Assembly (NCBI GenBank): GCA_963281255.1
Contig: OY725490.1
Location: 5,456,001-5,520,000, forward strand
DNA: 64,000 bases
From: Aphrocallistes beatrix
Taxonomy: Eukaryota > Porifera > Hexactinellida > Sceptrulophora > Aphrocallistidae
Direction: 5' to 3'
Part shown: piece by piece, positions 1 through 64,000 of the stretch
Layout of the letters: every line of letters begins with the position of its first letter
Position numbering within the stretch: the first letter of the stretch is position 1
The notes under the pieces: model-generated
The model's input: the letters and a program-made list of their open reading frames with translations, nothing else
What the model was told of the DNA's origin: nothing
The model's database searches: none
Made by a program: the position numbers and the translations under genes

Positions 1-256
1 GACAGAAGGATGAGTTGTATTTATTCTAATATCGAAAGCCCTATGCCAACCCTCTACAGAATTATTCGTCCGTGGAAGAGCTCGTTCCACTCTTTCTCTG
101 ACGTTCCATAGTTCGATTGGAAATAAAGGGCGACGTCTTCTTCCATGCTGTTCTAAACCTATCCATGTCTTCTCAAAATAATGGAGAAAATCGCTTAAGT
201 CATCAACTAGCTCATCAGATTCTCATTGTAATAATAAGTAATAATCAAACCACATA

Positions 257-391
257 CTTTCGGCAAGATGTCCTTTCGGCAAGATGTCCTTTCGGCAAAA
301 TGTCCTTTCGGCGAGATGTCTTTCGGCACAATGTCCTTTCGGCAAGATGTCTTTCGGCAAAATGTCTTTCGGCAAGATGTCTTTCGGCAAG
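257..391. repeat. 15-16 bp minisatellite (CTTTCGGCAAGATGTC)
   Basis: About 8.5 head-to-tail copies of a unit such as CTTTCGGCAAGATGTC are visible. Some units are 16 bp and some 15 bp, with substitutions in the AAGATG part. The 15/16-bp alternation makes several frames look open on both strands, but those peptides are simple repeats and not genes. Confidence 0.95.
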
Positions 392-395
392 GTGG

Positions 396-1151
396 GCGGA
401 CACGCTTTAATATATTTATAGTTATTGAGTTTATGCGAAGGGGTGAAAATGGGGGGTTTTGTCCGATTTCTTTGCATATTAGACCATAACTTTTGAACGG
501 ATGCTATAAATTGGAAAGTTCTATCTTTCTAATAATCACCCTGAGTCCTACGTGACATTTACTATTCTAAAACACTCTCTTTCACCATTAAAGGGATAAA
601 TTAACACAAATGTGGACAAAATTCCCAACAAATTTCGAATTCCTCCTCTTCTGAAGCCTGTAGGGTGATGTTAAAGTGTAAATGAGGTGGTTTAATGATC
701 AAATAATTATTTTTTAGGACAAGCCGGTTCATTACTGAGATCGCCAAGTGAGTAGGACCAAAAGTTGAAAAATCGATCCACCCTAAATTGAACATACAGT
801 TAATTAATAAAATAACCGAAATAAATATATATTCTCAGAATAATTTAGAAGCATGCTCCCATCGTGTTTGTGAAGTAGTATTTTTGTTATTTAGTAACAG
901 AACAACCTAGATTTAGTTAATTTTCAACTGACCTACTGACTGAATCTGTACATGTATTAACTAAATCTTCAAAAATACTATATTAGTTTGGAAATATCCA
1001 TAAAAGATTAAATTCTAGATCGAGTTATGAGGTAATTTCGTATTACCTAATGTAGCTTGGTGATTCATTTTAGTAGTCAACTTTGCTTAATATACCTATT
1101 AGCTAAAAGAACAAATTTATTGTAATAAATTATATCCTATAGTAATAAACT
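396..1151. other. No gene seen; AT-rich DNA
   Basis: I find no recognisable coding sequence, RNA gene or terminal repeat here. The only open frames are short and have no family resemblance. Confidence 0.5.
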
Positions 1152-1189
1152 ATCCTTGCCATTAAAACTCGATTAATACTCGCTAAATA

Positions 1190-1254
1190 AATCAGTATTT
1201 TAACTATTTGTTTGGAGAATTTTAGGTTGTACGAATACTTTTGTTCAGTGTATA
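1190..1254. mobile_element. Tc1-like MITE end fragment
   Basis: The sequence GTACGAATACTTTTGTTCAG followed by TGTA resembles the inner TIR of the longer MITEs at 52744-53213 and 60083-60565. Only one end is present. It lies inside family A copy 1. Confidence 0.45.
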
Positions 1255-1258
1255 TATA

Positions 1259-1488
1259 CAGGGTGTCTCAAAATGTCTGTGACAACCAATTTTACAATAT
1301 TATTTACGAGACAAATGGAATATATGATCCATTATTGCAAATACATTGAGAAATACAGGCCATTAGAATGCAAAATAATTAAGATAATCCTCTCTATTTT
1401 TGATTAAAATGAGGTATCGGATGTTCGATATATTTATCTATGTATAATACATTAGCAAAATTCGTTACAGAACTTTTGAGACACCCTG
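1259..1488. mobile_element. Mariner-type MITE, 230 bp
   Basis: A 15-bp terminal inverted repeat (CAGGGTGTCTCAAAA) opens the element, and its reverse complement closes it at 1474-1488. The interior matches the longer copy at 9903-10493, including the phrase GAGGTATCGGATGTTCGAT, so this looks like an internally deleted derivative of that family. It carries no coding capacity. Confidence 0.8.
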
Positions 1489-1781
1489 CATATATATCTG
1501 TAACGAATTGATTGAAGAAATTGCTATGCACAGAGAGCTGATTTTTGGCATGTGGGAGTCTTTTGACTATGGTTCTACTAAGTTCTGACCTCAGACGAAA
1601 ATGTCGACTCATAATGGAATTATGACGTCATTTTCACCTTTTTATAACTAGAAATTTCGTTTTTCGACTATAACTCAGCTATTTTCGGTGATAGAGGTTG
1701 AAATTTAATTGAATATGTATATTAGTAATTCCCATATATGATGACTCATCACTGTTATGACGTCATCATTAAGCCCACCAA

Positions 1782-2455
1782 ACACGATGCAACTTTGTTG
1801 CATGCAAATGTTGCATGCAACAAAATTGCATCGTGTATGTTAAAATTTCATGCAACAAAGGTTGCATGCAACATTGTTGCATCGTGTATGGTAGTATTTT
1901 GCATGCAACATTTGTTGCATCGTGTATGGTAGTATTTTGCATGCAACAAATGTTGCATGAAACAAAGTTGCATCGTGTATGTCGAGTATTGCATGCAACA
2001 TGCTGCATGGAAATAGAACATGTTCTATTTTCATGCAACATTCTGTATTAAAAGTATATTAATTATTACGATAACGATGACGATAAGCATGATCAAAAAT
2101 ACGATAAAGCCATTAAAATAGACAATAGAAAGTCTGCTTGCTTTTCTTGATTGCTTTCTCAAAAGGGCGAGGGCAATGACAGGTACGACGATTAGTTTTT
2201 TACCATTATGTAAAAATGCAGAATAAATTTGATGTAATTAGTTCAATTTAAACAAAAGATTCCACAAATAGGTATATAGGATCAAAATTATTAAATAAGC
2301 ACAAAATTTAGGCAACAATATTGCATGCAACAATGCTCCTCGAAAAAGTGTTGCATACAACATTGTTGCAAGCAACATGTTGCATCGTGTGAATTGAAAG
2401 GTTGCATACAACTTTTTTGCGTGCAACATTTGCATGCAACAAAGTTGCATCGTGT
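1782..2455. mobile_element. Element E: 33-bp perfect TIRs, GTTGCATGCAAC-rich
   Basis: The first 33 bp (starting ACACGATGCAACTTTGTTGC) are the exact reverse complement of the last 33 bp. The subterminal zones (1782-2040 and 2320-2455) are packed with variants of the palindrome GTTGCATGCAAC, alternating with CATCGTGTATG. The centre (2050-2310) is unique AT-rich DNA. The element interrupts family A copy 1. I could not identify a clean target duplication, so the superfamily is open. Repeat-derived open frames over both arms are not genes. Confidence 0.8.
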
Positions 2456-2628
2456 ATAAATAAATTTAAAAATTGGCAAATTGTGATTTTTCTAGTGATA
2501 TCGAATTTAACGCTAAGACAGGCGTATTTAGAGATGTGCTCACCATTATTATTAATCAATGTGAGCCCAGGCCGGCGGACACAAAGTTTCCACTAGTCGC
2601 GGAGCACAAGCTGGCGAAGCGCGCTTGT

Positions 2629-3085
2629 GAAATATAATTCGGGAATTATTATAGACTAATATACTTTTACGCCATGGATAATAGATAGCCTTGATAATTT
2701 TCACTATCAACTACCCTTCTGTTTTATTTTTTGGCTTCGCCTTTATAAAGAATTTGAATATTATCTATAGAACTATGCCTAATTAGTATCAGATTTTTCT
2801 GAATTATCAAAAGCCAAAGAGGTCAGAAATTTAAATCTATCTAAAATATGCCTTCCGCGTAACAATATGAAGATTTATCATTTTATCGTTTTCAAACCTT
2901 TTTATAGGAAATCTAATAGCCTTATTTTTAAACAATCTACAGCATTCTTTGATATATATGGTGATGTTTATTTGGATTTTTTGACTAATACTTTACTTTT
3001 AATAATTATATCTACCATTTAATTTTATATAATTACGTAAATAATATAATATGTATCTGGACTGTTGAATGTTTCTTTCTTTTAG
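2629..3085 (+). other. Intron end upstream of the PCCA exon
   Basis: No element or gene is recognisable up to the pyrimidine-rich tract and AG at 3070-3085, which I read as the 3' splice site of the PCCA terminal exon. An in-frame TAG at 3083-3085 rules out translation continuing upstream without splicing. Confidence 0.6.
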
Positions 3086-4540
3086 ATTAGACAAAATTAC
3101 ATTTTATCGAAAAATGAGGCTTTCAACAGCTTTGGAGATGACAGGTTATTAATCGAGAAATATTTTCCTAATTCACGTCATATCGAAATTCAAATATTAG
3201 CTGATAGAAGCGGAAAAACTGTTTCTCTGAATGAGCGTGAATGCTCAATACAAAGGAGAAATCAAAAACTAATTGAAGAGGCCCCTTCTAGTATAGTAGA
3301 TTCTGATTTTAGACAATTGATATCAAAACAAGCAATTTTATTAGCTAAAGCTGTAAATTATGAATCTGCAGGTACTGTTGAGTTCCTAGTTGATAGCTCC
3401 AAAAAATTTTTCTTTTTGGAAATGAACACAAGGTTACAAGTTGAACATCCTGTTACAGAATTCACGACAGAAATTGACATTGTTCGAGAAATGATTTTAA
3501 TAGCTTCTGGAAGGGATTTATCATTTGATCAATCTCAAGTAAATATTAATGGTTGGGCGATAGAGTCAAGGATTTATGCAGAAGATCCGAACTCTTTTAT
3601 GCCATCGAATGGGATTATTACTCAATATTCCGAACCAAAAGATAATATAGATTACATTCGTGTTGATAGCGGTTTTTCGAAAGGATCAGATATATCTATC
3701 CATTATGATCCACTCATATCTAAATTGATAACATTTGGAAATGATCGAAATGAAGCTATATCTACCATGTTAAATGCATTAGATCAATATAACATTATGG
3801 GTGTCAAAACGAATATCCCACTTATTAAAAGAATTTTGTCAAATCATCGGTTCTCTCTCGGTGATATCAACACAAATTTTATCAATGAAGAATTTAAATC
3901 TGACAATAAACCACCTATAGACTGGCAAGAATGGAATATTATGGCTTTTGGTGCTTCTTTAATACATCTCGTTCTAAAAAATCGAAACTATTTGGATAAA
4001 TTTTCTTTATTTTGTGATAAAAGAGATAAACTTTATGTTGAAGAAAATTCCCGAAGTACTATATACGATATTGTTCAAAAAGATCCTTATTACGAGACCT
4101 ATTTGGGAGGATCACATATATCTGGTGAGATCGAATGGACGCCATCATGTTCTGTATTGTTAATAAAAGGATCAAGTTTTGATCGCAAATTTTATACGAA
4201 TGTAAATAACAAACACAAAATTGGTGTTTCACTTGATGGTGATACTAAATATTTTTCTGTCTATAGTTACTTAGAGAAAACTTATTTAGAATATATGACA
4301 GAAAAAAAAGATATATCTAGTCCATATATTCTAAATGCTCCAATGCCTGGTATTATTAAAAATTTATTTGTTGTACCTGGTGACTCTGTTGAAATTGGAA
4401 CAAATTTAATTATTATCGAAGCTATGAAAATGCAAAACATAATTACATCCCCGATTAAAGCAAAGGTTAGAGAGATTCGTATCAAGAATGGTGCTAATGT
4501 TGATGAGGGGGATTGCTTGATAGAATTTTATTCTGATTAA
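3086..4540 (+). CDS. PCCA: Propionyl-CoA carboxylase alpha chain, 3'-terminal exon
   Basis: This exon encodes about 484 residues, roughly the C-terminal two-thirds of a 700-730 residue mitochondrial PCCA, and ends at TAA 4538-4540. PCCA carries the biotin carboxylase and biotin carrier functions that, with PCCB, make methylmalonyl-CoA from propionyl-CoA. In order the exon shows the end of the ATP-grasp region (FGDDRLLIEK, NERECSIQRRNQK), the biotin carboxylase signature FLEMNTRLQVEHPVTE, the carboxylase C-terminal part (RIYAEDP, VDSG..GSDISIHYDPLISK), a BT-type linker, and a biotinyl domain with EAMKMQN. The biotin-accepting lysine is codon 4427-4429. GSDIS.YDP..SKLIT and EAMKMQN are closer to PCCA than to MCCC1 or ACC, as I recall these families. 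The frame is unbroken. It begins after a pyrimidine tract and AG at 3085, because an in-frame TAG sits directly upstream. N-terminal exons must lie before the window or within the repeat-filled DNA upstream. Such a long uninterrupted exon is notable because the vertebrate gene is split into many exons over this region. Confidence 0.95.
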   Translation: MRQNYILSKNEAFNSFGDDRLLIEKYFPNSRHIEIQILADRSGKTVSLNERECSIQRRNQKLIEEAPSSIVDSDFRQLISKQAILLAKAVNYESAGTVEFLVDSSKKFFFLEMNTRLQVEHPVTEFTTEIDIVREMILIASGRDLSFDQSQVNINGWAIESRIYAEDPNSFMPSNGIITQYSEPKDNIDYIRVDSGFSKGSDISIHYDPLISKLITFGNDRNEAISTMLNALDQYNIMGVKTNIPLIKRILSNHRFSLGDINTNFINEEFKSDNKPPIDWQEWNIMAFGASLIHLVLKNRNYLDKFSLFCDKRDKLYVEENSRSTIYDIVQKDPYYETYLGGSHISGEIEWTPSCSVLLIKGSSFDRKFYTNVNNKHKIGVSLDGDTKYFSVYSYLEKTYLEYMTEKKDISSPYILNAPMPGIIKNLFVVPGDSVEIGTNLIIIEAMKMQNIITSPIKAKVREIRIKNGANVDEGDCLIEFYSD

Positions 4541-5308
4541 TCGAATGAGCTTTAACAAATTTTTAGGTATGGATATTAATATTATCATTATACATTGGTC
4601 AAACGTATAGTATGCTTTTAGGAAAAAAATAAAATTTTGTCTCCTGGACTCCATATAGTGGGAGCAGGGAGTATTTTCCACTTTTAGATATTTTCTATAA
4701 AAAAGGTCCAACATTTGTTGTCTATGCTCCTGGAATCAAATTTTAATGTTTCAATATAATGATCTTGATACAGTAACTAGTACATATTCAGTTAGAGAGA
4801 AGTACTTGTATTATTGTATCCAATGATAAAAAGCAAATAAAGTAATTATAATATACTTCACCACTATGTCTAACTAGACTCCAATATCTCTTTGTAACTC
4901 ATTTTGACGTTCTAAAATAATCTCACATTTCTATTGAGTAATGACTTCAATACCTGCTCATAATCCGATTGTAGCTTATTATGTCCTCTATAGAAGACAT
5001 TTGACATTATAAAGATTAATAAACTTTAAGGTTTTCAAAATCAGTGTAGTATAGCGTAGTATCACAGCAAAGCCTCGAAATTGTAAGGTTTAATTAATTG
5101 AAACCTTAATTATAGAAATTTTAGGAATACGTAGCTTCTGAAAGCCTAACAAATTGGGTACTACTTTTGAACCTATTCCTATTTGAAGGTCTTCCGAATT
5201 CATCCTATTTTAGGATGTTTTCGAACTTATTCTTGTTCCAAATTTGGACTTATTCTTGCGAACGCTGTTAACAGCTGCCAATTTGCTGATAACATAAATT
5301 AAATGATG
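4541..5308. other. 3' flank of PCCA; nothing else seen
   Basis: This holds the presumed 3' untranslated region and then AT-rich DNA. I see no ORF or repeat that I can place. Confidence 0.5.
4628..4633 (+). other. Candidate poly(A) signal for PCCA
   Basis: AATAAA lies 88 bp after the PCCA stop codon. A second AATAAA is at 4836-4841. Either could serve, and the sequence does not decide between them. Confidence 0.5.
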
Positions 5309-6251
5309 CATAGCCCTCTGTATATAAGGCCTGCCATCTAAATCTCAAAAATGGACCAGGGATGCGGTCGAAGATGGTTGATCTAATGCATGATCTGCCT
5401 AAAATCATTAACGACACAGAATAGAGCTTCATAATGTATTATCAGCATATATAAATATGGTGTCAAAGTACCCATATCTGTTGTTAAAATTTAGAATTAG
5501 TCATCTCATAATTGCGTAATAGGTTTATTTGGGACAAATTAAGTGATTTTCAGACCGTTAAGGGCACTTCTAAGTGTTTTTATTATAATTTATTTCGTAT
5601 TGAACTGAGTTAGCTGAATTTGATCTTATTTGATAGCCAATGGACTACTTCCTATAAAGCCATAATCTAATTTCCAACTCTAGATTCAATGCTTTACGAG
5701 TTATTAGACATTTTATCACTTTGGTCACATTTGGTAATTTGTCTAATAATTCAACTCTTGAATCCAGGCGTGGAAATTATATTATTGCTTTATAGGAGGT
5801 ACAATATTGGTTATCAAATATGATCAAATTTGAATGCATAGTTATTGTGGTTTTCAAGATGTGACCTCAAATGAGCAAACTGCGTTTCCATTGCACCGCT
5901 GGAATGTAGCAACATTCCATTGAAAAAACTACCAACCCACCAACCCATTTACAGCTCAGTTCTATGCGAAAGAAATTATATTAAAAACAGAAGTGCCCTT
6001 AAATGGCCTCTGAAAATCACAAAATTTGTCCCAAATATAACCTATGGTGCAATCATGTGATAACCAATTTAAATTTTAACAACGGATATGAGTATTTTGA
6101 CACTATTTATATATGCTGGTAATACATTCCGAAGCTCTATTCTATGTCATTAATGATTTTGGCAGATCATGTATTAGTTCAACCATCTTCAACCGCATCC
6201 CTGGTCGATTTTTGAGATTTAAATGGCATGCCTTATATACAGAGGTCTATG
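5309..6251. mobile_element. Family B palindromic P-type MITE (copy B4), diverged
   Basis: The ends CATAGCCCTCTG and CAGAGGTCTATG enclose two arms of about 450 bp that are imperfect reverse complements. The blocks CAGCATATATAAATATGG and GGATGCGGTCGAAGATGG occur at one end and reversed at the other. The flanks AATGATG and AATGACG are a 6/7 match, consistent with an old 7-bp target duplication. It has no coding capacity and is the most diverged of the complete copies. Confidence 0.75.
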
Positions 6252-7841
6252 AATGACGTTATTTAGCTGTTAATAGTAGCTAAGTTGTTGTTTTAGCAAT
6301 TCTGCAATGCAGAAACAACCAAGGCTGTGAATAAGATTATTAGTATGCAAAGCTTTGCAGTTAACAGCGTATATTAAAACATGACACTACTAATACAAAA
6401 ATATTTAACTACTTAATTAAGTCATATTCAAATTATACTAAAAAGGGATAATTAATGAAGACGAATACACTCTTCAAATGTTATGATCCGAGACATTAAA
6501 GTTGGACATAGTAGTTGAATAATTCAATAATTACTCAATTCAATGAATAAAACTCAATCAGTGCGATTAGAGATAATTTATTAACATCATGTATAATAGT
6601 TAAAATGGACAGGTGAACAGATGGTAAAGTGGACATATACACTACCCATTCAAAAGCATTCGACCACAACGAAAACCTCTATTTTAATAGTATTAAAGTA
6701 GGCCTATTCTTAAAGGAACTCAAACTATATAAAATACTATATTTTGACTTCATCTTCTTGATCTACATGTAATCACTCATATTTGAGACTGTTAATCAAA
6801 TTACTAACCCCAGAGTTTAATAATACCAAACTTCGATAAATGATGCGAGAATACATATTCAACTCCCCTGTTACTCGGAGGCACGCCACACATAGAAAAA
6901 GAATTTTTGAAGTCGCAGAAAATTGTTTCCATTAGTGCGCCCCATTGGATCATGTGGTAACAAGACGGCCAGCGCGTGTAATGAACCAAACGAAAAGTCT
7001 GTACAACAGAATGAAAAAGTGGCAGGCGGGTGAAACGAACTATTCTTTACTGTAATTACAAGTTCCTTTACTCTTCAAACAATCCCTTATTACCAGCTTA
7101 ATTTTGTGAGCAAGATAACCATACATATAAATACCTTTTGTCATGCTTTAAGGGGGAAAGGACTCAAGAGATTCTATGTATCAACTTGACCACAATCATC
7201 GCTAGGCCGTTCACGGTTAAAGCATCTCCAATCTGTGAGTCTATCACATCCTGTAAAATCATGGGTGACCAGGGCGTTTTGTAGGGGGACCAATAGCATA
7301 GGGTTTGGGGAGCTGTAATCCTTCCAGTGGGATCTAAGTGCAAAGCCTCTGGAAACTGAAAAGTGAACTTTGCAATATCAGCACTCTAAACAAGTATAAA
7401 AATTTAATCCGAGAGACCAATAGTGCAGCTCCAGCAAGACTTAGCACCCAAAATATGACTATAGTAATACATCGGGATTACTCAATTTATGTAAACTAAT
7501 AATATACTAGTTACATTCTTATGTTAAAAATACAAAAAACGAGTTCTACAAATTAAAATTGCCTTATATTTGCTGTTGAGAACTTGCTTATATCTTAAAA
7601 TAAAATATTTTTTAAAAGTGTGAAAATATGTTATACTTAGTATACACATGTAGTAACTCATAGAAAACTCACATTATTACTTTCAACGTGCGAAAATCGG
7701 ATTGTACAGATTCAGATACCCTATAATGGCGGTTGAGAACTCGCTTTAGCAAACGATAATGATTTCTATATATATCTCCAAACATGCTTTGCAGTGGAGG
7801 TGTTAAAATATGAATAATTCTTTAATATTAAAACTCGATTA
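6252..7841. other. Mostly unassigned DNA with a Tc1-like fragment
   Basis: At about 6648-6730 the sequence TACACTACCCATTCAAAAG and its downstream block resemble the left end of the MITE at 60083-60565, but no right end is present. A stray partial family A start lies at 7822-7840. In the rest I see no gene or repeat I can support. Confidence 0.4.
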
Positions 7842-8124
7842 TCCTAACTATTAAAACTCGATTAATGTGTCTGTATGTGTTTATGTGTATAATACAATTA
7901 TCATAAAAAAATGATGACTCATCACTGTAATGACGTCATCATTACTCATCAAATTTTATAAAATGACAAATTTGGTGTTTCTTCATGCCATATCGGTTAT
8001 AACAGTAGGACAGACATATTTAGAGATATTATCTCCCTTATAATTAATCAATGTGACCCCAGGCGCCTCCGGCGGACACATTGTCCACCAACCGCCCAGC
8101 GCAAGTAAGCAAAACGCGCTTGTA
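7842..8124 (+). mobile_element. Family A copy 2a, internally deleted
   Basis: It begins TCCTAACTATTAAAACTCG and ends at the palindromic GC-rich terminus CGCGCTTGT. Compared with full copies it lacks the part between the 5' microsatellite and the ATGATGACTCATCAC block. It meets the next copy tail to tail across TATATATATATA. Confidence 0.8.
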
Positions 8125-8331
8125 TATATATATACAAACTCGCTTCGCTTGCTTGCGCTGAGCGGCTGGCGGACACTGTGTCCACCAGAGGCGCCCTTTG
8201 GGCACCTGGAGTCACATTGATTAATTATAAGGGAGATACCATCCCTAAATACATATATCCTATTGTTATAATCAAAATCCCACGGGAAAATCACAAAATT
8301 TGTCAATTTTTAAATTTTGAAGCGTAATGAC

Positions 8332-8784
8332 CAGGGGTGTATTGTAGGGGGAGCGTGGGGGAGCAGCGCTCCCCCACTACAAATTCAAGGGGGAGCGGTG
8401 CTCCCTCACTACAAATTTAAGGTGGATCGGCGCTCCCTCACTTTAACTTGACGATTGTTATTACCTATAGAATCGTTTGGCAAGAATGGATTGCGGAGTC
8501 GACTGTTTTATAATGTACTGAAAGCATACATGCCAACTTCTGCATGCAAAATAACGGGACATAAGTAGTATCATAATTCTGCCTCGGTGTGTCGAAGTTT
8601 GAAAGATAAAACATCTGCACCGAAGAAGGACAACATTATTTGGAAGTATTTTTAGTTTATGTTTCTCGTAATGTGGATTACAAAGTGTTTCGGTGTTAGA
8701 AAAGTATCTTCGTTTTACCAATTTTTGCTTAATATATTCTTTTATAAGCGCTCCCCCAAAAGAAATTTGAGCACTACACCCCTG
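8332..8784. mobile_element. hAT-type MITE, 453 bp, exact 8-bp TSD
   Basis: The ends are CAGGGGTGTA and TACACCCCTG, flanked on both sides by GTAATGAC (8324-8331 and 8785-8792). The 8-bp duplication and CAGGG-type ends are the hAT signature. The left part holds three degenerate copies of a GC-rich unit around GGGGGAGCGGTGCTCCCTCA. No transposase is present. Confidence 0.9.
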
Positions 8785-8841
8785 GTAATGACGACGTCAT
8801 AACAGGGTGATGAGTCATCATTTTTTGATGATAGTTGTAAC

Positions 8842-9033
8842 TAAGGAATTATCTAGGAGCGCGAGACGTTCCTTTAGGCGTATGATTTTAAGCATCAAAG
8901 TGTTTAGGAGCGTGAAAATCCAGATAAATACACAATTTTCCCAATATTATAATGTTATTTATCGATTTAGGCGTATGAAAATTTAGAAATTTTAGAATAG
9001 GAGCATATCTCTGAAAGGCTGTATAATACCCTG
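8842..9033. mobile_element. hAT-like MITE, 192 bp, exact 8-bp TSD
   Basis: The sequence GTTGTAAC flanks the insert at 8834-8841 and 9034-9041. The ends TAAGGAATTAT and ATAATACCCTG are only partly complementary. The phrase AGGCGTATGA occurs twice inside. Removing the insert restores the family A sequence, which supports the boundaries. Confidence 0.7.
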
Positions 9034-9064
9034 GTTGTAACATATGTGAGATATATTAATATCA

Positions 9065-9612
9065 TCCTTACTATTAAAACTCGATTAATGTTTGTATATA
9101 TATATATATATCTTTAACGAATTGATTGAAGAAACTGTCAGGCCCAGAAAGCTGATTTTTGGCATTTGTGAGTGTTTTGGCTATGGCTCCAGTAAACTCT
9201 GAGCTCAGACCAAAATGTTGACTCATCATGGAATTATGACGTCATTTTCACATTTTAAAAAGTTAAGCAATACAGTTATTCGAGCATACTCAGCCATTAT
9301 AGGAGATAGAAGGCTGAAATTTTAATAGAATCTGTATACTAACATATCTCACATATGATGCAACTATCATCAAAGAATGATGACTCATCACTTTGTTATG
9401 ACGTCATCATTACTCATCAACATTTTAAATTGAATTGATAAATTTGGTGATTTTTCGTGCGAAATAGATTATAACAGTAGGACAAACTTATTTAGAGATG
9501 TTATCCCCCGTATAATTAACCAATGTGACTCCAGGCGACCGAAGGGAGCCTCCGGCGGACAAAAGTGTCCGCCAGCCGCGCAGCGCAAGCAAGCAAGCGA
9601 AGCGCGCTTGTA
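9065..9612 (+). mobile_element. Family A copy 3, full length (about 548 bp)
   Basis: It begins TCCTTACTATTAAAACTCG, carries a (TA)n tract, then CGAATTGATTGAAGAAACTG, and ends with the GCGCAGCGCAAGCAAGC palindromic terminus and CTTGTA. It contains a TGACGTCA site near 9237, an ATGACTCAT site followed by a second TGACGTCA near 9400, and the GTGTCCGCC hairpin. No ORF. Confidence 0.9.
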
Positions 9613-9895
9613 TTCTATTAAAATTTCAGCCTTCTATTACTTAAAATGACTGAGTTATGGTCGAAAAACTGAAAATTATAATTATAAAAAAAGGTGACAA
9701 TGACGTGATAATTCCATGATGAGTCGACATTTTCATCTGAGCTCAGAACTTAGTGGGGCCATAGCCAAAAGATCCCCACATGCCAAAAATCTGCTTTCTG
9801 TGACTGGCAGTTTTTTCAATTAACTCGTTACAGATATATATATATATATACATACACACATATATAAACATTAATCGAGTTATAATAGAAAGGAT
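9613..9895 (-). mobile_element. Family A copy 3b, inverted 5' half
   Basis: It runs from TTCTATTAAAATTTCAGCC to the reversed 5' start ACATTAATCGAG and AAGGATA. It sits tail to tail with copy 3 and lacks the 3' half. Confidence 0.85.
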
Positions 9896-9902
9896 ATATA
9901 TA

Positions 9903-10493
9903 GGGTGTCTCAAAAGTTCTGCAACAACCAATTTACTTTGTTAATTTGACTAAGATCACTTGATTGTATTCCAAATTAGCCCCCATAAATGAAATCTAGC
10001 ACCCTTCTAGCATAGAAATGAGCCCAACTCATTACGCAAAAAAGATTCTTATAAAATTTTATATAATTACATACTAATTACTCAAAAATTTCGAGTTCAA
10101 AAGTGTTAAGTTTGAAGATCACTATTTTTCTAATGAAATATTGCATCAATCACTTCTATATTCTGTAATTGATTCATAATACTAAGATAATATTATTACT
10201 TTTGATTTATGTAGTAGTAATCTTCGATAAGAACGAGTCTTTTTAAAGTATAGCCATAAAATGTAGTTGGGATGTGGGATTTTTTATTGAGTTAAAAATA
10301 TTCTTTAAGAGACAATGAAATATATGATCCATCATTGCAAATAAATTGAGAAATACAGGCGATTGGAAAGCCAAATAATTAAGATTATCCTCACTATTTT
10401 TGATTAAAATGAGGTATCGGATGTTCGATCTATTTATCTATGTATGTGTATAATACATTAGCAAAATTTGTTGCAGAACTTTGGAGACACCAT
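9903..10493. mobile_element. Mariner-type MITE, long form (about 590 bp)
   Basis: The ends GGGTGTCTCAAAAGTTCTGC and GTTGCAGAACTTTGGAGACA match the MITE at 1259-1488. The right 170 bp are closely similar between the two copies. The extra 360 bp on the left show that the shorter copy is a deletion derivative. No transposase frame is present. Confidence 0.75.
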
Positions 10494-10499
10494 GTATAT

Positions 10500-10590
10500 A
10501 CATATATATATATATGTAACCAATTGAATAAACTATCAGTCACAGAATGCTGATTTTTGGCATGTGGGAGTTTTTTGTCTATGGCTCTAC
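10500..10590 (+). mobile_element. Family A 5' fragment, split by B1
   Basis: The (TA)n tract, TGTAACCAATTGAATAAAC and CTGATTTTTGGCATGTGGGA are family A sequence. The copy resumes after B1 at 11657 with GCTCTACTAGTTTCAGATC and fades out near 11700. Confidence 0.75.
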
Positions 10591-11656
10591 CATAGTCTAC
10601 TCTAATAATGCTTCACAGTAGACTGAAAATTATGTACTAGGGATGAAGAAGTAGCCGAATGGATTAATACACGATTAGCCTAAAATCGTTAACGATACAG
10701 AATAGGCATTAAGAATGTATTACCTCCATATATAAACATGGTATAAAAGTACATATATCAGTTGGTAAAATTTCGATTAGTCATCATATCATTCCGCAAC
10801 AGGTCATTCTATGGACAATTTTAGCGATTTTCTAAGCAGTTTTAACCCTATTTCTTAATGGTTTTAAGGTGTGATTTTTGTGTAGTACCAAGATTAGTAC
10901 GAGTAGATTTGAAAAATTTAGAATTTTTCAATGGAATATTGTTACATTCCAGCGTTGCTATGGTAAAGCATTTTGGCCAGTTTGGGCAATTTCTAATAAC
11001 TGTAGTACTAGATCTTCAAATTTGATCGTGTTTGATATCAATGGATTACTTCTTATTAGATGATAATACAACTTGAACTTCTAAATTCAACGAGTTTTGA
11101 GTTATGGATTGATTTTTTGAATGTGATCAAAACACTAAATTGTCGCATAACTCTACGTATATTCTGTGAATTTAGAAGTTTAAATTGTATTATTAACTAA
11201 TAAGAAGTAGCCAATTGCCTATCAAATACGATCAAATTTGAAGACTTACTTCTAACAGTTTGCAGGATATGACTCAAACTGATCAAAATGCTTTACCATA
11301 GCAACGCAGGAATGCAACAACATTCCATTAAAAATTCTAAATTTTTCAAATTAACTCGTACTAATCTTGGTTCGACACAAAAATTCTACCTCAATAACAT
11401 TTAGAAGTAGGCTTAAAACAGCTTAGAAAATTGCCAAAATCGTGCTTAAAATGACCTGTTGCGAAATGATATGATGACTAATCGAAATTTTACAACGAAT
11501 ATATGCACTTTGATGCCATGTTTATATATGCTGATAATACATTCTTAATGCCTATCCTACATGTTTAACGATTTTAGGCTAATCGTGTATTAATCCATTC
11601 GGCTATTACCGGATCCTTGGTTATTTTACTGTCAGGCCTTTTTAGAGTAGGCTATG
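10591..11656. mobile_element. Family B palindromic P-type MITE (copy B1)
   Basis: The ends are CATAGTCTACTC and GAGTAGGCTATG, flanked by an exact 7-bp duplication GCTCTAC (10584-10590 and 11657-11663). The two arms of about 500 bp are imperfect reverse complements. For example GGATTAATACACGATTAGCC near 10653 reappears inverted near 11580. Each arm contains an X-box-like motif (GTTGCTATGGTAAAG at 10954 and its inverse near 11290). It is inserted in a family A fragment and has no coding capacity. Shared ends and TSD length with P elements 1 and 2 suggest P-transposase mobilisation. Confidence 0.85.
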
Positions 11657-11749
11657 GCTCTACTAGTTTCAGATCTTAGATAAAAATGTCATTTTGAGAC
11701 CCCAAATTCTCTCAGGGGCTTTGAGTGTTTTAAGTTCACTAGACATTTT

Positions 11750-12253
11750 ACCGCCTTCGAAAACCTTTGCGTGACGTAATAAAACGGCCAAATTTTTAAT
11801 TGTTAATTCCATTGTATTACTGACAGTTCTATCATCTAATCGTACAAGTTGGACAGTGTTTGTTTTGATTTTTAGGAGTCAACCCCCTTGAGTTTAGCGT
11901 TATTAATAATTAGAAATTATTTGAGGTTTTTCGACGCATTCATCGATTAGTTTCTTACTTTTTTGATATTTTTTAATGATATTGACCTCGAACATTGTTT
12001 TAACCCCTTTGGATATTATATAACACAAATATTTAGAAGAAAGGTCAATAAAATCCTATCATGTATCTCTCAAAGGGAGTTCATTTCTATAATGCTCGGG
12101 AAATGGAAAGTTTGATTTCAGATATTTCGTGATATTTGTATCAGAAATGAAATTATCATTTTTTTGAAAAATTGTTCAGACCCGACCATTTATTCGTGAG
12201 TTATCGTTTATTATAGGTAAAGTTCGGACATAATACAACTCTATGGTCCCGAA
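11750..12253 (+). mobile_element. Family C (TTAA element) left part, older copy
   Basis: The TACCGCCTTCGAAAACC start and the block ending CTATGGTCCCGAA match the left arms of family C copies at 20048 and 43533. P element 1 inserted directly after CTATGGTCCCGAA. The copy resumes for about 25 bp at 20023. Confidence 0.75.
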
Positions 12254-12528
12254 CATGGCTTACTATATATACGGCTAGCTAAGCAAAGAATTGCCAAAAT
12301 AATTTCCAGGCCATTGATTATATTCTGTTTGATCATGAATAATTGCAGATATCATTACATTTTCAAGTGTAAATAGGTTTTCACATACAACGGAAACATC
12401 TAGAATATTTTTGAGATTTCTCACTAAATTTAACCACTATGACGCAGCAAAAACTATCATCCATATATGGTAATGTTGCTATACTGTGTAGTGTCTGTGC
12501 TAGAGATTTCCAAGGAAATCTGGAATTT

Positions 12529-15412
12529 CTAATTTCTTTTTTCCGAAACTTCAAGCAAACAAAATGCACTCAATACATAGTGTTGTAATGAAGTACAGGG
12601 TAGAGTCAAACCACCTTGATTTAAGTTACTAACATACTCCGACGAAATAGGACTGTTGTTCAAGGAGCTCAAACAGACATGACAGTGGGTATGTTCTGAT
12701 AGCTTCAAAGATATATACCCTGAGATGTAAACGACAACTTGTTGAGAAGCATCAGTCAGCTGTAAATGATCGTAATCATTAATGAGCATGTTCCTTGCAA
12801 AGCCATATATAGATGAATTAGAATGAGCTGTAATTGATAAAGAAGTGATGTCAATATTTCGCTTTAGGAGAGATTTCAACTTGATTATTGACTCAGATCT
12901 GATCACCTCTTGCAAACTGACCAAAAAGCGTCCACTCAGTTGCACTCAGTTGCCGATAATGTGAAAACCTCCTCTCAAGTGGATTACTTTGCAAACGACC
13001 AGTAAATACATAATCATAACCTTCTGTAAGTAAGTCAAGAGATAATTCAGAGATGACATAGTTGGTCTGTATTAAGGCTTTGAAGGTTTGCTTAGAAAAT
13101 CCAAATTTTCCCGAGTCCCGCCACGTCATTAGCCAATTACTGAATGAACAAAGGAATTCTGTTTTAGAGTCATTTGAAACTAAAGCATTACCTTGACGAA
13201 AAGGGTGAAAGCGTTACTTCGAATTTACAGAGAGCCACCAAATCCGAATTAGATTTAATAAAAAACCCCCCACAGACGGGATGGAAGTGTGCTTCCAAAT
13301 CTCATAAGTCACCTTAAGTCACCTTTATTATACTTAAATAATCAATTCCAGTCCATGTCGTTAAAAGTTATTTTATGATCGAATTGATTGATCGTAGCAT
13401 ATAACACACTTTAATTCTTGTTAACGATCAAATAATAGACTCAAAATAGCAGTATTCAATCATTTATATGAAATAGAATCGTGTGAATGGCATTATAAAA
13501 GGCTGATAATTGATTGGTTGTCACATGAACCAATGAATTTCAATCACAAATAGTTCTTTTGATTGTATGCATAAGTATAGCAATATTATTTTATTCCAAT
13601 GTATTTGCACTATAAAATAATCGAATTTGATTGGCCAGCACATTTTGTCACCTATCTCGAAGAGGTGTGAACTCGGCGAGGTATGAACACCGAGGTGCAC
13701 ATCTCCATATCACTTTGCATCTCCTGTAAAAATTTCAAGACGATATCTCTTAAACTCTGGTCAGGACACGAATTTCGGACGGCCGGCCGGCCGGCCGGAA
13801 CATCCTCATTTTAGTACTGTGCATACTATACTAATACTATAGGAAGCACACTAAAAATCCAGGAGTAACTTCCTCTTTAGGAAGGTATAAGCGAAGTGCA
13901 CTTATAGTTGATTCGTGGAAAATGGCAAGAGCTAAGGAAACAGATTGCTTGTTATTTCCTGGATGAAGTACAGAGTAGTTGATCTTATTTGCAGCACGGA
14001 GGTGTGCAGATAAGCTTAAGTCTTTCTCGTGAATTGTATGAAAATGGGACCACCGTACAAATCCTGATTGAAAGGAAATATTGATATTTACAGAGGAAAA
14101 GTGGAAGGATGGAATATCAAAAAATTTATTTGCTGCTAGATTATTTCTGATGTTTTTGATCAAGTGGCAGGTATCAAAGAGAAGATAAATATACTCATCA
14201 GGAAGGTAAGGGTTAATGATTTTGTAATCTTTGTCCTGAACTTTGTAATTCGTTAAGAGACGAGTGTAAACATTCACATTTGTTGAGTGGTTATCTGAAA
14301 CGATTGCTCTAATTCTGAACCGAGATTGTGTGAGTAATAACAAACATTTATCCAGATTCCCATAAACAATATCACCCGAGTTTTTAACTTAGAGGTACTG
14401 CTGAGATCACAAATGGGATCGACTTCATTAGTGATATGACCATAAAGCATAATATACTTGTGTACATTTCCAAATCAGGATTACAACCAACCAATGTATG
14501 CCCACTAAATTGAAATTGAGATCGGAGATGCATTTCATCAAGTAAAATTGCAACATTATTGCCAATAAAGTTTGAGTCACGTAGAAATTGAAGTGCATGG
14601 CAGTTGTCTATAGAAGGGGATTTAAGCTTTCGAAGTAGTGAGTTGCTTGGGAGAGGAATGTATTTCTTAAGAAAACTATAAGCGGAATTAGAAGTATATC
14701 TAAGTATTAGAGAGAAACGCAGAACCTGTGATGAGTACTTCGGTCTACCGCGAGGACTGAAATAACAAAGTTGAATTAGCTCCTTTATAACATCAACATC
14801 ATACTTTGAGTTAAAATTCCGACAATAACTTGGTAAATTCTCAAGAGCATCTAAATGTGTTAGCTTGTGGTCAGTAGAATTTTGGATATAACTAGGAAGA
14901 GGAATCTGTGAATTTTCAAACTTAGTTTAACTTGGAAGTCTGTGTAGATAGTAATACATTCCTTTACACTAGCAAGCCCAGAGCTAATAACAAGATGGTA
15001 AGCAGTTACGAAACTGTCTTCTATGTGTAGTTTCAAACTGGCAAACTCAGGAGACTTTTCGAGGAAATCAACAACATCCTGAAATTTTTGAATTCTGTAC
15101 TTTCCCTCGTAGATGGAAATTTGATCTGGTTGTAAGGCGCGGACTTTCGGTGGTGGACGTGAATTAGTAGGGATAATAGCCTGACTAAGAGGAGTTGAAG
15201 GTGGATGGATAGTAGGAATTGGTTTGATATTGTAATTCAATCTTGTGAAATTCTGGGGAGTAAGTTTCAGGAATTTATCATTAAAATGAAGCGAGCAAAT
15301 GAAAGAATTTTTAGTTATAACAAAGTCTGCGGGTCTGTTGAGAAAACGCAACCATTTACCAGACAATTCTTTGTCCTGAGGAAACTTGTAGCAAGGGTTA
15401 TTAAGTCCATCC
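12529..15412 (-). pseudogene. P-element (THAP9-like) transposase, decayed and interrupted
   Basis: The gene reads leftward. Its start lies at 19405-19403 beyond the nested transposon, opening with M-P-N-K-C-S-V-V-G-C-H. The THAP domain resumes at 15412 with NNPCYKFPQD, W and FICSLHF, which completes the C2CH signature. Next come the P-transposase blocks VAILLDEMHLRSQFQFSG and ILCFMVISLMKSIPFVISAV (about 14580-14400), VSDNHSTNVN and LLFDTCHLIKNIRNNL (14300-14130), and the C-terminal block TGRLQSNPLERRFSHYRQ (about 13010-12960) followed by GRFLVSLQEV in another frame. I see at least one in-frame stop within the THAP segment (just after C-H), a frameshift near 12950, breaks around 14360-14860, and foreign DNA at 13216-13845. 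It was a DNA-binding cut-and-paste transposase and is now non-functional. Confidence 0.9.
13216..13845. other. Unidentified insertion in the P transposase gene
   Basis: Transposase coding similarity stops near 13845 (TPGFL) and resumes near 13215 (HPFRQGNAL). The intervening 630 bp contains a short perfect palindrome run of GGCC units (13779-13798) and no recognisable ORF. I could not find terminal repeats or a direct duplication, so the element type is unknown. Confidence 0.5.
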
Positions 15413-16232
15413 CACGGGTGTAATATTTCAACGAAAATTTGAGAAAAATTACCAATGCAAACCACCTCTATAACAATGTTTTAGGATGTCTATAGCATAA
15501 GAATCTCGGGTTATCTCACTCTGGTCACGTCAGAATTTTTAAATTTTCGTCTTTTTCACAGGTGCCATTATGTATATATTTGAAATTTTTATTTTGTTTA
15601 TTCTAAGCGGAAGAAAGATTGAATGGGTATTTATAGCATTAAGAATGGACAGAAATACAATGTATATTGTATTAAGGTGATCATTTAAGACTTGTCAGTT
15701 CACTCTTATCCTATTCTTTAAATTTATTTTAATTTTTGCTAAAATTTATACTTGTATTTCGTCTTTCATTAACATACCTTGAAAGACTACTTAAAATTAA
15801 TGTTAAAATAGTGAAGAAGTGATTCTACTTCATTCGGGAGCATTTATGATATAACAGAATATCATATATGATGCTTCTGAAACATTTTTCACAAAACTAT
15901 ACTTGATTTCCCATGTCGGCCATTCAATTTCGGACGAAAATGAAATTGAGGATTTTACGTATATTTTACAGTTGTACGCTAGACCTTTAAATTTTAGTTG
16001 ATAATATAAAAATGCACTTTTGACTGGTAAATATTTAATCTTTCAACAATATTGGATATGGTACTGTCTCCTGATTCAGAATAGGAGGATATTAATTTAT
16101 ATTGTGAGCCTACATTTAATGAAATATCCATTGTCAATCGAAGTCACTCTCATCCGAGTTTTCAGAGTCAGTCAACCAGTTATGTAGTTCTATTCTTACT
16201 TCATCGTGCTCATTTGATTCGCTTTCAAATTC
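15413..16232. repeat. Left 820-bp inverted arm
   Basis: It is the reverse complement of 18537-19356. Equal lengths imply few or no indels. By eye I noted only one mismatch (GTGATCATT near 15680 against AATGATTAC near 19088). The inner 100 bp are an antisense copy of the last codons of the transposase gene, and homology fades gradually beyond, to about 16280. Confidence 0.9.
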
Positions 16233-16385
16233 AAAATCTTGTGCGTTATTAAATTCTTCATCCGTATTTTCTGATGTATTTTCTCGGTTTTCCTATTCAA
16301 TATCTTACGATAAATGTCGAAATTCTTGACATTTATCTAAATTCTTGAAATTCGATTGTACAAATTAGTATTTTATTGCTAATCT

Positions 16386-18635
16386 ATGGATATTCCAAAT
16401 GAAATTTCTGATCTTTTTGATAATTATCATATTGATAGTTTATATCGTCTTTGTCGGTTTTGTTTCAATCGACTTTCTTCCCAAACTATCCCCAAGGAAG
16501 CCATTCGCAAACCACCTACCCAACTGGTAGTAGAAAGAGCTCTGAAATTTTATCAGATACATTTCAAGGTAGAAATTTCTGATATGACTAAGCCTAAAGT
16601 TCTTTGCTCTGGCTGTCGAACTCGTCTTGCTAATCTGGAAACTGGGAAATTAACTTTGGAAAAATTCGAGAGGACCTTAAAAATCTCGAGATTCTACCAA
16701 TTATCGAAGATCAACAATATGGTACTCGTAGAATTACAGGTTGTACATCAGATAATCGTTGCCATGTTTGCCAAATTAATGGCTCTTGCCTTAACAACTA
16801 CATGGTCAAACTTAAAACTCATGGTCCTAAACCAGGCAGACCTCTAGAACAGTCACCATGTAGAACAATGTGTAGTAAATGTGGAAAATTTCTAGAAAAT
16901 CACAACGATAAATTTTGTAGAAATATCCTAAAACACCCCCACAGTTCATCAGAAGCTGGAAAGCATTTTGCGGAGAGAGTAGAAGCACGAGAGTTTACAA
17001 GTAAATTAGCAGCTGGTTATATCAAAGACACATTAAAAAAAGATATTCATTCTAATCCATGCAAGCCATTAATTGGTCTCAACCATCCCTTTGATGCAAA
17101 CAACAGACTGGCAATAACAACAATCAAATATGATGGTAGAAAAAGTCCAGTACTAAAGCAATTGAGCATTGAATCTGCTCGAGATATTCAAAGACTAGGA
17201 CATCTTGGTCTTGGAAAACATTCATATTGGGAATTGGGCAGAATTTTACGTCGGGATGAGATTGTCTTTCCTTCATGAGGAATTAAAGAGGCATGGGATG
17301 AAAAATGGTCGGTATTCGGAAGCATTTTCACTCCAATCACCCTTCAGATGATATGTAGAGAAAATATCCAATGCCAACGCCATTCGGATTTTGTACAGAT
17401 ATTGAACATCTCCTTAACATCATCACTCATAATCAATCGGATAAAGTTTCAAGATTAAACTACAAATTGATGGAGGAAGAGAATTCCTGAAAATGTCGTT
17501 AAATATCGTATCCATGAATCCTGGTAGTATCTATTCTCCTACACCAAATAGCGTACTTTCCAACTTTGTTATTGCAATGGGTCATGATCTAGAGAACTAT
17601 CAAAATCTGAAAGAGCTTTTCAGTTTTCCCTCAATTCAAAAATTGTTTTTAATCAATGCGCCTGTACAAATATCTTGTGATTTTAAGGTAGCAGCTTTAA
17701 TTGTCGGGATTCAGCTAGCATCGAGCAAATATCCCTGTCCTTACTGTTTGTGGCGCAATGGTACTTCTTGCACTGGAGTATCAAACCAATCGAGGATGCG
17801 AGAAGAAATGATGAATTACCTTGCAAAGAAACATCATAATGTCATTAACGAACCACTCATTCATTGGTCAGAGTCAGTAATGGAAAAAATTGCTCTAGCT
17901 CCACTGCATATTCTTCTCGGGCTCGTAAATAGACTATTTTCTGAATCAAAACCTAATGAAAAAGCTACAAATAAAAAAGATCGTCAGTTGTATAAACTCC
18001 ACTGTATGGCGTTATGTAAATACAATGTGTTTCGTTCAGAATATTGGAATGGCACCCTAGAAGGCAATTCTTGTTCGAGACTTCTAGACCACTTAGATGA
18101 TATTCCATTTCCAGCCAGCTCAGTATGCTTTATCAATGCAATAAAAACTTTGAAACAAGTCAAAGATAAATGCCTAGGGATGGTGAGAAAATCAGGTTGG
18201 CAAGATAGTATTCGAGCATTTAGAGAAGCATGGCGTGATACAGGGTTACCTTGGTCTTTGAAATCACATATCTTATCGGATCATTATGAGGAATACTTGA
18301 CCCGTTTTGAAAATGACGCAAATGCTGGTGCAGCACTTAGTTCAGAGCAAAGCGGGGAAATGCTACATTCCAGACTGCAAAAGGTATGGGATCTTCGATT
18401 CAAGACTAGGGCTGAAAATCCATTATTTTCTCAACGTCTTGTTGATTGTATGGTGGTAACATACAACTATAACTTAAATTGGGATAGGGCACAAAGGTCT
18501 TTAGAAAATACGGATGAAGAGGCTAACAATACACAAGAATTTGAAAGCGAATCAAATGAGCACGATGAAGTAAGAATAGAACTACATAACTGGTTGACTG
18601 ACTCTGAAAACTCGGATGAGAGTGACTTCGATTGA
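16386..18635 (+). pseudogene. RAG1-N-terminal-like zinc region plus DDE-like transposase, decayed
   Basis: The first part (16386-16680) holds LCRFCFNRL and, about 60 residues on, VLCSGCRTRL. After a frameshift near 16680 come RCHVCQINGSCLNNY and then CSKCGKF (about 16860). This order of C-x2-C pairs resembles the N-terminal region of RAG1 and the molluscan N-RAG-TP transposon proteins as I remember them. The frame continues to about 17276, where TGA stops it, then shifts again. IDGGREFLKMSLNI lies at 17466-17505, just ahead of and into the last ORF. That ORF (17493-18635, 380 codons) contains CDFKVAALIVGIQ, CPYCLW, LAPLHILLGLVNRLF, YWNGTLEGN and SSEQSGEMLHSRL, a set that could supply a DDE-type core. 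The C-terminus is acidic. At least one stop and two frameshifts disable it. Catalytic residue assignments are guesses. It could instead be called simply an unclassified transposase. Confidence 0.7.
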
Positions 18636-19356
18636 CAATGGATATTTCATTAAATGTAGGCTCACAATATAAATTAATATCCTCCTGTTCTGAATCAGGA
18701 GACAGTACCATATCCAATATTGTTGAAAGATTAAATATTTACCAGTCAAAAGTGCATTTTTATATTATCAACTAAAATTTAAAGGTCTAGCGTACAACTG
18801 TAAAATATACGTAAAATCCTCAATTTCATTTTCGTCCGAAATTGAATGGCCGACATGGGAAATCAAGTATAGTTTTGTGAAAAATGTTTCAGAAGCATCA
18901 TATATGATATTCTGTTATATCATAAATGCTCCCGAATGAAGTAGAATCACTTCTTCACTATTTTAACATTAATTTTAAGTAGTCTTTCAAGGTATGTTAA
19001 TGAAAGACGAAATACAAGTATAAATTTTAGCAAAAATTAAAATAAATTTAAAGAATAGGATAAGAGTGAACTGACAAGTCTTAAATGATTACCTTAATAC
19101 AATATACATTGTATTTCTGTCCATTCTTAATGCTATAAATACCCATTCAATCTTTCTTCCGCTTAGAATAAACAAAATAAAAATTTCAAATATATACATA
19201 ATGGCACCTGTGAAAAAGACGAAAATTTAAAAATTCTGACGTGACCAGAGTGAGATAACCCGAGATTCTTATGCTATAGACATCCTAAAACATTGTTATA
19301 GAGGTGGTTTGCATTGGTAATTTTTCTCAAATTTTCGTTGAAATATTACACCCGTG
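18537..19356. repeat. Right 820-bp inverted arm
   Basis: This is the partner of 15413-16232. It includes the transposase 3' end (18537-18635), so the coding sequence runs into the terminal inverted repeat. Confidence 0.9.
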
Positions 19357-20047
19357 ATCCTTATAGCCTTAGTGGCAACCAACAACAGAACATTTATTAG
19401 GCATCAATAATGTGATTTCTAATTGAGAATTGAATGCTAAATAGTAAATTCTGCATAAGATAAGCTATATATTAACCCTAAATTTGTAACATAAGTTGTG
19501 AGAACTTTAACTTGGTTAGTCATGGGGTGGTACAGATAATATATTATAGCAAAACGTAGAATATAGGTTTCGAAATGTATTATGATTGTAAAAAGAATTT
19601 TATCTATTTATTCATTCATCAAATTCTTAAACTTGTGGTTTGATATCAACAAAATATAGAGCTAAGTCATAACGATGTTGTGTGATCATAAAACGATTTT
19701 GATGGTATTTACTAGCTTATATTAAGTAGAATGTTAATATAGATAAATTTTCTTGTTAAATCGCAGGAAAAATTGAGTTAAATGCATCTAAAATTAGCAC
19801 AATTACCATATATGGATGTTATTTTTTGCTGCGTCATTGTGGTTAAATTTAGTGAGAAATCTCAAAAATATTCTAGATGTTTCCGTCGTATGTGAAAACC
19901 TATTTACACTTGAAATTGTAATGATATCTGCAATTATTCATGATCAAACAGAATATAATCAATGGCCTGGAAATTATTTTGGCAATTCTTTGCTTAGTTA
20001 GCCGTGTATATAGTAAGCCATGTCCCGAAGGAAGCCAATGTCATATC

Positions 20048-21378
20048 TTAAGGATACCGCCCTAGAAAAACATCGCCTACCATTAAAAAAAATGGTGGAA
20101 TTTTTTATTGCTAATTCCATCGGATTACTGAGTAGTCTACCATCTAATCGTACTTGTTAGACGGTATTTATTTTGATATTCTAGAACTGAGCACCTAAAG
20201 CTCAGGCGTACTAAAAATCGGAAAGTTATTCGTGGTTTTGAGGCGCATTCATCAATTATTTTCGAACTTATCTGATATTTTTTCAATTATATGAACCTCA
20301 AAATGGTTTTGGCCCCTTTAAATATTATAAAACAGATGAATTTAGAAAAAGAGGCACTTGAAATCCAATCAAAAATATCTTTATGAGGGACTTCAATTCT
20401 AAAATGCTCGGGAAATGGCCGTTGTGATATTAGCTATTGTGTATAGAAAAGAATTCTGAACATTTTTTTAAAAGTTTGTTCAGATCCGACCATTAGTTCG
20501 TAAGTTATANNNNNNNNNNNNNNNNNNNNNNNNNNNNNNNNNNNNNNNNNNNNNNNNNNNNNNNNNNNNNNNNNNNNNNNNNNNNNNNNNNNNNNNNNNN
20601 NNNNNNNNNNNNNNNNNNNNNNNNNNNNNNNNNNNNNNNNNNNNNNNNNNNNNNNNNNNNNNNNNNNNNNNNNNNNNNNNNNNNNNNNNNNNNNNNNNNN
20701 NNNNNNNNNACTAACTTGGAAACTAAAAGTCGTAGACTCTCGTTTTAACTTTATACTTTTTAGAGGGCTTTATTCATTCTAAACTGATGGATTATACTTT
20801 GTAGTACTAAGAAATGTGAATTATTATTCACAATTAGCTCAAAATATTCAGAGTTGGGGGTCACAAGAAATTTTGTGGATTTTCAGTGTACTTTTGCCAT
20901 TTTCCTCTAAATTTGATTGAATATATCTAAATCATCAATATAAATGCGGATAAATGCCTGTAAATGCTTTTATTTTGCCTTAATCACTCATTTAACATTG
21001 TTCTTAAAATTTCAAATAAATTCTTCATATCTTAAGACATTAAAATTTCAAAATTGCCCGTCTTTAAAATGAAAAAAGTCAAAGTTGGTTTGAGATGGAG
21101 GTTTGAAAATTTCAAGAGTTGTTCCATATCATTATTCGATAAACGTAGGACCACACTATTCCGATATCTATAACTTAGTGATATTATTGCTGATTTACCA
21201 AAAAACCAGACGTTTTTCGTTTTCTTTAGGTACTTTTTGCAAACCCATATAAAATTTAATTATTTTGTTATTTTAACTTTCTTTTGGTCCTATGAGGTGA
21301 CAAATATGATACAGTATCTAGTATACGATTTTGAAAGTATATTTATCTCCTTGGCATGCCCTAAGGGCGGTATCCTAA
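20048..21378 (+). mobile_element. Family C TTAA element (copy C1), contains assembly gap
   Basis: TTAAGGATACCGCCCTAG opens the element and CTAAGGGCGGTATCCTAA closes it. TTAA is the apparent target duplication, with one copy mutated. It inserted into a TTAA of an older family C copy. TTAA targeting fits piggyBac or Kolobok-type transposition, but no transposase remains to decide. The middle is lost in the N run. Confidence 0.75.
20510..20709. other. Assembly gap, 200 N
   Basis: There are exactly 200 undetermined bases, probably a fixed-size scaffold gap, so the true length is unknown. It lies inside a repeated element. Confidence 1.
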
Positions 21379-21759
21379 ACTCATCTGATCCAAAGGTTGG
21401 TTCAAAGTTTGTATATAGCTAGCGAATATACCAAAGACGATTCAACCATTAAATACTTGATTTGAGAGCATTTACAATATCAAAATTTGAGAACTTGATA
21501 CTCGACTATTTTATGAAATATACTATAACACCTTTATTAGACCAGTTGGGAAAGGATTTCAGTGCATCATATTTTATAACTTGACAAAATCGGATTAAAA
21601 TTGAAAGAAAATTCATTTAATTGGTCTCTCCTGTCTTATGATAAAAAAGAAGAATAAAGTTTACTTTTTTCATAAATCATCTTTGTCATCATGTTCTTTT
21701 GGCGGTGTTCGGGGCTGAAAAATCGAAAATTTGATCCTCCTAATGCTTAGATGTTACAA
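21379..21759. other. No gene seen
   Basis: AT-rich DNA in which I recognise no element or coding sequence. Confidence 0.4.
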
Positions 21760-22038
21760 CAGTATACCTTCGCTAATCCGAACCTCGCCAATCCAAACCC
21801 TCGCTATTCCGAATTCTTACAATCAGATCACCGAAAATATAATATTATTCACCTCTATGCTGTGAATCAATGTTTATAAATTTATAATTATCAAGATTGA
21901 GAAACCGCTTTAAAAAAACAATCATAACAAAATAATATCATTTGTTTCTTTTTTTTTTCCAATTTTGAGTAATTCATTGATAATTCATGAATTAGTCAAC
22001 TTAGGTAGAGAGCTGTCCTGATTAACGAGGGTATACTG
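21760..22038. mobile_element. pogo/Tigger-type MITE, 279 bp
   Basis: The ends CAGTATACCTTCGCTAATCC and GATTAACGAGGGTATACTG are inverted, with TA on the right side. The inner motif CCGAACCTCGCCAATCC is repeated. TIRs of the form CAGTATACC...CGCTAAT are typical of pogo/Tigger elements. No ORF. Confidence 0.75.
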
Positions 22039-22809
22039 TAATACTACTTGTAAATCATAAAAATTTACAATTTCAAAAAAAAAATAGTTCAATTAGTGGG
22101 TCACACCAGCTTTAACTGAACAATGAATAAATTATTTCAATTTCTCTTTGTTGCCCCAAATGATGATAGTCTAATTCAGGATACAGCTCTTCACCTATTC
22201 TCCAGGGAGAAAACACATACACAGGACCGATCCTAGCACTAGGCGAACTAAGCGGGCACCTAGGGCGACACAATTTGGCAGTTAATGAAGAACAAAATTC
22301 GAATATATCCAAAAAAGAGCAGTTTAAAAGATGATAGGTGTGGCATAGTGTTTGTTCAGTAAGTAAGTAGAATGGGATAGGGGCAGCAAATTAATAATTA
22401 GCTGAAACCTTCCATTTATTGTTGATTTTTCCAAATATTATAAATGTCCTGCGTTTTCTATAGAATTGCGCAGTCTATAGAATGTGCGACATTCTTGGAA
22501 TACCTCGAGTGCATCGAGAATTTATCGATATTCCGTAGAGTGCACAAATCCATATAAAGCACGAAACATAAACATATAATAGAAATTGAGAAGCCTGATT
22601 GTTGTTATACGTAAACAAAGATCAATTGATAGATGAGCATCATGAAATGGAAGTCAGGAAATAGCATTAATGATTATTTATTAGGGAAATGAGAAGTGGA
22701 AAATTGAAAATTGGATATCCTGAACTAGTTAGAGTTTCCAAATATACTTGTATATAAGTAAAACCTTGATAGTTACGCAGGAATATCCGAACTATTTTTG
22801 TTATACGTA
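22039..22809. other. Unassigned DNA with a possible hAT end
   Basis: At 22218-22272 a GC-rich stretch (CAGGACCGATCCTAGCACTA and GCGGGCACCTAGGGCG) looks like a hAT-type terminus, but I cannot find its partner. The rest shows no gene. Confidence 0.3.
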
Positions 22810-23244
22810 CAGTGGAATTCGCGTATTAGCAACTCGAGTTTTGCTCATAAGATGGTTGCTAATACGCGAAGTTGCTAATAAGGGAACAGCATTAACACAA
22901 AGTATTAACCTGGGACCTGAAGATTGGTTGCTAATAGAGCAATATTGCTAATAAGCAAGGTTGAAACCGATTGAACCGAATACAAAATATACAAGTATTA
23001 TATCCAAGGTTGAAACCGATTGAACCGGATATAAATATTCATGAATATTCCCTAACCGAATACGAATACTGATAATATTCGGCTAGTTCAACCGAATACG
23101 AATACTGATATTCGGTCACTCTAACCGAATGCGAATACTGATATTCGGTTCCCAACCGAATATCAACTATTTGCCGAGTAGTATTTGGTCTAACCGAATA
23201 TTGGACTATTCGGTTACAACCTTACTAATAAGCAAATTCCACTG
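22810..23244. mobile_element. pogo/Tigger-type MITE with nested repeat
   Basis: CAGTGGAATTCGCGTATTAG at the left and AATAAGCAAATTCCACTG at the right are inverted ends flanked by TA. The inner motif TTGCTAATA recurs at least five times on the left side. The block at 22961-23222 is a separate insertion. Confidence 0.8.
22961..23222. repeat. Interspersed ACCGAATA / TATTCGGT repeat block
   Basis: The block GGTTGAAACCGATTGAACCG occurs twice, followed by several copies of AACCGAATACGAATACTGAT in tandem with intervening TATTCGGT. The motif and its complement give many short hairpins. It separates the two halves of the Tigger-type MITE. Confidence 0.75.
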
Positions 23245-23274
23245 TAATTAACTAGATCAGTTTTTAAAAAGTAT

Positions 23275-23370
23275 TTACATATGTTACGGTAGATGTGTGC
23301 TTTTGGAAGATGTAAGTACTAGTCCATGCATGACTTTTCGCGCTATTAATAAGGTTTCTGGAAACTTAAT
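23275..23370. repeat. Dispersed repeat F, copy 1
   Basis: The stretch from TATGTTACGGTAGATGTGTG to AATAAGGTTTCTGG is closely repeated at 27935-28045. Ends and class are unknown. Confidence 0.6.
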
Positions 23371-23637
23371 AGGCGCTTCAGTAATTCCGCACCGTAACTA
23401 TGGATCATTAGTAAGGTTTCTGTTATAACTCTATAAAAGGATTGTAGATGTTACATGATTACATGATTATGACAGATAACCAAAGTTTGAAGAATTACTT
23501 GTGGTGAAGAAACAAAATCTTCAATGAAGGATATGGACAAGAAAAGAAATCATTAAGCTCATTGATAAACTATCAAATCCTCTTCCCAACCTCTCAAGAC
23601 TACTCGTACTTTACAACACTTTCAGCTTGTCGGGAAA

Positions 23638-24054
23638 ATGGGAGTTAAAGAGGTACTTTACATAGATCCTTATAATAAGACAAATGTTAACAGGTTGCTT
23701 AGAATAGTTTATTTTGGAGATTTATATGAGATAATACATTGGTGCTGGGAGCAAATAGTTTTTGGAGAATGGAAACTTCTACATTTCAAAATTAAAGAAC
23801 AAGGGTATTATACACATGTTGAAGTAGTGATTTTTTTATCCCCAAGCCCCAGCCACCAGTCTAGACTTAAAAGTCAAGCTCAAAAATCACTTGTTACGAA
23901 GCCCATATTATCAGACAACTTTGGATCTCGAGATCAAGTAGACCTTATTGACATGAGGACTACTCCTGATGGTGCATATAAAATGTTTCTTAACTATCAA
24001 GATCATTTTACAAAATGGATTGTTCTAGTATACAGTTTAAAGAGAAAATGTCCA
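23638..24054 (+). pseudogene. Integrase-type fossil (KRBA2/Ginger- or LTR-related)
   Basis: A short stretch (about 23930-24040) with the words QVDLIDM and FLNYQDHFTKW has the look of an integrase catalytic core of the KRBA2/SCAND3 type, which derives from Ginger or LTR-element integrases. Only a small part is left and it is broken. I see no terminal repeats. It is an old fossil related to the minus-strand fragment at 31077-32160. Confidence 0.55.
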
Positions 24055-24194
24055 TTATAAGTTTCAAACAACTTAATCAAAATTTTCTATACTCTGTGTG
24101 ACTTCATATTTTACAGTGCGGTAATGTTAAAGAATTCGACAACAAAATGCTTGTGAGCATGCTAAATAATTTATGGCCATGTTCCCACATTTTA

Positions 24195-25002
24195 CACTAG
24201 CGGCCATAAAGAATTACCTACTCTAATTGTGTTGTAATATTAGCTGTGGAGCCTATATTACAAAGTTCAATGAAGATTATTACAACATAACCTTAGATTG
24301 TGTGAGATTTCCTATTTGTTTATCAACGTATGGATCAAGTTTACGAAATTTTCTTGTAACCGATATAAATCCTAAATAGTAGTAAATCAGTAATTTTCTA
24401 TTTTTGACGAGAAAGCCAAGAATAAGCTTAGAAACTCGAGGAAAGATTGTTGTGTTAGGGGAAGAAGGCTATTCTTCAAGGCAAATAGCAAGTCGGCTTG
24501 TTTGCTGTAGAAAGAGTGTCTCTCCCATCCTCTAGAAAAAAATATTGACTGGATCTATTGTGGATTGGCCGATCCAGAGAAAGCCCCGAAAAATCACCTC
24601 AAAATAGGATCGATTAATCTTCCTTTTGCAGTTGTTAGGGAAACATCTATACTGTACTGTGTAGTAACTTCAGCACACTCTTTCTGCAGCAACCAAGCCG
24701 ACTTGCTATTTGCTTTGAAGAATAGCCTTCTTCCACGAGCACAACAATCTTTCCTCGAATTTCTAAGCTTATTCTTGGCTTTCTCGTATTCAAAAATAGA
24801 AAATTACCAATTTACTACCATTTAGGATTTATATCGGTTACAAGAAAGTTTCATAAACTTGATCCATACGTTGATAAACAAATAGAAAATCTCAGACAAT
24901 TTAAGCTTCTGTTGTAATAATCATAATAGAACTTTGTAATATAAGCTCTACAGCAGATACTACAACACAATTAGAGTGGGTAATTCTTTATGGCCGCCAG
25001 TG
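24195..25002. mobile_element. Foldback Tc1-like element, 808 bp
   Basis: The ends CACTAGCGGCCATAAAGAAT and TTCTTTATGGCCGCCAGTG are flanked by TA on both sides. The arms (about 24195-24530 and 24655-25002) are reverse complements over about 340 bp. Both arms carry the same piece of a helix-turn-helix coding sequence (GEEGYSSRQIASRL, near 24450-24510), typical of Tc1-type transposase N-termini. The element therefore formed by inverted duplication of an autonomous element's 5' end. It is non-autonomous. Confidence 0.8.
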
Positions 25003-25589
25003 TACATGGCAAGCGATGTTATCTTGAATCCCAGGCTTCCGTCGAAAGTGCAAATAAACGCGTCGAAGGTATTCTTACAAAGCGCATTAAAACTTATATA
25101 TTAAAACGCTAGGATTTTTTTGTGTTTGTCCGAATTGATTGAAAAATTGGCAAACCGTAGAGATATGAAAATTGTCATGTAGGTTCAAATGATATGATTA
25201 CGATTAAGTTCTAAGATCTAAGCGAAATTTTCACACAAAAATACCTATTCGAATTCGTAAGAATTTGTGTGGTTTCAAATGCAGTTCCGGAGAATTCTAA
25301 AAGTAGCATCTAATGCAATACTTACAAATACTTAATTTAACATTCCTGGCTAAATTTATTCATCATTCTTACACAATTCTAGCATGCTTAAGTTAGATTT
25401 AAATTCATATCAGGTGTAGCATTAATAGTCTTTATGCAAATTTGATTCTAATATTATACGTCCAGAATTAGTTAATTTTTTTCGAATCGAAAATTCCAAC
25501 CGAGCTGCAAAAAAAATATTTTACTAACTTGGCTACATCCAACATGTTTTATTACGGATACAAATACGTACATATGTAATTTAGAAACT
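25003..25589. other. No gene seen
   Basis: No repeat or coding sequence that I can support. Confidence 0.4.
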
Positions 25590-25872
25590 TATTGATCAAA
25601 TTTCTACATCTGTAGCTCTAGTAGAATTCTGATCAAATTGATCGTTTTGACAATTTGATCAAAGTTCTACTTTAGTAGCTATCGTAGAATTCTGATCAAA
25701 TTGACCGATTTGAAATTTGATCAAAGTTCGACTTCTGTTTGATCAAAGTTCTACATCAGTCAATGATGTAGAATTATGATTAACAAGAGTTCAAAACTCA
25801 ATTCTTAATGTTTGATCAAAGTTCTCCTGGGGGATTTGATCAAAATTCGACTCTCGAATTTGATCAAAATGT
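25590..25872. repeat. Irregular TTTGATCAAAGTTCTAC repeat array
   Basis: At least eight occurrences of TTTGATCAAA with a following GTTCTAC or TTCGAC, and of GTAGAATTCTGATCAAATTG in the opposite sense, are spaced at uneven distances. The core TTTGATCAAA is itself palindromic. No reading frame explains the pattern. Confidence 0.75.
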
Positions 25873-26059
25873 GCAGATTCTTCATATAATTTCCTGTTCT
25901 ATATTTACTAACAATTTGATTTCTTTTAAACCAGTTGTACATCATCTAAAATGGTATTTTTTGATCCGGCATAGTCAATTTCCTATATCAAAATAATACA
26001 TTTCATAGTGTTAGCTACTAACATAAAGGAGATATGTGTATCTAAAAAAATTCGCTAAA

Positions 26060-26525
26060 ATATGAAGAAACTTTTGAAGACATAACTGACGAACTTTCAG
26101 TCGACCGGGTGAAATTTCAGTGTTCACTTTGTAATGCTAAATTTTTGGAGAGTGAAAAAATGACTTCATGTTATTCCCGAATTACTTACTTACTTTCTCC
26201 CCCTGAGCTACTGATGATTCTGCTGACAGTCAAGGCAGAGCATTCAGAGAGCATATTCGAGCATATAACTCGGCTCTAGCGTTGGCTTCACTCGACGTTA
26301 ATCTCGATAAAGAGTTAGCTAGCGCTATGTGGGAGTGTACACATTCCGTATCCATGGTGTTGTGCATCATTACATTGGGCAACTGACTCCTCGAGCGGGA
26401 GAGGTTGCTTCATTTGCACAAATTTACATTCATCATGGTCCTCTAAGGAATCGCCAGCGACACCTTGGAGATGCGAGTCTCCCCGAGCTGCGACTACTGC
26501 AGAAGAGCTGTATGACGTAAACCCA
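26060..26525 (+). pseudogene. Helitron replication-helicase N-terminal fragment
   Basis: In shifting plus-strand frames I read a C-x2-C motif (CSLCNAKF), then LLSPPELL, then FREHIRAYNSALALASL, and TFRIHGVVHHYIGQL with SFAQIYI. This order is that of the region just upstream of the Helitron_like_N (Rep) domain in Helitron proteins. Frames change at least twice and the Rep HUH motif and helicase are absent. It is a small relic of an autonomous Helitron, useful as evidence that such elements existed in this genome. Confidence 0.65.
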
Positions 26526-26779
26526 ACGTATCTTACTTCAGACAAGGTGTTGATATGATGTGAGACAAGGGAGAAGAGTTGAGTGTAGAGTATGTGTCAA
26601 GAGTTAGCCAGGAGATGCTGATTTTACCAAACTTCTATGCATACGTATATGGCTATATGCCTTGTCCTTCATGCCTTGAATCCTTGAGAAGTTTAAAATT
26701 GCAGCCCTAGATCAATCAACTTTCTGCCGCACTCACTCCCAATTTGCTGTAGTCAACAAGTTAATTTAGTCAATTATAA

Positions 26780-27410
26780 GGTTGGCCTTTTCGACTAGAA
26801 CGGTAAATCTTTTGAATTTAATCATCGATTTGTTTAATTTTTTCAGTGCAGATTTGAATCGCACAGTTATCTGCAAAATTGCATTAATAATTCAAAAATA
26901 TGTGACAAAAATTTATTTTTTTGAAATCGGTTAACTTTCAAGAAAAAAATCAGACACAATTTTTTATATGCTCTCAGAAACTTTCCAAAGTTTTAATTCG
27001 AGGGTTATCTAACTCCTGTACAGACAACTCTCGAGCAATATTTTTTAGTAAATTCGAAGTTTTTTAAAATATTTCTCTTTTTATTCGTTATATCAAAACG
27101 TTGTCTGTACCGGAGTTGCTCATTATCGAAATATATCAAAAACCGTTAAAAAAATAATGATATCGCATACAAAAAAATAATGATATCGCATACCTATAAG
27201 AAGTTGTAGATATAGGACATTTCGTTTGAAAAATGTGCACTTTCTAGAGCGACACCAGGTGATACAAGTGGCTCTCAGTAACAAAATATTTGCGGGGTTA
27301 GAAAAATCGATATTAATGTTTAGAACTCCTACTGGGATTAAAAAATGATCAAAAAGCGCGTTTGGCAAATTTCTGAAAAAAAAACAAATTCCCCATAGGC
27401 GATACCAACC
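26780..27410. mobile_element. Family D TTAA element (copy D1)
   Basis: The left end AAGGTTGGCCTTTTCG and right end GATACCAACCTTAA are inverted, with TTAA at 27411-27414 and a mutated ATAA at the left. The left end is followed by the family D block TGCAGATTTGAATCGCA. It is shorter than D2 and D4 and non-coding. Confidence 0.7.
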
Positions 27411-27547
27411 TTAATTTAAATATCATATTTTAGTTACCAAACATAATGTTAAAAAATTAAAAAAGCGTCCGCACAATATTTTATTTTAATTATCGCTCTT
27501 TGTGATGCCCTTAATAAAAATATACTCTAGGTAATAAGATAATTATT

Positions 27548-27815
27548 GAAGGATATTAATATCACACTAATAAAATTTCATCATTCTATCACCAAAAATG
27601 GCTGAGTCATAGTCGAAAAACTGAAAATTCTAATAATAAAAGAGGCGACGATGGCGTCATAATTCCATGATGGTCGACATTTTCATCTGAGGTCAGAACT
27701 ATGTGGAGCCATAGCCAAAGGACTCCTACATGCCCAATATCAGCTTTCTGTGCCTGACAGTTTCTTCAATCAGAAAGTGCGAGGCACAGAAAGCTGATCT
27801 TTGGCATTTTGAAGT
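27548..27815 (-). mobile_element. Family A fragment (copy 4)
   Basis: Reverse-orientation family A 5' half (ATGGTCGACATTTTCATCTG, GGAGCCATAGCCAAAGGACT). It ends at TTTCTTCAATCAG and is followed by a second short piece in the opposite sense (GGCACAGAAAGCTGATC). Confidence 0.75.
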
Positions 27816-27934
27816 TTAAGATACGATATTGTGCATTAGGCATTCGCTTTCTCCCAGCCAAAACTCAATAAACAAGGTATAGACAAATAGTGCTTTTCAA
27901 TGAAGGTGAACACTTCGCGGCAAGTCAACTACTG

Positions 27935-28045
27935 TATATGTTACGGTAGATCTGTGCTTTGGAAGATACTTGTCAAAAGTGAACATCTCCCGCGGAAGAT
28001 GTAAATGCTAGCCAATGCATGACTTTTCACACTACCAATAAGGTT
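27935..28045. repeat. Dispersed repeat F, copy 2
   Basis: Second copy of the 23275-23370 repeat, with a small internal insertion (AAAGTGAACATCTCCCGCGG). Confidence 0.6.
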
Positions 28046-28099
28046 TCTGGATACTTATACGAGTAAGAATTTGCCAGCGAATTCAATTTCAAAAACCAT

Positions 28100-28620
28100 G
28101 TTCACTTCAATCACATATTTAACCCACTTCCCGTTTAGCTAAAGGTCTAAACTTGATATCATTTGAAAGTACGGGGTTGGTGGATAATTTTTATGACATT
28201 AGATTTGTCAAAATATGCATGGTGACTTAGCATTAAGCCATTAAAAAATAACCCGACCTGTCGAATATAATATGCAATTTAACTACTTTATCCTTTTTGT
28301 TTCGATCTGATATCTCTACAACATATTCTTAAGCGTTGGTGGATTATGTGTTTCAAATTCTTTTTAGAAATCTCTTCTAATTCCTAAGATATGACATTTA
28401 TTACTAGTTCCACATCACGACGATCATGTAAAACATAGATGCATTTTGACTACCTAATCCTCATTCTTTCGATTTAATTTCTCTACAACATGTTCCTAAG
28501 CGTTGGTGGATCATGTTCTATTAAAAATTATTCCCTAACCTGTAAGATGTAAGATGAACTGTTTTTGATTATGTACAATTGTACACTGTTATTTTTACCA
28601 AGTCACTAACTTGAAATACA
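28100..28620. repeat. Satellite-like tandem repeat, about 168-bp period
   Basis: GTTGGTGGAT recurs near 28166, 28335 and 28503, a spacing of about 168 bp. Longer matches flank the last two (CTACAACATATTCTTAAGCG against CTACAACATGTTCCTAAGCG). About three diverged copies are present. Confidence 0.65.
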
Positions 28621-28999
28621 AGCAGATGCATTGATCCATAGTCATGAATAGATGGGTACATCATATATAATCTACTCGTCGCATCGTTGATTCATTTCGT
28701 TCTAATTCTTTTTATTGCTACTTTTTCGTAATTTTGATATTTTACATCGCTTCTCTTCAAACAAACCCAACAACGAGTACAATTACCCCTTTGTCATCTT
28801 GGTATTTTTAAAATTCATTCTTGTTTATAATCCACAAAGCTATTTATATTACTTATTAATTCAGTTATTATTTAAGATAGTTTCGGAGATTTATTATCAT
28901 TATCTTTACCTTAGGTATTCGCGATTCGATTCAATATGACTTTGCCGGTCGACATACAACAATTTATCTCGCTTTGAGACCCTTGGGCATAGCATAGAG

Positions 29000-29653
29000 A
29001 TGCTTCCTGATGTGCTTAACACTTCTTCTCGTAGGAGCCCAGGTTCTCTTTGGAGTAAGATAAGACGTAAACTAGTGTTCTGCAATAATCGCCAGGTGAA
29101 TAGGGACAAGTTATACTATAAATGGGTAAGAAATGTTAGAAATATTCAAGCCGTTGCTAAGACTCAATTACCATCCAGTCAAGTATCTGTTGTTGATTTG
29201 CCAGTTGAAAATCCACCAGTGCTACAAACCGCCCTCCCCGTTAGTATTGATACGACCATTTTTTCTTTGGATACTAAATTGTTCCTCGCCACTAATTTTG
29301 CTCTGAGTTGCGTTAGAGAAGCTGTTTCCCATTTCTCTCAGTATAATAGTTTGTGCTTGGGGACTAGTTCCCTGATTCTAAAACAGTGCCTGTCTGAGAT
29401 TGTTGACAATAATCTGTTGATTGTCTGGGCATCAGCATCACCAGGCACAGAAATGTATCATAACATGTCTCTATCCGCCCAGGATTTTATTTTGGAATAC
29501 AATGGTGCTGATTTTATCACAATTCTTGATCATGATTGTGACATTCGGAGCAATGCTCTGAAATTTTTCAAATTTGATAATTCAAATATTATAGCTGTTG
29601 TGGTTTACTCTGTTCTCAGCATCATCTTACTCATTATACAATTTAAGACGTAA
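29000..29653 (+). CDS. Unidentified 217-residue protein with C-terminal membrane segment
   Basis: This is an uninterrupted ORF from ATG 29000 to TAA. I do not recognise its family. The N-terminal 60 residues are basic (RRSPGSLWSKIRRKLVF). The middle has a cysteine-containing helix-like region (FALSCVREAVSHF) and a stretch ending GADFITILDHDCD. The C-terminus IIAVVVYSVLSIILLIIQFK is a clear candidate transmembrane segment, so it could be tail-anchored. An in-frame TGA at 28937 limits any upstream extension without splicing. AATAAA at 29684-29689 lies about 30 bp after the stop, as in a real mRNA 3' end. Its codon use is less AT-rich than the flanks. It may be a small host gene, a terminal exon, or a domesticated element gene. 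Confidence 0.4.
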   Translation: MLPDVLNTSSRRSPGSLWSKIRRKLVFCNNRQVNRDKLYYKWVRNVRNIQAVAKTQLPSSQVSVVDLPVENPPVLQTALPVSIDTTIFSLDTKLFLATNFALSCVREAVSHFSQYNSLCLGTSSLILKQCLSEIVDNNLLIVWASASPGTEMYHNMSLSAQDFILEYNGADFITILDHDCDIRSNALKFFKFDNSNIIAVVVYSVLSIILLIIQFKT

Positions 29654-29683
29654 GTTATAGCTTACAGGATACAACTTGTTTAA

Positions 29684-29689
29684 AATAAA
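29684..29689 (+). other. Candidate poly(A) signal
   Basis: AATAAA about 30 bp after the stop codon of the 217-residue ORF. Confidence 0.4.
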
Positions 29690-30305
29690 TCAAGTCCAAC
29701 TAATTTCCTATTGGATTTACCAGTTTAATTAAAATGATGTTGGATCTAAAAAATATAGTATACATTTGACTCCACTCGATTTATCATTTATACGCTACTC
29801 TTTTATGCATTCATGTGTTCATTTATATGTAGCGTCAAATCGATTCATGATCTATTCAAATTAGTGTATAAACTCGACAAGATAAGATTCTCAGAAAATA
29901 TTTTAAATCCAATTTGAATATAAAATCGGATTTAAATCTAAAAAAATCATGTGATATTTATCAATCCTGCGTACAATAGTATGTGATGACAGTATACATT
30001 TTAAGAACGACAATATTATTACTATATCAATAATGAATGAATGTAGAGACATGAGACACAGGCAGTAAACGAAATTTAAGATCTACAATATGATTAATCA
30101 ATAAGAGGATAACTAATATTTGGGAGTAACTGAACTAAAGGGATTTTGGGTCTAATATGAAGACAACGGAATTAACTATTGATATTTCTGGAATAGTCGG
30201 GTCAAAATAGGAATTAAATTGTCCTAACCCCAAATAATAGTAAGAAATTGTTTTATTGCTTTTTTTCCATAGTACATGTCTTTAGACTGACATACTAAAA
30301 TTTTA
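29690..30305. other. No gene seen
   Basis: AT-rich DNA without recognisable features. Confidence 0.4.
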
Positions 30306-30995
30306 CCGAAATAGGACTATCCAAAAGTGAATTGGTACGACTCCACCGTTGACCCCGACTATACAAATCGCCGGGGCCGACCGCTTAATCAGACCACTAT
30401 TGTCAGGACCGGATTATTTATCACACATAGAATCTAATGGAAAATATAGATGAGTATATCTATATATTTTGAAGAGTATTCTCCGCTTAATCGGAAAAAA
30501 AGGCATCTCACAGATGTGGTCCTATTAAGCGGAATCGAGTGTATTTATCAATCGATCCCATCTAATTTTCGATCTTTTAATTTCCTAGGTATTAAAAGAG
30601 TCAAATTTGAGTTTTTTCTCCTTAATGATACATTTATGCCACCAGCCGTAGGTAATGATAATTTAAAACTAACATTTAGACTATTTATATTAAGAAATTC
30701 GTACTCAGCAAGCATAGCCGAGAAGAACAAGGGGTCACTTGATATGGTTTCTACCAAATTTGGAGATCGGAATTTTCACATTCCAGGCCGTCGATAAGTA
30801 GGACCAGAAAATTTTGCTCAAAATATAGTCAATATATATATCAAAATTTCGGAAATTTGATGCTGAGAACGAATAAAAGTGATCTGCAATCATTTTGAAG
30901 TTTAAATATCCGTTTTGAAAACCGCCGATTTGTATAGTCTGGGGTCAATGACGGAGTCCAATTCACCAATTCACTTTTGGATAGTCTGATTTCGG
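30306..30995. mobile_element. Inverted-repeat element with nested Tigger-type MITE remnant
   Basis: GAAATAGGACTATCCAAAAG at the left and CTTTTGGATAGTCTGATTTC at the right are inverted, and the arms continue for about 70-90 bp (to 30373 and from 30910). Inside, 30374-30543 (GGCCGACCGCTTAATCAGAC to CCTATTAAGCGGAATCGAG) is a damaged copy of the Tigger-type MITE seen at 36278-36465. The 115-codon open frame across it is fortuitous. Confidence 0.6.
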
Positions 30996-31076
30996 TAAAC
31001 TTTTTGTATGTTACTCTTAAGATATGATACTACGAGAAAATGCAATAAAACCATGCAATTATTGTGGGGTCATATA

Positions 31077-32160
31077 TCATATTGACCTGACTAGAAGTCT
31101 AGATTTTTTTCTAGATGTATTTTTGGAGTTCTCATACCTTTCATGATAATATAGAATACTGTTTAGGAATGTCTTGAGAGTAAAATGATTTCCTGACTGC
31201 AATGTATATCCAAATAGGTCAAAATTTAGAATACGTTCATGATGTAATAAAGTATTGCGTTTATCTATTCCATTTTCATCAATGTTGAGATTCCACATTT
31301 ATAAGATCAATAAAGGTGATAGGCTCAATAATTTTCCATTCGATCTTGTAAAAGCTACATTATTTCTTCTGCAGAGTTTACATTTTTTGGGTTCAATTTT
31401 GTTTACAATGGTAGTTTGACAGTTAACTAAACATTTATTGAAAGTAGTGATATTTTCTAATTTTATATTACTTGAGAACCATAAACGAAGCGTTTCAAAA
31501 TTTTTTGTCTGTACATATGTCAACATGTCACGTAAATCATCTGTTGAGATGCTATAAAATTTCTGAATTCTTGAATGCGTTGGCTAATTAATGTAATAAA
31601 ATTGTCGAGAGGACATGTCTTAACTAATTGAACATCTTTATAATTACCTCCCATTCCACACGAAGCTCTTCAAGTTCCAAAAATACATGTTTTGAAGGGT
31701 TTGTACAATCGATTATATCATGTTTCTGGTTTGTGAAGGATTCTTGATTACTATTAGCATTTGTAGTGATATTTCGTATTAGGATATCATCTTGACTAGA
31801 TATATCCGTTTGACTATTCGCGTTCAGTTTCACTTCCCTGCTGTTGACATCGTTATTGTGACCTTGTTGTAAAGTTGGTAGTGTGTCAACTATTGGATAA
31901 ATGTGGTCGTTTTGGAATAGTCTTCAACATCTTTTGGAGGTGGTAAGGTGTGTTTGTTTCTGGGATCCGTCAAATATAGACTCTCCATTATTGGTGCATT
32001 TACCATCTACTTTTGGATGACAGCCTGAATTACACTTTGTATCTATGTAATTTACATGGACTGTGTTTGGTAGCACAATTTCCTCGACATTGACATGAAG
32101 TTTACTACCTTGTGAAACTAATTTAACCAGTGTGCATCTTAATTTCTAGCTTTTGAATAA
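31077..32160 (-). pseudogene. Fossil of an integrase-type (KRBA2/Ginger-like) element, C-terminal part
   Basis: On the minus strand, near 32110-32000, there is a cysteine-rich tail (CQCRGNCATKH, then GCHPKVDGKC) of the kind found at the C-terminus of KRBA2/Ginger-like integrase proteins. It is followed by acidic low-complexity sequence and, further on, short open stretches with a KKCKLCRR motif. The fossil is broken and has no recognisable terminal repeats. The boundary toward 31077 is uncertain. Confidence 0.4.
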
Positions 32161-32510
32161 TAGAAACACTCTCTAGAAAAAGATAAGGTAAGATGAACCT
32201 TCCCACAGCTCAAATTCTCCTCTCCTATACTTCAGATTCAAAACTCAATGACTAGTTCCAATTGCATAAAATGCTCCTGATAAGCTAGTCTATACTCCTA
32301 AATATGACGCTGACCCAACTTGCCTCTATCTTCCTTTGGTATAGGTACTCTAACATTGTCCCCACTAGTGATTTCATTGACCTCGTTGAGTCATTAAATT
32401 TGTTTTGGTTCGATTAAAAACATTAAGATCGAGAACAAAAATACTGTGATTTAGTTTCACCTCTTAGTGGAGAAAGTCTTTTAAAGCAATTCTTATCCAC
32501 AACATAATTA

Positions 32511-32694
32511 CAGTCAGGGTCGCTTATTGTGAAACACCAGGGGACCAAAAATCTATTCATAATAGAGATACTTCATATTAAGCAAACTTGATTCAATACA
32601 AATCCTATCTGAAAAATGAAATAGGGACCAGGAGGTTAGTTCATAATAAACGAATGTTCATATTAAGCGGGTTCATAATAAGCGACCCTGGCTG
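32511..32694. mobile_element. pogo/Tigger-type MITE, 184 bp
   Basis: CAGTCAGGGTCGCTTATTGT and AATAAGCGACCCTGGCTG are inverted ends, flanked by TA on both sides. A second copy lies at 62413-62567, continued at 63644-63651. Non-coding. Confidence 0.9.
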
Positions 32695-32699
32695 TATTT

Positions 32700-33010
32700 A
32701 CAACTGATTAGCATAATTCCAGCTAGATGCTCAGCACGCTTCCAATCCAACGCTTCCAACAGTCTGATTGTGAAGTGGCACCAGCTCTAAGAAACGAGTG
32801 AATAAATCGACCATCAGTAAGAAATACCTATATTCGCTATCTGCCCAAGGCAATGTACCAATGTCGATTCCAACGGCTGCACCTGGATAGTTCTTGCCGA
32901 TCGCCAACGACTCCATTGGTTGCTAGGGATGGTTCGATGGTTTAACTCGCTAGCAAATCAAACATTCTTGGCAAAACGCCTTCACATCCTTTGACATTCG
33001 GGGCCAAGAT
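32700..33010 (-). pseudogene. LTR-retrotransposon (Ty3/gypsy-type) integrase fossil
   Basis: The minus-strand word FLLMVDLFTRFLELVPL with the preceding IDIGTLPWADSEY is characteristic of the integrase core of Ty3/gypsy elements, and a zinc-binding-like stretch precedes it toward 33000. This is a short broken fossil with no LTRs visible around it. Confidence 0.65.
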
Positions 33011-33594
33011 ATACACTCTCATTGAATTGAAACCACAGTTATTTGATAAATTACTTGGTGGAGCTTCACGCAGTATATTAGTGAGCCTGACCCTTTTTTA
33101 TTTTGAAGGAGAACATGATGAAATTTGGCGCACCCAATGTCCAACCTGCAAAATTTTCGATGGGACATTCTCAAGAAGCTCATATTCACTACGTGTAACT
33201 GTATACTTTCCAACACTGTTAAGAATATGAATTCGTCTCAAAGGGCAAAAGATGAGTCACGGAAACTCAAGAAGTTTAAATCTATTTAATTCACGTCTCT
33301 AGAAACGACATTTGTAATTTATCCAAATTATTTGTTATCACTTAATACTTAACTTATGCAATTTACAATGAAATTATCAAATTTCTTTAAGTGAATGCAA
33401 ATTAATAATTTGCGCATGTTGTGGTAGTGACTATCGAGTAAATCAGGCATTAGGGGCCACAACAGTTTCGATACTAAAATTTGCATACTTATTAGTTTAG
33501 ACTTCAAACAATCCATGGTTCAACATAGTGAACAGTCCTCTATAGCGTAGTTCACGGCTTAACTTATTTTAATTGAAATTCCAATTTGAACTCT
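33011..33594. other. No gene seen
   Basis: Short open frames on both strands have no family resemblance, and no terminal repeats are visible. Confidence 0.4.
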
Positions 33595-33770
33595 GTATGT
33601 AAGAGAGTACACATTCGTCTATGGTATATCTGCATGTAAGAGAGTACGCTTTTGTCTGTGGTGTATCTGCACGTAAGAGAGTGTACATTCGTCTCGTGGT
33701 ATATCTGCACGCAAGATAATGCAGATTAATCTCGTGGTTATCTGGATGTAAGATAGTACACATTCGTCCC
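33595..33770. repeat. Minisatellite, about 47-bp period
   Basis: Nearly four degenerate copies of a unit containing GTAAGAGAGTACACATTCGT and GTGGTATATCTGCA. Repeat-derived frames are open on the minus strand. Confidence 0.8.
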
Positions 33771-33892
33771 ATACAGTTGGTAGATTATGATTTACCTACC
33801 TGGGACGTTCATGTTCCAAACGCTACATTAAAGAACTGATATTTGGATTTTGATCATATTACTATTCAATTTATTAAGCTATATTAATAATG

Positions 33893-34444
33893 TACAAGCG
33901 CGCTTCGCTTGCTTGCGCTGCGCGGCTGGCGGACACTTTGTGTCCGCCGGAGGCTCCCTTCGGTCGCCTGGGGTCACATTGGTTAATTATAAGGGAGATA
34001 GCATCTCTAAATATGTCTGTCCTACTGTTATAATCGATACCACTCGAAAAATCACCAAATTTGTCAATTTTAAAATTTTTGATGCGTAATGATGACGTCA
34101 TAACAAAGTGATGAGTCATCATTTTTTGATGATAGTTACATCATATGTGAGGTATGTTAGTATACATTTTCTATTAAAATTTCAGCCTTCTATCTCCCAT
34201 AATGGCTGAGTTATCCTATAATAACTGTGTTGCTTAACTTTTAAAAATGTGACAATGACGTCATAATTCAATGATGAGTCGACATTTTACTCTGAGCTCA
34301 GAACTTGCTGGAGCCATAGCCAAAAGACTCCCACATGCCAAAAATTAGCTTTCTATGACCGGCAGTTTCTTCAATCAATTCGTTACAGATATATATATAT
34401 ATACACATATATATATACACATTAATCGAGTTTAATAGTAAGGA
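33893..34444 (-). mobile_element. Family A copy 5, full length
   Basis: It runs from TACAAGCGCGCTTCGCTTGC to the reversed 5' end ACATTAATCGAG and GTAAGGA, 552 bp, matching copies 3 and 6 over their whole length. It carries TGACGTCA at 34093-34100 and 34256-34263 and TGAGTCA at 34112-34118. No ORF of its own. Confidence 0.9.
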
Positions 34445-34543
34445 TGATTCCAAATTAACCATTGTTTCAAAATAATTTCAGTTTTAATAGAATTCGCATT
34501 GAATTTCAATCAAGAGACTGAAAAGTAATCATGTTTCAAAATA

Positions 34544-35720
34544 TACAGGGTGCGCCAAAAAAATTGAGACATTTTTTTTTTCAATATTTTTTCAATATCT
34601 TTTATTTGATAAAAGGGAGATTCCAGTATTAGTATGTTTATATAGTATCATTACTTTGTCATAATTATTTATTAAAAAATTAGCATAGTTAAAAATGAAT
34701 GAATTAGAGAAACGCAAAATGGTAGAATCACTATACAAAGGTGGTAAAAGTCATCAGAAATATTCACTATTTTAAAACATGAAAATATCTCTCGTGCTAC
34801 AATATATCTTGCTGTTAAAAGGCTTCAATATGGCATAAGTATGTCTAGACAGGAAGGATCTGGCAGAAAAGTCAAAGATCAGGCAAAAATAGCCAAAAAA
34901 AAGATAGCTAGTCGTCTTAGACGTAATCCAGCTCAATCAATCAGGAAAATTGCAAAAGAAATAAATATTCCTGCAACCAGTGCCAGAAATATTCTGAAAA
35001 GAGATTTAAAATTGACTTCAAGAAAATAGGATTGTAAACAAGCACTCAATTTTCCCCAAAAGAAGAAACGGCGAGCAAGGTCATTGAAACTCTACCGTGG
35101 ACTCGCAGGGGACGCATACCGGAGAGTACTCTTTAGTGACGAAAAAAACTTTTACTTAGATCAACCTCTTAACCGCCAAAACGACAGGGTATACATTCGA
35201 AAGGGACAGAAGAAGCCCCTAAATACAAAAACTGTAGTTGAAAAAAGAAAATTCCCTCCAAAAATAATGATTTGGGCTGGTATTGCGCACAATTTGAAAA
35301 CCATCTTGTTTTTCATCGAAAAAGGCTCGACTCTGCTACAAAAATAAGTTACAAAAATAACATTTTAAGGGGTATCGTTGTTCCATTTTGTCGTAAGAAC
35401 AAGTTAATATATCAGCAAGATCCTTGTCATACTGCTAAAATTTGCTCGGATTATCTTAAATCTGAAAATATCGAATTCTGGGACAAGAACGACTGGCCAC
35501 CAAATTCCCCAGACCTCAATCCTCTTGATTATGGGATATGGGGTATTCTCGAGGCTGAGGTCTACAGAAAACCCCCGAAAAATTTGGAAGCGTTGAAGCG
35601 AAGGATTCAGCAGACTTGGGATCAGCTTCAAATTACCATTGTTGATAACTGTATTGATTCGTTTAAGAAGCGCCTTCGATTTTACGTAATCTCAATCCGG
35701 TTTAAAATAGATTTCTAAAA
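34544..35720 (+). mobile_element. Tc1/mariner-type element, decayed
   Basis: The left end CAGGGTGCGCCAAAAAAATT follows TA, but I cannot find the matching right end, so the 3' side may be truncated after 35720. The encoded transposase starts near 34695 (MNELEKRK). It shows a helix-turn-helix (RKIAKEINIPATSARNILKR, near 34940-35005), the first catalytic motif VLFSDEKNFYLD (near 35130), the second as YQQDPCHTAK (near 35410) and the third as PPNSPDLNPLDYGIWG (near 35500). About 35 residues lie between the second and third acidic positions. Several breaks separate these pieces: a frame change near 34760, a stop after TSRK near 35030 and a frame change near 35340. It is inactive. Confidence 0.85.
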
Positions 35721-36277
35721 GTAACTCGATATGCAACTATTCAGAACTATAAGAAAATCTTAATGCGAGTTCGAACTGAATTAAAAAAGTTCAAGGTAGA
35801 AATCACATACTCGTTAATCAATTCGGATCCTTGATTTTAAAACAAAATTCAGGTATTTTGAGTCAATTTAGCTGTCCACTGGTGTCGCCTTTTATGCTCA
35901 TGAATTAATCTATAATGCAAATTATCTACTAAATAGTGCATAATAATAGAACTCACACTGCTATTGCCTTCAAAATATATATGAATACATCTATTAATTA
36001 AAAAATTACCTATAAGCATTTGAAATGTTATCACAACGAATGCAATGAGTTGAATTACCCTCTTTGTAATCATTTGAATCAGTAATATAGTAAATGTATT
36101 TGGTGTCATCTAATCGTGTTGAATGAGGTATTACGCGATGTCTTTCTATTATTTTAGAGAGCAGAATATATGACATGAATCGATACTACTTTAAAATAAT
36201 AATAGTATATTTACTTACCAAATAGGAGATTGGTTGAGATTATTATACAGATGGTAGTAATTTCGCCTTTTAAAGTA
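35721..36277. other. No gene seen
   Basis: AT-rich DNA downstream of the Tc1-type element, with no recognisable features. Confidence 0.4.
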
Positions 36278-36465
36278 CAGTCGACTCCGCTTAATAGGGC
36301 CACTGTTTAATCGGGTCAACCGCTTAATCGGGCCACTTTTGGCAGGACCGGAATAGCTCTCACACATAGAAGCTAATACAAAATATTTTCGGTTAATAGG
36401 GTCCTCCGCTTAATCGGGGCAAAATGTCCTCTGACCCATGTGGCCCTATTAAGCGGAGTCGACTG
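36278..36465. mobile_element. pogo/Tigger-type MITE, 188 bp
   Basis: CAGTCGACTCCGCTTAATAG and CTATTAAGCGGAGTCGACTG are perfect inverted ends with TA on each side. The CCGCTTAATCGGG motif recurs inside. Related to the remnant at 30374-30543 and to the termini at 54035-54344. Confidence 0.9.
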
Positions 36466-36639
36466 TAGTTCAAAATAGAATCGGTGCGCTCAAAGTAGCC
36501 ACACATGACATAACGTAATGAAAGGCCCCACTTACAGGAAATCCAGCTAGCTAACTTTCAAATTCTGAATTCGTCACTCAATGATATATCTATATTGGAA
36601 AGATCCATGATATCATTAAGGCCAAATAGTAACTTGCGA

Positions 36640-36790
36640 ATTTAGACTAGAGATGCAGTAGATAGTTTAACTAGTACTCACTAAAATCATTTACTACACA
36701 GAATAGAGCTTACCAGCCTATATAAATATGGTATCAAAGTACCCATATATGTTGCTAAAATTTTGATTAATGGAATTAAATGAGTTTACC
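36640..36790. mobile_element. Family B fragment
   Basis: GATGCAGTAGATAG, ACACAGAATAGAGCTTACCA and TATAAATATGGTATCAAAGT match the left arm of the B4/B5 subgroup. Both ends are missing. Confidence 0.6.
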
Positions 36791-37523
36791 ACACATGTAA
36801 TAGTTATGCACTCTCCGAGAAGCGGACAACTCAGAATTCAGAACAACGGATAGGAAATGACCCCGAACGTTATGAAATATTCTAAGATTATCTTATAAGA
36901 ACAGACAAGCAGGAACTATGCCCCAAACTTTAACATATATCACTAATTTAATATGATAATATCAATACCAGCCCATTGTCTCGCAAGTGCTTCAATAACT
37001 ATTTAATCTTGTCAGTGTAAACTTTGGGTGATCATAAGCGGTCTATACATGGGATTTCGTGTCCATAATCTGGGGCCTTATTCTCAGATTGACTTAAACT
37101 TAAACTAAATAGAACTTAGTTCTTGATTGAAAACTGAGTAGAAACTAAGTCTTTTTATCCAATTAGATTGCTTAAACCAAGTTGGTATTCACATAACAAG
37201 ACTAAGTAGATACTTCTTTGGTTGAATACTTAGCAATTACTCAGTTTTTAACTTAAATTTAGAAATTTTCGAGTCGACTTCGAAGGTGACTAAACTCATA
37301 ATTTTATGAATAAACTATTTTTATATCCTTACAAAGGGAAATACTCATACTACTTGTAAGTGAAGCAAAAAAAATACGACCATTCCAATTTTATCCCAAT
37401 TAGTACTCTATTTATTTTTTGAAGTTACCATTTACTGTAATATGATTTTATGACATTGATTTAATTTATATTCATAAAAATGTCTTCGACACTCAATATC
37501 TTACGCAATATGAGGATACTGAA
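36791..37523. other. Unassigned DNA; right part duplicated downstream
   Basis: No gene. The block at about 37360-37500 (CCAATTTTATCCCAATTAGT, ATGATTTTATGACATTGA) recurs at 38165-38256 and 39022-39056, separated by family A copy 6 and a MITE, so a local duplication precedes those insertions. Confidence 0.5.
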
Positions 37524-38074
37524 TCCTTAATATTAAAACTCGATTAATGTATATTTATTTATTTATATATCTATATATCTGTAACGAATTGATTGAAGAA
37601 ACTGCTGGTCATAGAAAGCTAATTTTTGGCATGTGGGAGTCTTTTGGCTATGGCTCCAGTAAGTTCTGAGCTCAGAGCAAAATGTCGACTCATCATGGAA
37701 TTATGACGTCATTGTCACATTTTTAAAAGTTAAGCAACAGAGTTATTCGAGCATAACTAAGCCATTATAGGAGATAGAAGACTGAAATTTTAATAGAATC
37801 TATATACTAACAAACCTCACATATGATGCAACTATCATCAAAAAATGTTGACTCATCACTTTGTTATGACGTCATCATTACACATCAAAAATTTTTAAAT
37901 TGACAAATTTGGTGATTTTTCGAGTGATATCGATTTTCACAGTAGGACAGACATATTTAGAGATGCTATCTTCCTTATAATTAACCAATGTGACCCCAGG
38001 CGACCGAAGGGAGGCTCCGGCGGACACAAAGTGCCCGCCAGCCGCGCAGCGCAAGCAAGCGAAGCGCGCTTGTA
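37524..38074 (+). mobile_element. Family A copy 6, full length
   Basis: It runs from TCCTTAATATTAAAACTCG to GCGAAGCGCGCTTGTA, 551 bp, closely similar to copy 5 in reverse. It contains the GTGCCCGCCAGCC hairpin side and two TGACGTCA sites. Confidence 0.9.
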
Positions 38075-38256
38075 ATAATTAAAATAGTAGTGCTTTGATG
38101 TAATACCAATATTATAAATACAAATTAATGAAAAAGGGAAGCGTAATGTAAAATATTGCTAAGTACAAAAACGATCCAATTTTATCGCAATTAGAACTCT
38201 ATTTATTTGTTGTAATTATCATTATCTGTAGTACGGTTTTATGACATTGACTTCTA

Positions 38257-39021
38257 CTTGGGGCGTTCAATATTTCCCAGGCCCAACTTTATATGTCAAA
38301 AGGTAACAAAGACAAAGTATTTTCAATTCGTTTAATGAATTCGTTGCAGGATTATGCTTCGATTGGTATGTTGGTTGCTGTGTTATTGATATAATTACTG
38401 TGGTTAGCACATACGATTATAGACCCAGTTTACGGTCCTTATAAAAAAATTCAATTTTGCCATTGAAAAAGACTGGAAAACAATTTGTATGGATAAAATT
38501 CCTCAAAATTGTTAAATAATATCGTTGAAATGTATAATAATCAAGAAGGCATGGAGAAGATGCAAACGGGAGGTTTTAAGTTGAATATTTTGTGATAAAA
38601 AGATGTTGTACTAATTATGGTGGATTTTTCCCAATTTTTTGCCACTTATAAGTGGGACAAAAGTGTCAGTGAATTGCAAAAAAACACATTATTCCCCCAG
38701 CTTAAAATTAGAAGAGCTCAAAGAAGTCAATCTCTATGTTATTTAATTTGTAGAATTCAATGGAGAGATTAGTTTTAATCTAAGTTTGCTCAGAACTGAA
38801 ATACATCAAATATTAAGCTAAAACTCTCCATAAGTACAAGGACCGTAAACCGGGTGTATAAATCGTGTGTGCTAACCACAATAATTATATTATCACTGCA
38901 AATCAAATTGCCAGTAGAAAGATAATCCTCTGACGAATACAATAAAAGAATTTAAAATACATTGCTTCAGTTACCTTTCGAATTATAAAGTCGGGCCTGG
39001 AGCATATTGAACGCCCTTAAG
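38257..39021. mobile_element. Tc1-like MITE with long inverted arms, 765 bp
   Basis: CTTGGGGCGTTCAATATTTC and ATATTGAACGCCCTTAAG are inverted ends next to TA (38255-38256 and 39022-39023). The arms extend about 200 bp, for example GACCCAGTTTACGGTCCTTA against GGACCGTAAACCGGGTG. Removing the element restores similarity to the duplicated block at 37460. Non-coding. Confidence 0.75.
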
Positions 39022-39060
39022 TACATTTATAAAAATGTCTTTATCACTCACTATCTTTAA

Positions 39061-39933
39061 GTTGACCTTTCCTATGGGAATTTGTTTTTTTATCAAAAAA
39101 TTAATCATTTTTAGATCCCTCAAGAGGTTCATAACATTAATCTCGATTTTTAGAATTTCAATGCTAATATTTCACCACTTAGAGCAAATTGTACCACCTG
39201 GTGTCACCCAAAAAAGACACATTTTTGCAGCGAAATGTCTCATATCCATAACTTCATTGAACCTTGTCAGATCATCATTTTAATGCTAAATCAGTGCTCA
39301 GCACTAAATTTTCAGCAATTTGATAGATATATTGGACATATTTGGAGATTTTTTGGCTGCGGATTCCTAGCAACGGGCAGAGATGTGAAAAAATTCCTAG
39401 CCGTTGCTAGGCACGGACAACCAAAAAATTCACCAAATATGGTCAATATATCTATCAAATTGCTGGAAATTCAATGCAGCAATTATAAATGTGATAATCT
39501 TCAGTCAATTCAACATAGGGGCGAAAACTCGGTTTTTGATAGATCTCGAAGAGTAGAACAAAAGGAACAGATAGATTTTTGATATTATGAATAAAAAGCG
39601 AATCATGAAAAAAATAGTGTCAAAATTGTTAAAAATTTCTTGGGTGTTCTAGTGTGTATTTTTAACAATTTTCAAAATTTCAAAAATCTGTTTGTTCTTT
39701 AGATAGATCATCCATTTATGAAAGAATTTGAAAAGTTTCTAAATGGTTGTAAGCATATTGTGTCCGATTTCTTCCTTGTAAATTGACCAATTTTTTGAAA
39801 AAAAATGATCTGTTGATTTATTTCGATTATTAATGCAGTTTTGCAGATAACTCTGCGATTCAAATCTGCACTGAACAAATTAGATGAATTGTTTGAAAAA
39901 GTCCAAAGTTAGCTATTATAGGAAAGGCCAATC
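39061..39933. mobile_element. Family D TTAA element (copy D2), 873 bp
   Basis: TTAA (39057-39060) precedes GTTGACCTTTCCTATGGG, and ATAGGAAAGGCCAATC precedes TTAA (39934-39937). The core holds the hairpin-prone pair TTCCTAGCAACGG and CCGTTGCTAGG. It has no transposase, so piggyBac or Kolobok-type mobilisation is inferred from TTAA only. Confidence 0.8.
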
Positions 39934-40250
39934 TTAAACATGAAACTGTTGAATAATAATTGATATGGTAGCGCTTTGATGTAATGACCAATATTCTTGT
40001 TACAAATTAATGAAAAAGGGGATATAACACTCAGAGAAAGTATAGGGAATAAATATCAAACGACAAAATCTCCACCAATGTCCATTAAGACGCGAGCAAA
40101 TACTTTTTCTTACTCTGAAAGACCACCCTAGTTGATTTAGACTTAGGAAAATAAACCAAAACTGTTTGTAGAACTTGTATTTAGTTCAACTCTAACCTTT
40201 GATGAAATGAAAATGTCTGGGAACAATTTCTTAATGCAATTTCTCAAGTA

Positions 40251-41568
40251 CGAGGGCTGTCCAAACAGTTCGCTAACTTTTTACTGTATTTAATACACCC
40301 ATTTTCCTAGACAATTGTTATCCTTTTAAATCAATATATCCATCGATGTGCATCATTTTATTGCTATTATCGACCATCGTAAATTATATACTTAGTAATT
40401 TTTTTCTGATTGAAGTTGGATACATATTCACTCAAATGGAACTTTCTGATATTGGAAAGCGACATGTCATTTGGTTCCTGTGGAAGCAGGGGAAAAAAGG
40501 TGCTACAATTCATAGGGAGATGTTGGATATCTATGGTGATAATTGCCTTCCAGCGTCATGATCTACAAATGGATCGATCGCTTTAATGATGGTTGGGATA
40601 CACCTGAGGATGCTCCACGTAGTGGCCGTCCGACCACCGTATCCACTGAATTAAATACGACACGAATTGAGTCTGCTTTAGACGAAGATCGAAGATCAAC
40701 TTTGCGGCAACTAGAAGAAACTCTGGGGATATCAAAATCGACCATTCATAATGTTGTCAGTCAAACTCTCGGAATGTCGCGAGTTTCCGCTAGATGGGTC
40801 CCCAAACTCTTGACTGATGAGCAAAAGCGGCGACGAGTGGTGGTTTGTCGAGATTTAATCAGGAGTTGGCAAGATGAACGCAATTATCTAAGTCGTATCG
40901 TGACCGGGGATGAAACTTGGGTTTATCACCATGAACCAGAGTCAAAGGTACAAAGTAGTCAATGGAAGAGGAGGTACGAGCCTGTGCCTATCAATGCCCG
41001 GACCACAAAATCCGCTGGGAAAAGAATGGCTACCTTTTTCTGGGACAGTGAAGGAATCATTCTAATAAACTGGCTCCACGAGAAAATGACTATTAATAGT
41101 GAGTATTACATCGATATACTCAATGATCTGCGTGCAGCTATTAAAAGTAAACGACGAGGGAAGTTAAGCAGTCGAGTTCTGTTACAACATGACAACGCTA
41201 GATCCCATACAAGCCATAAGACAACGGATGCCATTGCTTCCTTAGGCTTCGAGCTCATGCCTCACCCAGCTTATAGTCCAGACCTGGCCCCGAGTGATTA
41301 CTGGCTTTTTTCAGAATTGAAAAGGTCGCTTCGTGGAAAGAGATTCGATAATTTTAAAAATCTTAGTTCAGCTGTTGACCACTGGGTAGATAGTGTCCCT
41401 CCAGAATTCTTTGCAAAAGGAATTGAAAAGCTTCCAGAAAGATGGCAAAAATGTATACGTAAAGCTCAAGGGACAGTATATTGAAAATTTTGACGAGGAT
41501 ATTTACTAATCTATCATAGATTTGTTGAATTAGCCTATTTAGTTAGCGAACCTTTTGGACAGCCCTCG
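40251..41568 (+). mobile_element. Mariner, full length (1318 bp), nearly intact
   Basis: The inverted ends CGAGGGCTGTCCAAA and GTTCGCTAAC are present at both sides, with TA target duplications at 40249-40250 and 41569-41570. Length and organisation (about 185 bp 5' leader, one ORF, about 80 bp 3' tail) match active mariners. It encodes the transposase described next. Confidence 0.95.
40436..41484 (+). pseudogene. Mariner transposase (DD34D), one frameshift
   Basis: This enzyme cuts and pastes the element at TA sites in the nucleus. The frame opens at ATG 40436 (MELSDIGKRHVIWFLW), reads about 40 codons, and is continued one base out of phase by a long frame to TAG-free sequence ending TGA at 41484. 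The second frame has HTH 2 (SKSTIHNVV), the mariner linker WVPKLL, and catalytic motifs TGDETW, LLQHDNARSHTS and YSPDLAPSDYW, with exactly 34 residues between the second and third aspartates. The only defect I can see is a single frameshift near 40543-40560. Total length about 348 residues is normal for the family. All three catalytic residues are retained. Confidence 0.9.
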
Positions 41569-42123
41569 TACATGGAGAATATGAACCAAAGATGAAGCTA
41601 ATCATATAGCCAGTAGATGCAGAGTTAGAGAAGAATTATAGATTGGAATAACTTTCAATATCAAAAAATATAAAATTAAGAATATTTGTGATAAATATCT
41701 AGTTGTATCTCTGCGCTATACTCCCACAAATCATAGTTAAATCATAGTTAATACTGATCAACTACAGATTGGCGAACAGTAGTGCCACTAGTGGTAGAAG
41801 CACGAGTTATAGTTCCAATGTCGGAAGAAATACATGTAATTAATTCGAATTGTAATAATATTTTAATTTTACAAACTATTTATATCCAATGTTGATATCA
41901 CCTAGTCATCATTTTGACATAAAAACTATGCAAAGGAATAAATAATAAATTAAGTAAGTAGGAAAACCTAAATACTGCCCAAACAAAGTAAATACTAAGT
42001 AGTTCCTGAGTTCGCCGCTTAAACTAACTATTTACATAGTATTTCTTTAGTTTCCAGCAGAAAGCTAAGTATGGATTTAAGTACAAGTATAGTTTAGAAA
42101 ACTCGATCTGTCTGTCTGAGAGT
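41569..42123. other. No gene seen
   Basis: Unassigned AT-rich DNA between the mariner and a hAT MITE. Confidence 0.4.
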
Positions 42124-42399
42124 TAAGGTTGCCAACCCTCCCGGAATCTCAACCAGTCTCCCGGAAATAGCAAATCCAATCCGGGAGGTTTTATCGTAAA
42201 TCTCAGCAGAGGTATACATTCAAGCAGCAGAAATAGAGAAGGAGCACTAGACCTTTTTTAGTTAGTTTGCTTTATTACTGGATTATTAAACTTAGGCCTA
42301 TAAATCGTTGTTCTGTTTCTAAGCAGCTCCCACGATTGCCCCCCCCCACCCGAAAACAAATATATCCCGGAATCAAAATGAGTCGAGTTGGCAACCCTA
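42124..42399. mobile_element. hAT-type MITE, 276 bp
   Basis: TAAGGTTGCCAACCCTCCCG and AGTTGGCAACCCTA are inverted ends. CTGAGAGT (42116-42123) and CTGAGAGC (42400-42407) form an 8-bp duplication with one mismatch. A CCCCCCCACCC tract lies inside. Confidence 0.8.
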
Positions 42400-42508
42400 C
42401 TGAGAGCAAAGCCCCTGCTCTTCTGTTTACTTTCTATTCCGTAACTTCAGTAAATGATCTGTTAACTTCTCTAATCCAATAATGAAAAAAACCCACTAGG
42501 TGCTAGGT

Positions 42509-42697
42509 CAGAGGCCGGCAACCTTTTGAATGAAATGTGACAGTTTACCTATAAAATCGATATATTTATGACCTTGCCTAGGGTAACCGACCCCTGAATA
42601 CACATAAATGTCGGACTGCCGACCCACATATATTTTCAACTCCATTTTTGGCTCGCGTGACAAATTTGGCAGGCGTGCAATAGGTTTCCCACCTCTG
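42509..42697. mobile_element. hAT-type MITE, 189 bp
   Basis: CAGAGGCCGGCAACC and GGTTTCCCACCTCTG are inverted ends of the common CAGAGGTGGGCAACC type. TGCTAGGT and TGATAGAT flank it (6 of 8 match), consistent with an old hAT duplication. Confidence 0.75.
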
Positions 42698-42780
42698 TGA
42701 TAGATCATAATGTTAGGTGTGCTCCAATCACATTATCATTCAGATCTGTAAATGCATGTGTGTTGTTACTTGGTTATCCT

Positions 42781-42922
42781 GGGCCGGCGCAACCGGGGGT
42801 GTTCTGGGTGTCTGGACACCCACTGCCTCGTCATTAATCTAATTATACACTAATTTTTCAACACCCACTTTCTGACAAATCCCTCTTAGGGCACTCACTG
42901 CCCATAAAACTTTGCGCCGGCC
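42781..42922. mobile_element. hAT-like MITE, about 142 bp
   Basis: GGGCCGGCGCAA and TTGCGCCGGCC form inverted ends. Inside are two ACACCCACT-type blocks. No clear target duplication was found, so the borders are approximate. Confidence 0.5.
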
Positions 42923-44038
42923 ATGCTACCGCTTCAATTTGTGTAAGTGTTTGACATACAGGGTCGGGTTCAAGTAATTTTGAAAGTACTTAAGTACAAG
43001 CACAAGTACATTCAAAAGTATTTAAGTACAAGTATATTTAGTATAATAGATTAACTTGAAAACGAGATAGAGAATAGATGACTTGAGACGAAATGTTTAT
43101 TAGGCATCACAACACCTTTCTATATAAATATTTTCATGATAAAGTAATAATAACTCATCAATGGTTGCATCATGTATAATAAAATATCAAAAAGATACCC
43201 AGTTTGCCTCCACTTTTATCATGCTGTCGCCATTCTGACATCCCACAAATGCGCCGTGATGCCAATTGAGTGTAGTCATGGGCTCATGGCCTACTTAATA
43301 TACGGCTATATATGTCACCGAGAAGGCCATAAACGAAGAGGCCAGTTTTAACACAGTCAAATTTAATTAGACCGACAAATCAAAACCCGCTTCGATAGAC
43401 ACTTGAAATGTATTATTACCATATACAAACATTATATCAGAGTATCCAATTCCGCTGTCAAAAAATTGATGTATCAATTGTGCAATAGGCTCTTTTTAGA
43501 GCGAAAATTGTTGCTGTTCTAGCTCATATTAAGGATAATGCCCTCGAAAAAATTTGCATGGCATTAAAAAAAAAAAAATCTACCATCTGATAATACTAGT
43601 TGGACGGTATTTATTTTGATTTTTATGAGTTAACTCCCTAAAGTTTGGCGTTACTAAAAAGTGAAAAATTATTGGAGGTTATCACCAATTAGTTATTAAC
43701 TTACATATGTATTCAATAATTTTTTAATGATACGGACCTTAACATTGTTTTGGCACTTTTGGAGATTATATAACACAAAGATTTAGAAAAAATGGACAAA
43801 TACAATCCAAACAAAAGAGCTCTATAAGGGAGTTCATTTATGTAATGCTCGGGAAATCGCCTGTTTGATATCAGATATTTAGCGATCACTGGATCAGGAG
43901 TAAAATTCTGATCGTTTAAAAAGAATTTGTTCGGATCCGACCATTTGATCGTGATATATCGCTTACTATAGGTAAAGTTCTGGCATAATATCTCTCTATG
44001 GTCCCGAAAGAGGCCGATGTCATATCTTAAAAACTACA

Positions 44039-44511
44039 CTGCCCTACCAAAAGTATTCGTACTCCCCAATAATGACCATACAAATTGTATAAATCGTATC
44101 TATTTTGGGAATCAAAATTAATAAATCAGTAACAGTTTGACTTAATTTGGCTTAAAATTCATATTCTACACACTCGATTTACTCATTGTATAGTCTTTCA
44201 ACTCAATTACTCTATTTTCAACATAAATATTTGAACATTTACTTCATTGTGCCACATACAATAAATTGATGCCACTATATATGATGGCGTTAGTGGCACT
44301 AGGTGTCACGGGTTGAAATATTTTAGCTTTAAAATAGAGTAATTGAGTTGAAAGACTATAAAATGAGTAAATCGAGTGTGTAGAATTTAAATTTTGAGGC
44401 AAATTTAGTCGAACTATTACTGATTTATTAATATTGACTCCCAAATAGATACGATTTATACATTTTGTATGGGAATTATTAGGGTGTACGAATACTTTTG
44501 GTAGGGCAGTG
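44039..44511. mobile_element. MITE of the DD41D (rosa-type) element, 473 bp
   Basis: CACTGCCCTACCAAAAGTAT and ATACTTTTGGTAGGGCAGTG are inverted ends, with TA on both sides (44037-44038, 44512-44513). The inner block TCGTATCTATTTTGG and the arms match the left end of the transposase-bearing element at 50355, so this is its non-autonomous derivative. The arms pair over almost the full length (CTACACACTCGATTTACTCA against GAGTAAATCGAGTGTGTAGA). Confidence 0.85.
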
Positions 44512-44687
44512 TATTGAAGATATATAATCTATTATACTCTTAAATAAAAGGATATATGCGAAAATATATATGTTCCTCAAACATTCCTTTGTCAAAAAAT
44601 AAATATTTCTCGACTTATCATTGATTTGATTGTAATACAAATTCTATGGAGAACTTTGAATATATTAGAAAATGCCGAATCTAACCC

Positions 44688-45716
44688 ATTAATTTCGATT
44701 TTTAGAATTTCAATACTAATATTTCGCCACTTAGAGCCACTTGTACCACCAAGTGTCGCCCAAAAAGGAAACATTTTTGAACCGAAATGTCTCATATCCA
44801 TAACTTTTTACCATGTCAGGTCATCATTTTAAATGTAAATTCGTGCTCAGCACTAACTTTTAGCAATTTGATTAATATATTAGACACATTTGAAGAAATC
44901 TTTTGGCTGCGGGTTCCTAGCAACGGCCAGGAATGTGAAAAAATTCTTGGCCGTTGCTATTCACGGACATCCAAAAAATTCTCCAAATATGGTCAATATA
45001 TACATCAAATTGCTGAAAATTCAATTGGGTCACGAATTCAAAATTCAAATAATGATCTGACATGGTTCGAAGAAGTTATTGATCTGGGATTCCGGCGGAT
45101 ACTATCGAATGTGGTAATTTTTTGGTGGCCAATCATCAATGACCAGTTTTTCACACTTTTGATGGTGAAAATTTTGATATACCATATTTTGAAGTACTGC
45201 AAAGTTGTCAAATAATGATATTTGCATGTTATTTAATATTTCTAAGCAGTTAAAACTAATGAAAATTGAGGGACATATATAAATATTTTCTAAATCCTAT
45301 TTTCTGAGACTTTTTTTTCACCAATTATGAGGGTGATAACTTTTTGCAAATTCAACATAGGGACAAAACTCAACGGTTTTTGATAGATCTCGAAGAGTAG
45401 AACAAAATGAACTCACATATTTTTGATATTACAAATAAAAAGAGAAATATGAAAAAAATAGTGTCAAAATTACTAAAAATAAAATTCCTCGAGTGTTTTG
45501 ATGTGAAATTTTAATAATTTTCAAAATTTCGAAAATCTGTCCATTCTTTATTTAGATAATCGATTTATGAATGAATTTGCAAAGTTTCTAAAGGGTTGTA
45601 AGCATATTGTGTCCGATTTCTTCTTTGTAAAATGACCAAATTTTTTAAAAAAATGTTAATCTGTTGAATTATTTCAATTATTAATGATGTTTTGCAGATA
45701 ACTCTGCGATTCAAAT
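44688..45716. mobile_element. Family D fragment (D5) nested in C2
   Basis: TTAATTTCGATTTTTAGAAT through TTGCAGATAACTCTGCGATT matches the interior of D2 and D4. It lacks both ends and contains the TTCCTAGCAACGG/CCGTTGCTA hairpin. Confidence 0.7.
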
Positions 45717-46210
45717 CAAATTCTTAGTTCTCACTTCCTAATATACTTTTTATGAGGGCACATATATGATTCCATATCATTAGGCGATGAACGTAGAACC
45801 ACTTTATTTTCGATATCTTATAAATTGGTGATTTCATTCCTGATTTCCAAAAAAATAATTTGGACACCGATAAAATTTACAATTTTTGTCATTTCAACTT
45901 TCTTTTGGTCCTATGAAGTGGCAGATATGATAGACTATCTATGATTCGATTTTGGAAGCATTTGTTTCCTTGGTATGTCCTAAATTTTTTAATGGCCGGA
46001 TTTCTACCATTAAGATGTGCTAGGATAAACGAAAAAAACAGACTATGAGACACTGTATCTCAAAAACTAGAAATGAGAATCAAAAACGGTTTGGAATGTG
46101 CAAGTACTTCTTGACAGAGATACCTGCCCACGCTTAACATCTCTTATAGCTCTACTTTCATCGTATGCTGTATGCCAAATCATATGGTTTTTCGAGGGCA
46201 CTATCCTCAA

Positions 46211-47235
46211 GGTTGGCCTTTCCTATAATATCTAACTTTTGACCTTTTCAACCGATTCAATTAATTTTTCCAGTGCAGATTTGAATCGCAGAGTTATCTG
46301 CAAAACTGCATTAATAATTGAAAGAATTCAACAGATAAAATTTTTTTAAAAAAATTTGGCCATTTTACAAGAAAGAAATCGGACACAATATGCTTACAAT
46401 CCTTCAGAAACTTTTCAAATTGATTCATAAATCGATGATCTAACTAATGGACAAACAGATTTTTGTAATTTTGAAAATTTTTAAAAATTCACACCAAAAC
46501 ATCCGAGGAATTTTATTTTTAGTAATTTTGATCATAATTCTCTTTTTGTTTGTATTATAAAAAATCTGTCTGTTCATTATGTTCTACTCTTCGAGATCTA
46601 TTAGAAACCGTTTTCACCCCTATGTTGAATTTACAAAAAGTTATCACCTGTTTAATTGCTGAAAAAAAGTCTCAGAAAATTTTACTGCTTTGGAATATTA
46701 AATAGCATGCAAATATCCTTATTCGACAACTTAGAGCAGTACTTAACTTCAAAATATGGTATATCAAAATTTTTCTCCAACAAAAGTGTAAAAAAATGGT
46801 CATTGCTGACTGACCACCCAAAAATAACCACATTCGATAGTGTCCTCCGGAATCGGAGATCAATTACTTCTTTGAGCCATGTCAGATCATCATTTTAATA
46901 CTAAATTCGTGCTCAGCGCTAAATTTCCATCAATTTGATATATATATATATTGACCATATTTGGAGAATTTTTTGGATGTACGTGCATAGCAACGGCCAG
47001 GAATTTTTTCACATTCCTGGCCGTTGCTAGGAATCCTCAGCCAAAGAATTTCTCCAAATATGTCCAATATATATATCAAATTGCTGGAAATTTAGTGCTG
47101 AGCACCTATTTAGCATTAAAATGATGATCTAACATGGTTTAAATAAGTTATGGATATGAGACTTCCGTTTCAAAAATGTGTCCTTTTTTAGGCGAAACCA
47201 GGTGGTACAAGTGGCTCTAAGTGTCGAAATATTAG
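46211..47235. mobile_element. Family D element (D3), truncated right side
   Basis: The left end GGTTGGCCTTTCCTATAATA directly follows the right end of C2, sharing the four bases TCAA between them. The copy continues through the core hairpin and stops near AATATTAGCAAT, short of the expected right terminus. Confidence 0.7.
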
Positions 47236-47790
47236 CAATGGTATAATTTCTTAGTGTCTACGATCTATACTTTTCGAGTTATGGCTTAAACGTTTTTTGT
47301 TTCCATAGCAACTGAGGAATGCATGGACATTCCAACTAAAATTTTCAGATTTTTTAAATTAAGATCTTCAGATTGTTGGTCAATCAAAAAATCAAGCATT
47401 AGAAATGCAGATAACGATGTTTAATATGAGCTAGAACAGCAACATTTTTCGCTCTAAAAAGAGCCTATTGCTCAATCACATGATGACATATCAAATTTTT
47501 GACAGCGGAATTGGATACTCTAATATAATATTTGTTTATGGTAGTAATACATTTCAAATGTCTATCGGAAGCAGTTTTTGATTTATCGGTCAATAAATTT
47601 TGACTGTGTTAAAACTGGCCTCTTCGTTTTATGGCCTTCTCGGTGACATACTATATAGCCGTATATTGAGTAGGCTATAGTATAGTCTAGCACAGGTATT
47701 GCTCAAATAATCCTACTGTGCTAGGGACAATCACTTGGTATCGCGGCGCATTTGTGGAATGTCTGAATGGCGACAGCATGATAAAGGTGG

Positions 47791-48442
47791 ATGCAACCTT
47801 CTCTTGATAATTTTCTAATTTGATATTATTTAATATATGGATCCTAATTGTGTGGGAATTCTGAAGTATTTACAAATATATACTAGTTTTTATTTAATAA
47901 GTTATGTCATCAACATCCAACTGTTCGGATTCTGAAAACGAAAACGTACTCTAGGAACATGGAAAAGACAGATTCCATCAGAGCCATTTCATTCTCCCGA
48001 GTTCAGAGCCCTTATACTCCTCTATTCCAACCCAGTAGCCCGCAGGATATCGATTTCTGCTACACTGCCGACCAATCCTTGCCCCAAATCGCCTTTGACA
48101 ACACTAGAACTATCTTTGCATGAGTCAATGTTTTTCAACTACTGATTCATGACCCAGTCTGTTATGGAAACGTGATAACAGATCAAAGAGGTCTAAATTT
48201 CATGGAATCCAATTCAACTCTCTAGAGAAGGGGAAAATTATATGATTTCTCCATTAGTGATACTTCATCCGCAGATACTTACCTTACTTAGCCCCATCCA
48301 AAAGAAATTGAAGTAGATACTTCCGCAACGTGGATACATCTCCTCAACAAATCTGGTGGTTTGGTGGCTATGCCACCAAATTTTATTAAAATCTGGTCTA
48401 TTTAGATAGTGTATTTAGAATTTGGTGGCTATTAGCCACAAC
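47791..48442. other. Unassigned; possible remnant upstream of a MULE fragment
   Basis: A short frame near 47905 (SSTSNCSDSENEN) and GGTGGCTATGCCACC-type hairpins are seen. No family is identifiable. Confidence 0.3.
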
Positions 48443-49502
48443 CATAGCCTACTCTAATAATGCCTCACAGTAGACTGAAAATTATGGACTAAGGATGAAG
48501 TAGTAGCCGAATGGATTAATACACGATTAGCCTAAAATCGTTAACCTAGGATAGGAATTAAGAATGTATTACCAGCATATATAAACATGGCATCAAAGTA
48601 CATATATCCGTTCGAAAAATTTCGATTAGTCATCATATCATTGCGCAACAGGTCATTCTAAGGACAATTTTAGCGATTTTCTAAGCTGTTTTAACCCTAT
48701 TTCTAAATGCGATTAAGGTGTGATTTTTGTGTAGAACCAAGATTAGTACGAGTTGATTTGAAAAATTCAGAATTTTTCAATGGAATGTTGTTAAATTCCT
48801 GCGTTGCTAGGGTAGGGCATTTTGGTCAGTTTGGGACATATCCTGTAAACTGTAGTAACTAGATCTTCAAATTTGATCGTGTTTGATAGGCAATGGACTA
48901 CTTCCTATTAGGTGATAATACAAGTTGAACTTCTAAATTCAACGAGTTTTGAGTTATGGGTTGATTTTAAGAATGTGACCAAAACACTAAATTGTCGCAT
49001 AACTCTATAGTCTGTGAATTTAGAAGTTTAAATTGTATTATTGCCTAATAGGAAGTAGCTAATTTCTATCAAATACAATCAAATTTGAAGACCTAGTTCT
49101 TACAGTTTGCAGGATATGGCTCAAACTGATCAAGATGCTTTACCATAGCAACGTAGGAATGTGACAACATTCCATTGAAAAATTCTAAATTTTTCAAATC
49201 AACTCGTACTAATCTTGGTTCTACACAAAAATCACACCTTATTACCATTTAGAAATAGGGCTAAAACAGCTTAGAAAATCGCTAAATTGTCCTTAGAGTA
49301 CCTGTTGCGCAGTGATATGATGACTAATCGAAATTTTCCAACGAATATATTTACTTTGATGCCATGTTTATATATGCTGGTAATACATTCTTAATGCTTA
49401 TCCTACATGGTTAACGATTTTAGGCTAATCGTGTATTAATCCATTCGGCTATTACCGCATCCTTGGTTATTTTACTGTGAGGCATTATTAGAGTAGGCTA
49501 TG
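48443..49502. mobile_element. Family B palindromic P-type MITE (copy B2), 1060 bp
   Basis: The ends are CATAGCCTACTCTAATAATG and its inverse, flanked by an exact 7-bp duplication CCACAAC (48436-48442, 49503-49509). The arms are about 500 bp imperfect reverse complements and closely similar to B1 and B3. X-box-like GTTGCTA motifs lie in each arm. Non-coding. Confidence 0.9.
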
Positions 49503-49519
49503 CCACAACCAAATTTTTC

Positions 49520-49867
49520 GAGCACTGGTGCGCAGCCTTTCTCCGTAAACAGAATATTCAATTTCAATCTGTCTCCAGTCCAGCAAACATGAAAGCATCA
49601 AAACGTTATGAAATGAGGATTCTCGACGTTAGTATTCTTGCACAAGTCATCTCTCATCTCTCATGTCAGTATTGTAGGAAGCCCATCGCACTTTATGAAT
49701 CTAAATTTCTTCAGAATGTGGTCTGCCAGCCACCACATTCTTTATCAAGTGTAATCACTCTCACCACTTATTTGCTTTGTTCTCGTTCTCCAAGCCGATG
49801 GAGATTGCTAACTCTCAACTCATAAATACTCCGTTCCCAACATGGAATGAACGAAGTCATAATGCGA
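49520..49867 (+). pseudogene. Mutator-like (PF20700-type) transposase fragment
   Basis: KRYEMRILDVSILAQVISHLSCQYCRKPIAL (split here as KRYEMRILDVSILAQ and SCQYCRKPIAL) at 49592-49690 resembles the zinc-motif region near the N-terminus of invertebrate Mutator-type transposases. In another frame FFIKCNHSHHLFALF follows, then a segment with TWNERSHNAI. At least one frameshift is present. The match is from memory of the family pattern and is moderate only. Confidence 0.45.
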
Positions 49868-50352
49868 TCAGCTGCCTAAAAACATCCACCACGCACAATA
49901 TAACTTAAGAAAGTATTACCAGCATATATAAAAATGGCATCACAGTACCCATATCCAATGTTAAAATTTAGATTCGTCATCATATGTTTCGCGCAATTGG
50001 TTATATTTGTGACAAATTTAGTGATTTTCAGAGACAGTAACAGGGCAATTCTAAGTGTTTTTAACATAATTTTTTGCATAGAACTGAGCTGTGAATGGGT
50101 TGGTGGGTTGGTAAATTCATGGAATGTTTTTACATTCCAGTGTTGCTATGGAAACATATTTGGGTCAGTAATGGTAACATCTTGGAAACTGCAAGAGCTA
50201 AACTTTCAAATTTAATTCTATTTGATAGCCAATATACTATTTCTTATTAAGCGATAATATAAAAGTCTAAATTCAATGGTTTATGAGATATTCTTCAAAT
50301 TAACATATGTGGCCAATATGATAATTGTCTAATAAAAGCCATTGAATTTAGT
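49868..50352. mobile_element. Family B left-arm fragment
   Basis: CAGCATATATAAAAATGGCA, TGACAAATTTAGTGATTTTC and GTTGCTATGGAAACATATTT match B4/B5 arms. It is cut off by the DD41D element at 50353, and the outer terminus is missing. Confidence 0.7.
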
Positions 50353-50354
50353 CA

Positions 50355-51400
50355 TATACACTGCCCTACCAAAGTTTTCGTACACCGCAATATCCCCATA
50401 CAAATAGTACATATAAATCGTATCTATTTTTGGAGTCGCTAGTAATAAATCGATAACAGTTTGGCTAAATTTGGCTTAAACTTCATATTCTACACACTCG
50501 AATTACTCATTTTATAGTCTTTCATCTCAATTACTCTTTTTAAAGGTTAAATATTTTTAAACCGAGACACCTAGTGCCACTAGCACCATCCAAATCTGGG
50601 GGGCTGAGGTCCGGAGAATGCGGGGCCCACTCGAGCGGGAAGTTTTTGGAGATGATTCGCCGTTTAAAGTGTTCATTGAGCCAGTCACGAGTCATGAGAG
50701 CTGTATGTGGTGTTGCTCCATCTTGTTGGAACCATAGCTTTGGTAAATAACCTGAGAATCGTGTTTCCAGCTCTTTGTAGAACTTATTCAGGACCTCAAT
50801 ATACCGTACAGTGGTTATTGTAACAGTGGCTCCTTTCGCTTCAAAAAGGAACGGACCAATACAGCCTAATGTCGAGAGTGCACACCAAGCTGTGACTTTC
50901 TGGGAGTGAAGAGGCTTTTCTACAACCTCATTTGGGGGTTGTGTACCCCAGTAGATGTTGTTTTTGGAATTTACGTGCCCATCCAAGTGGAAGTGAGCCT
51001 CGTTTGAGGTGAAAAGATAAGGTAAAAATGACTCGTTGTTCTCGATCTTGTCCATCAAAACCACTGCCATTGCTTCTCTTCGTGTCTTATCTGACTCTAT
51101 GAGCTTCTGTTTAGTCTGAATGTGATAGGGGAACTCATGTAGGTCATCATTAAGGATTCTACGGAGTGTAGTCCTTGCTATTCCTAGGGATTGGCACCTC
51201 TTTCGACTGCTTCTTTTTGGAGAATTCAACGTCCTTGACTCGTTTAATTAGAGCCTCATCTCTCAGTCTTTTCCTCCCAGAATGACTTGCTCGATCTTTA
51301 GACTTCTTATTCAGATTTTGTACTGTGCCAAACTTCTCAAATTTCTTCATCCAGTCCTCTATTCCTTCTTATCTCTTCTTTATGTGAAGAAAATGTGAAG
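50355..51400 (-). mobile_element. Tc1/mariner DD41D (rosa-type) element, decayed
   Basis: The left end CACTGCCCTACCAAAGTTTT follows TA. On the minus strand the transposase reads from about 51350 (MKKFEKFGTVQNLNKKS) to about 50560. Motifs: HTH region LGIARTTLRRIL; first catalytic motif as LFTSNEAHFHLDG, where Asn replaces the usual Asp; WFQQDGATPHTA; HSPDLSPPDL. I count 41 residues between the second and third acidic positions, the DD41D spacing. A frameshift near 51215 joins the N-terminal part. The right end is missing at the border with family C3. Confidence 0.8.
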
Positions 51401-51429
51401 AAAACGAATTTAAAATAAAATTAGTGTAC

Positions 51430-53547
51430 CGGATTAAATATTTTTGACTTTATAAGTAGATTAATTTTACAAATATTTAATGGAAATTGTCCGAAAAAAA
51501 GGGCCAAAAAACAGCGAAAAATGTCTGTTTTTTTTGGGAAATCAGGAGTAAAATCACCAAGTTAGAAGATATCGAAAAAATGGTGGTCCTACGTTCATCG
51601 GCAAATAATATGGAACAACTCTTGAAATTTTCAAACCTCTATCTTGAACCAATTTTGACTTAAAATTCTGTAAAGACGGTCAATTTTGAAATATTAAAGT
51701 CCCGAGATATAGAGATTTTAAGTTTAGATGTTAAGAAGAATGTAGAATGATTTATTAATAATGAACAGAAGCATTCACAGACATTTATTCTCATATATAC
51801 TGCTGATTTAGGTATATTTGAACAAAATATTTACAAAAAATAGCAAGAGTACTCTGAAAATCCACAAATTTCCTTGAGGCCCCTAACCCCGAATGTTTGG
51901 GATAATTGTGAATAATAATTCATATTCCTAGCACTACGAAGAATAATTTATCAGTTTAGAATGGTTAAAGAGCTTCCGAAAAGTATATTAGGAAGTTAGA
52001 GCGAAAGTCTACGACCTTTAGTTTCGAAGTTAGGATTTTCGAAAAATGCTACGTCATCATATGACAAAAATCTAAAACTTAACATTCCATAGGGTGTAGT
52101 GCAATTATTATCATAGAATCATATCTGTACACTCATAAAAAGTATATTATGAAGTGAGAACTAAGAATTTGGACTTATATTTACAGAGATAGAGAGATAT
52201 TTCTTTTTCGACCCTAAATGGGTTTTGTTTTGCAGAATCTGCGTGGTCCAAGGCCAGAACTTTCAAAATAATTAACAAAAGTTCCCCATTTTTCTGTAAA
52301 CATTATTAACGACAATTGTATTCATTACTTAGCATAATAACTACATTTGGACACATATTTAATGATTAGATTCGCCATTTTCTAATATATTTAAAGTTCT
52401 CCATAGAATTTGTATTACAATTAAATCAATGATAAGTCTTGAATTATTTATTTTTTGACAAAGGAATGTTCGAGGAACCTATCTATTTTCGCATATATCC
52501 TTTTATTTAAGAATATAATAGATTATATATCTTCAATAATTTTCAAGATATGACATCGCCCTCTTTCGGGACCAGAGATATTATGCTCGAACTTTACCTA
52601 TAATAAGCGATATCTCAAGAACAAATGGTCGTCCCGAACAATTTTTTTTTTGAAACGATCAGAATTTTATTTCTGACCCAGTGATCGCCAAATATCTGAG
52701 ATCAAACGATTTCCCGAGCATTATATAAATGAACTCCCTTATACACTACCCGGACAAAAGTATTTGCACACTTCATTATCTTACGTGCATTTAATACTAA
52801 AATGGGTCTATTCATGAAGATTAAAACTCCGAAACGGTAAGTGATACAACTAACCGGATTTCAAATTCGAAATCGAATTAGTTATTGTAGGATATTTCTA
52901 ATCAATTACTAATTCCCAATTATTTCAAATTATCAATCACTGCCACCTTGTGCCACATATGTCCTTTTTTATCACTACACATGATGGTGATGTACTACCT
53001 CTAGTGCCACAGGTTGATAATTTTACTCATTGGGTTGAGCCATTTGTTAGAAATCTTCAACTATTACTAATTCGAATGTAAAGATTTCGAATCTTAAATC
53101 AGACTCTTAATAGCTCTTAGAGTTTGAATACTTTCCCTTCATGAAAAAGATCCAATTTAGTACTATTTGTTTGGAGAAGAATATAGTGTACAAATACTTT
53201 TGTCCGGTTAGTGTAGTGCTATTTTGTTTGGATTTTATTTCACCATTCTTTTAAATCTTTGTGTTATATAATCTCCAAAAGTGCCAAAACAATGTTAAGG
53301 TCCATATCATTAAAAAAAATAGCAAATAAGTTAAAAACTAATTGGTAAATGCGTCAAAAATCTCCAATAAGTTTTCAATTTTTATTAACGCTAAACTTTA
53401 GCGGGTTAGCTCACAAAAATCAAAATAAATACCCTCCAAATAGTGCTATCAGATGGTAGACCGATCAGTAATAGTACAATGAAATTAGCAATTAAAAATT
53501 TAGCCGTTTTTTTTTACGCCAGACAAGGTTTTTCGAGGGCGGTATCC
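51430..53547 (-). mobile_element. Family C TTAA element (copy C3), inverted
   Basis: The TIR TTTTTCGAGGGCGGTATCC meets TTAA (53548-53551) at the right. The interior matches C1 and C2 in reverse (CATCGCCCTCTTTCGGGACC, GTCCTACGTTCATCGG). The left terminus has been lost against the DD41D element. A MITE at 52744-53213 interrupts it. Confidence 0.75.
52744..53213. mobile_element. Tc1-like MITE, 470 bp
   Basis: CACTACCCGGACAAAAGTAT and ATACTTTTGTCCGGTTAGTG are inverted ends, flanked by TA on both sides. Related to 60083-60565. Removing it restores continuity of C3. Confidence 0.85.
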
Positions 53548-53799
53548 TTAACTTCTGCTTAAACCACAAAAATAACGCGTTCCCAACATTTTCCCACTTC
53601 TGAGCCGTTTGCGTTTCTTATTGCCCTCTTCGAATTGAACAAATATAGTATCCGTCAATGAAACTAATCGTGATACTTGGGACTTTGAAACCCCGTACTT
53701 TCTTGCAATACACATTTGGGTGACACCTGATACCTCAAAATCCCTCAATAATTGTGCTTTCTCGTCAAGATCAAGATCAAATCTCTTGGAAGTTGCCAT
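53548..53799 (-). pseudogene. pogo/Tigger transposase N-terminal fragment (CENP-B-type HTH)
   Basis: MATSKRFDLDLDEKAQLLRD and then CIARKYGVSKSQVSRLV form the CENP-B N-terminal helix-turn-helix of pogo/Tigger transposases. Translation starts at about 53799. The frame ends at the TTAA border of family C3, so the DNA-binding half is all that remains. The same strand upstream carries the element's terminal region (54035-54344). Confidence 0.75.
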
Positions 53800-54034
53800 C
53801 AATGGAGATGTAAATAAGCTTGCTAAAGAAGGATTCAAACAAATTGATGACGCAAAATATTGATTGTTCTGGGGGAGGGAGATCATGTACAACTAGATTG
53901 TAGTCGAATAAAATCACACCACAGTCATGGTTCGATTTAAAATGTATTCTACGTCTATATTTATATACAACCATTCATTTGAATCAATTCTTTTGTTTTA
54001 GTACATGACGATCAGATAATGACAGCAAGCTCCT

Positions 54035-54344
54035 CCTTCGCTTAATCGAGATATTAATTCCTGATTAAGCGGAGGAAAATATAGTTTTTCTTCGCTTAAT
54101 CGGGACAATAATTCCGATTAAGGGAGGAAAATATAGTTTTTCTTCGCTTATTCGGGACAATAATTCCCGATTAAGCGGAGGAAAATAAAGTTTTTCTTCG
54201 CTTAATCGGGAATTATTGTCCCAATTAACCGATTTGTTGTCCCGATTAACCGATCAATTTATAATGTAAAATCCGTTCCCTTTCAACTTGTCCCGATTAA
54301 GCGGATTTCCCGATTATCCGTCTCCGATTAAGCGGCTTCCACTG
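54035..54344 (-). repeat. pogo/Tigger terminus with 54-bp subterminal tandem repeats
   Basis: About 3.5 copies of a unit of about 54 bp, CTTCGCTTAATCGGGACAAT...GATTAAGCGGAGGAAAATAT, lie at 54035-54240. Each unit contains an inverted pair (CGCTTAATCGGG/CCCGATTAAGCG). The outer end GGCTTCCACTG meets TA at 54345-54346. Such subterminal repeats are likely transposase binding sites, by inference. Confidence 0.75.
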
Positions 54345-55674
54345 TAATTACTAGCATCAGATTGGCAGGAAAATAGTTTTAGGATGCTAGAAACTTTCAG
54401 ATGACGTTCACTTGCTAATATTTGTAGATTAGAAACATGGTAATTATCACCTGACATCATGCGATAAAGTCCAAAATGGTGCTCTAAAGGATCTGTCTGC
54501 AAGAAAGACTTCAAGAGGTAAGAATAACCACAATTGCCTGTTAGAAGATTAGTGATTTGAGGCAGTACAAGGAAGGCATGTCTTAAGCTGGTAAAGGTCT
54601 GTTTACTTAAATTCCCCTCTTTATCAGGGAGTGATAGCCAAGCTTCTAACCAGTAGACTGCCTTAGTCAATGAAAAACGATCGTCATTTAAAGAAAAAGG
54701 GCGATATAGTGGGTCATTCAAACGAATATGTTTAAAAGGAACTTTTACATTGAAAATTTTCCGAAAGGAAAGTAGAAATTCAATAAATTCTGAAGTTTGT
54801 TTCTATACTGCGGACAACGTTGTTCGTTTTGAATAGCTAACGCAGCAATGGTAGACTCATGAATAACCTTTAAAACTAACTTCACATTCTGTGGTTCTAA
54901 ACTTGGAGAATAACAGGATTTCAAAAGTCAAGCGTGGGGCTAGTTTAGCCAAGCTTTCTTTCTCAGAATTATAAAGAGTACGGATATCTTGGAAAGAAGC
55001 AGAACATAGTCTTAGAGGGTAAGAATAAGAATCAGAGCGAATATCTTCGAAACTGGGAAAAATAAAACTGACATTCGACTTTAAATTCAACCAATTATTA
55101 AGAATAGATTTTAATATGTGTACAAAATCAAATGTAAGAAATAACACTATTGATGTCACATGGATGAGGTACTCGAGTTTCTAGATCACCAGTGGGAGAA
55201 AACAGTTTGAAAAGCTTCACATTAAGAGGGTAATTGTTCGTCGAGATTATTTGAACTACTAACAAGCCACAAGCCTCAACATCTAGAATATAAGACTTAA
55301 CAATTGCAAATATCTTCTCTGCTGATAAAGCTGCACATGGTAACAGACGAACAATGCAGGACCATTTTTTCTGAAGGCTAGAGACCATGATAGCAAATAC
55401 AGTTTTCGTAGGATTATCTGGACATATTGGATCCTATAATTTTGCCTCCCTTGTATGATATATCGAGTTTTATGAGTAATTTCATTCATTTGAAAGATGA
55501 CATGCTTTTGTTCATTCGAAAAAGAACACGTTGCTTTCCTCAGGAATGGAAAGAATTCATTTTCGTGCCCAAATGAAGAGTACAATTTTTCTAAAGGATT
55601 GAAGTGTGGTAGTGATAGGCAAGGCATGTGCTGGAGATACTGATAACAAGCTGGCGAGATCAGATATGTTTTAA

Positions 55675-57210
55675 GGTTGGCCTTTCCTATGGCATTTTGA
55701 TTTTTATCAAAAATGTGCCAAAAGTCCCTTTTAAGCATTTTTAGATCCAAAGGGGTTCTAAACATTAATTTCGATTTTTAGAATTTCAATGCTAATATTA
55801 GTACCACTCGGCGTAGCACAAAAAATGACACATTTTTAAAGCGAAATGTCTCATATCCATAACTTCTTTGAACCATGTCAGATCATCATTTTAATGTTAA
55901 ATTCGTGCTCAGCACTAAATTTCCAGCAATTTGATATACAGGTAACCCTCGCCGTTCGCGGGTTTGCCATTCGCGGTTTCGACTATTCGCGGAAAAATTT
56001 TTGAGTCTTGTTTTACTATTCGCGACACGTTCCCTCGACTATTCACGGTTTTCGTTACTCTCTTCAGTAGTTTATGGGCTAGCATAAGTCCATAACCTTA
56101 TACGTATCTACAATTTAGGTTTAGTACTAAAAGCTAGACTTTACTATTTAGGTATGGTACTTAGGATTGCTACTAAAGGATCGTTATCTTTCATTTATCA
56201 CTTCATTTATTACTACCATTTTACTTGTGCCAGTGTTTGTATGAGTATTACAGCTCAACTATTGAATCAATAACGTATTTAGCAAACAGTATCTAGCGTC
56301 GTTTTTATAATCTAGGAACGTAACCCCACCATTCTCATTGAACTAACGTCTTGCCGTTCGCGATTTTGCCATTCGCGACAATTCTCATGAACGTAACCCC
56401 CGCGAACGGCGAGGGATACCTGTATATGTATATTGGACACATTTAGAGAATTTCTTGGCTGCAGGTTCCTAGCAACGGTCAACCAAAAAATTCTCCAAAT
56501 ATGGTTAGTATTAATATCAAATTGCTGGAAATTCACAGCGGGACACGAATTCAGAATTCGAATGATGATCTGACATGGTTCAAAGAAGTTATTGATCTGG
56601 GATTCCGGCGGATACTATCGATGGTGAAAATTTTTGATACATATATCATATTTTGAAGATAAGTACTGCTATAAGTTGTCGAATAAGGATATTTGCATGT
56701 TATTTAATAATCCAAAGTAGTTAAAACTAATGGAAATTGAGGGATAGTATATAAAAATTGTCTAAATCCTATTTTCTGCGACTTTTTTCATCAATTTATA
56801 AAGGTGATAACTTTTTGTAAATTCAACATAGGGGCGAAAACTCAACGCTTTTGATAGTTCTCGAAGAGGAGAACAAAATGAACGGACATATTTTTGATTT
56901 TACGAATAAAAAGAGAATTATGAAGAAAATGTGTCAAAATTACTTTAAAAATTTTTCAAAAATCTGTCTGTTCATTAGATAGGCCATCCATTTATGAAAT
57001 ACTATGAAAAGTTTCTAAAGGGTTGTAAGCATATTGTGTCCGATTTCTTCCTTGTAAATTGACAAATTTAAAAAAAAAAGATTTGTCTGTTGAAATATTT
57101 CGATTATTAATGCAGTTTTGCAGATAAATCTGCAATTCAAATCTACACTGAAAAAATTAAATGGATCAGTTGAAAAAGTCAAAAGTTAGCTATTATAGGA
57201 AATGCCAACC
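55675..57210. mobile_element. Family D TTAA element (D4) inside P element 2
   Basis: TTAA at 55671-55674 and 57211-57214 flanks GGTTGGCCTTTCCTATGG and ATAGGAAATGCCAACC. It interrupts the P transposase coding region. Its own core is split by a Tigger-type MITE. Removing that MITE gives a length of about 1050 bp, longer than D2. Confidence 0.85.
55939..56422. mobile_element. pogo/Tigger-type MITE, 484 bp
   Basis: CAGGTAACCCTCGCCGTTCG and CGAACGGCGAGGGATACCTG are inverted ends next to TA on both sides (55937-55938, 56423-56424). TTCGCGG-type motifs recur near both ends, as in Tigger elements. The interior is non-coding. Confidence 0.9.
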
Positions 57211-58404
57211 TTAAGAGATAATATTTGTGTGAGTATGTTGTATCTACGTCTATTTTTGGGAACAAGACTTTCTAATTGGCATTAAATGAATTGGAGTCTA
57301 CAAATTTCTAGATGCTCAGATGTTTCCACATCCGAACTGGTATGCATAATATCAATGGCTTGTTGAATATGAACATTCGCTGATGATATATGGGAAGCAG
57401 TAGATTCAGAATTCTTAGATGGATCACATCGATAAGCCGCACTAGAAATTTCATTCACAAGTGATTCAAGTTGTCGAATATCACTTAGGCAACTGAACGA
57501 ATGTGGAAAAATCTCATTTTTACAAAAAGCCTTGATAGAAAGATCTAACGTTACTACCAAATAAACATCAACTAGTATGCTAGAATCTCTAAACTAGGAC
57601 GTATAAATATCAAACATGTTCATCTGGGTACCATAATGACCAGGTTTTAGGTAAAGAAATAAGTGATAACTTATCTTACATTTCCTGGAAGCAGCTAACC
57701 TTGAATCTTTTTCTTCTGCATCAGATCTCAGGCTAAGTGTCAAAGCTTGATTGAGGAACTCTTCATCTTTCTAGTCAAGAGACCGACGACTTTGCTTAGC
57801 TGCAAATTGGGAATAGTATGAGGGACATCCTGGTAGAAAGACTGGTACAGCATCACCCTTCAGCTTTGGGTTCACTCTAGGGATTTCGCGAAAAGTACCA
57901 TCTCCGTTAGGAACCTTGTTCGTGTACTCGATATCTTCAGTCCTAAAGTGCTTCACGCAGACGTAAACAGCCTTTCACTCGTCTATATCATCTCTGCGGA
58001 GTGCCCGAACCCAAACGTGTCGAAGTTGATCTGGTTTCTGCGGCATCTTGAAAAGAGTCACACGATCTTCAGACTTGTAGTTACTCTTGCAACCAGGTGC
58101 CGAGCAACTGGTTGGCATTTCAAATGTAAGTACGTAGCTAGTGCAAAAAAGAAATGTTGTAAATATTTCTTATTATGATTAAATTATATATGAATGCTAT
58201 TTTTACGAATTAAAGTATATACGAACATGATTGTATGAAAATGTTATGGGTAATTGTGAATAGATAAACATGAATAAAACATTGTGGTTAATTAACAATT
58301 ACCGGCTTCGACTGGTACAATATTTCCATTCTACTGTGAGGCCTGAGTTAAGTAGGCCATGACTATATATACCTATAAACTGCCTCGCACAAAATGCTGA
58401 TTTT

Positions 58405-58795
58405 TGGCATCTCTAAATATGTTTGTCTTACTGCTATAATCGATATCACTCGAAAAATCACTAAATTTGTCAATTTTTGATGAGTAATGATGACGTCATA
58501 TCAGATTGATGAGTCATCCTTCTTTATCAGAGTTTATCATATATTAGATATATTAGTATAAACAACCTATTAAAATTACAGCCTTCTATAACCCAAAGTT
58601 ATAGTCGTAAAATTATCATTTTTAATTATAAAAAATGATTACAATGACCTCATACTAATTCGATGTTGAGTCGATATTTTCGAGTTCAGAACTTGGTGCC
58701 ACAACCAAGGCTCCAATATGCCCAAAATCAGCTTTCTGTGCCTGGCAGTTTCTTCAATCGATTTATGACATATATATTTATGTATTAATCAAGTT
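58405..58795 (-). mobile_element. Family A copy 7, fragment
   Basis: Reverse-orientation family A from GGCATCTCTAAATATGTTTG to TTTCTTCAATCG and TATTAATCAAGTTTT. The GC-rich 3' terminus is missing. It has TGACGTCA near 58490, and the second CRE-like site is mutated. Confidence 0.75.
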
Positions 58796-58867
58796 TTCAT
58801 TTGGTTTGTAAATACTAACTTAAAAAATATAAATGTGAATATTCAAATACATCTCCATTTTATAGAT

Positions 58868-59344
58868 AACAAGAGCTTCGCTTGCTTGCGCTGCGGTGGC
58901 TGGTGGACACTTTGTGTACTCCAGAGACTCCTGGGGTCTATAGATACTTGTGTCCTACTGTTATAATCGATATCGCACGAAAAATTTATCAATTTTCAAA
59001 TTTTGATGCGTAATAATGACTTCATAACAGAGCGGTGAGTAACCATTTTTAGATGATAGTTGCATCATATGTGAGGCATATTAATATACACATTCTCTTA
59101 AAATTTCAGCCTTTTATCACCTAAAATAACTGTTATACTCGAAAAATACTCGAAAAACTGAAATTTCTAATTACATACAAAGGTGACAATGACTTCATAA
59201 TTCCATGATGAGTGGACATTTTCGTCTGAGGTCAGAACTTAGTGGAGCCATAGCTAAAAGATCCCCACATGCCAAAAATCTGCGTTTTGTGCCTGGCAGT
59301 TTGTATAATCAATTTGTTTCATATATATATATATATATATATAT
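58868..59344 (-). mobile_element. Family A copy 8
   Basis: It starts at the degenerate terminus GCTTCGCTTGCTTGCGCTGC and ends in a (TA)n tract, where the foldback element at 59347 begins. More diverged than copies 3, 5 and 6. Confidence 0.8.
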
Positions 59345-59346
59345 TA

Positions 59347-60027
59347 GGGTGCTCCAAAAAATACGAAAGTTTGAATCTTTAGATGCACACTCTTCAAATA
59401 GTTTACTTTGATCAACAAGTATTCACCATAAAATTTTCATGCAATTTGGGGATGGTTTAGTGGTCCCGCAAAGTAGCTTCCCCCTCATGCTAATTTATAA
59501 TGGGATATGTCCAGGTTGTTGCCAAAAGTTGTAAAAGTCGTATTTCTGATGTTTATATAAACTACGTAGTAACTTCATTTTTGTGAAATTTGGAGGTGAT
59601 TTTATATCAGTTAATAATACATTTTAATGACCTAAAAGCTACCGGTTCGGAGATATTGGTGAAAACAGTTGAGACCATTAATAATTTCAAGTATGAAGGC
59701 TGGTCCCAACTGTTTTCGCCAATATCTCGGAACTGGTAGATTTTAGGTTATTAAAATGTATTATTAGCTTATATAAAACCACCCCCAAATATCACAAAAA
59801 TAAAGTTACTAGTTTATTAAAACATCAGAAGTACGCATTTTACAACTTTTGGCCCCATCCCGGACATATCTCATTATAAATTAGCACGAGGGGGAGGCTA
59901 CTTTGCGCGACCACTAAACCATCCCCAAATTGCATGAAATTTTTATGGTGAATACTTGGTGATCAAAGTAAACTATTTGAAGAGTTTGCATCTAAAGATT
60001 CAAACTTTCGAATTTTTTGGAGCAGCC
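59347..60027. mobile_element. Foldback element, 681 bp near-complete palindrome
   Basis: GGGTGCTCCAAAAAATACGA at the left and TCGAATTTTTTGGAGCAGCC at the right, with TA outside. The arms (59347-59675 and 59700-60027) are reverse complements along almost the whole length, leaving a loop of about 25 bp. GGGTGCTCCAAAAA ends are of Tc1/mariner type. No coding frame. Confidence 0.85.
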
Positions 60028-60046
60028 TAATATATATATATATATA

Positions 60047-60080
60047 TATATCCCTATTATTAAAACTCGATTAATGTGTA
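60047..60080 (+). mobile_element. Family A 5'-end fragment
   Basis: CCCTATTATTAAAACTCGAT and TAATGTGTA are the family A start, followed directly by a Tc1-like MITE. A similar orphan start lies at 61653-61680. Confidence 0.6.
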
Positions 60081-60082
60081 TA

Positions 60083-60565
60083 CAGTACCCGGACAAAAGT
60101 TTTCGACCACCACATAAACCTCCATACAAACAGTATTAAAGTGGATCTGTTCATAAAGGAATATGTACTCAAACTGTTAGAAATATTCTATTTTTGATTT
60201 CTACTTAGTAATTCCTAATCTACACATTCTAATTATTCACATTTGAGATCCTCAACTCAATTACTAACTCCCAATTTATAAATATTTACCTTTGATACTT
60301 GATGCTACTTGTCCCGAGTCACAGCCATTATATATGATGGCGATTAGTGATACGAAGTGGCAGAGGTTGATAATTTTCTACATGAGAATTAGTATTTGTA
60401 GTGAAAGTTTTAAAAATTAGTAATTCGGATGTGTAGTTTACGAATCTGAAATCAAAAATAGAATATCTCTTCTGTTTGATTACACATTCCATTTTGAATA
60501 GATCCACTTTAGTACTATTTGTATGGAGGATTTCGTGGTGGTCGAATACTTTTGTCCGGATAGTG
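60083..60565. mobile_element. Tc1-like MITE, 483 bp
   Basis: CAGTACCCGGACAAAAGTTT and ATACTTTTGTCCGGATAGTG are inverted ends flanked by TA (60081-60082, 60566-60567). Long arms pair (CCACCACATAAACCTCCATA against TATGGAGGATTTCGTGGTGG). Non-coding. Confidence 0.85.
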
Positions 60566-60579
60566 TATATATCAATATC

Positions 60580-61651
60580 CATAGCCTACTCTAATAATGC
60601 CTCACAATAAAATAACCAAAGGATGCGGTAACAGCCGAATGGATTAATACACGATTAGCCTAAAATCGTTAACCATATTGGATAGGCATTAAGAATATAT
60701 TACCAGCATATATAAACATGGAATCAAAATACATGTATCCGTTGTCAAAACTTCGATTAGTCATCATATCATTGCGGAACAGGTCATTATAAGGACAATT
60801 TTATCGATTTTCTATGCTGTTTTAACCCTATTTCTAAATGGTATTAAGGCGTGATTTTTGTGTAGAACCAAGATTAGTACGAGTTGATTGAAAAATTTAG
60901 AATTTTTCAATGGAATGTTGCTACATTCCTACGTTGCTATGATAAAGCATTTTGATCAGTTTTTTGCCATATCCTGCAATCTGTAGGAACTATAGTTCTT
61001 CAAATTTGATCGTATTTGATAGGCAATTGACTACTTCCTATTTGGTAAAAACACAATTTAAACTTCTAAATTCACAGACTATAGAGTTATGCGACAATTT
61101 AGAGTTTTGGTAACATTCTTAAAATCAACCCATAACTCAAAACTCGTTGAATTTAGAAGTTCATGTTGTATTATCGCCTAATAGGAAGTAGTCCATTGCC
61201 TATCAACGCGATCAAATTTGAAGATCTAGTTACTACAGTTTGCCTAAAATCGTTAACCATGCTGAATAGGCATTAATAATGTATTACCAGCATATATAGT
61301 AATATGGCATCAAAGTACATATATCAGTTGGAAAAATTTCGATTCGTCATCATATCATTGCGCGCAATAGGTCATTCTAAGGACAATTTTAGCGATTTTC
61401 TAAGCTGTTTTAGCCCTATTTCTAAATGGTATTAAGGTGTGATTTTTGTGTAGAATCAAGATTAGTACTAGTTGATTTGAAAAATTTAGAATTTTTCAAT
61501 GGAATGTTGTACAATCCTGCGTTGCTATGGCAAAGCATTTTGGTCAGTTTGGGACATTTCGTGCTAATCGTGTATTAATCCATTCGGCTACTACTTCTTC
61601 ACTAGTCCATAGTTTTCAGTCTACTGTGAGGCATTATTAGAGTCGGCTATG
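60580..61651. mobile_element. Family B palindromic P-type MITE (copy B3), 1072 bp
   Basis: The ends are CATAGCCTACTCTAATAATG and CATTATTAGAGTCGGCTATG. The flanks CAATATC and GTATATC match at 5 of 7. Closely similar to B1 and B2, but the right half is rearranged: near 61240 a forward copy of the left arm (GCCTAAAATCGTTAACCATG) replaces the expected reverse arm. Confidence 0.8.
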
Positions 61652-61917
61652 GTATATCCTTACTATTAAAACTCGATTAATCACAGCCTATGTAACTATA
61701 TCCTGTTCACGGTACGAATTTTACCTCACCATGGATTACTTCAAGTCTATTTTGTAAACAAACCATGCTGTTTGCAATAAATTAGACTACGATAAAATGC
61801 AGTGTATAATATAGGATAAGTATCATTGTCAGTTTATATTATATAACCTACAATATTTCATACATTTTCATCCTAATTCCCAATTTATTCATCCACACGT
61901 ACATTTTTCTTAGCAAT

Positions 61918-62340
61918 ATGCAAAATAGGTGTAGTGTAACCAACTGCTGCTCCAATTACGACGGCACTGATTACGTTCCAGTGTTTGAAATGTTGAATCA
62001 TTGGTCCAAGGAAATGCAGAATGAATTGCGAAGGTTTCTCTATATAGATGATGCATGGAAATTGACGAGAGTGTTCATCTGTGCGAGACATTTCTGTGAC
62101 GAGGATATACACTTCACTTTGATATACCCCAGGGTGACGGTACAGTGAAGAAAGTTGCAGAAAACCTGGTCTTCTGAAAATGCCAAAGCCCACAATCTTC
62201 CTAATTGTTTTTCATTTTAAGTGTGAATTGGGACTCCCAATTGTCATACATCCTGAAAAAGCAGCCGAACAAGTCAGCGAGGAAGACGATGCTATTTGAG
62301 AGCATGGAACTGGTGATATGGAGGAGTTTAGAGAAGATTT
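61918..62340 (+). pseudogene. THAP-domain exon of a third P-type element
   Basis: From ATG 61918 the frame gives C-S-V-T-N-C-C-S-N-Y, VPVF, a tryptophan and FICARHFCDEDI, a complete C2CH THAP signature within about 70 residues. The frame ends at 62148. In the next frame a GDGT-containing segment follows, the position where GDGTFREVPR-type sequence sits in P element 2. Beyond this no transposase core is found before the Tigger-type MITE at 62413. It is probably a truncated P-type element. A host THAP gene exon cannot be excluded. Confidence 0.65.
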
Positions 62341-62412
62341 TTTAAATGGTTTACTGTGGTGAGAGCGCTTAAAACGAAGTCAGTTGAATGTGTATGCGAA
62401 CATCTCTGATCT

Positions 62413-62567
62413 CAGTCAGGGCTTATTGTAAACCACCAGGGGACCAGACAATCTGCTCATAATAGAGATACTTCAATACAAATCCTATCTAAAAATGAAA
62501 TTGGGACCAGGAGATTTGTTCATAATAAACGAATGTTCATACTAAGCGGGTTCATAATACCCTGACT
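62413..62567. mobile_element. pogo/Tigger-type MITE, split by B5
   Basis: Same family as 32511-32694 (CAGTCAGGGCTTATTG, GTTCATAATAAACGAATGTT). Its last eight bases lie at 63644-63651, on the other side of family B copy B5. Confidence 0.85.
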
Positions 62568-63643
62568 CATAGCCTACTATAATAAGGCCTCAGAGTAACT
62601 TCCGAATTTGGCACTAGGGATGCAGCAGAAGATGGTTGAAGAAATACATGAGCTGCCTTAAATCATTAACAAAGTACAATAGAGCTTGCAATAGAGGAAT
62701 GTATTACCAGCATATATAAATATGGTGTTAAAGCACCCATATCCGTTTTTAAAATTTAGATTAGTCATCAAATGATTGCGGAACAGACGATATTTATGTC
62801 AAATTTAGTGATTTAGTGATTTTTGAGGTCGTTTATTGCACTTCTAAGTGTTTTTATTATCAAGTTTTTCGCATAGAACTGAGAAGTGAATGTGTTAATA
62901 CAAAAAATTTTTTCATGAAATGTTCTTACATTCCAGTGTTGCTATGGAAACGCGTTTTGGTCAGTTGGGGCTATATCTTGAAAACAGCGATAGCTAGACA
63001 TTCAAATTTAGTCCCATTTGATAGCAAATAGGCTACTTCCTATTAAGCTATAATACAATTTATATGTCTTAATTCAATAATTTACGAGTTATTAGACAAT
63101 TTATCATGTTGGTCACATTTGGTAATTTGTCGAATATCTCGTAAACCATTGAATTTAGACACAGAAATTGTATTATAGCTAAATAGGAAGTAGCCTATTT
63201 GCTATCAAATGGGATTATATTTGAATGTCTTGCTATCGCTGTTTCCAAGATATATCCCCAACTGACCAAAACACGTTTCCATAGCAACACTGGAATGTAA
63301 GAACATTCCATGAAAAAATTCCAAATTTTTAGTATTAACACATTCACTTCTCAGTTCTATGCGAAAAACCTTATACTAAAAACACTTAGAAGTGCCCCTA
63401 AACGGCCTCTGAAAATCACTAAATTTGACCCAAAAATAACCTGTTGCGCAATCATTTGATGACTAATCTAAATTTTAACAACGGATATGGGTGCTTTGAC
63501 ACCATATTTATATATGCTGGTAATACATTCCTAAGCTCTATTGTGCTTTGTTAATGATTTAAGGTAGCTCATGTATTTCTTCATCCATTTTCTACCGCAT
63601 CCGTGGTTGAGTTACTCTTAGGCCTTATATATAGTAGGCTATG
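62568..63643. mobile_element. Family B palindromic P-type MITE (copy B5), 1076 bp
   Basis: The ends are CATAGCCTACTATAATAAGG and its near-inverse, flanked by an exact 7-bp duplication CCTGACT (62561-62567, 63644-63650) that lies within the end of a Tigger-type MITE. The arms are about 500 bp. Each holds an X-box-like site: GTTGCTATGGAAAC at 62938-62951 and its inverse at 63275-63288. It belongs to the B4-like subgroup. Confidence 0.9.
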
Positions 63644-63653
63644 CCTGACTGTA

Positions 63654-64000
63654 TTCTGTGAACATGGAGCGCCTCACATCTTCCAGACGGAAAACGGAGG
63701 TGAATTTACTATGAACCTGCTGAATACGACACTGCGCAATGCCGGATACAGGTACTTCTTACTCATAGTTGATCTCTTTTCACATTACGTCAAATCAATC
63801 CCGTTGAAAGACCAGACCGCCACGTCCATCATTAACGCATTCGTGGAAAGTGGGTCTATCGTGGATATGGCGTACCAAATATTATGCTCACAGATCAGGT
63901 GAAGAATGTAGATGGGTTAGCGGTGCACGAACTGTGCCACGACTTAGGGATTACTAAATGTCACACCACACCTCTACACCCGGAGTCCGATGGGATGCCG
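63654..64000 (+). pseudogene. LTR-retrotransposon-type integrase fossil, cut by window edge
   Basis: Words such as FLLIVDLFSHYVKSIPL and the later CHTTPLHPESDGM belong to the integrase core of Ty3/gypsy-type elements. The element looks broken and rearranged within this short stretch and continues beyond the window, so LTRs and age cannot be judged. It resembles the fossil at 32700-33010. Confidence 0.65.

Follow-up and report, generated by a model that had tools for sequence, protein, structure and literature searches.

A probable inactivated Chapaev transposon nested in a P element of the hexactinellid sponge Aphrocallistes beatrix

The Chapaev superfamily of DNA transposons (CMC clade) was reportedly introduced by Kapitonov and Jurka in 2007, and N-RAG-TP of Aplysia is said to have been described by Panchin and Moroz in 2008. 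According to the passages of PMC4079192 that deal with the group, Chapaev elements carry C(2)C, LH and H(4)H motifs, CAC/GTG ends and target-site duplications of generally 3-4 bp. A C(2)C and an H(3-4)H motif between the second D and the E are also common to EnSpm, Mirage, Chapaev, Transib and RAG1, as stated in the relevant section of PMC12730594. Kapitonov and Koonin (2015) named the truncated N-terminal part of RAG1 the 'Chapa domain' after the Chapaev transposons; in the corresponding part of their paper the domain is reported from Chapaev3 as well, a RING follows it in two Chapaev subgroups, and both Chapa and RING are given as then unknown from other transposable elements (PMC4411706). 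Here we analysed a window of 64,000 nucleotides, the whole stretch of A. beatrix DNA under study, in which a first-pass annotation had proposed a RAG1-N-terminal-like transposon nested inside a P element. We conclude, with a probability of about 0.9, that the element at 15413-19356 is an inactivated Chapaev (CMC clade) cut-and-paste DNA transposon inserted in the THAP region of that P element. Its borders are as follows.

15413..19356, + strand: Chapaev-type transposon, 3944 bp, CAC...GTG termini
15413..16232, + strand: 5' terminal inverted repeat (TIR), 820 nt, 100% identical to the 3' arm
18537..19356, - strand: 3' TIR, holding the last 33 codons of the transposase gene, stop included
15409..15412, unstranded: left copy of the 4-bp target-site duplication ATCC, directly before 15413
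19357..19360, unstranded: right copy of ATCC, directly after 19356

The two arms of 820 nt each are 100% complementary and ATCC abuts either side, so the borders first proposed for the element were exact. Its termini read CACGGGTGTAATA.../...TATTACACCCGTG, with CACGGGTG at the start, CACCCGTG at the finish and ATCC flanking both. Two Chapaev hallmarks are present, namely 5'-CAC...GTG-3' termini within the TIRs and a 4-bp duplication (the general rule being 3 to 4 bp, and one copy representing one site). The earlier placement on the Chapaev branch, which relied on the duplication and the CAC ends, agrees in both respects with the hallmarks listed in that part of PMC4079192. A BLAST search at E up to 1e-3 found no second copy of the element within the 64-kb window. 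The transposase gene lies between and partly within the arms.

16386..16685, + strand: N-terminal piece, ATG at 16386, with CRFC at 16452-16463 and CSGC at 16605-16616; the frame shifts near ~16680
16673..17278, + strand: second piece, with CHVC at 16760-16771 and CSKC at 16871-16882; stop at 17278
17279..17470, + strand: link between second piece and core, in which the frame changes twice more (judged by eye)
17445..18635, + strand: catalytic core, 396 open codons

Read by eye from a three-frame translation, this gene of ~750 codons has three frame changes and one stop, and the frame of CRFC/CSGC differs from that of CHVC/CSKC. Outside the TIRs the frame stays open for up to 364 codons, whereas the best of 500 first-order Markov simulations reached 179; the coding signal is therefore not due to chance. 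A full transposase can no longer be encoded by this copy, and the idea of a functional or domesticated gene was rejected on account of the three frame changes and the stop. When intact, the transposase (~750 aa) would have joined a D-D-E RNase-H-like core with C(2)C and H(4)H to a putative zinc region of Cys pairs at its N-terminus, of Chapa type and with no RING detected. Such a protein would bind the CAC...GTG ends, excise the element and join it to staggered target DNA, which would leave the 4-bp ATCC duplication. Zinc binding, DNA binding, catalysis and an intronless gene are all features that we infer for it.

Four breaks interrupt the gene, and the TIRs of the element match at every position along 820 nt. 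Over the adjoining ~40 nt inward (16230-16272, 18503-18545), identity (ungapped) falls sharply from 100% to ~84%, a profile that resembles a conversion tract. Ageing after insertion alone, we infer, would not yield perfect TIRs together with a broken gene; either the arms were lately homogenised, or some of the frame changes or the perfect arms would derive from the assembly. Homogenisation could have proceeded by gene conversion or gap repair, perhaps during in-trans transposition of an already dead copy, and the element may have moved in trans. We regard it as unlikely that the 820-bp perfect TIRs, or some of the frame changes, are an assembly artefact, a reading which would in any case be compatible with Chapaev identity. 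A perfect 820-nt repeat does look odd next to a disrupted reading frame, and a 200-base run of N lies nearby (20510-20709), but on the outside of the arms lie the two halves of one P element, with the correct 4-bp duplication, and past 820 nt they continue at ~84% identity, as expected of real, older TIRs. These very long TIRs have probably been recently homogenised.

The residues of the catalytic core are located as follows.

17469-17471 and 17679-17681, + strand: first and second D
17736-17747, + strand: CPYC, the C(2)C motif
17904-17909, + strand: LH
17997-18002, + strand: additional LH
18267-18284, + strand: HILSDH, the H(4)H motif
18345-18347, + strand: E

The DDE core has the Chapaev/CMC set, with C(2)C, LH and H(4)H in order between the two D and the E, and the proposal of a DDE-like transposase core is borne out by this 396-codon open stretch containing D, D, C(2)C, LH, H(4)H and E. 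A loose pattern for the motif order also occurred in 24 of 5000 shuffles; a strict pattern with RAG1-like spacing occurred in none of 20000, and was composed after both proteins had been viewed. The reference was mouse RAG1 from PDB chains 9jpu/6oem. C(2)C follows the second D by 19 residues, as it does in RAG1 (D708, C727), and the distance from the second H to the E is 21 residues here compared with 20 in RAG1 (H942, E962). In a local alignment, residues 7-355 of the 396 in the core paired with RAG1 597-1012, so that the second D coincided with D708 and the C(2)C motifs lined up; H(4)H fell off RAG1 H937/H942, and the LH of RAG1 was matched to the second LH of the core (residue 185) in place of the first (154). 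The alignment score was reached by 10 of 500 shuffles (local) and 6 of 500 (global). Neither Pfam (E up to 1) nor the prokaryote-oriented NCBIfam had a family matching the core. AlphaFold models of the core and the N-terminal piece, built without relatives, were unusable (mean pLDDT 40.7 and 46.9).

Upstream of the core, the Cys pairs CRFC, CSGC, CHVC and CSKC follow the order of the RAG1 N-terminal (RAG1-N) stretch, which has CRIC, CHDC and CDIC. With BLOSUM45, the alignment between the first piece and RAG1-N takes in the two pairs of that piece, and its score was equalled by 29 of 1000 shuffles and by 75 of 1000 in which the Cys were held fixed; with BLOSUM62 the counts were 31/1000 and 118/1000, and just ten residues were aligned. 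The second piece showed no similarity to RAG1-N (149 to 361 of 1000 shuffles were as good). The Pfam RAG1 models, including RAG1_imp_bd, did not match the pieces of the element at E up to 1 (up to 0.1 in a further scan), and RAG1_imp_bd matched the RAG1-N sequence used as positive control with E=2.2e-88. Pfam likewise found no RING in the second piece, where RAG1 has one after its third pair, and detected the RING of RAG1 in the control. Hence the earlier label 'RAG1-N-terminal-like' holds for the C-x2-C order and is accompanied by a marginal pairwise score, but the HMM comparison with RAG1 that had been suggested as a check gave no match to the pieces, though it did to the control. RAG1-N likeness of the N-terminus is plausible, given the motif order and what is known of Chapaev, and is unproved from this sequence alone.

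Set beside Chapaev by description only, the element agrees in its CAC...GTG ends, 4-bp duplication, D..D..C(2)C..LH..H(4)H..E core and putatively also in its N-terminal Cys-pair region, which may be Chapa-like; it differs in 820-bp TIRs that extend into the coding end and in the absence of a detected RING. Chapaev3 has the same core motif set, and the relevant part of PMC4411706 reports the Chapa domain there too, but its duplications are 3-bp TWA between A and T in the description in PMC4079192, and it was rejected because the duplication here is the 4-bp ATCC. N-RAG-TP of Aplysia, also compared by description, is likewise a transposon with RAG1-N-like Cys motifs; in the account consulted (PMC8355894) its sequence is wholly RAG1-N-like, whereas the present element adds a CMC core. 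Mouse RAG1 shares the N-terminal C-x2-C order, the 19 residues from D708 to C(2)C, and an H(4)H followed by the E; it differs in that the element has no detected RING and no overall match in PDB sequence searches.

That the element belongs to a different CMC lineage, be it EnSpm/CACTA, Mirage or a group yet to be named, and has its 4-bp duplication and Cys pairs by coincidence, is very improbable. The CMC(T) lineages do have C(2)C, H(3-4)H, mostly CA...TG termini and 2-5 bp duplications in common, as the section of PMC12730594 cited above puts it. Against such a lineage, the Cys pairs stand in RAG1-N order ahead of the core, the 4-bp duplication and CAC ends are those of the Chapaev description (PMC4079192), and PMC4411706 states that no other transposable elements known at the time encoded Chapa or RING. 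A Transib/TransibSU (RAG1-like) transposon, and with it a direct relative of RAG1, has next to no likelihood and was rejected on duplication length: the second D does lie at a RAG1-like 19 residues before C(2)C and the Cys pairs are RAG1-N-like, but the duplication is 4 bp when those of Transibs are typically 5 bp (PMC4411706, in the part dealing with them), and phmmer retrieved no RAG1, RAG1L or Transib PDB chain at E up to 10 with either the first piece or the core. Each of these PDB searches gave a single chance match (E 1.5 for the N-terminal piece and 0.38 for the core); as a positive control, the RAG1 core as query, at E up to 1, retrieved 16 RAG1/RAG1L sequences, one Transib chain and one chance match.

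The Chapaev reading includes insertion into an older transposon, of which the following parts were delimited.

About 12254..20021, - strand (gene): P element around the nested insertion, with 229-bp TIRs and Pfam domains
12253-12481 and 19795-20023, unstranded: TIR arms of the P element, 229 bp, 220/229 (96%) identical
12246..12253, unstranded: left target-site duplication of the P element, GTCCCGAA, 8/8 match
20022..20029, unstranded: right target-site duplication, GTCCCGAA, its first G perhaps part of the element end
14860..15412, - strand: piece with most of the THAP domain (Pfam THAP E=1.3e-7, profile positions 20-86 of 87)
14384..14926, - strand: HTH domain piece (Pfam Tnp_P_element E=1.1e-6)
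13837..14388, - strand: GTP-binding insertion domain piece (Pfam TNP-like_GBD E=1.7e-7)

P elements make an 8-bp target duplication; here it is 7 bp (TCCCGAA) if the ends are read as symmetric CATGG...CCATG, and 8 bp otherwise. The piece with the THAP domain is severed at 15412, and the start of the domain is located from 19361 on, on the minus strand. A THAP domain is expected to start with C-x4-C. Such a motif occurs just past the insertion site in the joined P-element flank, and since the Pfam match starts at profile position 20, the two observations together point to a THAP domain split by the insertion. With the flanks joined minus one ATCC, the THAP frame reads ...MPNKCSVVGCH*GY-KDGLNNPCYKFPQDKELSGKWLRF... 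(in shorter form, ...NKCSVVGCH*GY-KDGLNNPCYKF...) and continues across the junction, with a single stop three codons before it. One of the two other frames is likewise open over the junction, so openness by itself is no proof of THAP continuity. The insertion of the Chapaev element in the THAP region of a pre-existing P element is well supported, and the nesting already noted in the first-pass annotation stands on the THAP, HTH and GTP-binding domains, the TIRs, the short duplication and the THAP frame resumed across the junction. The TIR identities (96% and 100%) agree with the P element having come first and Chapaev later, to be taken with caution as the Chapaev arms were possibly homogenised.

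A separate lead concerns the N-terminal finger. ZAD (zf-AD) is best known from insect zinc-finger proteins, and zf-AD was the top Pfam match of the first piece (16383-16685), spanning both pairs with E=0.0068 and 17.1 bits, below the cut-off of 28. The next match was zf-RING_4 (E=0.0093, or 0.028 in another scan), over 14 residues and also sub-threshold; this and Nairovirus_Gn (0.12), as well as Pantoate_transf (E 0.37) in the second piece, fell below the cut-off and were taken as chance. Among ten shuffles of the first piece with the Cys fixed, zf-AD appeared in none at E up to 1, and three matched another family, the best being the unrelated Med27 at E=0.028. Given that a shuffle can reach this value, the 0.0068 of zf-AD is not far above chance and counts as a lead only. 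RAG1-N itself had no match to zf-AD at E up to 10, and a literature search in one library, with one spelling, found nothing that pairs RAG1 with 'zinc finger-associated domain'. It is doubtful that the first two Cys pairs of Chapa/RAG1-N would share the ZAD zinc fold, with the RAG1 N-terminal finger, Chapaev and ZAD descending from one ancestor.

Searches for relatives covered viral_contigs, genome_contigs and plasmids. The outcome named beforehand as refuting, with hAT, piggyBac or Dada transposases as the sole best matches, did not arise in these collections or in Pfam, NCBIfam and the PDB. Peptide-pattern scans of viral_contigs, whose reach is limited to close relatives, gave one pattern match for the core and six for the second piece, none of which tblastn, at E up to 1e-3, identified as a relative. 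Searching for the 'DGGxxFLK' block at the DNA level picked out 11 and 4 stretches in viral_contigs and 44 in genome_contigs, 59 loci in total; tblastn of the three transposase pieces against these loci gave a best E of 0.45, and all 59 were accordingly taken as chance matches. The core had no tblastn match in plasmids at E up to 1.

Other repeats and genes were observed elsewhere in the window. Imperfect palindromes of ~1.06 kb lie at 10589-11657, 48441-49502 and 62568-63645 (80.5, 86.2 and 84.9% self-complementary), with related pieces near 60575-61662 and 5309-6272; they have CATAGYCTACT-type ends and are foldback-like repeats. An ORF at 54314-54802 (- strand) that by eye, on the basis of a motif, resembles a P-element transposase in its C-terminal part had no Pfam match at E up to 0.1. 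At 40543-41484 (+ strand) is a mariner-like transposase, 313 codons open from stop to stop (Pfam Transposase_1 E=3.6e-19), possibly a near-intact copy. Of the ORFs scanned, only one is clearly a gene of host type: at 3086-4540 (+ strand, 484 open codons) lies a biotin-dependent carboxylase alpha subunit with biotin carboxylase and biotinyl domains, presumably propionyl-CoA carboxylase from its AMKMQN motif. Rfam and tRNA scans gave no matches.

The element had been held to be one of few such elements known and to bear on the origin of the N-terminal half of RAG1. Neither view is sustained: the Chapa domain was published in 2015 in Chapaev and Chapaev3, and the link between RAG1-N and Chapaev with it, as far as the pertinent part of PMC4411706 goes, so the element adds nothing new on RAG1 and that interpretation was a rediscovery. 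The presence of the element is confirmed and its borders are sharp, but it is nothing out of the ordinary: it is most probably a dead Chapaev copy, a further member of an already known kind of transposon, mildly curious in that its 820-bp TIRs are perfect while its gene is broken. If intact relatives turned up, the ZAD-like reading of the N-terminal finger would become testable. The locus contributes a single dead Chapaev copy whose long TIRs are perfect, together with a clear record of one transposon inserted into another.
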